From Lacrimispora xylanisolvens (GTDB lineage Bacteria > Bacillota > Clostridia > Lachnospirales > Lachnospiraceae), in contig CP070896.1 of assembly GCA_017084465.1 (NCBI GenBank), forward strand, positions 3,771,501 to 3,835,500: 64,000 nt of DNA, in the 5' to 3' direction. This document shows positions 1 through 64,000 of this stretch, in pieces. Below the pieces are notes generated by a model, which had not been told where the DNA came from, did not search any database, and saw nothing but the letters and a program-made list of their open reading frames with translations. A program made the position numbers and the translations under genes. Positions within the stretch are counted from its first letter, which is position 1, and each line of letters opens with the position of its first letter.

Positions 1-1340
1 AAACAGCCGCGGTGTTATGATCCATGGCAGCTATAATCTGATGAAGGATTCCCTGATTCACAATACCTCCAGCGATGCAGGTCTGACCATTACAAAATCA
101 AGAGGCAGCAGAAGCTTATGGCCGTCTTATAATGTGGTTGAAAACTGTGAGTCATATGAAAACAAAGATGGATCTATGATTAATGCGGATGGTTTTGCAT
201 CAAAATCAGGTTCCGGTGATAACAACCGATTTGTAAACTGCGTATCTCATGATAATGCGGATGACGGCTGGGATTTATATAATACGTTATCAGATGGGCC
301 AAACGGCAGAACCATAATTGAGTACTGTGTGGCTTATAACAACGGAAACAATGGGTTCAAGCTTGGAGGAGAGGGCAGAGAAGTACCTCATATTTTACGC
401 AACAGCATTGCTTACCACAATAATCTGGATGGAATTACGGATAACTTTAATCCAGGTGAGCTTAGAGTTGAAAACAATACTTCTTTTGATAACGTCAGAT
501 TTAATTATATTTTACGCCCAAGTCCTTATAAGAATGATGGAGCTGGCAATCTGACTGCGGATGGAATATTTAAAAATAATGTTTCCTACCGGACCGATGC
601 ATATAGTGCAAAGCTGGAAACGATTTATGGTGATAAAATAGCTGCAAGTGAGATCAGCAATAATTATCTTTATACGGAAACTGGAAACGCCATAGGCGGA
701 GAAAATTTCCTCTCTCTGGATCCGGCAGCCAGCTACTACCGGGTTGACGGTAAAATTATGTTTGGAGATTTCCTGCGTCCGAAAAGAGGAAGTGTGATTC
801 GAAATGCAAAGGCTGGCGCAGTACTGCCTGGAATTGATGAGCCGGAACCAGAGCCGGAGCCAGAACCAGAACCGACCCCGAATCCTACTCGAAATCCTTC
901 CCATTCCGATCGGGATTCCGATTCGAACAGGGATTATGGTATCATAAAACCAACTGGATCAGGTGAGGTAACAGGTGACTGGAAGCAGGATGAGAAAGGA
1001 TGGCGTTTAAAGAAAAAAGACGGTTCCTATCCTAAAGAGGAATGGGCAAAGGTCAACGGTGTCTGGTATTACTTCGAACAGACCGGATATATGACTACCG
1101 GCTGGAAGCAGGTAGAGGGAAGATGGTATTATCTGGCAACCGATGGAGGGATGCAGACAAACTGGGTATGGGCCGGAGATAGCTGGTATTTCATGAATGC
1201 GGACGGTTCCATGGCAACTGGCTGGGTCATGGTAAATGACAGCTGGTATTATTTAAATCAGTCAGGAGAATGCCTTTTAAATACGGTTACCCCCCGATGG
1301 ATACCGGGTTAATGAAAAAGGTGAATGGACCAAATCATAA
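1..1340 (+). CDS. PL9-type pectate lyase with C-terminal cell-wall-binding repeats (5' partial, frameshifted)
   Basis: Right-handed beta-helix polysaccharide lyase that would cleave the galacturonan backbone of pectin outside the cell. The reading frame is already open at base 2, so the N-terminus lies outside the window. The segment ADGFASKSGSG followed by DDGWDLYNTLSDGPNG is typical of family PL9 (Pel9A-like). After about residue 275 comes a Pro-Glu repeat linker, then four aromatic repeats of the kind GWxxxxGxWYYL, which bind the cell wall, so the enzyme is probably held at the cell surface. A run of six C at about 1290 shifts the frame. With one C fewer the protein ends DGYRVNEKGEWTKS at 1340 instead of at 1312. 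It fits the rhamnogalacturonan locus 9 kb downstream. Family call is strong, exact substrate is inferred. Confidence 0.85.
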
Positions 1341-1384
1341 ATTTACCTGACGTAGTAACAAGTACATAATCAAATAAAAAATAC

Positions 1385-1432
1385 AGCGTGCTGCAAGATC
1401 AGGAAAATTCGATTTTTGCAGCACGCTTTTTG
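1385..1432 (+). terminator. Rho-independent terminator
   Basis: A perfect 12-bp stem (AGCGTGCTGCAA with TTGCAGCACGCT) followed by five T. It closes the pectate lyase transcript. Confidence 0.9.
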
Positions 1433-1563
1433 TCGGATTTTGTAGAAAATGGCAGAAAATGAAATTGTGGAATCTCCCGTTAAATGATAATATAGTTCTA
1501 TAATAAATTGCTGTCTGTCCTGCTTAAATATGATTCACACTTTAAGATTGTGAGGAAGTCTTT

Positions 1564-2661
1564 ATGTTACATGAGGCAATGAGATCCTATTACGCACCGC
1601 TTTTAATCCTGCTGTTTTTTGGAGTAATGGTTTTGGTGGACAAACTTTTTTCCCAGAAAATTAAACGTTTATTTCTGCTGGAAATTTTTCTGCAGCTGCT
1701 TTTAATGGCTGTCACATCACTGGATCAATATTTTGCTGCATTAGGTGATGCAGGAATGGCTTGGAGGCTGAGAAGCATCACTACCTGTCTGAATTTTGTT
1801 ATTGGTCCGTGTTCTCCTATGATTATGGTGTTGATTTATGATACCGGTGTGTCAGGAAAGATGTCGAAAATGTTTTATCTTCCCCAGGTGATAAATGCTG
1901 TGCTAAGCGTATTAAGCTTATGGAATGGCTGGATTTTCTCTGTGAACAGCAGTAATCTGTACAAAAGGGGGCCTCTGTTTCCCACGTCTTTAACGGTTGG
2001 ATTTTTCTATCTGCTGACACTGATTGTATTTTCTGCCAAACAGCAGAATAAGCCCAACAGAAGGGCTGAGACGACATTTCTAACGGCTGCATTTCTGGGA
2101 ATTGGTTCTGCAGTGGGCCTGGAATTGTTTTATGATTTGAATTTTATGATATGGAATGTTTCATCTGTAAGTGTTGTTTTATATTATTTACTTTTGACTA
2201 CCCAGAAAATACTATACGATTCCATGACAGGTACATACAGCCGGGTTGCCTATGAAAAGCAAATGGAAAAGTTGAATTATAAGCATCCCTGTACCATTGC
2301 CATGATTGACCTGAATAATCTAAAACAAATAAATGACTGGAATGGACATTCATCAGGTGATGCGGCAATCTGCAGCGTGACAGCAGCCATTATAAAGAAT
2401 AAATTCAGACATATGAAATTATACCGTTATGGTGGGGATGAATTTGTACTTGTCAGCAGCCGGATTTGTGAAGAAGAGATGCACCGTGTATTAAAAGCAG
2501 CGCAAAGGTTTTGCGGGTCAATGTCTGAACTGCCGGTTTCTTTCTCCTATGGAATTTCCGTTCACCGGCGTGGAGAGGATATTTACAAGGCAATTACCCT
2601 TGCGGATGAGATCATGTATCGGAATAAAGCGATATTAAGAGATGGGGATGCTGCAGATTAA
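1564..2661 (+). CDS. Membrane-bound diguanylate cyclase (GGDEF)
   Basis: 365 residues. The first 200 or so are a run of hydrophobic segments (about six or seven membrane helices, resembling the membrane sensors of many GGDEF proteins). The rest is a GGDEF domain that condenses two GTP into cyclic di-GMP. The signature RYGGDEFVLV is intact, and MIDLNNLKQIND supplies the metal-binding Asp, so activity is expected. No EAL domain is present. No RxxD inhibitory site was identified with certainty. It is transcribed alone between two terminators. The signal sensed by the membrane part is unknown. Confidence 0.9.
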   Translation: MLHEAMRSYYAPLLILLFFGVMVLVDKLFSQKIKRLFLLEIFLQLLLMAVTSLDQYFAALGDAGMAWRLRSITTCLNFVIGPCSPMIMVLIYDTGVSGKMSKMFYLPQVINAVLSVLSLWNGWIFSVNSSNLYKRGPLFPTSLTVGFFYLLTLIVFSAKQQNKPNRRAETTFLTAAFLGIGSAVGLELFYDLNFMIWNVSSVSVVLYYLLLTTQKILYDSMTGTYSRVAYEKQMEKLNYKHPCTIAMIDLNNLKQINDWNGHSSGDAAICSVTAAIIKNKFRHMKLYRYGGDEFVLVSSRICEEEMHRVLKAAQRFCGSMSELPVSFSYGISVHRRGEDIYKAITLADEIMYRNKAILRDGDAAD

Positions 2662-2687
2662 CTGATATGCCCAAAAAAGATAGAGAT

Positions 2688-2724
2688 AATAGCGAAGCGG
2701 TTTTACACTGCTACGCTATTTTTA
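2688..2724 (+). terminator. Rho-independent terminator
   Basis: AATAGCG pairs with CGCTATT around a roughly 19-base loop, followed by a T run. It lies after the diguanylate cyclase and directly abuts the truncated dehydrogenase reading frame. Confidence 0.7.
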
Positions 2725-2730
2725 TGTTGT

Positions 2731-3282
2731 TTCTATGATTACTATGAAAGCAAACCCTGGCGGGGAAAATGGGATACTGCCGGAGGAGGCTGTATGATTA
2801 ACCAGTCCGTCCATACCCTGGATCTGCTGTATTACCTGGGAGGTTCCGTGAATGGTGTGAAAGCATCGGTGAGCCAGCTTCTGGACTATGGAATAGAAGT
2901 GGAAGATACCGTTATGGCAAATCTCTTCTATGAAAACGGTGCCAATGGTCTGTTTATGGCAACCAATGCAAATTATAAAAACGAAAGTGTACAGATCTCG
3001 ATTCAATTGGATCAGGCGGAGTTTGCCATTATTGAAAATGTTCTTTATCGTATTAATCCAGATGGCAGCAGGGAACAGCTTGCAGAGGATGCAAAGTTTT
3101 TTGGCTCTAAATTCTATTACGGAGCCAGCCATGGGAAACTAATCAATAAATTCTATGATTCCATTGAAAAAGACAATCAGGATTATCTGCATGTCAAAGA
3201 TGCATTAATGAGCATACGTCTGATTGATTCCATACAGGAGTCAGGGCGCACAGGCATGTTTGCTCCGTTAAAGGAACTATAA
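2731..3282 (+). pseudogene. 5'-truncated Gfo/Idh/MocA-family dehydrogenase
   Basis: Only the C-terminal half of a sugar or inositol dehydrogenase remains. The open frame can be followed back to about 2731, where it reads YYESKPWRGKWDTAGGG and then CMINQSVHTLDLLYYLGG. This is the conserved substrate-domain segment containing the (N)Q-x-x-H-x-(I/L)-D signature. The Rossmann NAD-binding domain of about 150-180 residues, with its GxGxxG motif, is missing. Upstream sequence is a terminator with no coding match. An internal ATG at 2794 would give 162 residues, too little for an enzyme. The following isomerase gene is 22 bp away, so the two were probably one sugar-catabolic operon. Deletion in the genome or an assembly join cannot be told apart here. 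Confidence 0.75.
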
Positions 3283-3304
3283 AATATGAGAGGAAATATT
3301 TGCA

Positions 3305-4168
3305 ATGAAAAAAGGGTTAATTGGAATTCAAATGAGTACGATCAAGAATAAAGTTGATGAATTAGGGGCATATGAGACATTGAAAGCCTGTGCTGAGATG
3401 GGGTATCACTGTGTGGAGATCAGCCAGATACCTATGACTCCTGAAAATGTGAGTGATATAAAGAAGGCTTGTGAGGAATACGGCATTAAGGTAGCTGCCT
3501 GCAGCGCGTCTTTAGAACCCATGATGCCTGGCATGCCGGGAGAATATCTGACTACTGATTTTGATAAAATTGTGGCAGACTGCAAGGCATTAAACTGTGA
3601 CTTGCTGCGCATTGGCATGCTGCCTGTCAACTGTATGGGCAGCCGTGATAAAGCTTTGGATTTTGTAAAGAGAGCGGATGACTATGCAGGGAAGCTGAAA
3701 GAGCACGGGATAGATCTGTATTATCACAACCATCATATCGAGTTTATAAAATATGATGGACAGTATTTGCTGGATATAATTAAAGACAATACCCGGTATA
3801 TGGGGTTTGAACTGGATATTCACTGGATTCAGCGTGGTGGAGAAAATCCGGTAGAATTTATAAAAAAATATGCGGGCAGAATTCGGCTGATTCATCTGAA
3901 AGATTATCGGATCAGGGAAGTAAGGCTTCCAGAGGGTGCGTTTGACAGAACAACCTTTATGCAGGCATTTACTGATACCATTGAGTTTGCAGAATTGGGA
4001 GAAGGAAGTCTGCCTGTAAAAGAGTGTGTGGAAGCCGGGTTTGAAGGAGGAAGCGAGTATTTTTTAATTGAGCAGGATGAAACTTATGACCGTGATCCTT
4101 TTGAAAGTCTGAGGATCAGCCGGGATCATTTAATTGAATTAGGTTATAAGGATTGGTTTGAACTGTAA
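3305..4168 (+). CDS. Sugar phosphate isomerase/epimerase (xylose isomerase-like TIM barrel)
   Basis: 287 residues, full length for the AP-endonuclease-2/xylose-isomerase-like TIM barrel family (IolE/IolI/YcjR type). Likely metal ligands are visible in YYHNHHIEF, ELDIHWIQRGG and IHLKDYR, the usual Glu/Asp/His pattern near strand ends. Such enzymes interconvert keto or inositol sugars and are commonly paired with Gfo/Idh dehydrogenases, as here with the truncated gene 22 bp upstream. The start at 3305 is preceded by GAGGAAA. Substrate cannot be told from sequence. Confidence 0.8.
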   Translation: MKKGLIGIQMSTIKNKVDELGAYETLKACAEMGYHCVEISQIPMTPENVSDIKKACEEYGIKVAACSASLEPMMPGMPGEYLTTDFDKIVADCKALNCDLLRIGMLPVNCMGSRDKALDFVKRADDYAGKLKEHGIDLYYHNHHIEFIKYDGQYLLDIIKDNTRYMGFELDIHWIQRGGENPVEFIKKYAGRIRLIHLKDYRIREVRLPEGAFDRTTFMQAFTDTIEFAELGEGSLPVKECVEAGFEGGSEYFLIEQDETYDRDPFESLRISRDHLIELGYKDWFEL

Positions 4169-4202
4169 TAACGGATTGATACAGTTTTGTCCTGTTGAGA
4201 AG

Positions 4203-4233
4203 AAAGAGTTCCTGGAAAGGGACTCTTTTTTTA
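4203..4233 (+). terminator. Rho-independent terminator
   Basis: AAAGAGTTCC pairs with GGGACTCTTT around a short loop, followed by a T run. It ends the isomerase transcript. Confidence 0.85.
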
Positions 4234-4284
4234 CTTACAAAAGGTCTTCTTTACATTCCAAAACTTTTTAAAGTGAATAATGTA

Positions 4285-4344
4285 TGATAAATTATTATCA
4301 AAGTTTTCATGCAATTAATTAACTTAAAAAACTGTTATTAACAG
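4285..4344 (+). promoter_or_regulatory. Two operator-like palindromes upstream of the exported reductase
   Basis: TGATAA-ATTA-TTATCA (4285-4300) is a perfect 16-bp palindrome and CTGTTA-T-TAACAG (4332-4344) a perfect 13-bp one. Both lie in the AT-rich 130 bp upstream of the reductase start. They look like binding sites for dimeric regulators, but the regulators are unknown. Confidence 0.5.
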
Positions 4345-4365
4345 CGAAAAAGTGAGGAGAATGAT

Positions 4366-6213
4366 ATGAAAAAAGGAATATTTGTGGGTGTTGCTGCGAT
4401 GGCAGCAGCGGCAGCAGCTGTAATTGTATTATCTGGTCCGGCTTATAACAGCCTGGACAAATCCGGGAAAAAGAATGTTCAGGAAGCGGCAGCTGAAGGC
4501 ACGATGGAACGTGAATCAAAAGAAAACGAAAAACAGGCAGACATCGTTATAATCGGGGCGGGGGGGGAGCCGGTATGACAGCGGCTGTTGAAGCCACACA
4601 AAAAGGAGCTACAAATCTGATTGTATTAGAAAAAATGCCCATTACAGGAGGAAATACCGTCCGTGCCACAGGCGGTTTAAATGCAGCTGAAACACCGTAC
4701 CAAAAGGCTGATGGAATTGAAGATTCCATTGAGCTGTTTGTGGAAGACACCATGAAGGGCGGTAAAAATTTAAATGATCCAAAGCTTGTACAGGTAATGG
4801 CGGAGAAATCCGCAGACGCAGTTACGTGGGTCAACGAAATAGGCGGAGATTTATCGGTAGTAGGACAGTTCGGCGGAGCCAGTGTTAAGAGAATCCACCG
4901 GCCGTCTGATACCTCTGCAGTGGGCCCCATGCTTGTAAATGCTCTTAATGCAAAGCTGAAAGAATTAGATGTACCTGTATTTTTAGAGACGGAAGCAGTA
5001 CATATCTTACTGAACGAAGAGGGCGCCGTGGTGGGAGTGCAGGCTGCAACAAAGGGTGGAGAGCCTTATACTATTTCATGTAAGGCTGTAATTTTAGCAT
5101 CTGGAGGTTTTGGAGCCAATTCTGAACTGGTGGTAAAATACAGAAAAGATTTGGACGGTTTTTTTGCACCACCAACCACTCCGGTGCCACTGGAGACGGA
5201 ATCGTTATGGCGGAAGAGCTGAAGGCAGGACTTGTAGATATTGATCAGATCCAGACTCATCCTACCGTGAATCCGGATACAACCGCCATGTACACAGAAG
5301 GCGTCCGTGGAAACGGAGCAATTTTAGTCAACAAGTCAGGAAAGCGTTTTGTCAATGAGCTGGAAACCAGAGATGTGGTTTCAGAGGCCATTTTAAATCA
5401 GGATGGAAAAACCTGCTTCATGGTGTTTGACCAGTCTGTAAGAGAGAGTTTATCTGCCATTGAAAAATATATCGGTCAGGGCATCATTACCCAGGCTGAC
5501 ACCCCAGAAGAGCTGGCAGAGGCAATCGGTGTTGATAAGGATCAGCTGAAAGCCACAATGGAACAGTATGCAACGTATCAGACAGGTGGCAAGGATACAG
5601 AATTTGGAAGAGAAAGCATGGAAGTTCCATTAAACATGCCTCCTTATTACGCCGGACTGTGCGCTCCAGCGGTTCATCATACAATGGGCGGAGTAAAGAT
5701 TGATACAGCAACCCAGGTTCTAAAAGAAGACGGAAATGCAATTCCGGGACTTTTTGCAGCCGGAGAGGTAGTTGGAGGCGTTCATGGTGCAAACCGGCTG
5801 GGAGGAAACGCAGTAACTGATATTGTGGTTTTCGGAAGACTGGCGGGAAATGCTGCGTATGACTACGTTATGAAAACGGTGGGTTTACGGAAAAAACCAT
5901 GAAGGCTTCAGGTGAAGAGGAAGCAGCACAGCCAGAAGTAAAAGGAAATTATAAGGACGGAGCTTATACAGGAACCGGAAAAGGCAATAACGGAGATATT
6001 ACAGTAGAGGTTGTAGTGAAAGATGGAAGTGTGACTTCCGTAGAATTGACAGATCATCATGAGACTCCTGGAATCTATGAGGCAGCAGAGAAGACGGTCA
6101 CAGCTGCCATTATCAGAACTCAGAGTACTGCTGTAGATGGAGTATCAGGAGCGACCAATTCTTCCAATGGAATCAAAGAAGCGGTTGCGGCTGCTCTTGA
6201 AAAAGCAAAATAA
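4366..6213 (+). CDS. Exported FAD/FMN-binding fumarate reductase-like flavoprotein (frameshifted)
   Basis: Flavocytochrome-c-type reductase without heme domain, about 615 residues. Order: signal-like N-terminus (KKGIFVGVAAMAAAAAAVIV), FAD-binding domain starting ADIVIIGAGG, substrate domain with RGNGAILVNKSGKRFVNE and HTMGGVKID, then a C-terminal FMN-binding domain with DGVSGATNSS. The Thr in SGAT is the usual site of covalent FMN attachment by ApbE. Such proteins reduce fumarate, urocanate, cinnamates or related enoates at the cell surface as terminal acceptors. Three frame breaks occur: the G run at 4561, one base missing near 5170, and the A run near 5895. All look like homopolymer errors. 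A strong RBS (GAGGAG) supports the start at 4366. Substrate unknown. aroD follows. Confidence 0.85.
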
Positions 6214-6238
6214 ACCTTTATTATAATAGTAGTAAATA

Positions 6239-6271
6239 GAGCGCTGGAAAACATACCGGCGCTTTATTTGT
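6239..6271 (+). terminator. Probable rho-independent terminator
   Basis: AGCGCTGG pairs with CCGGCGCT (one G-T pair), followed by TTATTTG. It separates the reductase from aroD. Confidence 0.7.
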
Positions 6272-6313
6272 TTGCTTTTCCCAGCCGGATTTACTTTTTA
6301 GAATAAAATGTAT

Positions 6314-6342
6314 TTGAACTATTTGCAGTTCAACGTTATAAT
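6314..6342 (+). promoter_or_regulatory. SigmaA promoter of aroD with an overlapping palindrome
   Basis: TTGAAC, 17 bases, TATAAT, about 50 bp before the aroD start. The -35 box and spacer contain a perfect inverted repeat TTGAACT-ATTTGC-AGTTCAA (6314-6333), well placed for a repressor or activator. Confidence 0.75.
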
Positions 6343-6391
6343 AGAAAAAATAATTTAGGGGAACTCTGTAGGATAAGGAAAGGAAGACAGG

Positions 6392-7157
6392 ATGAAGACG
6401 GTCAGAGTAAGAGATGTGGTCATTGGCGAAGGTATGCCCAAGGTATGCGTTCCTATTGTTGAAATAAAACTGAAAGATGCGGTAACGTTTGCCGAAAAAC
6501 TGGAAGCAGGCGGAGCTGATATAGCGGAATGGCGGATTGACTGGTTTGATGAGGCATATGAAATCAGTAAAGTTGTGGAAGCAGCAGGGTGTATCCGGAA
6601 AGCACTAAAGAAGATTCCTCTTATTGCAACCTTTCGGACTGCTGGAGAAGGGGGGAGAAAAGGAAATCAAGGTGGAGCAGTATATTGATTTAAATCTTGC
6701 TCTGATCCGCTCCGGTTATGTGGATGTCATCGATGTGGAATTGTTTTTTGATGAAAAAGCTGCAAAGATTCTTGTGGAAGAGGCTCACAGGCATGGGGTC
6801 TGTGTCATAGCTTCCAATCATGATTTTCAGAAAACACCGGAAAAAGAGGAACTGTTTCGCCGTGTTAAGCTGATGATTGAACTGGGCGCAGACATTCCTA
6901 AAATTGCGGTAATGCCTCAAAACGTGGAAGACGTTATGGTACTTCTGACAGCAACCTATGAAATGTCCCGCAATATTTCAGACCGGCCTGTCATTACCAT
7001 GTCTATGTCAAAAGAGGGTGTGATCAGCCGGTTTTCCGGTGAGTTTTTCGGATCTGCACTGACCTTTGCAGCAGTTGGAAAAGAATCTGCACCTGGACAG
7101 ATTGATGCAGGCAGTTTAAAAAAGATGCTTAGCCAGATTCATAATATTATTTCATAA
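6392..7157 (+). CDS. aroD: Type I 3-dehydroquinate dehydratase (frameshifted)
   Basis: Class I dehydroquinase, converting 3-dehydroquinate to 3-dehydroshikimate through a Schiff base. About 255 residues, the usual length. The catalytic Lys is in IPKIAVMPQ and the catalytic His in IASNHDFQKTP. The N-terminus (PKVCVPIVE, then ADIAEWRIDWFD with the substrate-binding Glu/Arg) is typical. The frame breaks near 6650 in a G-rich run (GAGAAGGGGGGAGAAAAGG); joining the two parts gives FRTAGEGG(R/E)KEIKVEQYIDL. It has its own promoter and is not in an aro gene cluster. It may serve quinate/shikimate use rather than biosynthesis, which is inference from the neighbouring reductase. Confidence 0.9.
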
Positions 7158-7199
7158 TTATTTGGTTTTTTTGCGGAAACTGCTTTAACAAAAAGGATC

Positions 7200-7228
7200 T
7201 TGACAAATAAAAGGAAACCTCATATACT
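7200..7228 (+). promoter_or_regulatory. SigmaA promoter of the tyrS leader
   Basis: TTGACA, 17 bases, TATACT, close to consensus, just upstream of the T-box leader. Confidence 0.85.
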
Positions 7229-7234
7229 AAAAAC

Positions 7235-7524
7235 TAACTTCATATATAAATAAAAGCATTGATAAGAACAAGTAACAGTACGTAAAACCAGACAGAAAGC
7301 AGCCGGTTGATGAAAGGCGCATGGAAAACGGACTGCGAATACATCTTTGAGCTTCGCTCCCAAAGGCATGATTGCCCAGTAGGCGGCGACGGATTCCTGC
7401 ACCCGTTATTGTGCTAGAGTATCAGACGGTACTTGAAGAGATAAGCAGCGTGAGCTGTTTATAAAAAAAGGTGGTAACGCGAGATTTTAACCTCGTCCTT
7501 TTAACAGGACGGGGTTTATTTTTT
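7235..7524 (+). promoter_or_regulatory. T-box riboswitch (tyrosine) of tyrS
   Basis: Leader that senses uncharged tRNA-Tyr. An AGTA element (in AACAGTACG) is near the 5' side of stem I. The specifier loop reads GCGAATACATC, giving the Tyr codon TAC in the usual GAA-codon-A setting. The T-box sequence GGTGGTAACGCGAG lies at 7470-7483 and binds the tRNA acceptor end. The competing terminator is CCTCGTCC/GGACGGGG followed by a T run (7489-7524). tyrS starts 18 bp later. Confidence 0.95.
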
Positions 7525-7541
7525 TGTAAAGGAGAATTGGA

Positions 7542-8762
7542 ATGACAATCTACGAAGAACTGAAAGCCAGAGGGCTGTTAGCCCAGGTGACCAATGAAGA
7601 AGAGATCAGCAAAATGGTCAATGAAGGAAAAGCAGTATTTTATATTGGATTTGACCCAACAGCAGACAGTCTCCATGTGGGACATTTTATGGCTCTGTGT
7701 TTAATGAAACGTCTGCAGGAGGCAGGAAATAAACCCATCGCTTTAATCGGCGGAGGAACCGCTATGGTTGGGGATCCTTCCGGAAGAAGCGATATGCGTC
7801 AGATGATGACAGTGGAAACCATTGCCCATAACTGTGAATGCTTTAAAAATCAGATGAGCCGTTTTATTGACTTTTCTGAAGGAAAAGCAATGATGGTAAA
7901 CAATGCGGACTGGCTGTTGGATTTAAATTACGTTGAATTCCTGCGGGAAATCGGTCCTCATTTCTCAGTAAACCGAATGCTCAGTGCAGAATGCTACAAA
8001 CAGCGTATGGAAAAAGGATTAAGCTTCCTGGAATTTAACTATATGATCATGCAGAGCTACGATTTCTACGAGCTGTTCCAGCGCCATGGCTGCAACATGC
8101 AGTTTGGCGGAGATGACCAGTGGAGCAACATGCTTGGAGGAACCGAACTGATCCGCAGAAAGCTTGGCAAGGATGCCCACGCTATGACCATCACCCTGCT
8201 GTTAAACTCAGAAGGCAAAAAGATGGGAAAGACCCAGTCCGGTGCTGTGTGGCTTGATCCGGAAAAGACTTCTCCATTTGATTTCTTCCAGTACTGGAGA
8301 AATATTGCCGATGCTGATGTATTAAAATGTCTGCGTATGCTCACCTTCCTTCCTTTAAGCCAGATCGATGAGATGGATAGCTGGGAAGGCAGCCAGTTAA
8401 ACGAGGCAAAAGAAATTCTGGCTTACGAGCTGACCAAGCTGGTACATGGGGAAGAAGAGGCAGAGAAAGCCAAAAAGAGCGCAAGAGAGCTGTTTACAGG
8501 CGGAAATGCAGAGAATATGCCGTTATGTGAGCTTGATGAAGCTGATTTTACAGATGGCAGTGTTGATATTTTGACCATTCTCCAGAAATCCGGACTGGCA
8601 CCCTCCCGTTCAGAAGCAAGAAGAAATGTGGAACAGGGCGGAGTTACCGTAGAGGGAGAGACCGTGAATGATATAAAAGCTTCCTATACCAGAGAACAGC
8701 TGGCTGACGGAGCCGTTGTGCGTCGGGGTAAGAAGAAGTTTGTGAAAGTGATTGCCAAATAA
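7542..8762 (+). CDS. tyrS: Tyrosyl-tRNA synthetase
   Basis: Class I aminoacyl-tRNA synthetase that attaches tyrosine to tRNA-Tyr. 406 residues, normal length. The HIGH motif appears as HVGH (in [11 protein letters not shown]), the KMSKS loop as KKMGKTQ, and [13 protein letters not shown] belongs to the TyrRS active site. The C-terminal 60 residues form an S4 RNA-binding domain. RBS AAGGAG lies before ATG 7542. Control is by the T-box leader immediately upstream. The frame is intact. Confidence 0.97.
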
Positions 8763-8784
8763 CGATTAATTAGTATAGAGAGAA

Positions 8785-8821
8785 AGGGCTGTATCCATAT
8801 AAAACGGATACAGCCTTTTTT
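8785..8821. terminator. Terminator between tyrS and the convergent HD gene
   Basis: GGCTGTATCC and GGATACAGCC form a perfect 10-bp stem with T run on the plus strand and A-rich sequence on the other side. It can probably serve both convergent genes. Confidence 0.85.
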
Positions 8822-10152
8822 ATGGCCATAACGCAGCCTTCTCCTGCTTTTTTATAGAAAGTGCAAAATTTAGTTTATCGTCATCACTTGTAAGACCCAG
8901 CAGATACTGATATTCATTTTTCAGCTTTTCATAGATACGAAGGATGGGCCTGCAGCGGACCGCTGTTGTTTCAAGAATAGAGTCCAGATTGGTGACTGCA
9001 ATGGTTACAATATCCGGATCCACAAGCTGGTCGTTTTTCATGCTTTCCAGGATGGTTGTTATTTTTTCCAATGGATAGGATTCCTTATAACTTCTTGTTC
9101 CCGTAAGTGCACTGATAATATCTGCGATAGCAACCAGGCGTTCCTCATTTGATAAATCCTTTGCAAAGAGACCATCGGGATAGCCGGTACCGTTTAACTT
9201 TTCATGATGGCGCAGAGCAATCCGTTCCACTGCATCGTCGATGCTTCCGCCAAAGATCTCTTTCGTGAAACCAACATGAGTCCGCATGATATTCATTGCC
9301 TGTCGGCTTAGTTTACCGGGGTATTCAAGTATCTCTACCGGGACTGCTATTTTCCCCAGATCGTGAAGCAGAGCGCCGCAGAGAATTACATTTAAACGGT
9401 CTTCCGGATAGGAAAGAAGTTTTCCCAGTTCATAGCTGATGCTTGTGGTAGTGATGGTGTGGGTTACGGTATAGTGGCTTCTGAAATCGATAATAAAAAA
9501 CCAGCATTTTTAAATAATCCGTAATCGCCTCTCCTGACAGTGGAATTCCGGTAAGAAACTGATTAAACTGACTGTCGGCTTTCCATTCTTCCTCAATGGA
9601 ATTTTTAAAATCCAGTTTTTCCGCCAATTCTATAATGTGGGTGGCATAAACGGTTCCCTGGTCTCTTTTCAGTAGGGAAAGTGTCTCCTTCCAGGAACAA
9701 TTCTGCAGAGACATTAATACATCGATTCGGTCTGCTATATGGATCAGCTGTCCCAAATCCTTCATTAAAGAATCCAGATTGCTTTGTTTTTCCAAAAAAT
9801 CCCAGTTGAGATGGTGCAGGAGTACTGCGGGAGCGAAATCCTTTAAGGGCGAGAAGTAACGGATAAAAAGATATCCATAAAAAGAATGGTCCCAGACATC
9901 TTTTGTTTCAAACTGAAGCATTCGGGAGATCTCTTCTGTCTTGTAGGCTCCCACATCATGAAGCTGAGCCACAAAGCAGATGTTTCTCAGTTCTTCTTTT
10001 GTAAAACGGCCAGTTTCTCTAAGCATCTGGAAAACAATGTAAGACACATGGGAACCATGTTCTGTAAGCCGTGGATCTATGTAATTGCAGAAACGGCGAA
10101 TGATGTTTAGAATGCTCTCGTTATTAATATCTTTGGTGTACTGAACCTGCAT
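8820..10152 (-). CDS. Tandem HD / HD-GYP phosphohydrolase (frameshifted)
   Basis: About 443 residues. The first half has a HD-like domain (HGSHVSYIVFQML, then AQLHDVGAYKTEEI). The second half is a HD-GYP domain with RSHYTVTHT, LLHDLGKIAVP and the signature HHEKLNGTGYPDG. HD-GYP proteins degrade cyclic di-GMP or related cyclic dinucleotides. The frame breaks near 9490 in a run of T. The frames join as KMLVF-FIIDFRSHYTVTHT. The start is taken at ATG 10152 (MQVQYTKD), about 10 bases after AGGAG. An ATG at 10156 is out of frame. It may counteract the diguanylate cyclase at 1564, which is inference. Confidence 0.85.
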
Positions 10153-10272
10153 GCATGCGATTCTCCTTTCGTACAAAACTCTGTATCACAGTTTACCATA
10201 TTCGACCAGATATGGAAAGAAGAGATTCACATCTTTGGTATGTAAATTTTAGATACAGCCGGGGAAAACGAG

Positions 10273-10301
10273 TTGAGAATAATGAAAAGCGGTTGTATAA
10301 T
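10273..10301 (+). promoter_or_regulatory. SigmaA promoter before the yesU-like gene
   Basis: TTGAGA, 17 bases, TATAAT, located 45 bp before ATG 10346 and running away from the divergent HD gene. Confidence 0.75.
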
Positions 10302-10345
10302 AAACTGGTTAGTATCATGAGAAAGGTGCTTATGGAGGGAATCGC

Positions 10346-11042
10346 ATGAAGAAAGAAACGACGGGTTACGTTCAACTGATTGAAGAAAGGTTAATTTACG
10401 ACAATCCCCTTGCCAGACCGGAAGATATAGAAGGCTTCGTGGTAGAAGGAAAGGCATCAATAAGTTTTGAAGAAGGCAGTATGCGTTTAAAACAGTCTTG
10501 ATGAGGAGCTAGGACAAAAAGCCAATTACGTTTTGTGGTGTCCCAAAGAATTTCCGGAAAATGTTAAAATAACATGGGAATTTAAGCCGGTTACAGATCA
10601 GGGGCTTTGCATTTTATTTTTTGCTGCGAAAGGGCGGAACGGGGAAGATTTATTTGATTCCTCCCTGGCAGAACGAACGGGAGAGTACCCCCAGTATCAC
10701 AGCGGTGACATCAATGCATTCCACGTATCTTATTTTCGCAGGAAAGAGCCGGATGAGAGAGCGTTTCATACCTGCAATTTAAGAAAAAGCCATGGCTTTC
10801 ACCTGGTTGCACAAGGGGCGGATCCTTTGCCTGGTGCAGCAGATGCACTAGACTTTTACCGGATATCCATACGTAAATATCATGGAGATATTCGATTTTC
10901 CATTAATGATATGATTGTGTTTGAATATAATGATGAGCTGGAATTGTTTGGGAAGCCATTAAAAGGCGGAAAGATTGGATTCCGTCAGCTGGCTCCGCTG
11001 ACTGCTGATTACAGAAATCTGAAAGTATTTGAATTATGTTAA
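10346..11042 (+). CDS. YesU-like DUF1961 protein (frameshifted)
   Basis: About 231 residues, resembling Bacillus YesU (DUF1961), a lectin- or glucanase-like beta-sandwich protein found in rhamnogalacturonan gene clusters. Visible features are WEFKPVTDQGLCILFFAAKG, GDINAFHVSYFRR and the C-terminal FRQLAPLTADYRNLKVF. The frame breaks near 10493 after MRLK. The second frame continues SLDEELGQKANYVLWCPKEF. The start at 10346 follows GGAGGG. It overlaps the regulator gene downstream by seven bases, suggesting coupled translation. Biochemical role unknown. Confidence 0.75.
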
Positions 11043-13252
11043 CTGATTTAAAGTACAAAAAACTGTTTGCCATCAAAGACGGAAAATATGAAAAGCGCCT
11101 GTTTACCCAGTTTCTTCTGCTGGTAACGGTTCCACTTATTGTTATGGGACTGGTTTCTTACTTCATCTATGTAAATGGAGAGACAGAAAAAAGCAGACAG
11201 GCGCTGGAATCTTACTGCAATAGTGTGGCGAATGAGTATGAGAACCTTTTTTCCTCTGTCAGGGAATATTATCTGGACAGTACAAGCAGCACCTCCATCA
11301 AATGGCTGGTCAATCAAAAGGATGTTCCCTATTCCCAGTACAAAGAAGTGAGGCAGGCCCAGAACATGCTTCAGGGCAATTACTTTTTATCCAAATACAT
11401 CGGTTTTTACAATTTTATTAATGTAAAAGAAGGATGGGTTCTCAGCAAGTTTGGAATGTATAACTATAACGATTTAAAAAACAGGGGAGAGACAGACCAG
11501 TTTTTACAGGATCAGAAAGAAGTTCCTTTGTCTCTTTACTGGCTGAACCGGACGGATGTATCAGGTCCCTATCAGGAAGGGGCCAAGGAATCCGGATTTA
11601 TTGATACATCAGGAGAACTGCTCATTGTAAAGGAAGAGTACGCCAGTACCGGACTGGTCTACCTGCTGACGGTTCAGCTGAATATGAAGCAGCTTGGAAC
11701 TCTGACTGAGCCATATCAAAAAATGGGTTATGATGTGACTGTGTTAAGTCAGGGGAAGGTCTTGATGGAAACCAATCCTGATTTTACAGCTGCTTTTTAA
11801 AATCGGGGAAGAGTGAGAAGACAGACGGAGGATTTTTTTCATCTCCCAAAGGAAAAAAATACCGTTATCGTGTCAGCAGTTCCGGCAGCAACGGTCTTGT
11901 TTACATAACTGGAATGGATACGGAGAAAATGAAACGGGGCGGTATTGTATTTGTGTTTGCTTCTGTGGCAGTTATCGCCGCGTTTGGAGTAATCCTGGTT
12001 CTTTTACGATTTGCTGCTTCTGTTTTTTCCGAACCTCTTTTAAAACTCCAGAGATTTGTGGATGATCAGAATGTGCAGATCAGGGAGTTGTTTGTATCAA
12101 ACCTTGTAAAGGGCGAGCTGAATATGGACCGGATACAGGATACCATGAAGAAATATGGCATGGAGGCGTTTCATTCCTACCGCATGATCGGAGTTTCCTG
12201 TAAGTTTGACGAAAGAGAAAAGAGTTTAACCCAGGAGGAACAGGATGAGCTGAACAGAAAGATCCTGCTTGGCCTTCCGTTAGAAGTGAAGGAAGCTTTC
12301 TTTGTGGCTCCGGTAATCTATGAGCACACACTGTTATTTATGATTGGAGAAAACGATGATATAGAAGAGGATCATAAGACTGCGCTGGTCTATAAGCAGA
12401 TGAAAGATTATATCATGGAGGCGTACGGATATCCCACCGCCTTTGGAATCAGCCGGACCTTCCATAAACTGACCCATGCCAGAAGAGCGTATGACGAATG
12501 CTCAGAGGCACTTCACAGCAAAAACCATGACCGGAATGAAAATGGTCCATCCCTGGTTCTTTATGATGATTATTCTCTTATGGATCCGGCTGGCAATGTT
12601 TATGACAGAATTGTGGAGGATGAGTTGATTCACGCTGTGGAAAGCTGTAATGAGGAAGAAGCCAGGCGTCTGCTGGATCTGATCCTGGAAAGGCTTGAAA
12701 TCAAAGGGGCTTCCGGCATGGAGCGAACCTATTATGTCACCCGGCTTTTGACAGCCATCCTTGATATACCGGCAAAGGTTTCCATGCCCCTTTCTGATAT
12801 TTGACAGCGAGCAGTACGATGTCTTAACCAAGGCATCAAGAATTTACGGAAAAAAGGAACTTTTCAGCTATTTATATACGGAAATACTCAATCCGGTGAT
12901 GGAGGCCCTTAACAATTACCGGCAATTAAATTCCTGTGATATCGCAAAACAGGTAACAGCCATGATTAAAACCAGCAGCGGCAATATTACCCTGAATGAG
13001 TGTGCCGATGCCTTAAGCTATCACCCCAATTATATCAGCCGGGTGTTAAAACGGGAAAAGGGAATGTCATTTACGGACATGGTAAACGAAGAAAAACTGA
13101 AGATAGCAAAATATATGCTTTTAACCACCCAGGATCCCATCGCTGAAATTTCAGCCAGATTAAATTACAATAACGTACAGAATTTTATTCGTTTTTTTAA
13201 AACCCAGGTAGGAATTACCCCTCTGGCTTTTCGTAAAGAGCATCGGGAATAG
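11036..13252 (+). CDS. YesS-like membrane-anchored AraC-family regulator (two frameshifts)
   Basis: About 738 residues, matching the size of Bacillus YesS-type regulators. One transmembrane helix near residues 24-46 (FLLLVTVPLIVMGLVSYFIY), an extracellular sensor domain of about 230 residues, a second helix (IVFVFASVAVIAAFGVILVLL), a cytoplasmic middle region and a C-terminal AraC-type double helix-turn-helix (LNECADALSYHPNYISRVLKR, then IAEISARLNYNNVQNFIRFFK). It probably senses an oligosaccharide or its binding protein outside and switches on the downstream locus. Frame breaks at about 11800 and 12800 are both in T runs (AAF-LKSGKSEK, SDI-FDSEQYD). Confidence 0.85.
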
Positions 13253-13291
13253 GAAAAATCAGATGGAAACAAAATGATAATTCTAAAGGCC

Positions 13292-13337
13292 AAGCCTTGG
13301 AAACTCCTTATATTATAAGGGGATCCAGGGCTTTTTT
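13292..13337 (+). terminator. Rho-independent terminator after the regulator
   Basis: Long imperfect hairpin (AAGCCTTGGA with TCCAGGGCTT, inner CCTTAT/ATAAGG) followed by six T. Confidence 0.75.
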
Positions 13338-13345
13338 GTGATAAA

Positions 13346-13395
13346 AATCAGGTTTGATTCTGATTATTTACAAAAGCAGATACCTGGTGTAGGAT
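13346..13395 (+). promoter_or_regulatory. Likely promoter and operator of the transporter operon
   Basis: TTTACA (13367-13372), 17 bases, TAGGAT. Just upstream is an inverted repeat AATCAG-N8-CTGATT, a possible site for the YesS-like activator. The weak boxes fit an activator-dependent promoter. Confidence 0.45.
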
Positions 13396-13457
13396 AGCCT
13401 CACAACAGGGGAGCAAATTTCATAAGACAATCCCCGTAATATTGAGGAGGAGAGACA

Positions 13458-14426
13458 ATGAGTCAGAAAGCAGAACGTTTCGTTCCGCAAAAAAGGGGTG
13501 GATCCCTTAAACAGGCATACCGCTCTCATAAGTGGCTGTATCTAATGATTATTCCGGGAGTAATCTATCTTTTGGTTTTTCATTATCTGCCCATGGGTGG
13601 ACTTGTCATGGCATTCCAGGATTTCAGCCCTTATAACGGAGACACCATGCTGGGGGCATTTTTTCACAGTCCGTTTGTGGGATTGGCAGTCTTCAGAAAA
13701 TTTTTTACCGGGCCGGATTTTATTCGTATATTAACCAATACGCTTTCTATTTCCATAGCCAGCCTGATTTTTTATTTTCCAGCGCCCATTCTTCTTGCAC
13801 TTTTATTAAATGAAATCAAGAATATGGCATTTAAAAAAGCGGCTCAGACAATGGTTTACATTCCCCATTTTATTTCCATGGTGATTGTGGCGGCTTTAAC
13901 TGCCCAGCTGTTCAGTACAACCGACGGTCTGGTGTACCACTGGCTTACTGGAATATTTGGTAAAAGTCATGCTCCGGATATCATGTCCAATCCAAAGCTT
14001 TTTGTCTCCATGATTGTTGGTCAGAATATGTGGAAGGAAACCGGATACGGAACAATTATATTTCTGGCTGCTTTATCCGGCGTTGATGTACAGCTTTATG
14101 AAGCGGCTGAAGTGGACGGCGCAAACCGGTGGCAGAAAATGTGGCACATTACCCTTCCAGCCATTCGATCCACCATAGTAATTATGCTGATCTTAAAGGT
14201 GGGAACTATTTTAAATACCGGTTACGAACAGATTTTCCTGATGCAGAATTCCATGAATCGCGCCGTATCCGATGTGTTTGATACTTACATCTACACAAAA
14301 GGTGTTGTAAATGGCAATTATTCCTTGGCAACGGCAGCAGGTATGTTTAAATCCATTGTCTGTATGATCATGGTACTTGGGGCAAATAAGCTTGCTAAGC
14401 TGTTTGGGGAATCGGGATTCTATTAA
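13458..14426 (+). CDS. ABC sugar transporter permease, LplB/YteP type
   Basis: 322 residues with six predicted membrane helices. The cytoplasmic EAA loop, which docks the ATPase, is EAAEVDGANRWQKMWHITLP. The N-terminal segment WLYLMIIPGVIYLLVFHYLP is characteristic of the LplB/YteP group, which imports rhamnogalacturonan or other complex oligosaccharides with LplC/YtcP-type partners. RBS GAGGAGGAG precedes ATG 13458. The second permease follows 16 bp downstream. No ATPase gene is present, so a shared MsmK-type ATPase encoded elsewhere is expected. Confidence 0.92.
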   Translation: MSQKAERFVPQKRGGSLKQAYRSHKWLYLMIIPGVIYLLVFHYLPMGGLVMAFQDFSPYNGDTMLGAFFHSPFVGLAVFRKFFTGPDFIRILTNTLSISIASLIFYFPAPILLALLLNEIKNMAFKKAAQTMVYIPHFISMVIVAALTAQLFSTTDGLVYHWLTGIFGKSHAPDIMSNPKLFVSMIVGQNMWKETGYGTIIFLAALSGVDVQLYEAAEVDGANRWQKMWHITLPAIRSTIVIMLILKVGTILNTGYEQIFLMQNSMNRAVSDVFDTYIYTKGVVNGNYSLATAAGMFKSIVCMIMVLGANKLAKLFGESGFY

Positions 14427-14442
14427 TGGGGAGGTTCATAAA

Positions 14443-15345
14443 ATGGCAAACACGAAAACAATCAAAATAAAACGAAGTCCGGGAGACCAGTTGGTTCAGG
14501 TGATTATTTACATACTGGTAGCGGGATTTGCACTGGCTACCCTGCTGCCCTTCGTATACATTGTGGCAGGATCTTTTGCTACAGAACGGGAACTGACAGA
14601 ACGGGCATTTTTCGTATTCCCGCACACCCTTTCCTTAAATGCTTACCAGTATATATTTAAAACAGGCGATGCAGTAAAGGGGATTATAAATTCTGTTTTT
14701 GTAACAACAGTGGGAGTAATCATTAATATGACGTTATCGGCTACCCTTGCGTATCCGTTATCCAGACCTTATTTTAAGGGAAGAACGTTCTTTACCAACA
14801 TGGTTATTATCACTATGCTTTTTACCGGAGGAATGGTGCCTACCTATATGCTGGTAGCAAATATTCTTCATTTAAAAAATTCTTATTGGGCGCTGTGGCT
14901 GCCGGGTGCAATCAATCCCTTTAATATGCTTATTATTAAAAACTATTTTCAGGGATTACCATCGGAGCTTGAGGAGGCGGCCAGAATGGATGGATGCAAT
15001 GATGGGGAAATATTTGTTAAAATCATTCTTCCTTTATCCAAACCGGTTCTTGCCAGTGTAGCCCTGTTTTATGCAGTTACTCACTGGAACTCTTATTTCA
15101 ATGCAATGATGTATATTTCAGACAGCTCAAAGGAAGTAATTCAGATTGTGTTAAGGAGGATTATATTCCTCACTTCCAAGGTGGCCAATGAGAGCAGTTT
15201 CGATTGGGGAGCCTTTGGAATGCCGCCTCAGAAAGCGGTGAAGATGGCAACAACCGTAGTTGCCACCATTCCCATTTTATGTATTTACCCATTTGTTCAA
15301 AAGTACTTTACACAGGGCGTTATGGTTGGCTCTGTAAAAGGATAA
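14443..15345 (+). CDS. ABC sugar transporter permease, LplC/YtcP type
   Basis: Second permease subunit, 300 residues from ATG 14443, which follows GGGGAGG. An upstream in-frame start exists but overlaps the previous gene. The EAA loop is EAARMDGCNDGEIFVKIILP. The end FVQKYFTQGVMVGSVKG is the usual C-terminus of this family, as is the internal TMLFTGGMVPTYMLV. It forms the membrane channel with the preceding gene product. Confidence 0.92.
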   Translation: MANTKTIKIKRSPGDQLVQVIIYILVAGFALATLLPFVYIVAGSFATERELTERAFFVFPHTLSLNAYQYIFKTGDAVKGIINSVFVTTVGVIINMTLSATLAYPLSRPYFKGRTFFTNMVIITMLFTGGMVPTYMLVANILHLKNSYWALWLPGAINPFNMLIIKNYFQGLPSELEEAARMDGCNDGEIFVKIILPLSKPVLASVALFYAVTHWNSYFNAMMYISDSSKEVIQIVLRRIIFLTSKVANESSFDWGAFGMPPQKAVKMATTVVATIPILCIYPFVQKYFTQGVMVGSVKG

Positions 15346-15370
15346 ATAAAAGTTTAAAAGGAGAAGTGTT

Positions 15371-16947
15371 ATGATGAAACAGGTATGGAAAAAAGGCAAT
15401 GGCAGTGACCCTTGCCGGTACAATGGCGTTGTCTATGGCAGGTTGCAGTTCCAAAACAACCAGTCAGACTGCAGGGGAGTCAAAAGAATCAGGAACGGCG
15501 CAGGCGGGAGAGGGAAAAGCATCTATTTCCATGATGGTTACCCAGTTTTATGGTACAGAGCTGAAAAATGATCACTCCGATGAAGTGATTAAAAAATTTC
15601 AGGATTATACCAATACCAACGTGGATTTCCGCTGGGAGGCAAACGACACCTATAATGAAAAGCTGGGTCTGGTGCTCATGGACAAAGATAATATGCCTAT
15701 GATTATCACCGGAAAAGGAGATTTATCAGCTAACGTGGTTGATGCAGCAAAGAAAGGTGCGTTCTGGGATTTAAGCGAATTTATTAAGGACAGTGAAAGC
15801 TATCCCAATTTATCAAAAGCAGATCCCCAGGTATTAAAATCCATGACAGTGGACGGAAAAGTCATTGGACTTTACCGTGCAAGAGAAATCGGCAGATTTG
15901 GATTTTCTTACCGTACCGACTGGGCAGAAGCAGTGGGCATTACCCAGGCACCTAAAACAGTGGAAGATGTTTATAACATGCTTTATAAATTCACCTATGA
16001 AGATCCTGATGGCAATGGAAAGGATGATACATACGGGCTGGAAATGACCAAATATGTAGGACCAATCGATATTATGCAGTCCTGGTTTGGAACCGGCAAT
16101 GAGTGGGTGGCACAGGATGGAAAGCTGATTCCTGTTCATCAGACAAAAGAATACAAAGAAGCCTTAACCTGGGTCAAGAAGATATATGATGATGGTCTGA
16201 TCCGGAAAGACTGGGCAACTGTGGATTCCGGTACATTTGGTGATGCTCTTAAAAAGGGAGAAGCCGGTGCATTCGTAGATGTTATGGACAGTGCAAAAAG
16301 AATCTGGAATTACTATATTCAAAATGATATAAAATCAGTAACAGATCCGTCTAAGACAGCCACTATGACCATGGTAGGGCCGATTAACGGAAAAACACTG
16401 GCAACCAGCGGCTTTAATGGTTATTATCTGATCACCAAAGCAGGTGCAAAAACAGAAGAAGATGTGAAAAACTGCCTGCATTTCCTGGATAAGATGTGCG
16501 ACAATGAAATGCTTGTGCTGGCTGATTATGGCCTTGAAGGTGTTACTTATGATTTAAAGGATGGCAAAGTAGTAGTGAGAAATGATCTGGAGGTTCAGCA
16601 GACTCCTCATACCGGATTAAATCAGACCATCTGCTATATTCCAAACCTTGCTTCGACGGAACCGGTTCTGGAAAAGACAGAACCAACCATTGCCCAGGAT
16701 AAGGCATATGCAGAAAATAAAGGTTGCAGTCTTTAATCCGGCACTTGGTTATCTTGCTAATTCCGGTGTCAATGCAGAAGTAGGCACGGATATCGAACAG
16801 ATTATTGATGATGCAAGAACCCAGTATATCTGTGGACAGATAGATGAAGCGGGTCTTGACGCAGCTGCCAAACAGTGGTTGGACAGAGGCGGTGACAGAT
16901 TGATCGAAGAAATCAATCAGCTGTATCAGCAGGATACCGGAAAATAG
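15371..16947 (+). CDS. Extracellular solute-binding lipoprotein of the ABC importer (frameshifted)
   Basis: About 525 residues. Signal peptide with lipobox LSMAGC, followed by a Ser/Thr-rich tether, then a family-1 type substrate-binding fold resembling LplA/YtcQ. It would deliver rhamnogalacturonan oligosaccharides to the two permeases upstream. The start at 15371 (MMKQVWKKAMAVTLAGTMAL) follows AAAAGGAG, with a frame break at about 15395 in an A/G run. A second break near 16722 joins AYAENK to VAVFNPALGYLANSGV and gives the natural C-terminus DTGK. Both breaks look like base-count errors. Confidence 0.88.
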
Positions 16948-16956
16948 GTTTGGCCT

Positions 16957-16998
16957 GGGCGGTGCGGATTCCTTGCAGGAGCCGTACCGCCTCTTTTG
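16957..16998 (+). terminator. Terminator or attenuator after the binding-protein gene
   Basis: GGCGGT and ACCGCC close a long, mostly paired hairpin ending in TCTTTT. Placed inside the operon, it probably lowers expression of downstream enzyme genes relative to the abundant binding protein. Confidence 0.7.
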
Positions 16999-17034
16999 AT
17001 GAAAAAGCGCAGTTTTGCGCAGACGGAGGATTAT

Positions 17035-19662
17035 ATGAAGCTGCATAATTTAAAAGACAGGCGAAAACGTGGTTACACCACCTGGGGCTGCATGTGGAAT
17101 CAGGGAGAATGCGGAAAAAATCAGTCCTATGTGTTGAAAAACCAGGATGGGACTCAGGCTGCCATGCAGTCCAGAATTACGGCTTACTGGCCTGACGGCT
17201 CAGTCAAGTGGACAGCGCATTCTGCATGTGCAGACCAGCTTACCGATGAAATCCAGGTTCTGACTGCTGATGGAAATACACAGAACATATCCCGTAGCCT
17301 GATTATTAGCAAGGGAACAGAGGGGATGTTAATAAAAACGGAGGCTTTGTCTTTTTATGTTCCTTATAAAAGTTCTTTTTTATTTGAGGATTTAACAGTC
17401 CGTGGAGAAACCCGGGTATCGTCTGCAACCCCGGTACTTTTGCTGGAAGAACCGTTTACGAAAGATGAAATGATTGGGCGACTGCAAAAACAGTACCAGG
17501 GTTTTGTGGAGGAAGTCGCTCTGGAGGAGGAAGGACCGCTTCAGGCTGTTATTAAATACACAGGAGTCCATATTTCAAAAGACGGGGACAGAAAGCTTCC
17601 CTTTATTATTCGGCTTCATGTAGGTATGGGCAGTGAACGCCTTCATTTCACCCATACGTTTCTTTATGACGGGGATGAAAACAGAGACTTTTTAAAAGGA
17701 ATCGGCCTGGAATTTTCCATTCCGGTAAAGGGAAGTATATATAACCGGCATGTAAGATTTGAAGGGGATTTTGGGACGGTTCATGAGGCACTGGCAGAGC
17801 TTTTAACCTGGAGGCCAAGGGTGCCGGAAGCAGTTTATTCCAGCCAGATGGCTGGAAAACAGTTGATTCTTCAGGGAAATGACAGAGAAATTGTGGATAA
17901 AGTCATGGAAGATATGCCGTTTTGGGATGAATATGATTTCTGTCAGGACAGTCCCAGTCATTTCCGGCTGAAGAAGAAAATGAAAGAGGAAGGTGTGTGT
18001 TACTTAGACTGTCTCCATGGAAGAAGAGCGGGAGGGGCTGCTGCTTTGGGAGGAGAAAACGGGAGTATGGGATTTGCTATCCGTGATTTCTGGCAGACTT
18101 ATCCTTCCGGTTACACGTTTCGCAGTCTGACAGGAGAAGAGGCGAAAGCCACAGTCTGGCTTTATAGTCCTGCAGCAGAGGCAATGGATTTCAGACATTA
18201 TGCCAGCCGAGGATATAACCAGGTATATTATGAAGGGTATGATTATAAGGGGGGCGGACCCCTTTGGAATTGCGTCCACCAGCGAATATTCTGTAGCGTT
18301 CTTTGATGAAGTCATTCCCAGTGAGGAAGAACTTCTGGAATTTTCAAATGAGGTGAATCATCCCCCGCAGTACGTGGGAACTCCGGAATTCTATCATGAG
18401 CACCGGGCGTTTGGATACTGGTCTCTGCCAAAACGGGATAGCGAGATGGAAATCTGGCTGGAAGACCAGCTGGAGAGGGCAGCTGTTTTCTATGAAAAAG
18501 AAGTGGATCAAAGAGGCTGGTACGGGCTTTTTAATTATGGGGATTTTATGCATACCTACGATAAGGAGCGCCACCAGTGGAGGTATGATATGGGCGGTTA
18601 CGCCTGGGATAATACGGAACTGGTCCCCACACTCTGGCTCTGGCTTTCCTTTTTGCGCTTTGGAAGAGCAGAAACATTTTCCCTGGCGGAGAAGCTGACC
18701 AGACATGCTTCTGAAGTTGATGTATATCATATGGGAAAATATAAGGGGCTGGGCTCCCGGCATAATGTACGCCACTGGGGCTGCCCCTGCAAGGAAGCAC
18801 GGATAGCCATGGCAGCTCATCACCGGTATTATTACTATATGACGGGAGATCACCGACTGGAGGATATTTTCGAGGAACTAAAGGATAATGAAAAAACGTT
18901 CCTTACAAAAGATCCACTGGCAGATTTTTATGATTCCTCTGAAATGGTCTATAAAAGCCATGCCAGAAGCGGACCTGACTGGTCTTCTCTTTGTGCAAAC
19001 TGGCTGACCCAGTGGGAGCGGTTTGAGGATAACCGTTACTTAGATAAGATCCTTACGGGAATTGAGGATATAAAAAGGCTCCATTAAGACTGGTATCAGG
19101 ACCGGACTTTGAATTTGACCCTGAGACCGTTCATTTAAGGTATATTGGAGAGCGGGCAGCAGGCGGGACACACCTGCAGATCTGTATGGGAGCTCCTCAG
19201 ATCTGGCAGGAGATGGCGGATCTGCTTTCTGATCCAAAATGGAAGGAGATGCTGGCGGAGTACGGCAGATTCTATTATCTTCCAAGAGAAAAGCAGCTGG
19301 AGGAATCCGGTGGAATTATTGGTGACCGGGAGTTTTCCCTTCCGTTTATGGCAGCAGCCATGGGAGCTTATGGAGCCTGGTATTATAACGATGAAATGCT
19401 TGCAAAAATCACCTGGAGTCATCTTCTTCACGCTCTTCTTTGTGAAGAGAATCACAGCGGTTTCCAAACCACTGTGTTAAAAAACTGTGCAAACCAGGAA
19501 GAGCTTCGGGAGATTCCCTGGATTTCCACGAATTTTGCAGCCCAGTGGTGCTTAAATGTGATTTGCACTCTGGAATTTATCAGAGATCAGCTTCCGGAAA
19601 GTTTAGAGGAAGTGGACACCCTGATATCTGGAATGCCTTTTGAAAGCTTTCGGAAAGCCTAG
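17035..19662 (+). CDS. YetA/PcRGLX-like (PL26-related) protein (two frameshifts)
   Basis: About 875 residues. It resembles Bacillus YetA and the fungal rhamnogalacturonan exolyase PcRGLX: an N-terminal RIFT-barrel-like domain (RKRGYTTWGCMWNQGECGK, AYWPDGSVKWTAHS), a central beta domain, then an alpha/alpha barrel (GWYGLFNYGDFMHTYD, RHWGCPCKEARIAMAAHHRY). It lacks a signal peptide, so it acts on imported oligosaccharides in the cytoplasm. The start at 17035 follows GGAGG; an upstream in-frame start is less well spaced. The frame breaks near 18255 in a G run (KGADPFGIASTSEYSVAFFDE) and near 19083 (KRLPLRLVSGPD). Whether the bacterial protein is a lyase is inferred from family relation. Confidence 0.75.
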
Positions 19663-19680
19663 ACAGAGGGAGGAATTATT

Positions 19681-22600
19681 ATGATAAGGCTGTTATCTAT
19701 TAATCCACAGGAGTTTACCATTGCCTGGGATCCGGTCAATAAGACCAAAACTACCTGTATCTACTGGTCGGATCGGGAAACCAGTGAAAACTGTTATCGC
19801 CTGATGAAAGAGGTTCATGAAACGGATGAGAAGGAGTTTACCTTGAGAAAAGCAACTTTCATTCCCCACCATATTCTTATCTGCCACAAATCAGAAGATG
19901 GTTGTGTGCTGGAAAAAGAGTCCTTTGTTTCTCCCGTTCATTTTCATCAGGAGGAACAGCTGGAGAAACTTTCAAGAGGTCTGATTGCAGTTAAGGTGAA
20001 AAATGGAATCTTTTTAAGCTGGCGCCTTTTTCTGAATGAAGTGACTGGAGTATCAGACGGAGGAGATGGTCTTACAGGTGTGGATTTTAGAATTTACCGG
20101 GATGGAGTCAGTCTTGGGGTTGTGACAGACAGCACCAACTATCTGGATACCCAGGGCACGGAATCGTCAGTTTATTGTGTGGCGCCGGTCATTAATGGGG
20201 TGGAATCAGAACCCTGCGGATCAGTAAGGGTATGGGAGCATGATTATCTGGATATCCCGGTTAAAAAGCCAGCTGGGGGAGTGACACCATCAAAAGAAGC
20301 GTTCATCTATTCTGCCAATGACATGTCTGTGGCTGATGTTAACGGAGATGGAGAATACGAATATATAGTCAAATGGGACCCATCTAATTCCCATGACGTA
20401 TCCATTTCCGGATATACGGGGAACTGTATTCTTGATTGCTATCAGATAGACGGAACCCTTTTATGGCGGCTGGATATGGGACCGAATATCCGGGCTGGTG
20501 CGCATTATACCCAGTTTATCTGCTACGATTTTAATGGAGACGGAAAGGCGGAAATGGCTGTAAAGACGGCTCCGGGAACCCGTATGACCAGATATGGAGC
20601 AGGCGGAGAGGTTGTGGAAGAATTCTATATTACCATGCCACAGGAGGACTGTAGCAGAGGGTACAGCCATAGTGATTCCTATGTGTCAGGATCTGAGGAT
20701 TATGAAACCCACCTGCGCCGTTTGTTTGCCGGATGGCAGGAACAGCCGGAGGTAAAGGCGGGGCAATGGCCGGATACGTTAGAGGAATGCTTTCATATCC
20801 CGCCCCGTTGGAGTTATCCCTTAAATGAGGTCCAGCAAAAAGAGGCTGTCGATTACTTCCTTGATGTGTATGCGCCTGCAAGGAGTCCGAAAAACAGATT
20901 GAGAGAATGGGAGGGCTTTATTTTTCACGGACCGGAATATTTAACCATGTTTGCCGGTGACGGAAAAGAGCTGGATACCATCGTATTTCCATTTGAACGG
21001 GTAGATGACGGTCTGCGCTGGGGTGATTATGCCATGCCCCGCATCGAACCATGCAACCGGGTAGACCGGTTTCTGGCGGGAGTGGCCTATCTGGATGGAA
21101 AAAGACCTTATTTCATTACCTGCCGCGGGTATTATACCCGGGCGGCAATCGCTGCCTATTCATTTTTTGAGAACTGCTTTTTGAGGGAATGGGTGGCAGA
21201 CAGCGGATTTGTTCCCATGAAAAATCCATTCTGTGACAATCCACATGAGAAATGGGGAACAGATCCGGTTTATGGGAAGATGGCAGGACAGGGAAATCAT
21301 TCACTCTCTGTTGCGGACGTAGATGGGGATGGCTGCATGGAAATCATCTACGGAGCTGCCTGTATTGATCATGACGGGACTCTTTTGTACAGCCTGACAG
21401 GACTTCTCCCTGACGGGAGAGAAGCAAAACTGGGGCATGGAGATGCCATGCATGTGGCAGATATTGATCCGGACCGCCCTGGATTTGAGATATTTGCCGT
21501 ATTTGAGGGAGCAGAAAATGCCCCATATGGCTATGCACTGCGGGATGGGGAAAACGGACAGATCATTTTTGGAAAATATGCCGAAGAAGATCTGGGCAGA
21601 TGTATGATTGGAAATGTACTGAATGGAGTAAGAGGATTGCAGTGCTGGGTAAACGGAGAGGGAACCTATGATTGTCATGGTGAATTGATGAAACATGAAA
21701 CTCTTGGAACCAATATGTCCATACGGTGGGCAGGAGATTTATCCACCCAGATTACAGACGGAACAGATTATTTAAGCCAGCATCCCACAGGTGTAATAAA
21801 CGACTGGGTTCATGGCACAATGCTCCGTCCGGAGCAAACGGCTACAAACAATGGAACTAAGGGAAACCCATGCCTGGTGGCAGACATTTTTGGAGATTTC
21901 AGGGAAGAGATACTTGTGAGAACAAAGGACAGTTCTGCCATACGAATTTATACCAACACGGAAGTAACCCGACATAAACTGTTTACACTCATGCACGATA
22001 CTCAGTACCGGTGTGGAGTGGCATGGCAGAACAACTGCTATAACCAGCCATGCTATCCTAAATTTTATTATGGAACTGATATGGATTTTCGCCGTGTACT
22101 TCCTTTTATGCAGCGAAAGCCTGTTATATTTCTGGCAGGTGACTCCATTACACAAAGCTATGGGGAGGAAGAGAAAAGCAGACCGGAATGGGAGAAAAAC
22201 TGCTCTCCTGCCTGGATCATGGCAGCGCCCATCAGATCAGGCGCTGTACTGCGGGATCATTTCCCCAGGAAACAAGATACGAGAGCAGGAGACTTGTAGT
22301 GGATAACTGCGCAATGGCAGGAAGATCTTTAAAAACATTTTTAGAAGAAGGAAGACTGGAGGATATAAAAAGGCGAATGAAGCCAGGGGACTATCTCTTT
22401 ATCCAATTTGGGCACAATGATGCCGCCGCTTCAAAAGATGACCGGTATGTTCCACTTGGGCGGCTATCTGAATATCTGGAACTCTATGTGGAAGCGGCAC
22501 TTGAAAAAGGCGGTTACCCTGTTATCATCTCCCCTGTCTGTCTCTGCCCCTTTGATCGGGACAGGAAGGGGGAAAAGGAAGAGATTGCCCGTCTTCTTCC

Positions 22601-22826
22601 GGCTTACAGGGATGAGATGAAAAGATTTGCAGAAACAAGATCGGTATTGTTTGTGGATTTATATGGCTTATGTGAGGAGTTTCTGTGGAAAGCAGGAGAA
22701 AAAACGGCAGTAAAATGCTATACGGAAGATCTGGTTCATTTATCGGAAATGGGTGCCGGTATCTTTGGGCAATTATTGGCAAATGAAGGAAAAAGATTTA
22801 TAATAGATGGAAAAACGGAGGTATAA
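19681..22826 (+). CDS. Rhamnogalacturonan lyase (PL11) fused to rhamnogalacturonan acetylesterase (CE12) (frameshifted)
   Basis: About 1,048 residues. Residues 1 to about 800 form a PL11 lyase with calcium-binding beta-propeller segments (MSVADVNGDGEYEYIVKWD, DFNGDGKAEMAVKTAPGTR, SLSVADVDGDGCMEIIYGA). It has a roughly 150-residue insertion compared with YesW. Without a stop the chain continues into a SGNH esterase: block I FLAGDSITQSYG, block III FIQFGHNDAA and the terminal DLVHLSEMGA with the catalytic Asp/His. This matches CE12. One break near 22190 separates the two esterase halves (RPEW-GEKLLSCLDHG). No signal peptide is visible, so it should act inside the cell. Backbone cleavage and deacetylation in one chain is unusual. 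Confidence 0.85.
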
Positions 22827-22829
22827 GTG

Positions 22830-23879
22830 ATGGGGAAATTACATTATGATGAGACAAGAATTACAGATGCCATGAACCTTATTCTGGAACGGACCAAGAG
22901 AATGGATATGTCCTGGGACTGGCCCTGCGGAGTGGCATATTACGGGCTGGCAGAAGCTTATGAGGTAACAAAGAATGAATCATATTTAAACTTTTTAAAG
23001 GAGCGGGTAGACGAACTGATGGAACTCGGAATTCCGGTTCTGACAGTTAATACCTGTGCCATGGGGCACTGCCTTATTACCCTTTACGAAGCCACTGGAG
23101 AAGAAAAGTATATGGATGTAATCCGGTTAAAGACCCGTTATTTAACGGAAGAAGCACTTCGATTCGGTAATCACGTCCTTCAGCATACCGTATCAGCAGA
23201 CAATGATTTTCCAGAACAATGCTGGGCAGATACTTTATTTATGGCTGCATTCTTTCTCCTCAGAGTGGGTGTTATGACGGGCGATGAGGCCATGATAAAG
23301 GATGCCTTAAATCAGTATTACTGGCATATTCAGTATCTTCAGGATGAAGAAACCGGACTTTGGTATCATGGTTACAACAATATCACCAAGGATCATATGT
23401 CTGGCTTTTACTGGGGAAGAGCTAACTGCTGGGCAGCCTACACCATGAGTAAGGTGGGATTGATTCTTCCTCAATGCTATCTGTATCCCCAGTATTTGGA
23501 AATCGTTGGAAGTATCAATGAACAGCTGTCTGCGTTAAAGGGACTGCAGACGGAGAATGGGCTTTGGAGAACCATTTTAAATGATGAAGAATCCTATGAG
23601 GAAGTATCAGCCTCTGCGGGCATCGCTGCAGCCATGGCATTAAAGAGAAATCCTCTTCACATCAAATATGTGGAACGTTCCATAGAAGGGATTCTTTCCC
23701 ATGTGGCAGCAGACGGAAGAGTGACCGATGTATCCGGAGGCACAGCAGTGATGAAGGACCGGGAAGGCTACCGGAATATATCAAAGAAATGGATTCAGGG
23801 CTGGGGACAGGGAATGGCACTGGCATTCTTTTGCGCGGTACTGAATTACGATAAGATTGCAGGAGACGGAGCATTATAA
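22830..23879 (+). CDS. Unsaturated rhamnogalacturonyl hydrolase (GH105)
   Basis: 349 residues from ATG 22830 (a GTG three bases earlier is possible). Alpha/alpha-barrel enzyme like YesR/YteR that removes the unsaturated galacturonyl residue left by the lyases. The catalytic Asp is in CWADTLFMAAFFLLR. GFYWGRANCWAAYTM and the N-terminal WDWPCGVAYYGL are family hallmarks. RBS GGAGG. It starts four bases after the lyase-esterase stop and overlaps the next gene, so it is part of one operon. Confidence 0.92.
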   Translation: MGKLHYDETRITDAMNLILERTKRMDMSWDWPCGVAYYGLAEAYEVTKNESYLNFLKERVDELMELGIPVLTVNTCAMGHCLITLYEATGEEKYMDVIRLKTRYLTEEALRFGNHVLQHTVSADNDFPEQCWADTLFMAAFFLLRVGVMTGDEAMIKDALNQYYWHIQYLQDEETGLWYHGYNNITKDHMSGFYWGRANCWAAYTMSKVGLILPQCYLYPQYLEIVGSINEQLSALKGLQTENGLWRTILNDEESYEEVSASAGIAAAMALKRNPLHIKYVERSIEGILSHVAADGRVTDVSGGTAVMKDREGYRNISKKWIQGWGQGMALAFFCAVLNYDKIAGDGAL

Positions 23880-24688
23880 TGATGGAAAATATGAAAAATA
23901 TCTATATCTGCTATCCGGAAGGAAAGCACAAGGCACTTACCATGAGCTATGATGATGGGAGACTGGAAGACAGAAGGCTGACCCAGCTGTTTAATCAATA
24001 TGGAATCAAGGGTACATTTCATATCAACTCAGGACTTGCAGATCAGGAGGAAAGGCTGAAACCAGAAGAGTGGAACGAAGTATATAAGGGGCACGAAATT
24101 TCCTGTCACACCGTGCTCCACCCAACCATAGCAAGATGTCCCCTGCCTTTGACTGCACTTCAGGTATTGGAGGACAGGCGAGGATTAGAACGGGCAGCCG
24201 GTTATCCGGTCCGTGGAATGTCTTATCCCAACGGTTCCTACACGGAAGAAATTGTAAACATGCTTCCCAGTCTTGGAATCGAATACTGCAGATTGGTGGG
24301 CAGCACCGATGATTTCTCCATGCCTGAAAATTTTCTGAAATGGAAAGCCACCTGCCACCACAACCATAACCTGTTGGAAAATGGAAGACGGTTCATGGAG
24401 CTTAATAAAACCCAATACCTCTATCTGATGTATGTCTGGGGACACAGCTATGAATTTCCCAGGGATGACAACTGGGAGCTTATGGAAGAATTCTGCCGCA
24501 TGACCGGGCAGCGGGAGGATACCTGGTATGCAACGAATATTCAGATTGTGGACTATATGAATGCGGCAGGGTCACTGAAATATACCATTGACGCAGACTT
24601 TGTATATAATCCATCCGCAATGGATGTCTGGATCAGTGTAGATAAAACAATCGTGAAAGTGCCTGGCGGAAGCCAGATCATGATATAA
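23879..24688 (+). CDS. Polysaccharide deacetylase (NodB/CE4-like)
   Basis: 269 residues. NodB-type fold: SYDDGRLEDRR carries the first metal and catalytic Asp pair, GHEISCHTVLHP gives the His-x3-His metal site, RGMSYPNGSY is motif 3. No signal peptide, so cytoplasmic. Its ATG overlaps the GH105 stop (TAATG). It probably removes acetyl groups from imported pectic oligosaccharides, complementing the CE12 domain. The substrate is inferred from context. It is the last gene of the rhamnogalacturonan locus. Confidence 0.85.
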   Translation: MMENMKNIYICYPEGKHKALTMSYDDGRLEDRRLTQLFNQYGIKGTFHINSGLADQEERLKPEEWNEVYKGHEISCHTVLHPTIARCPLPLTALQVLEDRRGLERAAGYPVRGMSYPNGSYTEEIVNMLPSLGIEYCRLVGSTDDFSMPENFLKWKATCHHNHNLLENGRRFMELNKTQYLYLMYVWGHSYEFPRDDNWELMEEFCRMTGQREDTWYATNIQIVDYMNAAGSLKYTIDADFVYNPSAMDVWISVDKTIVKVPGGSQIMI

Positions 24689-24701
24689 AATCTGTCTCTG
24701 T

Positions 24702-25261
24702 TTACATTTCAAAGAGATGCTGGAACAGAATTTTAACACCCATCACTATTAAAATGATTCCCCCGGAGAATTCTGCTTTTGATTTAAAGCGTGAACCGAA
24801 AACATTCCCTACTATTATTCCAGCAATAGAGAGGGTAAAGGTGGTTGCTCCGATAAATGAAACAGCAGGAATGATCTGAACCTTTAAAAAGGCAAAGGTC
24901 ACACCGACGGCTAATGCGTCTATACTGGTGGCAATGGCAAGCATTAACATATTTTTTGGATCCAGGGAGCAGTCAGCACATTCCACTTCTTCTTTACTAA
25001 AGGATTCTTTGATCATATTAATGCCGATAATACCCAGAAGGACAAAGGCAATCCAGTGATCGTAGGAGGTAATGGTTTCCTTAAACTGGGAGCCAGATAA
25101 CCGATAACCGGCATTCCTGCCTGAAAGCCCCCAAAATATAAACCGGCAATAACTGCATTTTTCCAGTTCATCTGAGGCATACAAAGACCTTTGCAGATTG
25201 AAACGGCAAATGCATCCATGGACAGACCCAATGCAATGATAAATAACTCCAATAATGACAT
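24702..25261 (-). CDS. mntP: MntP-type manganese efflux pump (frameshifted)
   Basis: About 186 residues with six membrane helices, the normal MntP size. Two inverted repeats carry the Asp-containing helices: [22 protein letters not shown] and [20 protein letters not shown]. It exports Mn2+. The frame breaks near 25110 (MPVIGYL, then [14 protein letters not shown]). The start at 25261 follows GGGGGAAAA on the minus strand. Upstream lies a yybP-ykoY-type leader, which makes expression manganese-dependent. Confidence 0.92.
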
Positions 25262-25315
25262 GTGATTTTCCCCCTGTATATGGTATCTAATTATATGTGT
25301 CAGAGGGAGAATATA

Positions 25316-25480
25316 ATAAAAAGACTTATCTGTGTGTACAGAAATGAACACACAGATAAGTCTCGTCTTTTTGTATGGAAAACAAATTAGCACAGCCAGA
25401 CAGAAAAAACTGTCAGTATGTTGACTTTGCAGGCATCTTACCTGACCCGGGAAGATGCTGACTACTCCCTCATCCTTTGC
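25316..25480 (-). promoter_or_regulatory. yybP-ykoY (Mn2+) riboswitch of mntP
   Basis: Reading the minus strand, the leader has GAGGGAGTAGTCAGCATC, then GTCAACATACTGAC and GTCTGGC, the conserved pieces of the manganese-sensing yybP-ykoY aptamer. It is followed by a 15-bp perfect stem (GACTTATCTGTGTGT and its complement, 25321-25362) and CTTTTTATT, a terminator serving as expression platform. I recognised it by motif, not by covariance search. Confidence 0.8.
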
Positions 25481-25482
25481 TA

Positions 25483-25511
25483 ATTCTATCGTATGGGGTA
25501 ACTTATGTCAA
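25483..25511 (-). promoter_or_regulatory. SigmaA promoter of the mntP leader
   Basis: On the minus strand TTGACA, 17 bases, TAGAAT, placed directly before the riboswitch. Confidence 0.8.
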
Positions 25512-25591
25512 GATTAAATCAGATCATCTATTTACAAAAGTGGAATTTTATGGTATATTCTTTCTGATTTTGAAACCAGGGAGGAAATAGT

Positions 25592-25903
25592 ATGGATGAT
25601 TTAATAGCTGTTATAATTTTTATTGTTTTTCTTGGAGTATTGTTTTTTATCAACGGGCTTTATATGAATTTTATGGGTAAAGTGCAGCAAAACAATATTA
25701 AAAAAAGAAAAATTACAAAAGGAAAAATAAAAGACAAGAAGCTGATTTATTTTTATAAAACCACGGACAGAAACCGTAAAAATAAAATTCTTGCGTTTCT
25801 GGCATATGGAATATATTACCGCTCATTTTTAAAATTAAATGAAGCAAAATATCAGTTATTCAAAGAAGAAGTAGAGCGAAGAGGATTAATGAGCCAGATT
25901 TAA
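25592..25903 (+). CDS. Small single-pass membrane protein, unknown function
   Basis: 103 residues. One N-terminal membrane helix (LIAVIIFIVFLGVLFFINGLY) followed by a strongly basic, Lys-rich cytoplasmic tail (about KGKIKDKKLIYFYKTTDRNR). RBS CAGGGAGGAAA. It stands alone between the mntP leader and an insertion sequence. I do not recognise the family. Confidence 0.65.
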   Translation: MDDLIAVIIFIVFLGVLFFINGLYMNFMGKVQQNNIKKRKITKGKIKDKKLIYFYKTTDRNRKNKILAFLAYGIYYRSFLKLNEAKYQLFKEEVERRGLMSQI

Positions 25904-25966
25904 TATAATTCTTGTCATACATAGAAAGAATCCGGAAAGAAGGGGCTGTGAAATAACTCCTCAATA

Positions 25967-26014
25967 AAATAGGACTTTCCGATGCACGTTCGTGCATCGG
26001 AAGTCCTATTTTTG
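25967..26014. terminator. Insulating hairpin inside the left IS end
   Basis: About 20 bp of near-perfect stem (GGACTTTCCGATGCACG with CGTGCATCGGAAGTCC) with A run before and T run after. It should block outside transcription from entering the transposase gene. Confidence 0.8.
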
Positions 26015-26029
26015 TGGTATAATTTAACT

Positions 26030-27617
26030 ATGACGAAAAACAATACCATAGATTATTTTATAACAAAACAAGCAACTTTACCACTGTTTATTTCAGATTT
26101 TCTAGATATTTGTGATCCGGTTTTAACATTTGATCAATTCATGGAGGGAATTAATTTAACAAAGTACCTGAAATGCCTGCCTGAGTATGAAACAGGACGT
26201 ATCAGATATAATCCGATTAACATGCTAAAAAACGGTACTCTTTGGGTTTATGACTCAGGGTATATGTCACTTAGAGAACTGGAGGACAGCTGTAAAGTTA
26301 ATATTAGATTTATGTATCTCATGGATCATGAACATCCGACTTACCGTACCTTTGGATATTTCATTAACGAAGTTCTCGCCAGTTCAATAAAAGAAATCTT
26401 TTATGATATCAATCAAAAGATCTTTGCAGATGAGCACGTGGATCTTAACCATATCTACATCGATGGCTCAAAGTTTGAAGCAAATGCAAACAAGTATTCC
26501 TGGGTATGGAAGAAGGCAACAGAAAAATCAAGATACCGACTTTATGAAAAGATAACGGCTTTGCTGGAAGAAATCAACAGTACGTTAGCGTTCTCAGGAC
26601 TTAAGATGTTAATAAATACGGAATACATTCCAGAAGAATTAAAAGAAATGGGATCTCGTTACGCTGATTTCTTTGAACTGGATTGTATAACATTTGTTTA
26701 CGGGGAAAGGTCATCGAAAGTCTGTTCAGCAGAGACAGTATGAGACTTTGTTGCAATACGCATCCAAACTGGAAGAGTATGTAGAAAAGGTGTCTATCTG
26801 TGGCCCTGATCGTAACAGTTATTCAAAAACAGATCATTCAGCTACGTTTATGCGTATCAAAACGGACTATATGGGAAATGATCAACTGTTACCCGCCTAC
26901 AATGTACAGGTAGGTGTGGCAGATGAATACATAGCGGTCCTTGATGTGAATCAGTACCGTTCGGACATGGATTGTTTTATACCGCTTATGGAAGAATTCA
27001 AACGAACGTACGGATTTTATCCGGGAGTATCCGACTGCTGATGCAGGATATGGATCTTATAATAATTACTTGTACTGCGAACAGCATGGAATGAAGAAAT
27101 ATATGAAGTTTCCAATGTTTAAAAAAAAAGAAACTACCGATAATAAGTATCATGAAGATTTATTTCGAGCTGTAAATTTTAAAAGAAATGAACAGGGAGA
27201 TTTAATCTGTCCAAATGGAAAAAAGATTTGTATTTTCATATCGCAAGTACGTGAAAGGAAATCAATACGGACGTCAAGAGGAAGTCTACACTTGTGAGGA
27301 TTGCAGCGGATGTCCTTATGTAAAACAATGTAAGAAAACAGACAAAAACCGAACCATTCGATTAAATGAAGAATTAACATCGTTTCACAAAGAAGTGATT
27401 GAAAATCTCGAAAGTATCCACGGAGCCCTTCTTCGGATGAATCGATCTATTCAAGCAGAAGGAACTTTTGGAATCATGAAAAAATGATAGATGGTATAAA
27501 AGAATCGTAAGAAAAGGCATTGAATCTGTCAAGCTGGAGATTTTTTTTTTAGTTGCTATAGGTCAAAATCTTTACAAATATCATAACAAGAAAATGAGAA
27601 TATTCAAGGCAGCGTAG
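26030..27617 (+). pseudogene. IS1182-type DDE transposase, broken by several frameshifts
   Basis: About 525 residues when rejoined. N-terminal segment RYNPINMLKNGTLWVYDSGYMSLRELE, first catalytic Asp in IYIDGSKFEANANKYSWVW, second region HSATFMRIKTDYMGN...AYNVQVGVADEYI, third in MKKYMKFPMFKKKE, and the C-terminal zinc-like CEDCSGCPYVKQC with RSIQAEGTFGIMK. These match IS1182 (DUF772/DDE). Breaks at about 26690, 27030, 27230 and 27485 all restore with one-base changes, several in homopolymers, so the true gene may be intact. The start ATG at 26030 lies 7 bp after a TATAAT box. Confidence 0.8.
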
Positions 27618-27684
27618 CATAGAATTGTCCCTCCACCTTGGGGTAGGGGCAATTATACTCATTTTTAATTATCTTGATCATTTG

Positions 27685-27734
27685 AAAGGAGGATTCTCTT
27701 CCAAGCTATCGCTCAGAAGAGAATCCTCCTTTTT
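27685..27734. terminator. Insulating hairpin inside the right IS end
   Basis: AAAGGAGGATTCTCTTC pairs with GAAGAGAATCCTCCTTT, flanked by A run and T run. Near-perfect 17-bp stem that can terminate in both directions. Confidence 0.85.
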
Positions 27735-27773
27735 CGTAGAGACTTATTTCACAGCCCCTTTTTTTTTTGATAA

Positions 27774-27791
27774 TAGTTGACTAATCAACTA
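27774..27791 (+). promoter_or_regulatory. MarR-type operator
   Basis: TAGTTGA-CTAA-TCAACTA, an 18-bp palindrome typical of MarR-family sites, 45 bp before the marR-like gene. The IS ends 13 bp upstream, so the -35 region may come from the IS. Confidence 0.75.
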
Positions 27792-27835
27792 AATCCTGAT
27801 ACAGTTAGAAATTGAATAAAAAAGGCGGTAATAAA

Positions 27836-28270
27836 ATGGGGAATGAATCAATGAATTTAATGATGCTCAACAGTAAAATATATAGAAATACGCAAAGCTA
27901 TTTAGACAAAGTACTAAAACAATATGATTTAAGCAGCGGATCGTTTCGCTATTTATTTATAATGGAGCAAAATGAAGGATTATGTCAGAGCCGGATCAGT
28001 GAACTGATTGGACATGATAAAGCAATGTCTGCCAGAACCATCAGCAGGCTGACAGAGGTTGGTTATGTAGTGAAAATAGAAGATCAATTGGACAGCAGGG
28101 CATATAAATTATATCTCACTGATAAAGCAAGGCTCATTCTTCCTCAGATCAGAAAGGAGATAGATAAATTAATAGAACTTATTACTGGTGAATTAACTGC
28201 AGAGGAAAAGGAAATCACGTTGTCTTCCCTGGTTAAAGTTCTAAATAAAGCGCTTGAATTGAACACATAA
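27836..28270 (+). CDS. MarR-family transcriptional regulator
   Basis: 144 residues from ATG 27836 (AAGGCGG spaced upstream). Winged helix-turn-helix: CQSRISELIGHDKAMSARTISRLTEVGYV is the DNA-reading part and QLDSRAYKLYLTDKA the wing. It probably represses itself and the efflux gene 13 bp downstream by binding the palindrome at 27774. Ligand unknown. Confidence 0.9.
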   Translation: MGNESMNLMMLNSKIYRNTQSYLDKVLKQYDLSSGSFRYLFIMEQNEGLCQSRISELIGHDKAMSARTISRLTEVGYVVKIEDQLDSRAYKLYLTDKARLILPQIRKEIDKLIELITGELTAEEKEITLSSLVKVLNKALELNT

Positions 28271-28283
28271 GAAAGGGACTAAA

Positions 28284-29710
28284 ATGGAAGAAGTAAAAAA
28301 AGAAATAAATGGTCGGTACTAATTATTGTTGTATTATCGACTTTCATGTCAACATTAGACAGCAGTATCGTTAATGTGGCACTGCCCCGTATGGCAGATT
28401 CTCTGGGCGTTACCACAGCCAGCATCCAGTTCGTTGCCACAAGCTATCTGATTGTAATATCGGGTACCGTTCTGATTTTTGGAAAACTGGGAGATATGTT
28501 TGGCAAGACGACCATGTTTACCCTTGGCGTTATTGTTTTTACCATTGGCTCACTCCTGTGCGGTTTGTCCCATTCCTACTGGTTTTTAATTATAGCCAGA
28601 GCCATTCAGGCAATTGGTGCGGCGGGTACCATGGCAAATAACCAGGGGATCGTTACGGAAGTCTTTCCTGTTCAGGAAAGGGGAAAGGCACTGGGACTAC
28701 TTGGGACGGCAGTTGCACTGGGGTCTCTGGTAGGACCCGGACTGGGTGGAATGATTGTAGGAGTACTAAGCTGGGAATATATTTTCACCATTAATGTTCC
28801 CATTGGTATCCTTGCAGTAATAGGAGCCTTCTTTCTGCTTCCAAAAACAAAGACAAAGGCCAATGGCAGAATGGATTTATATGGTGCGATTCTGTTTATT
28901 GTGACTATTGTTTCTTTATTTGGTGCACTGAGTGAGGGACTGAATCTTGGATTCGGAAACCCCCTGATTTTAACAGGATTCTTTCTTGCAGCAGTTAGTT
29001 TTGTAGTATTTCTGGTTGTAGAGAAAAAAAGGAAAGATCCCATGATTCAGCTGGATATTTTTAAAAATGGTCTTTTTTCCTTAAGCATATTCTGCGGTTT
29101 TATCAGTTTTGTTGCCATGTTCTGCAACAATATCATACTTCCTTTTTATTTACAGGATGTTATGGAGTTTTCACCTCAGAAGGCAGGCCTTATCATGATG
29201 GCTTATCCGCTGATTTTAATGGTGGTAGCACCTGTGAGCGGTCATCTTTCCGATAAAATAGGTTCTGAAATTCTTACCTTTATCGGACTTGTTTTCACCA
29301 GTGTGGGGTTGTTTTCCATGTCCTTTTTAAATGAAAATTCAGCCGTAATTACCATGGTCAGTCTGATTGGAATTATGTCTGTTGGAATGGGACTGTTTCA
29401 GTCTCCCAATAATTCCCTTATCATGTCCACGGTATCCCGTGATAAGCTTGGAGTGGCAGGAAGCATCAATGCTCTGGTGAGAAATGTGGGTATGGTATGC
29501 GGAATTGCTCTTGCTACCACACTTTTGTATGGGATGATGAGCAGCAGGCTGGGATACCGGGTAACAGACTATATCCCGGGTAGAAATGATGCCTTTTTAT
29601 ATGGCATGAATATTGTTTATATCACTGCATCTGCCATTTGCATGCTGGGAGCGGTTTTAACATTTTTCAGGTTAAAGAGAAAAAACATCACAGCCATGGC
29701 TGGGAAATAA
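28284..29710 (+). CDS. MFS multidrug efflux transporter, DHA2/EmrB type (frameshifted near start)
   Basis: About 475 residues, 14 predicted membrane helices. MSTLDSSIVNVALPRMADSLG is the motif D1 region of DHA2 drug:H+ antiporters, and LGDMFGKTTMF the motif A loop. GLLGTAVALGSLVGPGLGG is motif C, typical of exporters. An extra A near 28300 splits MEEVKKRNKWSVLIIVVLSTF. Probably an operon with the MarR gene. Substrate unknown. Confidence 0.88.
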
Positions 29711-29816
29711 ATTATAAAAAAACATTGCATCGGGAAAAAGATTGTGATATTATAAGTGAAATTCATTGTAGTGAAGTCTTGAACTGTTTAAAAAATTTGA
29801 AAACAGGGTATGATGA

Positions 29817-30124
29817 AGCTACAGAATGAAATAAATACTATAAAGGCAGAGAAGGAGACTCTGGCCTATGGATCCGGACAGGAAGATTGCGTCACCGACT
29901 GAGAGCGCTTTCACGAGAGACTTGGCTATGGGAACACTCCGGAGCCGATAGATCGAAGCGGCTGGTACTGATTTGTACCGGTGACATGAGTAGGTTTGTC
30001 CGTATACATGCGTTAAATGTTTGAGTGGAGATATCTTTATCTCAATGCGGGTGGTACCGCGGGAGTCTATTGAATAGTAATCCCGTCCCGGAATATGTAA
30101 CTGTATTCCGGGACGGGATATTTT
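29817..30124 (+). promoter_or_regulatory. T-box riboswitch of the aspS2-gatCAB operon (Asn, possibly Asn/Glu)
   Basis: T-box sequence GGTGGTACCGCG at 30050-30061. Terminator ATCCCGTCCCGGAATA with its complement and a T run (30080-30124). The probable specifier region reads GGGAACACT: AAC is the Asn codon followed by the usual A, and it overlaps a GAA Glu codon by one base shift (29932-29935). In Clostridium acetobutylicum the same operon has a T-box with overlapping Asn and Glu codons that binds both tRNAs. Stem I pairing (CTCTGG with CCGGAG) puts GAAC in an internal loop. Specifier assignment is by eye. Confidence 0.88.
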
Positions 30125-30185
30125 ATTGTCATAAAATATTTCTCCGGAATCAAAGCAATTACATTCAGGTAAGGAGAAATCAATC

Positions 30186-31516
30186 ATGGAATTTATCAGT
30201 GGTGTAAAACAGAAAGAAACAGTGGGAATCCAGGAAATTATATCTGGTGATTATGCAGGAAAGACAGTCCGAATGGAGGGAAGTGTCCATACCATTCGTG
30301 ACATGGGTGATGTGGCTTTTATTATTTTGAGAAAAGCCGAAGGTCTGGTACAGTGCGTATTTGAAGACGGAAAAACAGCCTTTGATTTAAACCAGCTAAA
30401 AGAAGAGTCTGCAATTCGTGTTACCGGTGTGGTAAGCGGCGAGGAGCGGGCACCTCATGGATTTGAAATCAGGCTTCAGGAAATAACCGTGTTGTCACAG
30501 CCGGCAGAAGTGCTTCCTATCGCCATCAGTAAATGGAAGTTAAAAACCTCTTTGGAAACAAAGCTGGGTCTTCGTCCCATTACCTTGCGAAACCCCATGG
30601 AGCGTGCAAAATTCCGAATTCAGGAAGGAATTGTAAGAGGCTTCCGGGATTTTCTTCATTCCCAGAATTTTACCGAAATCCGTACACCAAAGATTGTAGC
30701 CCGGGGCGCAGAAGGCGGATCAAACGTATTTAAACTGGATTATTTTAATAAAAAAGCAGAACTGGGTCAGAGCCCGCAGTTCTACAAACAGACTATGGTT
30801 GGCGTATATGACCGGGTATTTGAAGTGGCACCCGTTTTCCGCGCAGAGAAACATAATACAACCAGACACTTAAATGAATATACCAGCATGGATTTTGAAA
30901 TGGGATACATCGACAGCTTTGAGGAGATCATGGAAATGGAAACAGCCATGTTACAGTATGTCTTCGAGCTTCTTTGTGAGGAATATGCACAGGAACTTGC
31001 CATGTTAAAGATCGCCCTTCCTGATGTAACCAACATTCCTCAGGTCCGTTTCGATAAAGCAAAAGAGCTGGTATCTGAAAAATATAACAGAAAGATTAGA
31101 AACCCCTATGATTTAGAACCGGAGGAGGAAGTTTTAATCGGCCGTTATTTTAAAGAAGAGTATGGCAGTGATTTCGTATTTGTCACTCATTATCCTTCCA
31201 AAAGCGTCCGTTCTATGCCATGGATGATCCGGCAGATTCTAAATTCACCTTAAGCTTTGACTTACTCTTTAAGGGACTTGAGATCACAACCGGAGGACAG
31301 AGAATTCATGATTATGATACCATCATAAAAAAGATGGAGACAAGAGGAATGAATCCGGAGGACATCTCTTCCTATTTAATGATATTTAAGTATGGTATGC
31401 CTCCTCACGGCGGACTGGGAATTGGTCTGGAACGTCTGACCATGCGTCTTCTTGACGAGTCAAACGTCAGAGAGACCACACTGTTCCCAAGAGATGTTAC
31501 CAGACTGGAACCGTAA
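30186..31516 (+). CDS. aspS: Archaeal-type aspartyl-tRNA synthetase AspRS2 (frameshifted)
   Basis: About 443 residues, class II synthetase. N-terminal OB fold (VRMEGSVHTIRDMGDVAFIILR), motif 2 FEVAPVFRAEKHNTTRHLNEYT, and motif 3 GMPPHGGLGIGLERLTM. The segments RPFYAMDD and LLFKGLEITTGGQRIHDYD, with the end LFPRDVTRLEP, mark the archaeal-type AspRS rather than AsnRS. In Clostridia this AspRS2 charges tRNA-Asn with Asp, which GatCAB then amidates. This fits the genes downstream. One A is missing near 31205 (HYPSKKRPFYAMDD). Database annotation as asnS is a likely mistake. Confidence 0.9.
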
Positions 31517-31541
31517 TTAGGCGAAAAGGAGAAGAAAAGAA

Positions 31542-31835
31542 ATGGCGCACATCATTGATGATGAAACAATCGAGTATGTAGGCATTCTCGCCAAGCTGGA
31601 GCTTGATGATGCAGAAAAGGAAGCGGCTAAAAAGGATATGGGCCGTATGCTTGATTATATTGATAAATTAAATGAACTTGATACAGATGGGGTGGAACCC
31701 ATGTCACATGTATTTCCGGTTTACAATGTTTTCCGGGAAGATGTGGTGACGAACGGAGATGACAGAGACCAGATTCTAAAGAATGCACCGGAAAGCAAAG
31801 ATGGAGCGTTCAAAGTGCCGAAGACAGTGGAATAG
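31542..31835 (+). CDS. gatC: Asp-tRNA(Asn)/Glu-tRNA(Gln) amidotransferase subunit C
   Basis: 97 residues, normal GatC length. It starts with [20 protein letters not shown] and has the conserved [22 protein letters not shown] segment, which wraps around GatA and stabilises the GatCAB complex. RBS AAGGAGAAG. Frame intact. Second gene of the operon. Confidence 0.95.
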
Positions 31836-31846
31836 GGGGAATTAAA

Positions 31847-33345
31847 ATGACAGCAAGCGAAATATTGTCCCTCACAGCGGTACAGCTGGGGAAAAAAGAT
31901 AAAAGAGGGAGAGGTTACCTCCCCTGAGGCTGTAAAAGCCGTTTTAGGCCAGATTAAGGCCATGGAACCGGAGCTTAACAGCTACGTAACCATTGATGAA
32001 GAAGGTGCCTTAAAACAGGCAGAGGAGATCCAAAAGCGCATTGAATCAGGAGAGCTGACTGGTCCTCTTGCCGGTGTTCCGGCAGCGGTTAAGGATAACA
32101 TCTGCATGGAAGGACTGAAAACTACCTGCAGTTCTAAGATCTTATCCGATTTTGTTCCTACCTACAATGCCAAGGCAGTTGAGAATCTAAAACAGGCGGG
32201 AGCCGTAATCATTGGAAAGACCAACATGGATGAGTTTGCAATGGGAAGTACAACGGAAACCTCTGCATTTGGCGTTACCAGAAATCCATGGAATCCGGAG
32301 CATGTTCCCGGCGGTTCTTCCGGTGGTTCCTGTGCGGCAGTAGCAGCGGCAGAGTGCTTTTTCGCTCTGGGTTCTGATACAGGCGGATCCATCAGACAGC
32401 CAGCTTCCTTTTGCGGAGTTACGGGTTTAAAGCCAACTTACGGAACGATTTCCCGCTATGGCCTCATCGCTTACGGTTCCTCCTTAGATCAGATCGGACC
32501 GGTAGCAAAGGATGTGACTGACTGCGCAGCCATTCTTGAGGTTCTGGCTTCCCATGATGGTATGGACAGTACTTCCGTACAGCGGGAGGATTATGAATTT
32601 ACCAGGTATTTAACCGGTGAGGTAAAAGGCTTAAAGGTGGGAATTCCTGCTGATTATATGGGAGAAGGACTGGAGCCGGAAGTAAAAGAAGCCGTTTTGA
32701 AGGCTGCAAAGGTACTGGAAGAAAAGGGTGCCGTTGTAGAAACCTTTGATCTTGGCATGGTGGAGTACGCCATTCCGGCATATTATGTAATCGCTTCTGC
32801 AGAAGCCAGCTCCCAATCTGTCCCGTTTTGACGGTGTAAAATACGGATACCGTGCGAAGGAATATACAGGACTTCACGGCATGTATAAAAAAAGCCGTTC
32901 TGAGGGCTTCGGACCGGAAGTAAAACGCCGTATTATGCTGGGCTCTTTCGTACTCAGCTCCGGTTATTATGACGCATATTATTTAAAGGCATTGAAGACA
33001 AAAGCGCTGATTAAGAAAGCCTTTGATGAGGCATTTTCCAAATATGATGTGATTTTAGGACCTGCGGCACCGACCACAGCACCAAGACTGGGCGAAAGCT
33101 TAAGCGATCCTTTAAAGATGTACCTGGGAGATATCTACACAATCTCAGTAAACTTAGCCGGACTTCCTGGTCTGTCCGTTCCCTTTGGAACAGATGAGAA
33201 GGGACTTCCCATCGGCGTACAGCTGATTGCAGACTGTTTCCAGGAAAAGAATATTTTAAGGGCTGGTTTTGCAGTAGAGCAAAGCAGAACCTACGAGATG
33301 CCATTTCTGGCAGCAAAGGCAATGAAAGAAAAGGAGGAGAAGTAA
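31847..33345 (+). CDS. gatA: Asp/Glu-tRNA amidotransferase subunit A (two frameshifts)
   Basis: Amidase-signature glutaminase, about 499 residues. The Ser-cisSer-Lys triad is in AAVKDNICM (Lys), [13 protein letters not shown] (cis-Ser) and [16 protein letters not shown] (nucleophile Ser). It releases ammonia from glutamine for transfer to aminoacyl-tRNA in GatB. Frame breaks: A run near 31895 ([20 protein letters not shown]) and near 32815 ([19 protein letters not shown]). Both fix with a single base. The start at 31847 follows GGGGGA. Confidence 0.95.
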
Positions 33346-34781
33346 ATGAGCAAACAGTACGAAACAGTGATTGGTCTGGAAGTTCACGTTGAGCTTGCTA
33401 CAAAAACAAAAATCTTCTGCTCCTGTTCCACAGAATTTGGCGGAGCACCCAATACCCACACCTGTCCGGTCTGCACCGGTATGCCGGGATCTCTTCCCGT
33501 TCTGAACAAACAGGTGGTGGAATACGCCCTCACAGTAGGCCTTGCAGCAAACTGTCAGATTAACCAGAATTGTAAATTTGACCGTAAAAATTATTTTTAT
33601 CCTGACAATCCCCAGAACTATCAGATCTCCCAGCTTTATCTTCCCATCTGCCACGACGGATATGTGGAGATTGATACAGCTGCGGGAAAGGAAAAAGGTA
33701 GGAATTCATGAGATTCATATGGAAGAGGATGCTGGAAAACTGATTCACGATGAATGGGAAGACTGTTCCTTAGTTGATTTTAACCGAAGCGGTGTTCCGT
33801 TAATTGAGATCGTTTCCGAGCCGGATATGAGAAGTGCAGATGAGGTAATCGCTTACTTGGAGAAGCTGCGTTTAATCATTCAGTACTTAGGCGCCTCTGA
33901 CTGCAAACTGCAGGAAGGTTCCATGAGAGCTGATGTAAACTTATCGGTAAGAGAAGCAGGCGCCGCCCAGTTTGGAACAAGAACTGAGATGAAGAACTTA
34001 AACTCCTTTAAAGCCATTGCCCGTGCCATTGAAGGGGAGAGAAAGCGCCAGATCGAGCTGATTGAGGACGGGAAAGCAGTGGTTCAGGAAACCAGGCGCT
34101 GGGATGACAATAAGGAGTCTTCTCATGCCATGCGTTCCAAAGAGGATGCGAAAGATTACCGTTATTTCCCGGATCCTGATCTGCCGCCTATTTCCATAAG
34201 TGATGAGTGGATTCAGAGCATTAAGGAGAAGCAGCCGGAACTGCGGACAGAGAAGATGGCAAGATACCAGGAGGAATATAGTCTTTCTGAATACGATGCG
34301 GATATTATTACCGGATCCCAAGCACATGGCAGATATATTTGAACAGGTTACAGCCATCTGTCAGAAGCCGAAAGAAGCAGCAAACTGGCTGATGGTAGAG
34401 GGCATGAGACTGTTAAAAGAACATGAGATGGAAATGGAAAATATGACATTTTCTGCGGAAAATCTTGCAAAACTGATTGTTTTAGTGGATAATGGAACCA
34501 TTAACCGCACGGTTGCCAAGGAAGTGTTTGAGCAGATTTTCTTAAATGATATCGATCCGGAACGTTATGTAGAAGAAAAGGGTCTGAAAGTCGTAAGCGA
34601 TGAAGGTGCCCTTAAATCTGCCATTGAGGCGATTCTTGCTGCAAATCCCCAGTCTGTGGAGGATTACCGGAACGGAAAAGAGAAAGCCATGGGCTTTCTG
34701 GTTGGTCAGACCATGCGTTCCATGAAAGGAAAGGCTGATCCGGGAGCGGTCAACCGAATTCTGAAGGAACTGTTAGGTTAG
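33346..34781 (+). CDS. gatB: Asp/Glu-tRNA amidotransferase subunit B (two frameshifts)
   Basis: About 478 residues. The kinase-like amidotransferase core begins [21 protein letters not shown], with the zinc-binding cysteines in [19 protein letters not shown]. The C-terminal YqeY-like tail domain ([20 protein letters not shown]) contacts the tRNA. Breaks near 33695 (A/G run, [18 protein letters not shown]) and near 34315 ([13 protein letters not shown]). It follows gatA directly. Confidence 0.95.
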
Positions 34782-34809
34782 AGGAATCTTTATGAGGAGG
34801 AAGAAATCT

Positions 34810-36099
34810 ATGAAGCCGTATGTTGAGATGACAAAGGAAGAGTTACAGGAGCTTAGAAAGGAACTTTCTGCACAGTATAAGGAGTTTCAGGGCAGAGACT
34901 TAAAGCTTGATATGTCCAGAGGAAAGCCAAGTGCCGAGCAGCTGGATATTTCCATGGGAATGATGGATGTGTTAAGCAGCAGTGATGATTTAACCTGCGA
35001 TGACGGTACAGACTGCCGCAATTATGGTGTGCTTGATGGGATCAAGGAGGCAAAGGAACTTCTTGCCGATATGATGGAGGTTGCACCGGATCACATTATT
35101 ATTTATGGCAATTCCAGCTTAAATGTAATGTATGATACCGTTTCCCGTTCCATGACCCACGGTGTTATGGGAAGCACTCCCTGGTGTAAGCTGGATAAAG
35201 TGAAATTCCTTTGTCCTGTACCTGGATATGACAGACATTTCTCCATAACGGAATACTTTGGAATTGAGATGGTAAACGTACCTATGACTCCAACCGGCCC
35301 GGATATGGAACTGGTAGAGCAGCTGGTGGCTGCAGACGATTCCATCAAGGGTATCTGGTGTGTGCCCAAGTACTCCAATCCTCAGGGAATTTCTTACTCC
35401 GATGAAACCGTACGCCGTTTTGCCCGTTTAAAACCGGCAGCAAGCGACTTCCGTATTTACTGGGATAACGCGTATACCATTCACCATTTATACGATAACG
35501 AGCAGGATCATTTAATTGAGATTCTGGCAGAATGTAAAAGAGCCGGAAATCCGGATATGGTTTATAAATTTGCTTCCACCTCAAAGGTAAGCTTCCCTGG
35601 ATCCGGAATCGCAGCGATTGCAGCCAGCGAGAACAACTTAACGGACATCATGAAGCAGTTAAAGATTCAGACCATTGGCCATGATAAAGTAAACCAGCTT
35701 CGCCATGTACGTTTCTTTGGGGACATTCATGGAATGGTGGAGCATATGAGAAAGCATGCAGATATCATGAGACCTAAATTTGAAGCTGTGATTGAAACCC
35801 TGGAAAAAGAGTTAGGCGGTCTTTCAGTTGGCGAATGGACCTGCCCAAAAGGCGGATATTTTATTTCCTTTGATTCCTTAGATGGCTGTGCCAAAACCAT
35901 TGTTGCAAAATGCAAAAAAGCAGGTCTGGTTATGACTGGTGCAGGAGCTACTTATCCATATGGAAAGGATCCTCATGACAACAACATCCGTATTGCACCG
36001 TCTTATCCGACTCTGCCGGATTTAAAGCAGGCCATGGAATTATTTGCGCTCTGTGTTAAGATTGTAAGTATAGACCACATTTTATCTGGAAGAGCATAA
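34810..36099 (+). CDS. Aspartate aminotransferase, subgroup Ic (PLP)
   Basis: 429 residues. Class I/II aminotransferase of the Asp_aminotransf (Ic) type. The PLP Lys is in FASTSKVSFPGSGIAAIAAS, the PLP-binding Asp/Tyr in YWDNAYTIHH, and NSSLNVMYDTVSR is the phosphate-binding stretch. It would make aspartate from oxaloacetate, the substrate for the AspRS2 upstream. The start is ATG 34810 after GAGGAGG. It is 28 bp behind gatB, so probably in the same T-box-controlled transcript. Confidence 0.9.
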   Translation: MKPYVEMTKEELQELRKELSAQYKEFQGRDLKLDMSRGKPSAEQLDISMGMMDVLSSSDDLTCDDGTDCRNYGVLDGIKEAKELLADMMEVAPDHIIIYGNSSLNVMYDTVSRSMTHGVMGSTPWCKLDKVKFLCPVPGYDRHFSITEYFGIEMVNVPMTPTGPDMELVEQLVAADDSIKGIWCVPKYSNPQGISYSDETVRRFARLKPAASDFRIYWDNAYTIHHLYDNEQDHLIEILAECKRAGNPDMVYKFASTSKVSFPGSGIAAIAASENNLTDIMKQLKIQTIGHDKVNQLRHVRFFGDIHGMVEHMRKHADIMRPKFEAVIETLEKELGGLSVGEWTCPKGGYFISFDSLDGCAKTIVAKCKKAGLVMTGAGATYPYGKDPHDNNIRIAPSYPTLPDLKQAMELFALCVKIVSIDHILSGRA

Positions 36100-36105
36100 A
36101 TAGTA

Positions 36106-36155
36106 AGCGCCGCACAAATCTGCCTCTTATGGGAGATGATGTGCGGCGCTTTTTC
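36106..36155. terminator. Bidirectional terminator
   Basis: GCGCCGCACA and TGTGCGGCGC, 10 perfect base pairs, followed by TTTTT. It lies between the convergent aminotransferase and LysR genes. Confidence 0.88.
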
Positions 36156-36164
36156 GTTTCTATC

Positions 36165-37043
36165 TTAGTCGAATAAGACCAGATTAATAAAAGCCTGAAA
36201 GGATTCTGTCTGAAATTTGTCTTTATGGAACACAACATGGTTCATACAGCTGATCTCCATATCTTTTACCTCGATCTCAAAAACCTCACCCTTTTTAATG
36301 GATTCATCAGCAAAAATTCTTGGTACAACACCAATCCCAATATTTTCTCTGGCTGCCTGTAAAATCACGTCAGAATTGGTACTGGTCCACAACGGTTCTG
36401 CAGATAAGTTATTCAGTGCCAGCGCGCAGTCAAAGGTATCTCTGATGGTGCAGCCGGTCTCTCTTAATAAAAGAGGTTCTTCAATCAGCCTGTCTAAGGA
36501 TACCGGCTGTGCAGCCCGATTTGCAAAGGGATGGTTTGGAGAACAGATTACAGCCATGGGATAGGAGGAGAATGGAATTTTCTCCAGCTTCTCGTCGGAT
36601 ACGACACCTTCTACCAGAGCCAGATCCAGCTCATTCTTTAACAGTTTGCTGATGATTTCCCCGGAGTTATCCACGGTAACCTTCAGCTGTATGTCGGGAT
36701 TTGTCAGAGCGAAACGGGAAACAGCGTTTGGAAGTAAATAACTGGCCAGAGTCACACAGGAGCCCACACGCAAAGGTGCCTGTAAGTGCAGGGAACCAGA
36801 ATAGTTCTCCAGATCCTGGTATAACTCCAGAAGAGGAATTACTTTGGATAAATAAAACTTACCGTTTTCATTAATCATTACTCTTCGGGATACACGGTCA
36901 AACAGGGGGGAGCCAACGGATTCTTCCAGTTCATTGATGGCATGAGAGATAGCGGGCTGAGTCATAGACAACGCTTTTGCCGCTCCTGTAATGCTTCCTT
37001 CCTCACATACTGTTTTAAAGATTGTTAGATGTCGTAGATTCAT
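36165..37043 (-). CDS. LysR-family transcriptional regulator
   Basis: 292 residues from the start MNLRHLTIFKTV, the standard LysR opening; a start 18 bases earlier is less likely. N-terminal winged helix (GSITGAAKALSMTQPAISHAINELEESVG), then the type-2 periplasmic-binding-like effector domain (PLRVGSCVTLASYLLP). Resembles the CysL/YtlI-like group that controls amino-acid or sulfur genes. Its target is not evident; upstream and divergent is the PtuAB pair. Confidence 0.9.
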   Translation of the reverse strand: MNLRHLTIFKTVCEEGSITGAAKALSMTQPAISHAINELEESVGSPLFDRVSRRVMINENGKFYLSKVIPLLELYQDLENYSGSLHLQAPLRVGSCVTLASYLLPNAVSRFALTNPDIQLKVTVDNSGEIISKLLKNELDLALVEGVVSDEKLEKIPFSSYPMAVICSPNHPFANRAAQPVSLDRLIEEPLLLRETGCTIRDTFDCALALNNLSAEPLWTSTNSDVILQAARENIGIGVVPRIFADESIKKGEVFEIEVKDMEISCMNHVVFHKDKFQTESFQAFINLVLFD

Positions 37044-37172
37044 GTTTATAGGTCCTTCCATTACCAGTGCTTCATATGATAACTTTCATTATATCATTTT
37101 GATAATGGGTTGAACAGAGATTTTGAAAAAAATGTCGAACTTCATGAAACAAATTTTGTTTGAGATATTCCG

Positions 37173-37201
37173 TTGAACAGTGTCTTTATTTATGTTAATA
37201 T
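37173..37201 (+). promoter_or_regulatory. Promoter of the ptuAB-like operon
   Basis: TTGAAC, 17 bases, TAATAT, 43 bp before the ATPase start. Confidence 0.65.
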
Positions 37202-37244
37202 GGAAATAATTAGATATTATTATAGTTAAAAATGGGAGGTTTAT

Positions 37245-38399
37245 ATGGAAACTCTATTTTATATTACGGAGATTATGATTGAGTCGGTCAGGCACTTGAA
37301 AAACATTTGTATACCGATTAATAGTGATAAAATAAAGCATGTGATTTTAACTGGAAAGAACGGAAGCGGGAAAACTAGTGTATTGGACGCCATTGCCTCC
37401 TTTTTGGATAATACTAAAGCTAATGATTCTATCTATAACGCCAAAAAATCTATAGAAGATGACAATGCTAAAGATGTTGATATTAAATTTAATTTATCGT
37501 TATACGAAATACAACAAATGTATAAAAATGGTGGGTTTATTTTGGCTTATTATAAATCTGACCGGGTATTTTATGCGGATATTCCAAAGCATGTAGAAAA
37601 GGTGGAACTAAAAGATAGTTATTCAATTAATGAAATGCCTCGGCAGAATTTTGTTAAATACTTATTAGATCTTAAGATGACTGAAGCGCTTTCATTAACC
37701 AGCGGAAAAAAAGAAAAAGCAGATTTGATAAAAGCATGGTTTGAAAATTTTGATGAGATGCTTCAGAAAATTTTTGGAGATGATTCAGTTCATTTAGAGT
37801 TTGATGAAGAAACTTTCTTGTTCCATATCAGTCAGAAGGGAAAGGAATCTTTTGATTTTAATACACTATCCAGCGGATATGCGGCAATCCTTGATATTGT
37901 TGCTGATATTATAATTCGAATGGAAAAGAGAAAAGAAAAGTCTTTTTTATTTGATATGCCTGGTATTGTATTGATTGATGAAGTTGATAATCACCTCCAT
38001 TTGGAACTTCAAAAAAGAATATTACAACTATTAACAACAATATTTCCTAATATACAATTTATAGTTTCTACTCACTCTCCCTTTATTTTAAATAGTCTGG
38101 ATAATATTGTGATTTATGATCTGGAGAAAGCACTTTTAATCAATAATGGACTAACGGAAATTCCATACAGCGGAATTGTAGAAGGTTTTTTTCAGGCAGA
38201 CACCTTATCTGACAGTTTAAAACAGAAATATGAGAGGTATAAACAGTTAGTAGTAAAACCGGATTTATCTGATGGAGAGATAGAAGAAATTGCAAAGCTC
38301 GAGATGTATCTTGATGAGATTCCGGACTATCTGGCCTTAAATATTACTACGGAATACCAAAAATTTAAATTGGACTTTTTAAACAGGGAGGATCTTTAA
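37245..38399 (+). CDS. ptuA: Septu-like defence ATPase (PtuA)
   Basis: 384 residues. ABC/SMC-like AAA ATPase: Walker A LTGKNGSGKTS, signature-like LSSGYAAI, Walker B GIVLIDEVDNHLH with catalytic Glu/Asp, and H-loop IVSTHSPF. No TOPRIM domain, so not OLD. With the HNH gene overlapping its stop codon, the pair corresponds to Septu (PtuA-PtuB), a phage defence in which the ATPase holds the nuclease inactive until infection. Lower GC than both neighbours suggests transfer. RBS GGGAGG. No retron RT or ncRNA nearby. Confidence 0.82.
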   Translation: METLFYITEIMIESVRHLKNICIPINSDKIKHVILTGKNGSGKTSVLDAIASFLDNTKANDSIYNAKKSIEDDNAKDVDIKFNLSLYEIQQMYKNGGFILAYYKSDRVFYADIPKHVEKVELKDSYSINEMPRQNFVKYLLDLKMTEALSLTSGKKEKADLIKAWFENFDEMLQKIFGDDSVHLEFDEETFLFHISQKGKESFDFNTLSSGYAAILDIVADIIIRMEKRKEKSFLFDMPGIVLIDEVDNHLHLELQKRILQLLTTIFPNIQFIVSTHSPFILNSLDNIVIYDLEKALLINNGLTEIPYSGIVEGFFQADTLSDSLKQKYERYKQLVVKPDLSDGEIEEIAKLEMYLDEIPDYLALNITTEYQKFKLDFLNREDL

Positions 38400-38947
38400 T
38401 GGTTAAAGTTGATCGATCATACCCTGCCCCTAAGTCTTTGGCTGTGGAGGCAAAGAAGAACACGGGAAGTTATAGTGAGGAAGATGTGATTGCCCAGTTA
38501 AAGAACGATTTCCATAACAAGTGTTATATCTGCGAGATGAATGAGTTGCAAGATCCACAGGTTGAGCATTTACTTCCTCATAAAAATGGAAGATATCCAT
38601 TTAGAAAATTTGATTGGGAGAACTTATTCTGGTCTTGTGGTCATTGTAACGGAGTAAAAAACAGAGAAGAGTACGAAGAGTCAATCATTAATTGTTGTAT
38701 TGACGATCCGGAAGATAGTATTTTATTTCGATTGGATTCAAATAATGTGGAAGTTCTGGCAAAATCTATGGCAGACAGAAAGGCAGTCAAAACAGCTCAG
38801 CTTGTGTGGGAAATATTTAATATAAGAAATACCGGAATGAGAATATATAAAAGTGAAATGAGATTAAAAGAACTTCAAAAAGAAATGAATGTACTTTATG
38901 ATAAGTTAGAGGCATACAAAAAAAGCCAGTATCAAAAGCGTTATTGA
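38399..38947 (+). CDS. ptuB: Septu-like HNH nuclease (PtuB)
   Basis: 182 residues. HNH-type zinc nuclease: CYICE, then VEHLLPHKNGRYPFRKFDWENL and CGHCNGVKN, so two Cys pairs hold zinc and the His/Asn residues form the active site. The C-terminal third is a charged helix. The start ATG overlaps the ptuA stop (TAATGG), indicating coupled translation. Family: retron/Septu-associated HNH (TIGR02646-like). Cleavage target (DNA or tRNA) is not decided by sequence. Confidence 0.85.
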   Translation: MVKVDRSYPAPKSLAVEAKKNTGSYSEEDVIAQLKNDFHNKCYICEMNELQDPQVEHLLPHKNGRYPFRKFDWENLFWSCGHCNGVKNREEYEESIINCCIDDPEDSILFRLDSNNVEVLAKSMADRKAVKTAQLVWEIFNIRNTGMRIYKSEMRLKELQKEMNVLYDKLEAYKKSQYQKRY

Positions 38948-38949
38948 GA

Positions 38950-39057
38950 ATGATTAAAGTATTATTAAAAAGAGAGTCTGCCTTTGCAGGATTTAAACGA
39001 TGTTATATAAAAGAACATATAAGAGAATATCCAAATTTGGAAGAATACATAAAATAA
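38950..39057 (+). CDS. Possible 35-residue small protein behind ptuB
   Basis: ATG two bases after the ptuB stop, 35 codons, protein MIKVLLKRESAFAGFKRC followed by YIKEHIREYPNLEEYIK. Basic first half, amphipathic end. No separate strong RBS, so translation would depend on coupling. It could be a third Septu component or simply the remnant of a lost gene. I do not recognise it. Confidence 0.35.
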   Translation: MIKVLLKRESAFAGFKRCYIKEHIREYPNLEEYIK

Positions 39058-39121
39058 ATTCAGAGATATACTTATTTGTTTTTTTGCTAGAAATTGAATA
39101 AAATAGATATAAATATAAAAC

Positions 39122-39147
39122 AAAAGCCGCCTGTTGGCGGCTTTTAA
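39122..39147. terminator. Bidirectional terminator
   Basis: AAAAGCCGCC-TGTT-GGCGGCTTTT, perfect stem with A and T runs, between the defence pair and icd. Confidence 0.9.
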
Positions 39148-39175
39148 GGCTATGCTATTTTATCTTATCTTATGA

Positions 39176-40370
39176 TTAAAGTCGTGTTGCAATCGCTTTT
39201 ATAAAATTCTCGCTGTTTAAAACAGTGGGGTTTTCAATTGTAGTGATAAGTGCAAGGTCCTTTGTCATCTCTCCAGCTTCAATGGTATCGATGGTGGCCT
39301 TCTCTAACTTATCGGCAAATGCGGCCAGTTCCTGATTGCCATCAAGTTCTCCACGCTTTCTTAAAGCGCCTGTCCAGGCAAAGATAGTGGCAACAGAGTT
39401 GGTAGAAGTTTCCCCACCCTTTAAGTGCTGATAATAATGTCTCTGTACCGTTCCGTGAGCTGCTTCATACTCAAAGTCACCGTCAGGAGAAACCAGAACT
39501 GATGTCATCATGGCAAGAGATCCAAATGCAGAGGAAACCATGTCACTCATAACGTCTCCGTCGTAATTCTTGCAGGCCCAGATATAACCGCCTTCTGATT
39601 TCATCACTCTTGCTACTGCATCATCGATTAGGGTATAGAAATATTCAATACCTGCTTCCTTAAAGCGGTCCTCATACTCGGCATCAAAGATATCCTGGAA
39701 AATGTCCTTAAAGGTATGGTCATACTTTGGAGATGGTATCCTTGGTTGCAAACCATAAATCCTGCTTTGTATCCAGTGCATAATTAAAGCAGCTTCTTGC
39801 AAAGCTTTCAATGGAATTGTTAATATTATGCATACCCTGGACAATTCCGGCACTATTAAAGTTATGAACCAGTTCCCGTACCTCTGTTCCGTCAGCAGCA
39901 GTATAAACAAGTTCTACTTTGCCTGCACCGGGGATCTTCATCTCAGATCCTTTGTAAACATCACCGTAAGCATGTCTGGCAATGGTAATGGGCTTTTTCC
40001 AGTTTACAACACATGGTTCGATTCCTTTAACAACAATAGGTGCCCGGAATACGGTTCCGTCAAGAATTGCACGGATGGTGCCGTTGGGGCTTTTCCACAT
40101 CTCTTTTAAGTTGTATTCTTTTACACGGGCAGCATTTGGCGTAATAGTGGCGCATTTAACGGCTACTTTATATTTCTTTGTGGCCAGAGCAGAATCAGTG
40201 GTCACTTTATCATCTGTCTGATCCCGATATTCCAGTCCAAGGTCATAATATTCTGTCTTTAAGTCAATATAGGGCAGCAGAAGGTTGTCCTTAATCATCT
40301 GCCAGAGAATACGGGTCATCTCGTCGCCATCCATTTCGACTATGGGGGTTGTCATCTTAATCTTATCCAT
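39176..40370 (-). CDS. icd: NADP-type isocitrate dehydrogenase (frameshifted)
   Basis: About 400 residues, eukaryote-like (subfamily II) isocitrate dehydrogenase, making 2-oxoglutarate for glutamate synthesis. Start [20 protein letters not shown], substrate loop [19 protein letters not shown], metal-binding [17 protein letters not shown], and [14 protein letters not shown] near the cofactor site. The frame breaks near 39735 ([21 protein letters not shown]-rich). RBS AAGGAGGAG. Single gene between two terminated units. Confidence 0.95.
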
Positions 40371-40442
40371 GTGTTTCTCCTCCTTAGAAATGTTCGTGTT
40401 ATGCTATAGTATACGACGAAATATCAAATCACACAAGCATAT

Positions 40443-40860
40443 CTATGCAAATTTATCCAACCATTTTTGAATATTATACACTGTTTCCGGATCGATGAAA
40501 TGCTCAACTTTTTCCACCTGCTCCAGATCATTGGTTTTCTGGTTGACATAACAGAAAGCGGGTAAGGACCTGGTGCCTGAACAGGAGGTATTCCCCTAAC
40601 TCCTTGCCGTCGCTGGTCAGAGAAACGGTCCCGTATTTTTCAAATCCAACCAGCCCCTGTTTCCTTAAATTCCCAGTCATTTTAGACGCAGAGGAGGGCT
40701 TGACATGAAGACATTCTGCCAGTTCCTTAATGCGTACAGGCTGGTCCTCCTGAGATAACCGATATATCATCTCCAGGTAATCTTCCATCGAGGATGTGAT
40801 TTTTGTATGCTCCAAAAGAGAGTAACCCTTTAATGTATAAAAATTATCGTTCTGAGGCAT
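40443..40860 (-). CDS. DtxR/MntR-family metal-dependent regulator (frameshifted)
   Basis: About 139 residues. N-terminal winged helix SSMEDYLEMIYRLSQEDQPV, then VRIKELAECLHVKPSSASKMTGNLRKQGLV, followed by the start of the dimerisation/metal domain (LFRHQVLTRFL). A break near 40530 interrupts the rest, which continues in another frame as TNDLEQVEKVEHFIDPETVYNI... with the metal-ligand His. Start 40860 is preferred over 40866 because AAGGAGG would be too close to the latter. Divergent from feoAB, which it probably represses in iron-replete cells. Confidence 0.85.
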
Positions 40861-41016
40861 AGTCATTTCCTCCTTATATACGGCTGTTAGTTATATCTAT
40901 TCATAGCCGGCAGATTCTATGAATTACCAGGGCGGCAGGAGGGGGAGTGAGACAGGAACCTGTTTTTTATCAAATGCATATGTTAGGATATGGAAACTTT
41001 TTCGGAGGTTAAAGAG

Positions 41017-41331
41017 ATGTCGGGACGCTTTTGCTTAAATGACTTAAAAAGAGGTCAGAAAGGAATCATTTCCAGACTGACCGTTTGTGATGATATGAGA
41101 CGCAGATTACAGGATATGGGACTGATTGAGGGCACTGTAGTGGAGTGTGTGGGTAAAAGTCCTCTTGGGGATCCAACTGCATTTTTAATCAGAGGTGCTG
41201 TAATTGCCCTGCGAAATGAAGATTCCGTCAGGGTTTTGATACAGAATCATGACCAGGAGTCCTTTGAACCCAGTTATGGAGAGGGGATTGCGGCTGCCTG
41301 TGTCACTGCGGAGGAAGACATATGGGACTAA
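41017..41331 (+). CDS. feoA: Ferrous iron transport protein A
   Basis: 104 residues from ATG 41017, eight bases after GGAGG. SH3-like FeoA domain: [43 protein letters not shown] and the end [14 protein letters not shown]. It is an accessory of FeoB. Its stop overlaps the feoB start by ten bases (ATGGGACTAA), so FeoB translation is coupled. Confidence 0.92.
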
Positions 41332-41483
41332 GCAGAGAATCCATGGGAATCAAATCGGTAGACTGTGGACTGGAAATTAAAAAAAAGGAGCCGGAAGATC
41401 TGGTAATAGCGCTGGCCGGAAACCCCAATGTGGGGAAAAGTACAGTATTTAATCAGCTGACCGGGATGAACCAGCACACCGGA
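41322..41483 (+). CDS. feoB: feoB segment 1 of 3 (interrupted by element 1)
   Basis: First 54 codons of the ferrous iron transporter FeoB. The G1 (P-loop) GNPNVGKST is present, and the segment ends [11 protein letters not shown]. The next conserved residues, NWPGKTVANAQG, are found 2.4 kb away at 43925. In the unexcised state translation runs into the element and stops after three more codons. Joining at CACCGGA restores the frame exactly. Confidence 0.93.
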
Positions 41484-41497
41484 TCATGCATTTAGGG
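41465..41497 (+). other. attL-like border of element 1
   Basis: feoB sequence up to CACCGGA, then TCATGCATTTAG (41484-41495). That arm mirrors CTAACTGCATCA at the right border with two mismatches. Confidence 0.75.
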
Positions 41498-41506
41498 GCA
41501 AAATTG

Positions 41507-42906
41507 TTATAAAAAAATAATGGTATATTCCCTGTGACCGCCAGAGCGCTTACTCAGGCGTATTTCTTTAATGACTGACCGCCAGAACAGGCGCTTTTGC
41601 TGGTTATCAAGGCGCTGATACATGCTTTCAAAATCTTTATTAATCATGTCTATTAAAGCTTCCGGATTTTCAGCGGGCTGTTTTATATCAGAAAGTTTAT
41701 TCAGCTGAATCTCTAATTCATTCCTGTCAGTTTTATATTCTTCCAGTGTAATTGCTTCATTTAAATATAAATCCTTTAACCGGTCTATTTTTCTTTTGAA
41801 GCTGATTCTTTTTCTGACGGTTATCAACTGTTTTTTTGCTTTTTGCTTCAAAGTCTGCTATGTAAGATCCAAATTGTTCTTTTACATTTTTCAGAAGATA
41901 TTCCTCGATGCGGACTTCCCTGATTGCTCCTCCGTTGTCACACTTCTTAAAAGACCGGTGCCGTTTGCATTCGTAGGCTGGATATTTATATCGGAGTACT
42001 GTTTTGTCTTTTCGCTTTGATACGGTATTGATATGACAGCCGCCCATTTTTTGACCGCATTCGGCGCACACCAAAAGGCCAGTAAAAATATAGGGGTATT
42101 TCTGGCTGGATTTTATATTGCTGTTATGATCCAGGATGCGCTGGACCTGATGGAAGGTTTCATCGGAAATCAGACGGGGACAGTAAGTATCATTGCTTCT
42201 GTAACGTCCGGTGATTTTTTCATTGCGAAGGATTGACTGTTTAAAGTTTTGCACAGACATGATGATTCCGTGTGTGTCTTTCAAGTACTGGACAGCCTGA
42301 TTCATAGACTGATGTTTTAAGAAATAAAAAATCGTGTCCTGAATGGCAGGGGCTTCCTCTGACAGTACCAGATGCTTATCCTCGATCCGGTATCCGTGTG
42401 GGACTTTGCCTGTTATAACTTCCCCGTGGGTGACCTTTGTGCGAAAGACATCAGCCACACGAAGACCGCCATTTTGTGCCTCAAGTTCTGCCCAGGTCAT
42501 GGATTGAGCCACAAATGCCCGGCCGTAGGGAGTGGAAGTGTCAAAGAAGGGCTGGTCGATGGCAGTCCAGGCTGCATGATGTTTTTTCCAGAACTGCCTG
42601 GGTATTGAGATAGTGGCGCAGGCTGCGAAACCACCGGTCCAGCTTGGTAAATATGATCAGATCCACAAGCCCTTCCTTTACATGATTCATTAAACGGGTA
42701 AAGTCGTCCCGGTCAATTTTCTGCCCGGAAACGCCGTCATCCAGATAAATATCCTGCAGAACCATATTTTTATGTTCTTCGATGTATTTAATGCCCCGCT
42801 CTTTTTGATCTCTTATGGAATCGCCCCGTTCCGCCTGTTCATCGGAAGACACACGGATGTAGACGGCTACACGCAGCAGTTTCTCTGATTCCTCAGCACG
42901 TTTCAT
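41507..42906 (-). CDS. Large serine recombinase of element 1 (two frameshifts)
   Basis: About 465 residues. Resolvase domain (RVAVYIRVSSDEQ with catalytic Ser, then DDGVSGQKIDRDDFTRLM and IIFTKLDRWFRS), recombinase domain (VPHGYRIEDKHLV...), zinc ribbon (CAECGQKMGGC...CKRHRSFKKC) and C-terminal coiled coil (YLNEAITLEEYKTDRNELEIQLNKL). This is the integrase/excisionase type (phage TP901-1 or SpoIVCA class). Breaks near 42560 and 41810 fall in short runs and join in frame. Stop lies 23 bp from the left att border. Confidence 0.92.
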
Positions 42907-43034
42907 TCTATCATCTCCTGGTATAATCTACTCCCTCCCGCAGAAAATTAAAACCCGTTTCCTCTGATTGCTTTAAATAAGGTAAGAAGGACAATCAGCG
43001 GAACATACAATTTACCAGAAAGGAGGTGGTAGTA

Positions 43035-43184
43035 GTGGCAGATACTATCACCACAGTAAATCAGGCAGATCCGGTCAGGGCATTTGAAGCGCTGGCGAGA
43101 ATTATAGGGGAAAAAGAGGGAGTGGAAATCACTCTGAAAAATCTTCGGAAAAAAGAAGAAAAAGAAACTGGATCAACGCAATGA
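43035..43184 (+). CDS. 49-residue protein beside recombinase 1, unknown
   Basis: GTG start 43035 after AAAGGAGG. Begins VADTITTVNQADPVRAFEAL and ends in a Lys/Glu-rich helix. Divergent from the recombinase, followed by a terminator. Candidate accessory factor, for example for excision direction, but that is a guess. The strong RBS is the best evidence that it is translated. Confidence 0.55.
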   Translation: MADTITTVNQADPVRAFEALARIIGEKEGVEITLKNLRKKEEKETGSTQ

Positions 43185-43195
43185 TTCTATATAAA

Positions 43196-43227
43196 TAGGC
43201 AGATCGGATTGACAGATCTGCCTTTTG
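43196..43227 (+). terminator. Terminator after the small ORF
   Basis: GGCAGATC pairs with GATCTGCC, followed by TTTTG. Confidence 0.75.
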
Positions 43228-43252
43228 AAATGCTATGTAGGAATCTTACTAA

Positions 43253-43612
43253 CTAATTAGAAGCTTTCTTTGTTTCTGTTACTGCTGACTTGTTGTCTTT
43301 TGCAGCTGCTGGGGATTCTTCCTTTAATTTGTTGTCGCCTGTCTTTGACTCTGCAACAGTTGTTTCATCTTTCTTGGTCTCGTCCTTCTTTGTTTCTTCT
43401 TTCTTAGTTTCGTCTTTTTTAGTTTCTGCTGAGGAACTGCTTTCTTTTACTTCTTTTTTAGTTTCTGCTGGTTTTGTAGTAGCTTCGGTGGTTACTTCTG
43501 CTTTTGTAGCGGCAGTTGTTTCTGTACCTTTGGTATTTCCACATGCGGAGATAGCTGCCATTGTTAATACTGCAACACCTGTCAGTACCAGTTTCTTTGT
43601 TGTTAACCTCAT
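43253..43612 (-). CDS. Ala/Lys/Glu-rich lipoprotein of element 1
   Basis: 119 residues. Signal peptide with lipobox (TMAAISAC), then a low-complexity, highly charged tail with repeats of DETKKEETKK and many Ala/Thr. No enzymatic motif. RBS AAGGAGG on the minus strand. Such tails are wall-spanning tethers; function unknown. It is the only surface cargo of element 1. Confidence 0.7.
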   Translation of the reverse strand: MRLTTKKLVLTGVAVLTMAAISACGNTKGTETTAATKAEVTTEATTKPAETKKEVKESSSSAETKKDETKKEETKKDETKKDETTVAESKTGDNKLKEESPAAAKDNKSAVTETKKASN

Positions 43613-43917
43613 AATTATATCCTCCTTGAGACTGCATAGGTATTATGGTTGTATGGCTTCCGGTTGTCCTATGTCCCTGAAGTCAGAACTCAGTGTAGCA
43701 CCGAAATTGAAGAAAATCAATGGCAAATTTGTTATTTATTTCTTAAAAAAAATTAAGTTGTATTAAAAAAATAGAAATCAGTTAAAATTAAGAATAAATT
43801 CACAAATATTTCACAGTTTGAACAAACTTCCATCACAAACCCGTTTTCCCGTCTTCGGATTTTAATCTGACAGTGTTAAAATGGCTTTTTTTCATTTTTC
43901 GGCTAACTGCATCAACC
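43613..43917. other. Non-coding right end of element 1
   Basis: About 305 AT-rich bases before the right border. I see only the lipoprotein promoter region and no convincing gene. Confidence 0.5.
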
Positions 43918-43940
43918 CACCGGAAACTGGCCCGGCAAAA
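43900..43940 (+). other. attR-like border of element 1
   Basis: CTAACTGCATCA followed by ACC and CACCGGA, then feoB resumes with AACTGGCCCGGC. Joined to the left end, the arms CTAACTGCATCA and TCATGCATTTAG face each other around ten bases with AC at the centre. Confidence 0.75.
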
Positions 43941-45069
43941 CGGTTGCCAATGCCCAGGGCTGGTGCCGGGATGGGGATCAGGGGTATGTTATGGTGGATA
44001 TTCCAGGCTGCTATTCCCTTATGGCACACTCTACAGAAGAGGAGGTGGCACGGGATTTCATCTGCTTTGAAAATCCCGATGCAGTAGTAACTGTTTGTGA
44101 TGCCACCTGTCTGGAGAGGAATTTAAACCTGGTACTTCAGATCATGGAGGCAGCGGACCGTGTGGTAGTCTGTGTAAACCTGATGGATGAGGCAAAGAAG
44201 AAACGGATTGTTTTAAATCTGGATCTTTTGGAGGAACGGCTCCACGCTCCTGTAGCAGGAACAACAGCAAGAAGCAAAAAGGGGCTGAACCAGATTTACC
44301 AGGGGTTAAAGCGTTGCATCAAAGAAAAGGAGACTAATTATGAGAGACCTGTGCTCATATATTATCCCCAATATATTGAAGAGGCAATAAAAAGGCTGGC
44401 TCCTGCTGTGGAGGAAGTATCTGACGGAGCAGTTAAGGTACGCTGGCTTTGTGCAAGGCTTTTGGATGCCAATGAAAACCTGATGGGAGCGGTAAACAGA
44501 TATTTAAAGCCTCTGGCAGATTCGGAGACGGTAAATGCCTGTCTTACTGAAATCTGGAGCGAATGGAAAGAACAGGGGATCAGCCAGGAACAGGTTAGCG
44601 ATGATATGGCTGCTGTATTTATCCGAAAAGCAGAAGAGTTATGTAAAGGAGTCGTGGTATTTGAGAATAAAACCTATAACGGGAAAGACCGGAAACTGGA
44701 CCGTCTCTTTACCAGTAAAGCAACTGGATTTCCTATTATGTTTCTTGTTCTTCTGGGGATTTTCTGGCTGACTATTACAGGCGCTAATTATCCATCCCAG
44801 CTATTAAGTAATCTGTTATTTGGTATTGAAGACCGTTTGTCCATTGCCGCAGATGCAGCGGGGGTTCCGGCAGTTCTGTCCGGGCTTTTCATTCACGGTG
44901 TATACCGGGTTCTGGCATGGGTAATATCGGTTATGCTGCCGCCTATGGCCATTTTCTTTCCTCTCTTTACCCTTTTGGAAGATTTTGGTTATCTTCCCAG
45001 AGTAGCCTTTAATTTAGACCGGTGTTTCAAACGATGTTCTGCCTGCGGAAAGCAGGCGCTGACCATGTG
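43925..45069 (+). CDS. feoB: feoB segment 2 of 3
   Basis: 381 codons plus two bases, no internal frameshift. Starts NWPGKTVANAQGW (G2 region), G3 is DIPGCYSL, G4 is NLMDEAKKK, followed by the helical domain and the first membrane helices (FPIMFLVLLGIFWLTITGAN, then the Gate-like domain). It ends in CFKRCSACGKQALTM, the conserved membrane motif, where element 2 cuts. In the present state it lacks a start codon with RBS and ends at TGA 45068-45070. Confidence 0.93.
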
Positions 45070-45105
45070 ACAGAAGAAATCTATGCTTTTTTTCACTGTT
45101 AAATC
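45050..45105 (+). other. attL-like border of element 2
   Basis: feoB sequence up to CATGTG (45064-45069), then ACAGAAGAAATCTATGCTTT. The AATCTATGCTTTTTT stretch reappears inverted at the right border. Confidence 0.8.
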
Positions 45106-45240
45106 CTGGATTACTATCTTGACACTTTTTATTCTGAATGTTATAGTTACAAATATAAACTGTAATTAAAAATAGTACAGAAACACGAGGTTAACTGCCA
45201 CAAACAGGCGGTAAAAGTATCACTTACAGGAGGTAATCAT

Positions 45241-46573
45241 TTGGGATTTTCGATTGACATGAGTGTTCCGGTATTAACCGTATTTTTACAGGGTATTGTA
45301 AGCTTTTTTTCACCCTGCGTGCTGCCTTTAATTCCTCTCTATATTGGATATCTGTCAGGGGGAACGGGAGTAACAGGTGAGGATGGAAGAATCTATTATA
45401 AGCGGAGCAAGGTTATGTTACATACCATTTGTTTCGTGATTGGAATCAGTTTCACTTTCTTTCTTCTGGGAATTGGTGTCTCAGCACTTGGGAGCTTCTT
45501 TAGAACCAATCAGCTTCTGTTTGCCAGACTGGGCGGTATTCTTGTCATTATGTTTGGATTATATCAGCTGGGATTCCTGGGAAATTCTTCTCTCCTTGGA
45601 AAGGAGCGCAGGCTGTCCGTTTCCTTTGACAAACTAGCCATGTCTCCGCTCACGGCCCTTCTCATGGGATTTACCTTCAGTTTTGCCTGGACACCCTGTG
45701 TAGGACCTGCACTGGCCAGTGTACTGATCATGGCGGCATCTGCTACCACCAAAACACTTGGATTTATGTTGATTGGAGTCTACACACTTGGATTTATTCT
45801 GCCGTTTCTGGCAGTGGGATTTTTCACCACATCGGTTCTTGAGTTTTTTAAGACACATAGAAATATCGCTAAAAATGCGGTTAAAGTTGGCGGAGCGCTG
45901 ATGGTACTCATGGGATTGCTGATGTTTACAGGAAAAATGAATTCTGTGACCGGATATCTGTCTTCTGTAAAGTCTCCATTTACCAGGGAATCAACAAAAC
46001 CTGCAAAAGAGACAGAACCACCAACCAAGGAAACGGTACCTGAAACGGTAAAAGAATCTGCAACAGAGGCAGTTACGGCTGAATCCCAATCTCAGGCAGA
46101 GGAATCCCAGAGCGAAGAAGACCAGATTCTTCCAGCCATTGATTTTACTTTAACAGATCAGTTTGGCAAGACACATTCTTTATCGGATTATAAAGGAAAA
46201 ACCATCTTTTTAAATTTCTGGGCGACCTGGTGTCCGCCCTGCAGGGCAGAAATGCCGGATATACAGAAAATATATGAGACCTACAGCACAGAAGGCGATG
46301 ACGGTCTGATTGTCCTTGGGAGTAGCAGCCCCCGGTTACGGGGATGAAAAGGATGAGGAGGGTATTAAAAAATTCTTAAAAGATAATGGATACACCTATC
46401 CGGTTCTCATGGATACGGAAGCAGAATTATTTGATGCGTATGGAATATACTCCTATCCAACCACCTTTATGATTGACCGGGATGGCAATGTATTTGGATA
46501 TGCAAGCGGACAGTTATCAGAGGATACTATGAAGAGTATTATTGATCAGACAAGGAAAGGAGTAAGAAACTAA
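45241..46573 (+). CDS. CcdA-TlpA fusion: membrane electron carrier plus thioredoxin-like domain (frameshifted)
   Basis: About 444 residues. N-terminal CcdA domain with six helices and the paired cysteines in FFSPCVLPLIP and WTPCVGPAL. A Thr/Glu/Ser-rich linker of about 65 residues follows, then a TlpA/ResA-like thioredoxin domain with NFWATWCPPCRAEMP. It passes reducing equivalents from cytoplasmic thioredoxin to outside disulfides in a single chain. TTG start at 45241 after AGGAGG. One break near 46320 (IVLGVAAPGYGDEKDEE). It shares a transcript with the VanW gene four bases downstream. Confidence 0.88.
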
Positions 46574-46577
46574 TAAT

Positions 46578-48089
46578 ATGGATAAAAACAGGGCCAGAAG
46601 AAAACGTGAAAGAAGAAATCGGAGAATCATTTATGGATCATTGCTAATAGCTGCCCTGTCAACAGTTGGTATTTTATATAGCTTTGGAAACAGTAAAAAA
46701 ACCAAAGATTCTGACAGCAGCCAGGTGATCACAGAAACCAAAGAAAAAGAAACAGTCCCGGAGAAAGCGCTGGTATCAGCCAGGATTGGAGATACAAATC
46801 TCTCGGGATTGACTGCTAAAGAGGCAAAGGATACTATAGAAGAGCGTTATCAGTGGGGAATGACGGTTACAGACGGAACAGATGCAGTTGTAATCGATGA
46901 TATAGTAAGCAGTCAGCTGGAGAAGATTATGAAGCAGCTGAGTGAAACTCCGGCAGATCAGCCACAGGATTATCAGCTGGATTATGATTCCATGAAGGAA
47001 GCATTTAAAAAGCAGGCAGAAGCCCTTGCTAAGAGGTGGAACAAAGACGGAGTTAATTCCCAGGTAGAATCATTTGACCAGAAAACCGGGGCATACAGTT
47101 ATACAAAAGAGCTAAATGGCAGAGTACTGGACCAGGAGAAGTTAGTAAATCAGCTTCTGGATGCTGCTAAGAAAGAGAATTTTCAGGCAGAGATCCCGGC
47201 AGAGTTTACCCTTAAGGCACCTGTAAGGACCCAGGCTCAGGCAAAGGAACAGTATAAGGTAATCGGAACCTTTACAACCAAAACCACCACCAATAAAAAC
47301 CGAAATCAGAATATCAGCCTTGCAGTGAATGCAATCAATGGCGTGGTCTTAAAGCCTGGTGAGGAATTTTCCTTTAATAATACCACAGGAAACCGTACCA
47401 GTGAAAAGGGATATCAGCCTGCAGGCGCATACAGAAATGGCGTTTTAATTGAAGAGCCGGGTGGCGGCGTATGTCAGGTTTCCACCACCCTGTACCATGC
47501 GATTATAGAAAGCGGGTTTAAAACCACGGAACGTAATTCTCACAGCTTTGCCCCATCCTACGTGGAAAAGGGACAGGATGCCATGGTCAGCTTTGACGGC
47601 TATGCCGGACCGGATTTAAAATTTATCAATACCGGAAGTTCTTCTGTCGTATTGAGAGCATCCTTAGACGGAACTACTTTAAAACTATCTATCGTAGGAA
47701 TCCCGGTTCTTGAAGATGGTGTAAAGGTTACCATTCGTTCAGAAAAGGTGAAGGATTCCGATCCTCTTCCGGTTACCTATGAGGAAAACACAGCGCTGCC
47801 TTTTGGAACAGAAAAGGTAGTGGATAAAGGAACCCTCGGCGGATATTTTAAGAGCTACCGCGTAATAAAGAAGGGCGACACTGTAATAAAGGAAGAACCG
47901 CTTCATAACAGCAGTTATAAAGGAAAACCGCAGATAATTCAGAGAAATACCACCTTAAAGCATGAAGAGACTGTTCAGGAAACTCATGTACAGCCGGAAA
48001 GCACCACAGCAGCTCCGGCTGAAGAACCAGGTGAGACCCATGAGGCTGTAAATGTGGGACCTGGTGTAACAGGAGCAGAGAATCAGTAA
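46578..48089 (+). CDS. VanW-family protein with G5 domain
   Basis: 503 residues. Basic N-terminus and one membrane anchor (IIYGSLLIAALSTVGILY), a repeat-like PG-binding (YoaR) region, then the VanW domain (FNNTTGNRTSEKGYQPAGAY, GGGVCQVSTTLYHAIIESG), and a C-terminal G5-like domain (VVDKGTLGGYFKSYRVIKKG). Surface protein tied to the wall; VanW function is not known in detail. RBS GGAGTAAG is overlapping the end of the previous gene. Confidence 0.85.
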   Translation: MDKNRARRKRERRNRRIIYGSLLIAALSTVGILYSFGNSKKTKDSDSSQVITETKEKETVPEKALVSARIGDTNLSGLTAKEAKDTIEERYQWGMTVTDGTDAVVIDDIVSSQLEKIMKQLSETPADQPQDYQLDYDSMKEAFKKQAEALAKRWNKDGVNSQVESFDQKTGAYSYTKELNGRVLDQEKLVNQLLDAAKKENFQAEIPAEFTLKAPVRTQAQAKEQYKVIGTFTTKTTTNKNRNQNISLAVNAINGVVLKPGEEFSFNNTTGNRTSEKGYQPAGAYRNGVLIEEPGGGVCQVSTTLYHAIIESGFKTTERNSHSFAPSYVEKGQDAMVSFDGYAGPDLKFINTGSSSVVLRASLDGTTLKLSIVGIPVLEDGVKVTIRSEKVKDSDPLPVTYEENTALPFGTEKVVDKGTLGGYFKSYRVIKKGDTVIKEEPLHNSSYKGKPQIIQRNTTLKHEETVQETHVQPESTTAAPAEEPGETHEAVNVGPGVTGAENQ

Positions 48090-48096
48090 GATAAAA

Positions 48097-48147
48097 AGAA
48101 ACAGGATAGGAAAAACCATTTCTTGGTTTCCCTGTCCTGTTTTTTTG
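48097..48147. terminator. Terminator between vanW-like and chemoreceptor genes
   Basis: AAACAGGATAGG and CCTGTCCTGTTT with inner AAACCA/TGGTTT, then seven T. Confidence 0.85.
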
Positions 48148-48170
48148 GCGTTAATGGCAATGCATTCTGA

Positions 48171-49912
48171 CTATATTTTAAACTCTAAAATCATGTCATG
48201 TAAGTCTTTGGCAAGTTCGGATAAGAGATCGCTTGAGGCAGCAATCTCTTCCAGCCCGCCGGCTTCCTCTTCCATAGATATATTCACATCTCCGGCGGCC
48301 TGAGAATTTTGCTTTGCAATGTGGGTAAGGTTTTCAAGTAGAGCCAGTATTGTATTTTTCATATCATACATTTCTTTTCCGGTATCATTTAATTGCACTG
48401 AGGTATTTTTAGACTTTTCCATGGCCTGATTAATTGCCTGATAAGTGGCTCTGCTGTTTTCAACCCGATGGGTTTGTTCCGTGGTAATGTTTTTAATTCG
48501 TTCCATGATATCCACAGCATTAGCAGCGTTTATTTGCAAATCTGAAACGATTTCTTCTATATTTTTTGAAGAATCGGCGGATAAGGCAGCCAGTTTCTTT
48601 ATCTCACTGGCAACAACTGAAAAGCCTTTGCCAGCCTGACCTGCACGGGCGGCTTCTACAGATGCATTGAGAGCCAGAAGTCTGGTCTGAAGGGCAATGG
48701 AGGAGATCAGGCTGCTTGCCGCGCTGATCTGATTTGAGCTCTCATTGGTTTTGGTCACTAAATCGTAAATTTTCTCGTTGGCATTGTTACTCTCCGCTGT
48801 TATTTCAGAAAGGTTATCCATTTCTTTAAGACCGTCATTAATTGACTCTGTAACAACTGTTATGGCACTGTTTATATGATTTGCTAATGAAAGGTTATTA
48901 TCAATAATATTTCCTAATTGGGTTGTTTTTAAAGCTCCTTCCATGGTGCTTTCCATCTGGTCTTCTGCTCTGGCAGCTATCTCATGAATGGTGTGAGATA
49001 CCTCTTCGGCTGCTCTGGCTGAATGAGTGGAAGCGGCAGTCAGCTGATTAGAGGTAAGAGCAACCTGACTGGAGGAAGAGTTTATCTTACCAATCAACGC
49101 TTGAAAGTTATCTCTGATATTTTCCAATGAATTGGCCAGAATTCCAAATTCATCCGTTTTCCGTAATTCTTTTTTGAAATACTGTTTTGTAAATTGAACT
49201 CAGCCAGTTCTTTTGCAAAGTCAGAGGATCGTTTGATGGAACGGGATATTTTATCGGAAAAAAGAAACCCTGCAAAGGTAATAATTCCTGTAAATATCGC
49301 AAGAATCAGTAAGCAGACTTTTTTGAAATGCTCCATTTCATTATAAATAGATTCTGCATCAAAGTCCGCACCCATGATTCCCACAACCGTACCCTGACTA
49401 TCCTTAATGGGATAATAGGAGCTTATGTAGATTCCCCAGCCTTCTACAAAGTTAAGTTTCTGGTCTGTGTAGGGAATTCCGCTCCAGGACTGTTCGTAGC
49501 AGAGCGCAGACTCTTCCGTATCTCCGATATGAGAAAGCTCTCCGTCTGGTGAACCGTCAACCACATACATAAATTTTCCATCAGAGGTTTTTCTAAGAGT
49601 AAAGATATGCCTTGCTCCGGTGATCTCTCTGATTTTTATTAAGTTGTCCCGTTCTTTTTTATAATAATCGGTGTTTTCATCCTCTGGAGAGGTCAGTGTT
49701 TTGAATTTTTCAACATCAATGTACTTACTGGACTGTGATACTGTCTGGTAAGCCGTCTCGGAGGCCTTACTGGTAACGGCTTTATAGCTTTGCTGGTATA
49801 AGATGTATGCAAGAGTCATTGTAATAGAAAGTACCATAATCAGAAAAAATGCAATGATTTTTATCCTGATATTTTTTCGATAAGATAATGCTGATGGAAA
49901 AAAACGTCTCAT
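48171..49912 (-). CDS. Methyl-accepting chemotaxis protein (frameshifted)
   Basis: About 580 residues. N-terminal membrane helix ([22 protein letters not shown]), an extracellular Cache-like sensor (about residues 45-200, [20 protein letters not shown]), second helix ([20 protein letters not shown]), HAMP-like linker, and the MA signalling domain with the hairpin tip [22 protein letters not shown]. Start taken at ATG 49912 ([10 protein letters not shown]) after AGGGGAG. The frame breaks near 49150 in a T-rich run ([24 protein letters not shown]). It transmits to CheA/CheW encoded elsewhere. Confidence 0.9.
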
Positions 49913-50235
49913 AATAAGCTCCCCTAATCTTTTTTTCAGCCATAGATAGTATAGAAACAATGGCTGTTTCCTCTCTTGGAATATAGCCTGATTATAGCTT
50001 TTAATATTTAAGAGTGCAAGTTGCTTTTTGTTTAAAATAGTAAAATTTGCACAAAAATATTATTTTGGTTTAGAGGGGTTTAGAACAATGTGCATAAAAG
50101 TTTTGGAAAAATCAACCTTTTAAAGAAGCTGAAATAAACACCTCTAAATGCAAACGGCAGTTTTACTACGAGTCAGCTTCACTTATGTATATGGTACAAA
50201 CCTTTATGAATAAGATTTTTCAGGAGGTGGGCATC
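49913..50235. other. Non-coding stretch in element 2
   Basis: About 320 AT-rich bases between the divergent chemoreceptor and the small ORF. I see no gene; it must hold both promoters. Confidence 0.5.
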
Positions 50236-50388
50236 ATGGATTTGTCCAAAGAGAGCGCCTATGAAAAAAAATGGGGAGAAAAGCAGACCGCGGTTTTGAT
50301 TGAGCGTTGTTATCTAGGAGAGGCATCCGTAAAGGAATTGGTTCTCAGTCTGTTAAAGAAAAGGCTGGAGGCAGGAGGTCGTGATTAG
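50236..50388 (+). CDS. 50-residue protein preceding recombinase 2, unknown
   Basis: ATG 50236 after CAGGAGGTGGG. Protein MDLSKESAYEKKWGEKQTAV then a helical LIERCYLGEASVKELVLSLL and a basic end. It overlaps the recombinase start (GTG 50381) by eight bases, so both are co-translated. Could be a partner of the recombinase. An in-frame upstream start at 50185 is possible but weaker. Confidence 0.6.
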   Translation: MDLSKESAYEKKWGEKQTAVLIERCYLGEASVKELVLSLLKKRLEAGGRD

Positions 50389-51999
50389 AGAGAGAGAGAA
50401 AGAGGGGCGGCAGTATAAGGCGGCTTTGTATATGCGGCTCTCCAAAGACGATGGGACTGGAGAGAGCGCAAGCATTAATACTCAGCGGAGCATGCTGCGT
50501 TCCTATGCCGACCGAAATGGTTTTTTTATATACGGAGAATACGCAGATGATGGCTACAGCGGGACTACGTATGACCGACCGGCATGGAAACGCCTGCTTG
50601 CAGATATAGAAGCGGAGAGGGTAAATCTTGTAATCACCAGAGACCTCTCCAGGCTTGGAAGGGATTACATACTTACAGGTCAGTACACAGAGATTTATTT
50701 TCCAGCCAAAGGGGTTCGTTATATTGCAGTCAATGACGGCTATGATTCAAACAATCGGGGAAATGATCTCGCGCCTTTTCAGAATATCGTTAATGAAATG
50801 TATGCCAGAGATACATCAAAAGATTCGAAGCGCATTAAGAACCAAGATGGAAGACGGGGCATATATCGGAAATTATGCTCCTTACGGATATCAAAAGGAT
50901 CCTGGGGATAAAAAACCATCTATTAATCGATCCCCTGACCGCGCCTGTGGTGCGGGATATCTTTAAGCGGGCTTCCAGGGGAGAATCTCCATTAAAGATT
51001 GCAAAGCTGCTGAATGAGAGGTGTATTAAAACTCCGGCCAGTTATCGTCGTTTTATACGGCAGGAGGTGGGCCTGGAGACTGATGAAGGAGAAAAAGGCT
51101 GGACCTCCAGCATCATCTGCAAAATTCTATCCAACCGGGTTTATACAGGGGATATGGTGCAGGGCAAAACCTCCAAGCTGTCATTTAAAAGTAAGATGAC
51201 CTTACGGATACCGAAAGAGGAATGGATCGTGGTGGAAAACAAGCATAACGCCATTATATCCAGAGATTTGTTTGAGCAGGCAGGAAGGCGGAGTGTCCCA
51301 CGGAAAAGATCAAAATCAGCTCAATTCTATAATGCATTTTCCGGACTGGTGTACTGCGGGGACTGCAAAAGAGTGATGACCACAACCGGGGGCAGCCATA
51401 CGGAGGACAGAAAACTGGTATGCAGCGGATACAAGCAGTATGGAAGAACCGCATGCACCAACCACTACATGAAATATGATCTGCTCTGCCAGATTGTATC
51501 CCAGGAGCTTGAGACTTTCATTACCCTGTCAGAAGAAGAGAAAAAAAAGGTTGCGGGTCAGTTAGAGTACTATGGAAGAAACAGAGGCAATTCAGAAGAA
51601 AAACGGGCGGCTGCATCTTTAAAAAAGAGGGAGAGGCAGATTGAGCGAATTATTGGAAAGCTTTACGAAGATCGAGTCAATAAAGTGGTGGAAGAGGAGC
51701 GTTTCTGTAAGCTGCTCACTTCTTATGAACAGGAGTTAAAGGAGATTGGGGCGGAAGCAAGAGCCATAAAAAAAATCACAGCATCTGTACGGAAAAGCGC
51801 AGATGGACCAGAGGAGGCTGTGGACCGTTTATTAAACGAGTTAAAGGGAAAAAGAATTCCTGCTTCCGATTTGCTGCACCAGTTTATTGATCGGATTGAA
51901 ATCTTTCAGTCAAGGAAAGATCCGGATCAGAAAGAAAATGAGATTATAACCGTCAGGATATTTTACCGGACAGAGTCACCAGACAGTAAAAAAGCATAG
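50381..51999 (+). CDS. Large serine recombinase of element 2 (two frameshifts)
   Basis: About 539 residues. Resolvase domain (AALYMRLSKDDGTGESASIN with catalytic Ser, YADDGYSGTTYDRPAWKRLL, ITRDLSRLGRDYI), recombinase domain (GNYAPYGYQKDPGDKNHLLID, RRFIRQEVGLETDEGEKGW), zinc ribbon (CGDCKRVMTTTGGSHT...CSGYKQYGRTACTNHY) and coiled-coil tail. Sequence clearly differs from recombinase 1. Breaks near 50825 and 50910 are in A runs. GTG start coupled to the small upstream ORF. It ends 17 bp from the right border, mirroring element 1. Confidence 0.93.
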
Positions 52000-52016
52000 A
52001 TTGCCCCTGTCATGTG
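51983..52016 (+). other. attR-like border of element 2
   Basis: AAAAAAGCATAGATT, eight bases, then CTGTCATGTG; this is the inverted counterpart of the left border. feoB resumes at 52017. Confidence 0.8.
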
Positions 52017-52857
52017 CATGGGATTTGGCTGTAATGCAGCGGGAATTGTAGGCTGCCGGATTATTGATTCTCCAAGAGAGCGGCTCATTGCCATGATCAC
52101 CAACAACTTTGTTCCCTGCAACGGGCGTTTTCCAACCATGATTGCGATTATTACCATGTTTTTTATCGGAGGAGCGACAGGATCATTTTCCACTATTTTA
52201 TCTGCAGGAATTCTGTCAGGTATTATTCTTCTTGGAATTTTCATGACCCTTGTAATATCCAAAATTCTCTCTGTAACCATATTAAAGGGGATCCCCTCTT
52301 CCTTTACCTTAGAGCTGCCCCCTTACCGCAGACCCCAGATTGGAAAGGTCATTGTCCGTTCCATATTTGACCGGACCCTCTTTGTTCTGGGAAGAGCGGC
52401 TGCAGTGGCTGCACCCGCAGGTCTGTTAATCTGGCTGATGGCGAATATCACAGTGGGGGATATGACCTTATTAACCCGCTGCTCCGGTTTTTTAGATCCC
52501 TTTGCCAGAGTCATCGGCCTTGACGGCGTGATCCTCCTGGCATTCATCCTTGGCTTTCCTGCCAATGAGATCGTTGTTCCCATTATGATTATGGCTTATC
52601 TTTCTGAAGGCAGCATACGGGAAATCAATGATTTATCCATATTAAGGGATCTGTTGATTTCCCATGGCTGGACCTGGGTGACTGCCGTCAGCACCCTGCT
52701 TTTCTCCCTCATGCACTGGCCCTGTTCCACCACCTGCCTGACCATAAGGAAGGAGACCGGGAGCATAAAATGGACCCTTTTGTCCTGGCTTGTGCCTACG
52801 GTAACCGGAGTTATTGTCTGCTTTTTGTTTACGACTGCAGCAAGGGCGTTCCTGTAA
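52017..52857 (+). CDS. feoB: feoB segment 3 of 3
   Basis: C-terminal 279 codons, no frameshift. Begins CMGFGCNAAGIVGCRIIDSPRERLIA, the conserved FeoB Gate motif with the NFVPCNGRFPTM segment, and runs through the remaining helices (ILLAFILGFPANEIVVPIMI, SLMHWPCSTTCLTI) to a normal C-terminus. With segments 1 and 2 it makes about 715 residues. Alone it has no start signal; an in-frame ATG at 52012 is created at the border but has no RBS. Confidence 0.93.
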
Positions 52858-52921
52858 TGTTTAAAGTTCCCTCTGTTTGTCTACAATAGGGGTAAGACAC
52901 TCATAGAAAGGAGGGAGAAGC

Positions 52922-53149
52922 GTGAACAGGAGTTACCACGTTTACGCCCTGTCAGACCGGCCAAAGGCCAGAAAAATTGAGCGGGAAATTGCAAAGGTCG
53001 ATGGGGTGAAGGTAATAAAGATCTCGGAAGACTTAAAGCTAATGAACATTGAGATGGAGAACAGCAAGATTACGGCTGTCATGGAGCGGGTGGTAAATAT
53101 CTGCAACCGCATTTCTAACGGCTGTGAAGTGCATTATAAGTTTACGTAA
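52922..53149 (+). CDS. Small ferredoxin-fold (HMA-like) protein behind feoB
   Basis: 75 residues, GTG start 52922 after AAAGGAGGGAG. Pattern YHVYALSDRPKARKIEREI, VDGVKVIKISEDLKLMNIEM suggests a beta-alpha-beta-beta-alpha-beta fold like heavy-metal-associated domains, but the metal-binding CxxC is absent. It follows feoB by 64 bp and may belong to the iron operon. Function unknown. Confidence 0.6.
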   Translation: MNRSYHVYALSDRPKARKIEREIAKVDGVKVIKISEDLKLMNIEMENSKITAVMERVVNICNRISNGCEVHYKFT

Positions 53150-53159
53150 GAATAATAAG

Positions 53160-53198
53160 AAAGAGGGCTTGAATGGATTTCATTTAAGTCCTCTTTGC
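53160..53198. terminator. Terminator between iron operon and hemerythrin
   Basis: AAAGAGGGCTTGAATG pairs with CATTTAAGTCCTCTTT, A run and T run on opposite sides. Confidence 0.8.
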
Positions 53199-53201
53199 CC
53201 A

Positions 53202-53600
53202 TTAATGGGCGGTCTTTGCGTATTCGCCGATCTTTTTGTCCATATTTGAAATGTGCTTTGTCAGCCATTCAAGCACCATCTGGTTTGCATTTAAAATAAC
53301 AAGTAAATTACCGCCTGAAGAATTATAATCGCTTCTAAGCTTGGTAAGCTGGGCAATGAAAGCAGTATGAGCCTGCTTCTGCTCTGCATATCCGGGGTAA
53401 TGAATCTTCTGCATGTAAACTTCCTCGTCTGCGAAATGCTTTTTTGTGTAACTTTCCAGGAAATCTAAAAGCTCTCCTACATATTCCTTTGCTTTGTTGT
53501 TCTTTCCGGCATCAAAGAGAGCCTCTGCTTTTTCAAACCACATCTTATGCTGATCATCAATCATTGAAATACCAACTGATAAATTTTGTGTCCACGGCAT
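53202..53600 (-). CDS. Bacteriohemerythrin
   Basis: 132 residues, single-domain hemerythrin with a di-iron O2-binding site. Ligands are visible in MIDDQHKMWFEKA, KKHFADEEVYMQ, QAHTAFIAQL and WLTKHISNMDKK. Probably O2 scavenging or carrying in an anaerobe. RBS AGGAGG on the minus strand. Its placement next to the feo region links it to iron. Confidence 0.93.
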   Translation of the reverse strand: MPWTQNLSVGISMIDDQHKMWFEKAEALFDAGKNNKAKEYVGELLDFLESYTKKHFADEEVYMQKIHYPGYAEQKQAHTAFIAQLTKLRSDYNSSGGNLLVILNANQMVLEWLTKHISNMDKKIGEYAKTAH

Positions 53601-53717
53601 AACGAAATCCTCCTATGTAATAATGATATTTATTATTATAATACGCTTGTTAAGAAAAAGCAAACCATATTTTACCATTCAGGAAATAAAAATAGATTTT
53701 AAAATAGAGATAAAAAT

Positions 53718-53746
53718 TTGACGTACAACTTTAGCAATGTTATAAT
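53718..53746 (+). promoter_or_regulatory. SigmaA promoter of rluF
   Basis: TTGACG, 17 bases, TATAAT, 33 bp before the start. Confidence 0.8.
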
Positions 53747-53778
53747 TTTTATCTAGCAAATAGTAAGGGAGAACAATT

Positions 53779-54555
53779 ATGGATGCAAATGGAATCCGTC
53801 TGAATAAATATTTAAGTGAGGCAGGAATCTGTTCCCGCAGGGAGGCGGATCGGCTCATTGAGACAGGAAAGGTTAAAATAGATGGACAGGCCGCAGTACC
53901 GGGACAAAAGGTGCTTCCAGGGCAGTCTGTAACGGTGAAAGGCCGTTCTGTCAGCGCAGCCAAAGGTGAAACCGGCCATAAGGCAGAGCCTGTCTTTTTA
54001 GCAGTCCATAAGCCCCGGGGTGTGGTATGCACCACCTCAGATAAGGACCGGGCTCCCAACATCGTGGATCTGGTTCATTATCCCGTGCGGATTTATCCCA
54101 TAGGCCGTCTGGACAAGGAGTCCGAGGGTCTGATTCTCATGACCAACCAGGGAGATTTAGTGAATAAAATCATGCGCAGCGGAAATGCTCATGAAAAGGA
54201 ATATTTAGTAAAAGTGAATCGTCCGGTCACAGACGATTTCATCAGAAAGATGCGAAAGGGAGTCACTCTTTCCGAGTTAGACGTAACCACAAAGCCATGC
54301 TTTGCAGAGAAAGCGGGAGAGAAAACATTTCGTATCGTATTAACCCAGGGATTAAACCGCCAGATTCGCCGAATGTGCACCCAGCTTGGTTTTGAAGTGC
54401 GCATGTTAAAGCGAATGCGGATTATGAATATTGAACTAGGAGATTTAAAGCCGGGCGCTTACCGTGAACTTTCCCGGCGTGAATACCACCAGATGAAAGA
54501 GTCATTAAAGCTCGACCAGTCTTCCCTATCAAGAACAGAAAAAGGAGAAATCTGA
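53779..54555 (+). CDS. rluF: 23S rRNA pseudouridine synthase, RluF-type
   Basis: 258 residues. N-terminal S4 domain (IRLNKYLSEAGICSRREADRLI), catalytic Asp in IGRLDKESEGLILMTNQG, and RIVLTQGLNRQIRRMCTQLGFEV. RluF/RsuA family; RluF makes pseudouridine 2604 in 23S rRNA. The match to RluF rather than RluB/RsuA is by the QGLNRQIRRMC stretch. Stop overlaps the ligA start (TGATGG). Confidence 0.85.
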   Translation: MDANGIRLNKYLSEAGICSRREADRLIETGKVKIDGQAAVPGQKVLPGQSVTVKGRSVSAAKGETGHKAEPVFLAVHKPRGVVCTTSDKDRAPNIVDLVHYPVRIYPIGRLDKESEGLILMTNQGDLVNKIMRSGNAHEKEYLVKVNRPVTDDFIRKMRKGVTLSELDVTTKPCFAEKAGEKTFRIVLTQGLNRQIRRMCTQLGFEVRMLKRMRIMNIELGDLKPGAYRELSRREYHQMKESLKLDQSSLSRTEKGEI

Positions 54556-56513
54556 TGGACGAAAAACTAAAAAGAATTAAGGAACTGATCCCGCTACTGC
54601 AGGAAGCAGGAAAAGCCTACTACCAGGAAAGCCGGGAGATCATGAGCAATTATGAGTATGATCGTCTCTATGATGAACTGGCGGCGCTGGAGGAGGAAAC
54701 CGGAGTTGTTTTATCTAACAGCCCCACACAAAACGTTGGCTATCAGGTCTTAAGCGAGCTTCCCAAGGAAGCCCATGATTCCCCTATGCTGTCTCTGGAT
54801 AAGACGAAGAGTACGGAGGATTTAGCTGACTGGCTGGGAGGCCAGAGGGGGATTCTCTCATGGAAGCTGGACGGACTGACGGTTGTTCTGGTTTACCGGG
54901 AGGGTACGCTACAAAAAGCGGTAACACGGGGAAATGGAGAGATCGGAGAAGTAATTACCAACAATGCCAGGGTATTTGCAAACATTCCCCTTACCATATC
55001 CTACCAGGGAGAACTGGTGATAAGGGGAGAGGCAGTCATAAAATATACTGACTTTAACCGGATTAACGGCGAGATTGAGGATGTGACCGCAAAGTATAAG
55101 AATCCAAGGAATCTATGCAGCGGTTCCGTCAGACAGTTAAACAACCAGATTACCGCCCGCCGAAACGTAAATTTCGAGGCATTTGCTCTGGTTTCCGCCC
55201 CAGGTGTTGATTTTAAAAAACTCCAGAGCTGAGCAGTTCCAGTGGCTGAGAGCCCAGGGCTTTGATGTGGTGGATTATAAAATTGTGACGAAAGATACCA
55301 TCGGGGAAGCAGTTGCCGAATTTGCAAAGACTGTACCGGAATACGACATTCCATCAGATGGACTGGTGCTTTTATATGATGATATCGCTTATGGAGAATC
55401 TCTTGGACGGACTGCAAAGTTCCCCCGCAACGCCATCGCATTTAAATGGGCTGACGAGATCCGGGAAACTACGCTGACAGAGATTGAATGGAGTGCATCA
55501 AGAACCGGTTTGATTAATCCGGTTGCCATTTTTGATCCGGTGGAGTTAGAGGGTACAACTGTGAGCCGTGCCAGCGTTCATAATCTTAGTATTATGGAAG
55601 CTTTGGAGCTTGGAGAAGGAGATCAAATCACGGTTTACAAGGCGAATATGATTATTCCTCAGATTGCCGATAATTTAACCAGAAGTGGTAAAATAAAAAT
55701 TCCGGATCATTGCCCGGTCTGTGACGGCATTACGGAGATACGTCAGGTAAATGATGTGAAAAGTTTATATTGCACCAACCCGGATTGTCAGGCAAAACGG
55801 ATCAAGGGCTTTTCTCTGTTTGTAAGCCGGGATGCTTTAAATATTGATGGATTATCAGAAGCTACGCTGGAGAAGTTTATCGGAGCCGGATTTATCCGGG
55901 AGTTTGCTGATATGTTTCATTTAGATCAGTATGAGGAAGCGATTACTCAGATGGAGGGCTTTGGTAAAAAGTCTTATGACAATTTAATTCAGGCAGTGAA
56001 AAAGGCTTCTCATACGACCTTACCTCGTCTGATTTATGGGCTTGGAATTGCTGGTATCGGAGTTGCCAATGCAAAGATGCTCTGCCGGGAATTCCGTTAT
56101 GATTTCGACCGAATGCGTCATGCAGAGGAAGAGGAGCTGACTGCTGTCTCCGGCATTGGAAAGGTGCTGGCAGATGCATGGATTACTTATTTTAAGGACG
56201 AGAAGAATAACGAGATGACAGATCGTCTGTTAGAAGAAGTAACCATTGAGCAGGAGGCGGAGACCGCAGGAGAGAAGCGGCTGGAGGGAATGACGTTTGT
56301 TATTACCGGATCCGTGGAGCGTTTTGAGAACCGGAAGGCACTTCAGGAAGCAATTGAGGCACAGGGAGGCAAAGCTACTGGTTCTGTTACATCGAAGACA
56401 ACTTATTTAATTAACAACGATACCACATCCAATTCATCAAAAATAAAAAGGCAAAGGAACTGGGAGTGCCCATTATTTCAGAAGAGGATTTCATAAAACT
56501 GCTGGAGGGATAA
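54555..56513 (+). CDS. ligA: NAD-dependent DNA ligase (two frameshifts)
   Basis: About 652 residues. Ia domain with NYEYDRLYDELAALE, the adenylated Lys in SWKLDGLTVVL (KxDG), OB fold, zinc finger CPVCDGITEIRQV...CTNPDCQAKR, helix-hairpin-helix repeats and C-terminal BRCT (LEGMTFVITGSVERFENRKA). It seals nicks in replication and repair and is essential. Breaks near 55215 (FKKLR-AEQFQWL) and near 56440 (A run, SSKNKKAKELGVPIISEEDF). This shows the frameshifts must be errors. Confidence 0.95.
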
Positions 56514-56516
56514 AAT

Positions 56517-57422
56517 ATGCCGATTAAAGTACAAAAGGATTTACCTGCGAAAGCCATACTGGAAACAGAGAACATATTTATCATGGACGAGGACCGGGCC
56601 TCAAGACAGGACATTCGTCCCCTTGAAATCCTGATTATTAATTTAATGCCCATTAAGGAAGAAACGGAAACCCAGCTTCTGCGCGCATTGTCTAATACTC
56701 CGCTGCAGGTGGACTGTACGTTTTTGATGCTGGAGAGTCATACTTCAAAGAATACTTCCGCCAGTCATTTAAATAAGTTTTATGTGTTCTTTAATGAGGT
56801 AAAAGAGAAAAAGTTCGATGGTATGATTATTACCGGTGCGCCTGTTGAGAATATGGAGTTTGAAGAGGTGAACTACTGGGAAGAGCTGACGAAGATTATG
56901 GAGTGGAGCAAGACCAATGTTACCAGTTCCCTTCATATCTGCTGGGGCGCCCAGGCGGGGCTTTATTATCATTATGGAGTGCCGAAGTATAAGAGGGATA
57001 CGAAGCTTTCTGGTATTTACAGACATAGAGTTCTGGATCGGAAGGTGCCTCTGGTACGCAGTCTTGATGATTTTGTGATGGCGCCTCATTCACGGTATAC
57101 AGAGGTGAGGAGAGCGGATATAGAGAAGCATCAGGAGTTGAGGATTTTAGCAGAGTCGAAGGAAGCTGGAATCCTGATGGTGATGAGTGAGGATGGGAAG
57201 CAGGTTTTCATTCAGGGGCATCCGGAATATGATCGGATGACGTTGAATGGGGAGTATCATAGGGATTTGGATAAGGGGTTGAATCCGGACATTCCCTGTA
57301 ATTATTATGAGGACGATGACCCGGATACGATGCCGGTATTGTGCTGGAGGAATGCGGCGAATACGATATATGGGAATTGGTTGAATTATTATGTGTATCA
57401 GGTAACGCCATACGAGTTGTAG
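56517..57422 (+). CDS. metA: Homoserine O-acetyltransferase, MetA type
   Basis: 301 residues. Class I glutamine amidotransferase-like fold: catalytic Cys in LHICWGAQAGLYYHYG, His/Glu pair in QGHPEYDRM. The residue that sets acyl-CoA choice reads Glu in TGAPVENMEFEEV, as in acetyl-CoA using enzymes (Gly in succinyl-specific E. coli MetA). First step of methionine synthesis. It starts three bases after the ligA stop, so it may share that transcript. Confidence 0.93.
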   Translation: MPIKVQKDLPAKAILETENIFIMDEDRASRQDIRPLEILIINLMPIKEETETQLLRALSNTPLQVDCTFLMLESHTSKNTSASHLNKFYVFFNEVKEKKFDGMIITGAPVENMEFEEVNYWEELTKIMEWSKTNVTSSLHICWGAQAGLYYHYGVPKYKRDTKLSGIYRHRVLDRKVPLVRSLDDFVMAPHSRYTEVRRADIEKHQELRILAESKEAGILMVMSEDGKQVFIQGHPEYDRMTLNGEYHRDLDKGLNPDIPCNYYEDDDPDTMPVLCWRNAANTIYGNWLNYYVYQVTPYEL

Positions 57423-57717
57423 GGAAGGGCGCGGAAAGATTAGATATATAGAAATAGCATTCAGGCTGAGCTTGGATGCTATTTGCGAGCCCAAAGACCA
57501 AGTCTTAGAAGCAGAAAAAATTAGTTCGGATAATCATTATGGGATGGTAGTTATATAAAGGAAATATTTTCGAGGCATCTATGTAGCAAGAAGGCGTAGC
57601 CAGACAGGACATGTGAGATAATTAAGCGCGAGTTACAATTTGTGAGTTATTGACAGTCCTGCCATTCATTCTAAGCCCAGGTTCTCTCATATAAAACGTT
57701 GTATTAATGAGATTTTT
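57423..57717. other. Intergenic region with a hairpin
   Basis: AAATAGCAT and ATGCTATTT (57451-57485) form a hairpin after metA, lacking a clear T run. I see no gene in the remaining AT-rich sequence. Confidence 0.5.
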
Positions 57718-57964
57718 TTAACATAACTCCCATTCACCAATCCATTTTTGTTTGGAATAGTTATATTGGCGTCTATATAAACTATTACCTACAGTTTTAT
57801 AACGCCAGCCAATGATATCAGAATCAGGTACAAAGATTGGGTCAGCTTGTTCCATGGTAGTAATATTTGCGGGGGGAAGATGCTAATACCTCTGTTGGGA
57901 ATAATAGTAATCCAGTTGTCAATGCCATTAACGATAATGATAGTTTCTTCTTACTTAATTTCAT
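57718..57964 (-). CDS. Small exported protein behind the BlaR1-like gene (frameshifted)
   Basis: About 81 residues. Signal peptide MKLSKKKLSLSLMALTTGLL with cleavage near VLASS, then a mature part of about 50 residues ending GWRYKTVGNSLYRRQYNYSK and a Trp-rich tail ending ELC. One base too many near 57880 (C run). The start overlaps the end of the BlaR1-like gene by 14 bases (ATGAAATTAAGTAA), so expression is coupled. Not recognised with certainty; short secreted proteins with GWRYK-like ends occur beside similar regulator pairs in Firmicutes. Role unknown. Confidence 0.65.
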
Positions 57965-59105
57965 GTGCGTTTGCCTCCTTTAAATTTTGATATATTGAAA
58001 GATTTGAATAAGAACTTTTGATTTCATGAACAGTAGCTATGTACTTCTGATTTATGTACAAGTCATAGTCCCTATTAGGATTAACTATTAAGTAAGCATT
58101 ATCTGCATCTAATTCAAATGTGGACTGTGCGTCTGTTGGAGATATAGCATATGGTTCAAAAACTACTAATAATGAAAATATGCTTATAAAAATTATTGGC
58201 ATTATCATTAAAATGGTTTTTGAAGACTTTTTCGAATTTTCACTTTCCAGTACCATATAAAATCTTTGGGCAAGAATTGATTTATTTCGACTTTCAAAAG
58301 CCAATGATAATCCATACAATTTTTTGGGGGAAAATTTCCGGGCAGTATCTAACAAACATTGGAGATATTCCAGTTTTTCTTCAGGATCTAAATCTTTTGT
58401 AACAGATAAATCAACGTTTATCTCAAGCACTTTATCAAATGCTGTCTTAAGCAGATATATAAATGGATTCCACCAATATGCTATAGTTATAATTTCAATT
58501 AATAATTTAATATATAAATCTTTACGATAATAGTGCTCAACTTCATGGCTTAATATAAAACTCCAATCCTTTTCAGATAATTCCATAACAGGAATTAATA
58601 TTTTGGGAGCATGAATGCCATAAAGCATAGGTGTAGTGATAAAATCGACTATAATAATTTGAAATGAAATTTTCTTATTATATTTTGAATAACTTTATCT
58701 AGGGTGTTTAGTACTTTTTTTGTCTTCTAGTAAGATTTGATGTTTAATTTCATTTCCAAACTTTAGATATTTTATTATTGTCCTTATAGTTAATACAATT
58801 ATTCCTAGTATCCATATTGCATTTATTATATTTATCCAAGTAAAATTTATATTTCTTATTGTGATAATAGAACTGTTCGAAAATTTAAAAAGCTTAGGTA
58901 ATAAATATTGGACAGGAATTGAATAAGAAAATATAAATTCCATAGGTATTAGTAATCTAAAAACAATATAAATAACACATGCAATCACTACACCAGTTCC
59001 GAGTATTCTTATTCTTTTTACGCTTTTTAAATAAAACCATAATATTATAATTAGTATATTGCATGTAAAAACTATAGTGAAGAATTCTGACGATGATAAA
59101 AGCAC
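57951..59105 (-). CDS. BlaR1/MecR1-like M56 metallopeptidase sensor (frameshifted)
   Basis: About 383 residues. Four membrane helices in the N-terminal half (FFTIVFTCNILIIILWFYL and following), zinc site FILSHEVEHYYRKD (HExxH) in the cytoplasmic loop, and a short outside domain of only about 70 residues after the last helix (ILMIMPIIFISIFSLLVVF). It lacks the penicillin-binding domain of true BlaR1, so it senses something else. GTG start 59105 after GGAGGAG. The frame breaks near 58660. Its likely substrate is the BlaI-like repressor encoded upstream. Confidence 0.82.
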
Positions 59106-59120
59106 ATCACTCCTCCTCCT

Positions 59121-59533
59121 TTATTTTTTTTTATGAAGAAGTGCCCTTCGTTCTTGTAATAATTCTTCTAGTTCTTTAAGTACTTTTTCCTCTTTTTTTT
59201 CATGTTGTAAAAGTGTAGCAACTATGCTGGTTGTGGTCATGTTTTTATCTATATTTTTAAATTGACTAATTATATTGAGATTCATTAACTCTTGTTTGCT
59301 TAACAACGGACGATAACTGCGTGAGAGAACAGTGCCGCTATAAACTATTTCAGCAATTTCAATTATATCTTTTTTTAGAAGGTTTCGCAATGATAATTGG
59401 ACAGAGCTAATGCTTAGACTGGGTTTTAATTTAATTATATCAGAAGCTAATAGCGATTTTCACTTGTCCACAAAACTTCTAAAACATCCAATTCCCTAGC
59501 AGTTAGTATAGTTATGTTTTTTTTTTCGTTCAT
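59121..59533 (-). CDS. BlaI/MecI-family repressor (frameshifted)
   Basis: About 137 residues. Winged helix with ITILTARELDVLEVLWTSEK, ASDIIKLKPSLSISSVQLSLRN and LLKKDIIEIAE; C-terminal dimerisation/cleavage region ends KKEEKVLKELEELLQER. One A is missing near 59455, otherwise full length. BlaI-type repressors are cleaved after sensor activation. The promoter in front carries a palindrome it could bind. Followed by the BlaR1-like gene after 15 bp. Confidence 0.85.
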
Positions 59534-59567
59534 AATACATCACCTTTATAATCTATATACTTTATTA

Positions 59568-59597
59568 AATTATAGTATTATATAATTAGAATGTCAA
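59568..59597 (-). promoter_or_regulatory. Promoter of the blaI-like operon with overlapping operator
   Basis: Minus strand: TTGACA, 17 bases, TATAAT, exact consensus. AATTATA-GTATTA-TATAATT (59568-59587) is a palindrome covering the -10 box, fitting autorepression. Confidence 0.8.
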
Positions 59598-59639
59598 CAT
59601 TTGATATATTTAGTTTCCGTGTATTAGTGATTGTACCGA

Positions 59640-59800
59640 ATCAGCTTATGCGTCTCAAGTCCAGACCGTGCATTGTATATGTATTTGTGAGCAATCTTCT
59701 TGTCCCAGCCGTTGCAGCCGTAGGGAGCCTTGTCGGCTGCAGCGTTCTTTCACAAAATCCCTGCAAGTCAAGTTGCAGGTTAGGAAAAAAGCACATTTGA
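59640..59800. other. GC-richer fragment, probable gene remnant
   Basis: A 160-base patch with higher GC than its surroundings. Read on the minus strand it gives APYGCNGWDKKIAHKYIYNA and more in one frame, but has no start and is too short. It resembles debris of a mobile element gene; family not identified. Confidence 0.35.
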
Positions 59801-59889
59801 CTCCCTATATCATAACCTAAGATGTGTAAAATTTGTTTTTTAATTTTAAAAACAATAATATTATAAATAATATAATTGACAAAATACAA

Positions 59890-59948
59890 TACAAGCAATA
59901 TAATGACATTACAGAGCAATTGTAAAGTAATTATATTGCTTGTACACT
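59890..59948 (+). promoter_or_regulatory. Large dyad and candidate promoter of the RiPP operon
   Basis: Perfect 15-bp inverted repeat TACAAGCAATATAAT (59890-59904) and its complement (59930-59944), 25 bases apart. Inside lies TTACA-N7-TGTAA. A promoter TTGTAA, 17 bases, TACACT (59920-59948) overlaps the right arm. Confidence 0.6.
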
Positions 59949-59995
59949 TGCTTTATATTAAACAAAGGATATAGAGAGTAGTGGGGGGAAAATGA

Positions 59996-61543
59996 ATGGA
60001 AGAAAGTTATTTAAAGTTACAAAAATATTTAGAAGAATTAATTCCTTCTAAATATTATGAGCGATTAGGAGCTGTTTTTAGAACAAAAAGAAACATGTAC
60101 GTATATGATACGGGTACTGGAAAGGTTTTTTCTTGCAATGAAATTGAATATAGAATATTTGAGAGTATATTTAATAATTTTGATTTAATGAAAGAAAAAT
60201 TAAAAAATTATCAAGAAGAAGATATAATTCATGCGATTGATAGTATCATAGAGGTAATTAAAACTGAGAATATTCTACAAGCGACAGATTATAAAGAATT
60301 TGCAAGAGAAACAGATCAGGAGCTTAATGCAGTTCTCAATTATTCTTTACAGAGTTTGATATTAGAAGTGACACAAAAGTGCAACTTTAGATGTAAATAT
60401 TGCATTTACCATGATTATAACTCTCTTTATAGAGACTATACTGCAAAAGATATGTCTTGGGAGACTGCAAAAAAAACAATTGATTATGTTAAGGCACATT
60501 GTGGTGAAAAAGACTTATCAATTGCATTTTATGGTGGAGAGCCTCTAATAAATTATGATTTAATACATGATGTTATAGGATATTGTAAACAGATTATGTC
60601 TGATAAAAGTTTGATTTTCTCATTTACTACAAATTTATCGCTTATGGATAAGAATAAAGCTGCATTTTTTGCCAAAGAAGGCTGTTACATTATGTGCAGC
60701 ATAGATGGTCCTTCAATAATACATGATGCATATAGGGTAGATGCGGAAGGAAATGGAACATTTGAATTAGTTATGCAAGGACTAAAAAATTTAATAGAAG
60801 CGTATGGTAATGATGCCGAGGAAAAAATTAGTTTTAATGTTGTAATATGTCCACCTTATATTAAAGATAAGTTTGATGCAATAAAAGATTTTTTTTCTCA
60901 AATAGAATGGTTGCCTCCAAAGTTAACGATAAAATATTCTTATGTTGAAAGTGGCAGTTTAAGAGAAGAAGATATAGATTATACATATTTCTCAAAAGAT
61001 GAAAGAAAAAATCAGGTATCAGAGATTGCTCCAGTAGCTGAATGGACAATGAATAAGCTCATAGATAAATCAGATACTGATTATCTTCCATATAGTTTTG
61101 CAAGAGATGCTTTGGTTAGGGTACATAAAAGATTTTTGTCAGATAGGCCATATGAGAAAATGAAACGTAATGGATGCTGTATTCCAGGTGGCAGAAGGAT
61201 ATATGTTGATGTGGATGGAAATATTGCATTGTGCGAGAGGGTTGGCAAATGTCCACCAATTGGGAACATTGATACTGGTATAGATATCAATAAAATAAAA
61301 AAATATTATTTGGAAGATTATGAGAAAAAATCATTAGATAAATGTAAAAACTGTTGGGCAGTTAATTTATGCAATATATGTTATGCTGCATGTTATCGTG
61401 AAGATGGAATTGATATTTCTAGTAAAAATGAATTATGTTATATACAACGAAAGCAAATAAAAGGTGAGTTGATTTTGTATTATGAAGTCATGGAAGAAGC
61501 ACCAGATGTTTTGGCTAATTTTGAAGAAATAGAAGTTTTTTAA
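59996..61543 (+). CDS. Radical SAM/SPASM peptide maturase
   Basis: 515 residues. N-terminal part (about 1-115) contains a peptide-recognition-like region (MYVYDTGTGKVFSCNEIEYR). The radical SAM motif CNFRCKYC has Cys129, Cys133 and Cys136 for the 4Fe-4S cluster, and SIAFYGGEPLINYDL is the GGE motif. The C-terminal SPASM domain has many cysteines (CCIPGGRRIYVDVDGNIALC, CKNCWAVNLCNICYAAC). Such enzymes make thioether or other radical crosslinks in a peptide encoded next door, here 54 bp downstream. Overall it resembles Cys-rich-peptide maturases of Clostridia. ATG 59996 follows a G run. Low GC. Confidence 0.88.
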   Translation: MEESYLKLQKYLEELIPSKYYERLGAVFRTKRNMYVYDTGTGKVFSCNEIEYRIFESIFNNFDLMKEKLKNYQEEDIIHAIDSIIEVIKTENILQATDYKEFARETDQELNAVLNYSLQSLILEVTQKCNFRCKYCIYHDYNSLYRDYTAKDMSWETAKKTIDYVKAHCGEKDLSIAFYGGEPLINYDLIHDVIGYCKQIMSDKSLIFSFTTNLSLMDKNKAAFFAKEGCYIMCSIDGPSIIHDAYRVDAEGNGTFELVMQGLKNLIEAYGNDAEEKISFNVVICPPYIKDKFDAIKDFFSQIEWLPPKLTIKYSYVESGSLREEDIDYTYFSKDERKNQVSEIAPVAEWTMNKLIDKSDTDYLPYSFARDALVRVHKRFLSDRPYEKMKRNGCCIPGGRRIYVDVDGNIALCERVGKCPPIGNIDTGIDINKIKKYYLEDYEKKSLDKCKNCWAVNLCNICYAACYREDGIDISSKNELCYIQRKQIKGELILYYEVMEEAPDVLANFEEIEVF

Positions 61544-61597
61544 AGGTTATAATTATTATAATAATTTAACATAAAAAAATTAAAGGAGGAATTGAGC

Positions 61598-61804
61598 ATG
61601 AAATTAGTAAATCCATTGGGCAGGGAAATTGAAAAGTTGAATAGTCAGGCTGACTATGTGAGCCCTCTTTCCGGATGTGTTTGCTCAGGGCCAACAGGGA
61701 CAGCAGTAAGCCATAACAAGGGACCAGGTTGGTGCGTCGGATATTGTGGTGGTGAATCTTCAGAAACGAGAAATGCCAACGCAGAACTAGCAAGATATGC
61801 ATAA
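61598..61804 (+). CDS. Four-cysteine RiPP precursor peptide
   Basis: 68 residues. Leader about residues 1-25 (MKLVNPLGREIEKLNSQADY then VSPLSG), core with cysteines at 27, 29, 46 and 50 (SGCVCSGPTGTAVSHNKGPG followed by WCVGYCGG), and a polar tail to residue 68. Glycine-rich and Ser/Thr-rich as in sactipeptides or ranthipeptides. ATG 61598 is eight bases after AAAGGAGG; a TTG at 61592 is too close. I do not recognise a named family. Confidence 0.82.
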   Translation: MKLVNPLGREIEKLNSQADYVSPLSGCVCSGPTGTAVSHNKGPGWCVGYCGGESSETRNANAELARYA

Positions 61805-61811
61805 ATAAGAT

Positions 61812-61857
61812 AAAGGGAATGCTATTAAAGGAACCATAATAGTATTCCCTTTTTTCA
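61812..61857 (+). terminator. Attenuator between precursor and exporter
   Basis: AAAGGGAATGCTATTA pairs with TAATAGTATTCCCTTT, then a T run. It lies before the exporter gene, so most transcripts should end here and precursor mRNA should be in excess. Confidence 0.85.
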
Positions 61858-61867
61858 AGGAGAAGAT

Positions 61868-63683
61868 ATGGAAATGAAAGGCAGGATAAGTCCGTCTGAA
61901 TATATAAAGACAATAATTAAGGTTCTAGAATTATTATTTAGAAGTTCAAAGTTGTATACATCTTTAATTCTAATAGTAAATATTTTTATAGGAATCATTG
62001 TCCCAATCAACGTTATCATATGGAAAAATTTTATTAATTCAGCAGTGGCTGGTATTTCAGATAGAAGCTGGCAGACTGCTATATTTTGGATTTCCATATA
62101 TTCTTTAATTTATATTCTTGATAATATATTGAGTAAAATAAATGAGTTTATAGAAAATATTTTAGCTTCTAAAGTTAATATATTTACAACAAAATTAATA
62201 CTAGATAGATTAGTAGATATCCCAATGGAGTTTTTTTGATAATTCGGAAAATTATGATAAAATTCAAAAAAATAAATACAGAATCTAACAGTAGATCAAT
62301 GAGTATTTTAAGGACGTTGGTAAATTTAATTAAAAGTTTCAATACTATGATTGGAACGATTATAATCTTATTACAGTTTAGTCCATTACTAATTATAATT
62401 TGTTTTATTACATGTGTACCAACATTAATTATTAGTATGAAAATGGCTTATAAGCAGTTTAATATATATAACAATAGATTTGAAAATTTACGATATATAT
62501 CATATTTAAAAAAAAAAATATGATGACCATGTATGAAAATATTAAAGAAATGAAAGTCAACAATTCTATCCCTTTTTTTTTTTTCTAAGCATATAGATAA
62601 GCAATATAATGAATTTATGAAAGAAGATATGAAGATTCGTGGAAAATATTTAGTAAGAATATCTGGAATGAATACTATGGAACAGGCACTCATTTTATTA
62701 ATTCGTATTTATATTACTACAAGAGTTATAAAAAAAAAAAACAAACAATTGGTGCATTGTCCCTTTATATAAGTTCTATAGATAACTTCAGAAATTCTGT
62801 TGTTATTATACTTAATACGATTGTTTCAATATTTGAAGATGGGCTTTATATTAATAATTTATTTGAATTTTTTAGAAATGACTAAGAAAAAAAAAAAATA
62901 ACGAAGGATTATTATTTGATGCCGAATTTAAGAAAATTGAATTCAAACATGTTTGGTTCAAATACCCTAATACAAATAATTATATTTTAAGAGATATAAA
63001 TTTTGTGATAGATGCAAAAAAAAAGTTATTCTATAGTTGGATTAAATGGATCTGGGAAAACAACATTAATTAAGTTAATGCTAAACTTATATGAACCAGA
63101 TAAGGGAGAAGTACTGATAGATGGTGTCAATATTAGAGAATTTAATAAAAAGGAGTACGTTAAAAATATAGGCGTGGTTTTTCAGGATTTTATAAAATAT
63201 CCCCTAACAGTTAGTGAAAATATAGGAATAGGTGATCCTGAAAATATTGATAATTTCAACCAAGTTGAGACTGCCGCAGTATTATCTGGAGCCAATGAGT
63301 TTATTAGAAACTTACCAGATAAGTACGAAACTAAACTATTAAGAGAGTGGAGCGGAGGTATACAATTATCATTAGGGCAATGGCAAAAACTAGCTATAAG
63401 TCGAGCTTTTATGAAAAAGTATCCAATAATAATATTAGATGAGCCAACCGCATCATTAGATGCAATTGCTGAATTTGAACTATATAAGAAATTCAAACAA
63501 ATGGTTTCAGGAAAAACTTGTATATTGATAGCACATAGGTTTTCCACAATAAAGTTAGCAGATACAATTTTAGTGTTAAAAGATGGGGAAATTGTTGAGA
63601 CTGGGAGCCATGAGGAATTAATTAAGAAACAAGGGGATTATGCTGAATTATATGATTTACAGGCACAAACGTACAAGGAATAG
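61868..63683 (+). CDS. ABC exporter with fused ATPase domain (several frameshifts)
   Basis: About 603 residues when joined. N-terminal membrane domain of about six helices (LYTSLILIVNIFIGIIVPIN, TMIGTIIILLQFSPLLIIIC), then ATPase: Walker A IVGLNGSGKTTLIKL, Q-loop VVFQDF, signature GGIQLSLGQWQKLAISRA (LSxGQ-like), Walker B IIILDEPTASLD, H-loop IAHRFS. No C39 peptidase domain. Breaks near 62235, 62515, 62580, 62740, 62890 and 63015 are all in A or T runs. It probably exports the mature peptide. RBS AAGGAGA. Confidence 0.85.
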
Positions 63684-63693
63684 GGGATGTGGA

Positions 63694-64000
63694 ATGGATA
63701 CTTATCTATGCATTAATAATAAACGTATTCCATGCTATTTAAATAAAGTGGATTTTAATACTGATATATTAGCTTGTGCACTGGTGGTAAAAAGTGGTTC
63801 TTTACAGGACGAGATTCCGGGTACAGCACATATTTTGGAACATGTAATGATAGAAAATCAAGTAATTAAGAATTGGGATTGGGATACGATTGATAGAAGA
63901 GCACATACTGATTTTTATGAAACTACATACTATTTTAAAACAAATAAAAACATATTTAATATAGGGTTAGAATTTATTGAAAGTATTGTTGATGGATTAT
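63694..64000 (+). CDS. M16-family zinc peptidase, 5' part (runs off the window)
   Basis: 102 residues visible. Begins MDTYLCINNKRIPCYLNKVD; the inverted zinc motif is in GTAHILEHVMIEN (HxxEH). M16 peptidases (AlbE/AlbF in subtilosin, PqqF in PQQ) process the modified precursor. It follows the exporter by 10 bp, so it is in the same operon. The rest lies outside. Confidence 0.82.
   Translation, partial: MDTYLCINNKRIPCYLNKVDFNTDILACALVVKSGSLQDEIPGTAHILEHVMIENQVIKNWDWDTIDRRAHTDFYETTYYFKTNKNIFNIGLEFIESIVDGL

Follow-up and report, generated by a model that had tools for sequence, protein, structure and literature searches.

The window analysed here, a stretch of 64,000 nucleotides of the Lacrimispora xylanisolvens genome, contains feoA followed by a feoB gene that is divided into three pieces by two inserted elements, A and B. 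The features of the interrupted gene are the following:

41017..41331, + strand: feoA, with a start at 41017 that relatives conserve; the listed open frame runs from 40990
41322..41483, + strand: feoB piece 1, codons 1-54 (FeoB_N, 1.9e-9), with an in-frame join to piece 2
41477..41483, + strand: left att core A, CACCGGA; borders also found in relatives
41484..43924, + strand: element A, delimited by frame restoration and by the borders in relatives
43918..43924, + strand: right att core A, direct repeat
43925..45069, + strand: feoB piece 2, TIGR00437 feoB match, dN/dS 0.04-0.13
45064..45069, + strand: left att core B, CATGTG, direct repeat; borders also in relatives
45070..52016, + strand: element B, delimited by frame restoration and present across relatives
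52011..52016, + strand: right att core B, direct repeat; borders also in relatives
52017..52857, + strand: feoB piece 3, TIGR00437 match

The coding sequence is broken between HTG and NWPGKTV (break A) and between QALTM and CMGFGCNA (break B). Both elements are situated inside the coding sequence between short direct repeats, CACCGGA at 41477-41483 and 43918-43924 and CATGTG at 45064-45069 and 52011-52016, respectively. The in silico removal of 41484-43924 and 45070-52016 restored the frame exactly and resulted in a single open feoB of 715 aa, in agreement with the initial annotation, which had described a feoB in three segments with two elements and a restorable frame. The exact restoration at both sites, together with the identical breaks in other species, excludes chance. 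The TIGR00437 score of piece 2 was under the whole-protein cut-off, which is expected for a piece. The same genome holds two more feoB loci, and a DtxR-type regulator gene (Fe_dep_repress match) adjoins feoA.

Gene content of elements A and B

Element A contains the following features:

41507..42906, - strand: rec1, large serine recombinase (Pfam), in three frames as assembled
42987..43011, + strand: SpoIIID-like box and sigma-E-type -10 preceding the small gene
43026..43184, + strand: small conserved gene, candidate recombination directionality factor (RDF) of element A; start uncertain, dN/dS 0.04-0.13
43253..43612, - strand: small lipoprotein-like gene, its nature judged by eye

The features of element B are as follows:

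45068..45087, + strand: attP half-site B, left border; 20 bp conserved, then background
45241..46573, + strand: ccdA-tlpA fusion, cargo (DsbD_TM and Redoxin), frameshifted as assembled
46578..48089, + strand: VanW/G5-domain cargo gene, far under the NCBIfam VanW model cut-offs
48171..49960, - strand: methyl-accepting chemotaxis gene, cargo (MCPsignal), in two frames as assembled
50187..50227, + strand: conserved promoter-like block ahead of the small gene and rec2
50236..50388, + strand: small conserved gene, candidate RDF of element B, with a homologue in 19 genomes
50381..51999, + strand: rec2, large serine recombinase (Pfam), in two frames as assembled
51993..52012, + strand: attP half-site B, right border; inverted repeat with 45068-45087

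Resolvase, Recombinase and zinc-ribbon domains were spread over the pieces of both rec1 and rec2. At its 3' end (41507), rec1 stops 23 bp short of the border of element A, and rec2, which ends at 51999, is 11 bases away from core B; the earlier claim that each element has its own large serine recombinase ending at a border was confirmed. The site-specific recombinases were recognised with both Pfam and PHROG and are intact in relatives: rec1 as a long frame in 9 of the 11 genomes having element A, rec2 in 19 relatives. In the window, rec1, rec2, ccdA-tlpA and the chemotaxis gene each occupy more than one frame, which the initial annotation had left unmentioned. In alignments with genomes G003 and G016, length changes of 1-2 bases, mostly in short homopolymer runs, were detected in rec1, rec2 and ccdA-tlpA, and the window's genome is a single contig yet 89.5% complete. 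These length changes probably stem from errors in the sequencing of this genome. A candidate operator, GTA-N5-TAC, common to the upstream regions of rec1 and rec2, was seen by eye.

Neither phage structural genes nor structural Pfam matches were detected in the window's two elements, and their PHROG matches were of integrase/invertase type or of unknown function only; by structural gene content, the two elements are not prophages. The small genes of A and B had neither Pfam nor PHROG matches, and the lipoprotein-like gene had no Pfam match above the cut-off. The homologue of the element B small gene is kept even where it is located away from rec2. The block at 50187..50227, a weak sigma-E match, was present in all 19 alignment rows reaching it (by eye) and also precedes the separate small gene in other species. 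The attP arms of B showed 15-19 of 20 inverted-repeat matches in the 19 genomes whose two borders both matched the search patterns (shuffled mean 5.3, maximum 12).

Distribution and retention in Lacrimispora

In 19 of the 25 Lacrimispora genomes compared, break B was inside one contig, with a related recombinase and the ccdA-tlpA cargo alike; in all 19 the latter adjoins the left border. In G016 the break was divided between two contigs, in G019 it was at a contig end, in G022 it was represented by one element border and in G005 by an element-only contig. It was not found in G011 (67% complete) or in G013, where this feoB is lost. Break A was common to 11 genomes. In nine genomes a third element (C) cuts the piece 3 region near codon 475, leaving one feoB piece of about 41 codons flanked by two elements. 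The attP patterns of elements B and C had no match in viral_contigs. An uninterrupted feoB had been proposed as a target for searches of related genomes; no uncut copy of this gene was found among the 25 genomes. The 711-aa frame of G001, where N stretches are present at the locus, runs into such a stretch and gives no evidence of an uncut gene. The longer piece 2 of G017 and G024 and the site near codon 190 in G007, at which a fourth element, an intein or an intron had been considered, were ordinary in-frame Glu-rich stretches. In other genera, codon ~435 of feoB is a recurrent target, and in one of them a feoB fragment from near codon 430 (G241) has two stops; with the loss in G013, this indicates that feoB decay does occur.

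The dN/dS values were determined only from those best tblastn pieces that spanned 60% of the query, in pools from named lists with rows G007, G022, G024 and G065 left out. The values of the feoB pieces were at most 0.126, and no in-frame stop was present in the 20-22 entries per piece, which demonstrates, on the level of sequence comparison, strong purifying selection. Among the control and cargo genes, stops were found in 4 of 19 feoA entries and 2 of 13 entries of the lipoprotein-like gene, all at the very end; the N part of rec1 had a stop in 1 of 19 entries, from a genome without element A. The dN/dS of rec1 outside close clades was omitted, since there the comparison also retrieved other recombinases.

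The distances of the feoB pieces correlated with those of ccdA (0.88 and 0.89), the C and N parts of rec2 (0.81 and 0.49, respectively) and rec1 (0.90-0.97), with 0 of 2000 shuffles reaching the value in each case. Two clades recurred in the feoB, rec2 and ccdA-tlpA trees, one of eight genomes to which the window belongs and one of seven; in the rec2 tree, G007 was on a very long branch, was taken as a bad row and was kept in. The comparisons demonstrate that the elements have been retained vertically over a long time in the genus, and both dN/dS and co-divergence place the interrupted gene still under selection for function.

Putative sporulation signals, possible traces of excision and competing explanations

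One further feature precedes feoA:

40958..40985, + strand: sigma-K-type promoter of feoA, AC-N17-CATATGTTA

All 18 Lacrimispora genomes examined for this motif had it upstream of feoA. It was present at 25 of 67 named loci (shuffled mean 0.9, maximum 4 in 200); in its strict form it was absent from the other 42, and 3 of 9 other-genus loci examined were without it. The C. difficile feoA-feoB appears in a published listing of the sigma-K regulon, which may be a parallel for the Lacrimispora feoB if orthology to CD1517 is assumed. The site at 42987..43011 is a putative one, called from the SpoIIID and sigma-E consensus. The composite pattern, drawn up after this site had been seen, gave 11 matches in 1.17 million strand-bases. 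Six of these fell on this site, one in each of six genomes out of the 11 that carry element A; no match was found in the two sigK regions searched. By eye, no sigma-E promoter was recognised for rec1.

In the L. defluvii assembly (G019), three cores coincide exactly with contig ends: A and B of feoB and that of the sigK skin. Contig ends at feoB cores were found also in G005 and G022. In G005 and G022 just part of the expected ends were at cores: the sigK contigs of G005 do not end at the skin core, and the G022 contigs bearing piece 1 and the last piece end elsewhere than at cores. As judged from the contig ends at att cores, the sequenced cultures may have contained excised DNA alongside the integrated form. 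Neither the joined nor the circular junction of B was found in the 25 assemblies (0/25 each).

It is likely that feoB is a late sigma-K mother-cell gene which is cut in growth and rebuilt by the excision of two independent skin-like elements. The skin-like reconstitution already suggested by the initial annotation is supported by the genus-wide retention, purifying selection, co-divergence and att half-sites, and also by the sigma-K-type promoter and the contig ends at att cores. Of the conditions named there, iron limitation, stationary phase and sporulation, the evidence favours the last, in the sporulating mother cell. Growing cells would keep feoB cut by A and B, each element would supply its own large serine recombinase, coded beside a border, and the small conserved protein of each may act as the RDF. 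The feoA promoter and the SpoIIID/sigma-E-like site of element A point to excision timed to the mother cell, and the rebuilt FeoB would be used for iron uptake while spores form.

Reversible excision without developmental control, either by low-rate exit and re-entry in growth with selection on joined cells or as a response to iron shortage, is rather unlikely. The contig ends suggest excised DNA of unspecified cell type, and the DtxR-type gene beside feoA would fit an iron response; however, feoA has a sigma-K-type promoter, the sigK skin shows the same contig-end signature in the same assembly, and long-kept elements without a known replication system would fit excision in a terminal cell better. 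The simple parasitic integration considered earlier, here into a dispensable and decaying feoB, is improbable: the compared pieces are stop-free with dN/dS ≤0.126, the elements have co-diverged with the gene and the att half-sites are conserved above background, although the genome has further feoB loci, codon ~435 is repeatedly targeted in other genera, G013 has lost the gene and the G241 fragment carries stops.

That the pieces function as separate polypeptides of a split FeoB is very improbable. An ATG at the core adjoins the start of piece 3, but no ribosome-binding site was seen there by eye, piece 1 stops within the GTPase domain, and a piece of ~41 codons would stand between two elements where the third is present. 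An assembly join or other artefact is hardly credible in spite of the short length errors in the window and the N stretches in G001; assembly joins are refuted by the recurrence of the same breaks, with the same core bases, across many separate assemblies, including several that consist of a single contig.

Beyond the reconstitution of feoB itself, we lean towards the view that DNA rearrangement acts as the gate to iron uptake in sporulating Lacrimispora and that feoB and sigK, being needed in the terminal mother cell only, are safe docks for useful cargo. A single sigma-K transporter gene would become functional only after the removal of as many as three elements, each coded separately, and growing cells would keep thiol-redox, sugar-use or hydrogenase genes in the docks. 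If true, programmed gene reconstitution in sporulation extends to a metal transporter and to several elements per gene. Lacrimispora, in which both sigK and feoB are split mother-cell genes, would allow a direct test of why such interruptions persist, aided by the natural variation in whether elements A and C are present and by the repeatedly hit feoB codon in other genera. It would also point to a little-explored step, mother-cell iron import late in sporulation.

Comparison with known gene-intervening elements

No report of a split feoB of this kind was found in the literature. Cyanobacterial heterocysts, which are terminal cells, excise several elements from nifD, fdxN and hupL as part of a single developmental programme. 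Element C of feoB codes for a recombinase with a below-cut-off match to XisF, a likeness to the heterocyst elements, which belong to another lineage and cell type than Lacrimispora; to our knowledge, feoB is not among their targets.

The skin element in sigK of B. subtilis and C. difficile carries a serine recombinase, as do the feoB elements. Lacrimispora has its own split sigK, and the recombinase of this skin is 41% identical over 544 columns to that of the third feoB element. The skin target is a sigma factor, whereas feoB encodes a metal transporter and has two elements, with a third in some relatives, A and B being without recognised phage structural genes. In C. difficile, the small RDF of skin is described as being under sigma-E and SpoIIID, with excision in the mother cell (PMC5025042). 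SPbeta in spsM and yin in yabG also interrupt sporulation genes, and spsM is restored through SPbeta excision in sporulation; unlike the feoB elements, these are described as prophage or prophage-like single insertions. The gin element in gerE of B. cereus is reported as a non-phage gene-intervening element rearranged in sporulation (PMC5595907) and shares with the feoB elements a serine recombinase and an accessory factor, the latter a candidate in the case of feoB. According to the same source, gin is one element with three recombinase genes, inserted in one small regulator gene, whereas feoB has one recognised recombinase gene per element and several elements per gene.

Pieces of feoB and the two inserted elements

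The feoB gene was found in the window in three pieces, which are listed below along with the genes whose reading frame changes within the assembly.

feoB piece 1: 41322-41483
feoB piece 2: 43925-45069
feoB piece 3: 52017-52857
Gene in more than one frame: 41507-42906
Gene in more than one frame: 45241-46573
Gene in more than one frame: 48171-49960
Gene in more than one frame: 50381-51999

The initial annotation had claimed that two inserts split feoB into three segments, and this was borne out: a single frame of 715 aa was obtained from the pieces once 41484-43924 (element A) and 45070-52016 (element B) were omitted. Its claim that each element carries its own large serine recombinase with the 3' end by a border was confirmed by Pfam matches and gene positions; one such gene was detected per element (rec1 in A, rec2 in B), ending near a border in both. 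The direct repeats at the borders are CACCGGA for element A (core A) and CATGTG for element B (core B). As assembled, rec1 occupies three frames and rec2 two, and ccdA-tlpA and a chemotaxis gene are likewise split between frames. Alignment with two relatives revealed length changes of 1-2 bases in rec1, rec2 and ccdA-tlpA of the window, most of them at short homopolymers. Despite its single contig, the genome is 89.5% complete, and another of its feoB loci is also in two frames. The frame changes in the window are probably sequencing errors rather than decay. A promoter of consensus sigma-A appearance was noticed by eye for ccdA-tlpA just inside the element border, within 45070-45240.

Distribution of the breaks and selection on the pieces

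The middle piece of feoB was matched in 42 of the 99 genomes searched. In this search most matches within the genus lay in frames of 384-595 aa, and most full-length feoB matches of other genera in frames of about 700 aa. A 711-aa frame of G001, one of two matches in that genome, was rejected as it runs into N. The comparison of related genomes at the same codons, proposed in the initial annotation, recovered break B (codon 435, the cut by element B) inside one contig in 19 of the 25 Lacrimispora genomes; in all 19, ccdA-tlpA adjoined the left border, and the gap contained a relative of rec2.

Breaks of feoB in Lacrimispora genomes (G000, genome of the window)
Break B inside one contig (19): G000, G001, G002, G003, G004, G006, G007, G008, G009, G010, G012, G014, G015, G017, G018, G020, G021, G023, G024
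Break B, both borders on two contigs: G016
Break B, one border of element B: G022
Element B contig only: G005
Last feoB piece at contig start: G019
Neither feoB piece searched was found: G011 (67% complete)
feoAB and recombinase lost from the locus (L148), with ccdA-tlpA, VanW-like gene and downstream genes kept: G013
Break A (cut by element A), both borders (11): G000, G001, G003, G004, G010, G016, G017, G018, G020, G021, G024
Break A partly seen: G007, G019, G022
Break A absent, codons 1-435 continuous (8): G002, G006, G008, G009, G012, G014, G015, G023
Third element near codon 475, both borders (7): G001, G004, G009, G010, G017, G018, G024
Third element on two contigs: G007; by one border: G022
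More distant intact FeoB, 722-731 aa: G010, G013, G021

Glu-rich in-frame expansions of FeoB between the GTPase and membrane parts were observed at two loci, L050 (G007) and L051 (G017).

The dN/dS values were pairwise Nei-Gojobori estimates pooled by clade; the pairs depend on one another, and the widest comparisons have saturated dS. Piece 1 gave 0.045-0.059 and piece 2 gave 0.041-0.126; the value was near 0 over codons 437-474 and 0.046-0.079 over codons 478-715. No in-frame stops occurred in these four stretches among 20, 21, 21 and 22 entries, respectively, one entry in the first two being G065 of another family. The uncut neighbours gave 0.03-0.05 (hemerythrin, where measurable) and 0.02-0.18 (feoA). 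Among the element B genes, the values were 0.07-0.13 for ccdA-tlpA and 0.07-0.08 and 0.18-0.24 for the N and C parts of rec2; in element A, 0.04-0.14 for rec1 (close clades) and 0.21-0.27 for a lipoprotein gene. An intact frame was found for rec2 in 19 genomes and for rec1 in 9 of 11.

The distances of feoB pieces correlated with those of ccdA (0.88, 0.89), the C and N parts of rec2 (0.81 and 0.49) and rec1 (0.90-0.97), with 0 of 2000 shuffles equally high in each case. The eight-genome clade of the window was common to the trees of feoB, rec2 and ccdA-tlpA, as was a seven-genome clade (G002, G006, G008, G009, G012, G014, G015), with weaker support in the rec2 tree (86/99), where G001 and G007 were placed otherwise than in the other trees. 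The low dN/dS, the lack of stops and the co-divergence of gene and elements indicate that the feoB pieces have stayed under selection while cut.

Probable excision and a proposed link to sporulation

In L. defluvii PI-S10-B5A (G019), the contig with feoA and piece 1 stops exactly where core A ends, the one bearing the last piece begins exactly where core B begins, and that of element B extends 15 bases beyond core B at both sides, giving a 21-base overlap; this assembly gave no match to the middle piece. In G005, one contig of 5,036 bp spans element B from core to core, and neither of the two feoB pieces used as queries was matched in that genome. The element B contig of G022 begins at core B. 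Since a repeat of 6-7 bases should not split an assembly, such ends are read as a sign that integrated and excised element DNA would coexist in the sequenced samples. Exact joined and circular junctions of element B numbered 0 in all 25 genus assemblies, as expected of consensus assemblies, yet still a negative result. As an internal comparison, sigK was in two separate pieces in at least 22 of the 25 genomes, mostly on one contig (sigma-K model matches below the cut-off); two sigK contigs of G019 end exactly at AATGA, the core of skin, the element splitting sigK, and those of G005 do not end at the skin core.

The arms of core B were conserved over about 20 bp in the 19 genomes (per 10 bp, left 0.93 and 0.97, right 0.83 and 0.81, then 0.46-0.62). 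Combined, they formed an inverted repeat about a central TG, matching at 15-19 of 20 positions, against an average of 5.3 and at most 12 after shuffling. Arms of this form would be expected at a serine-integrase attP.

A block AC-N17-CATATGTTA was located upstream of feoA (window 40958-40985) in all 18 genus members examined, G017 being left out as its fetched stretch began inside feoA. The sigma-K -10 element has the form CATAnnnTA. The block fits a predicted sigma-K-type promoter, for which PMC3789822 names AC at -35 together with a -10 of the CATA type. The same source places C. difficile CD1518-CD1517 (feoA-feoB; CD1517 is a candidate orthologue only) in the sigma-K regulon, with 0.05 in the sigK mutant and a sigma-K promoter. 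The motif was detected in 6 of 9 other-genus loci at spacing 15-19. At spacing 15-17 it was present in 25 of the 67 named loci whose upstream DNA could be used; 200 shuffles averaged 0.9 and never exceeded 4, the reversed sequence gave 1 and the reverse complement 3. Of 416 upstream regions (160 bp each) taken as background, 6 had the motif, a feoA among them. The genome of the window has two further feoB loci, and the upstream DNA examined there was without the motif.

Each element also holds a small gene that is a candidate recombination directionality factor (RDF). That of element A (43026-43184) is immediately preceded by a CATACAAT -10 and a box of SpoIIID type, as judged by the B. subtilis consensus. 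The composite of both, composed after sight of this site, had 11 matches in 1.17 million strand-bases, 6 of which were the element A site in six of the 11 genomes with element A, and no match in two sigK regions searched. The small gene of element B (50236-50388) directly precedes rec2. It is preceded by a conserved block, a weak sigma-E match, which stands before both genes where these lie apart. A SpoIIID gene is present in the own genome. The C. difficile skin RDF, of 72 aa, is under sigma-E and SpoIIID according to PMC5025042.

Other genera and comparison with skin

Among 80 named loci, feoB was uncut from before codon 150 to the end in 67; 10 broke at codons 428-435 (two at contig starts, two Lacrimispora), the N part being in the same locus for only three (L172, L177, L232), and 3 were cut elsewhere by contig ends. 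The C part was found in 55 of 299 one-per-genus family genomes, from which 12 genomes were followed up in 13 stretches. In four of these (L128-L131) the two pieces are separated and a recombinase match lies in the interval, at only 22-29% identity in L129 and L131, and in L134 a recombinase match immediately precedes the C part. Codons 53-623 are uncut with one stop in L127 (G108), and in L136 (G241) a feoB fragment that begins at codon 430 contains two stops, both from other genera. Codon 435 is thus a recurrent target: in L128-L131, L134, L172, L177 and L232, all of other genera, feoB is cut at this codon or close to it, with varied serine-recombinase matches nearby. Retention of the cut in nearly every genome was found only in Lacrimispora.

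The cargo of the third element varied among the loci examined (L037, L081, L082, L051, L093): in G018 it included GH42, a two-component system and sugar transport, in G010 ATPases of conjugation type, and in G017 enzymes of families GH13 and GH11. The recombinase of the third element shares 41% identity with that of the Lacrimispora skin. A skin-type element of about 8 kb with a recombinase was observed splitting sigK at L249 (G000) and L250 (G004); a family search of L250 matched genes for both the small and the large subunit of a hydrogenase.

The literature search, which reached few subscription papers, found no report of an interrupted feoB; there was no mention of one in the accessible parts of PMC3789822, PMC2530871, PMC5595907 and PMC10083194, those of PMC5595907 and PMC10083194 containing no word beginning with feo. 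The reading best supported is programmed excision of the feoB elements in the mother cell, by which they would act as a skin element does. At the level of sequence, the feoB elements are like the skin element in anatomy, in selection on the interrupted gene and in recombinase.
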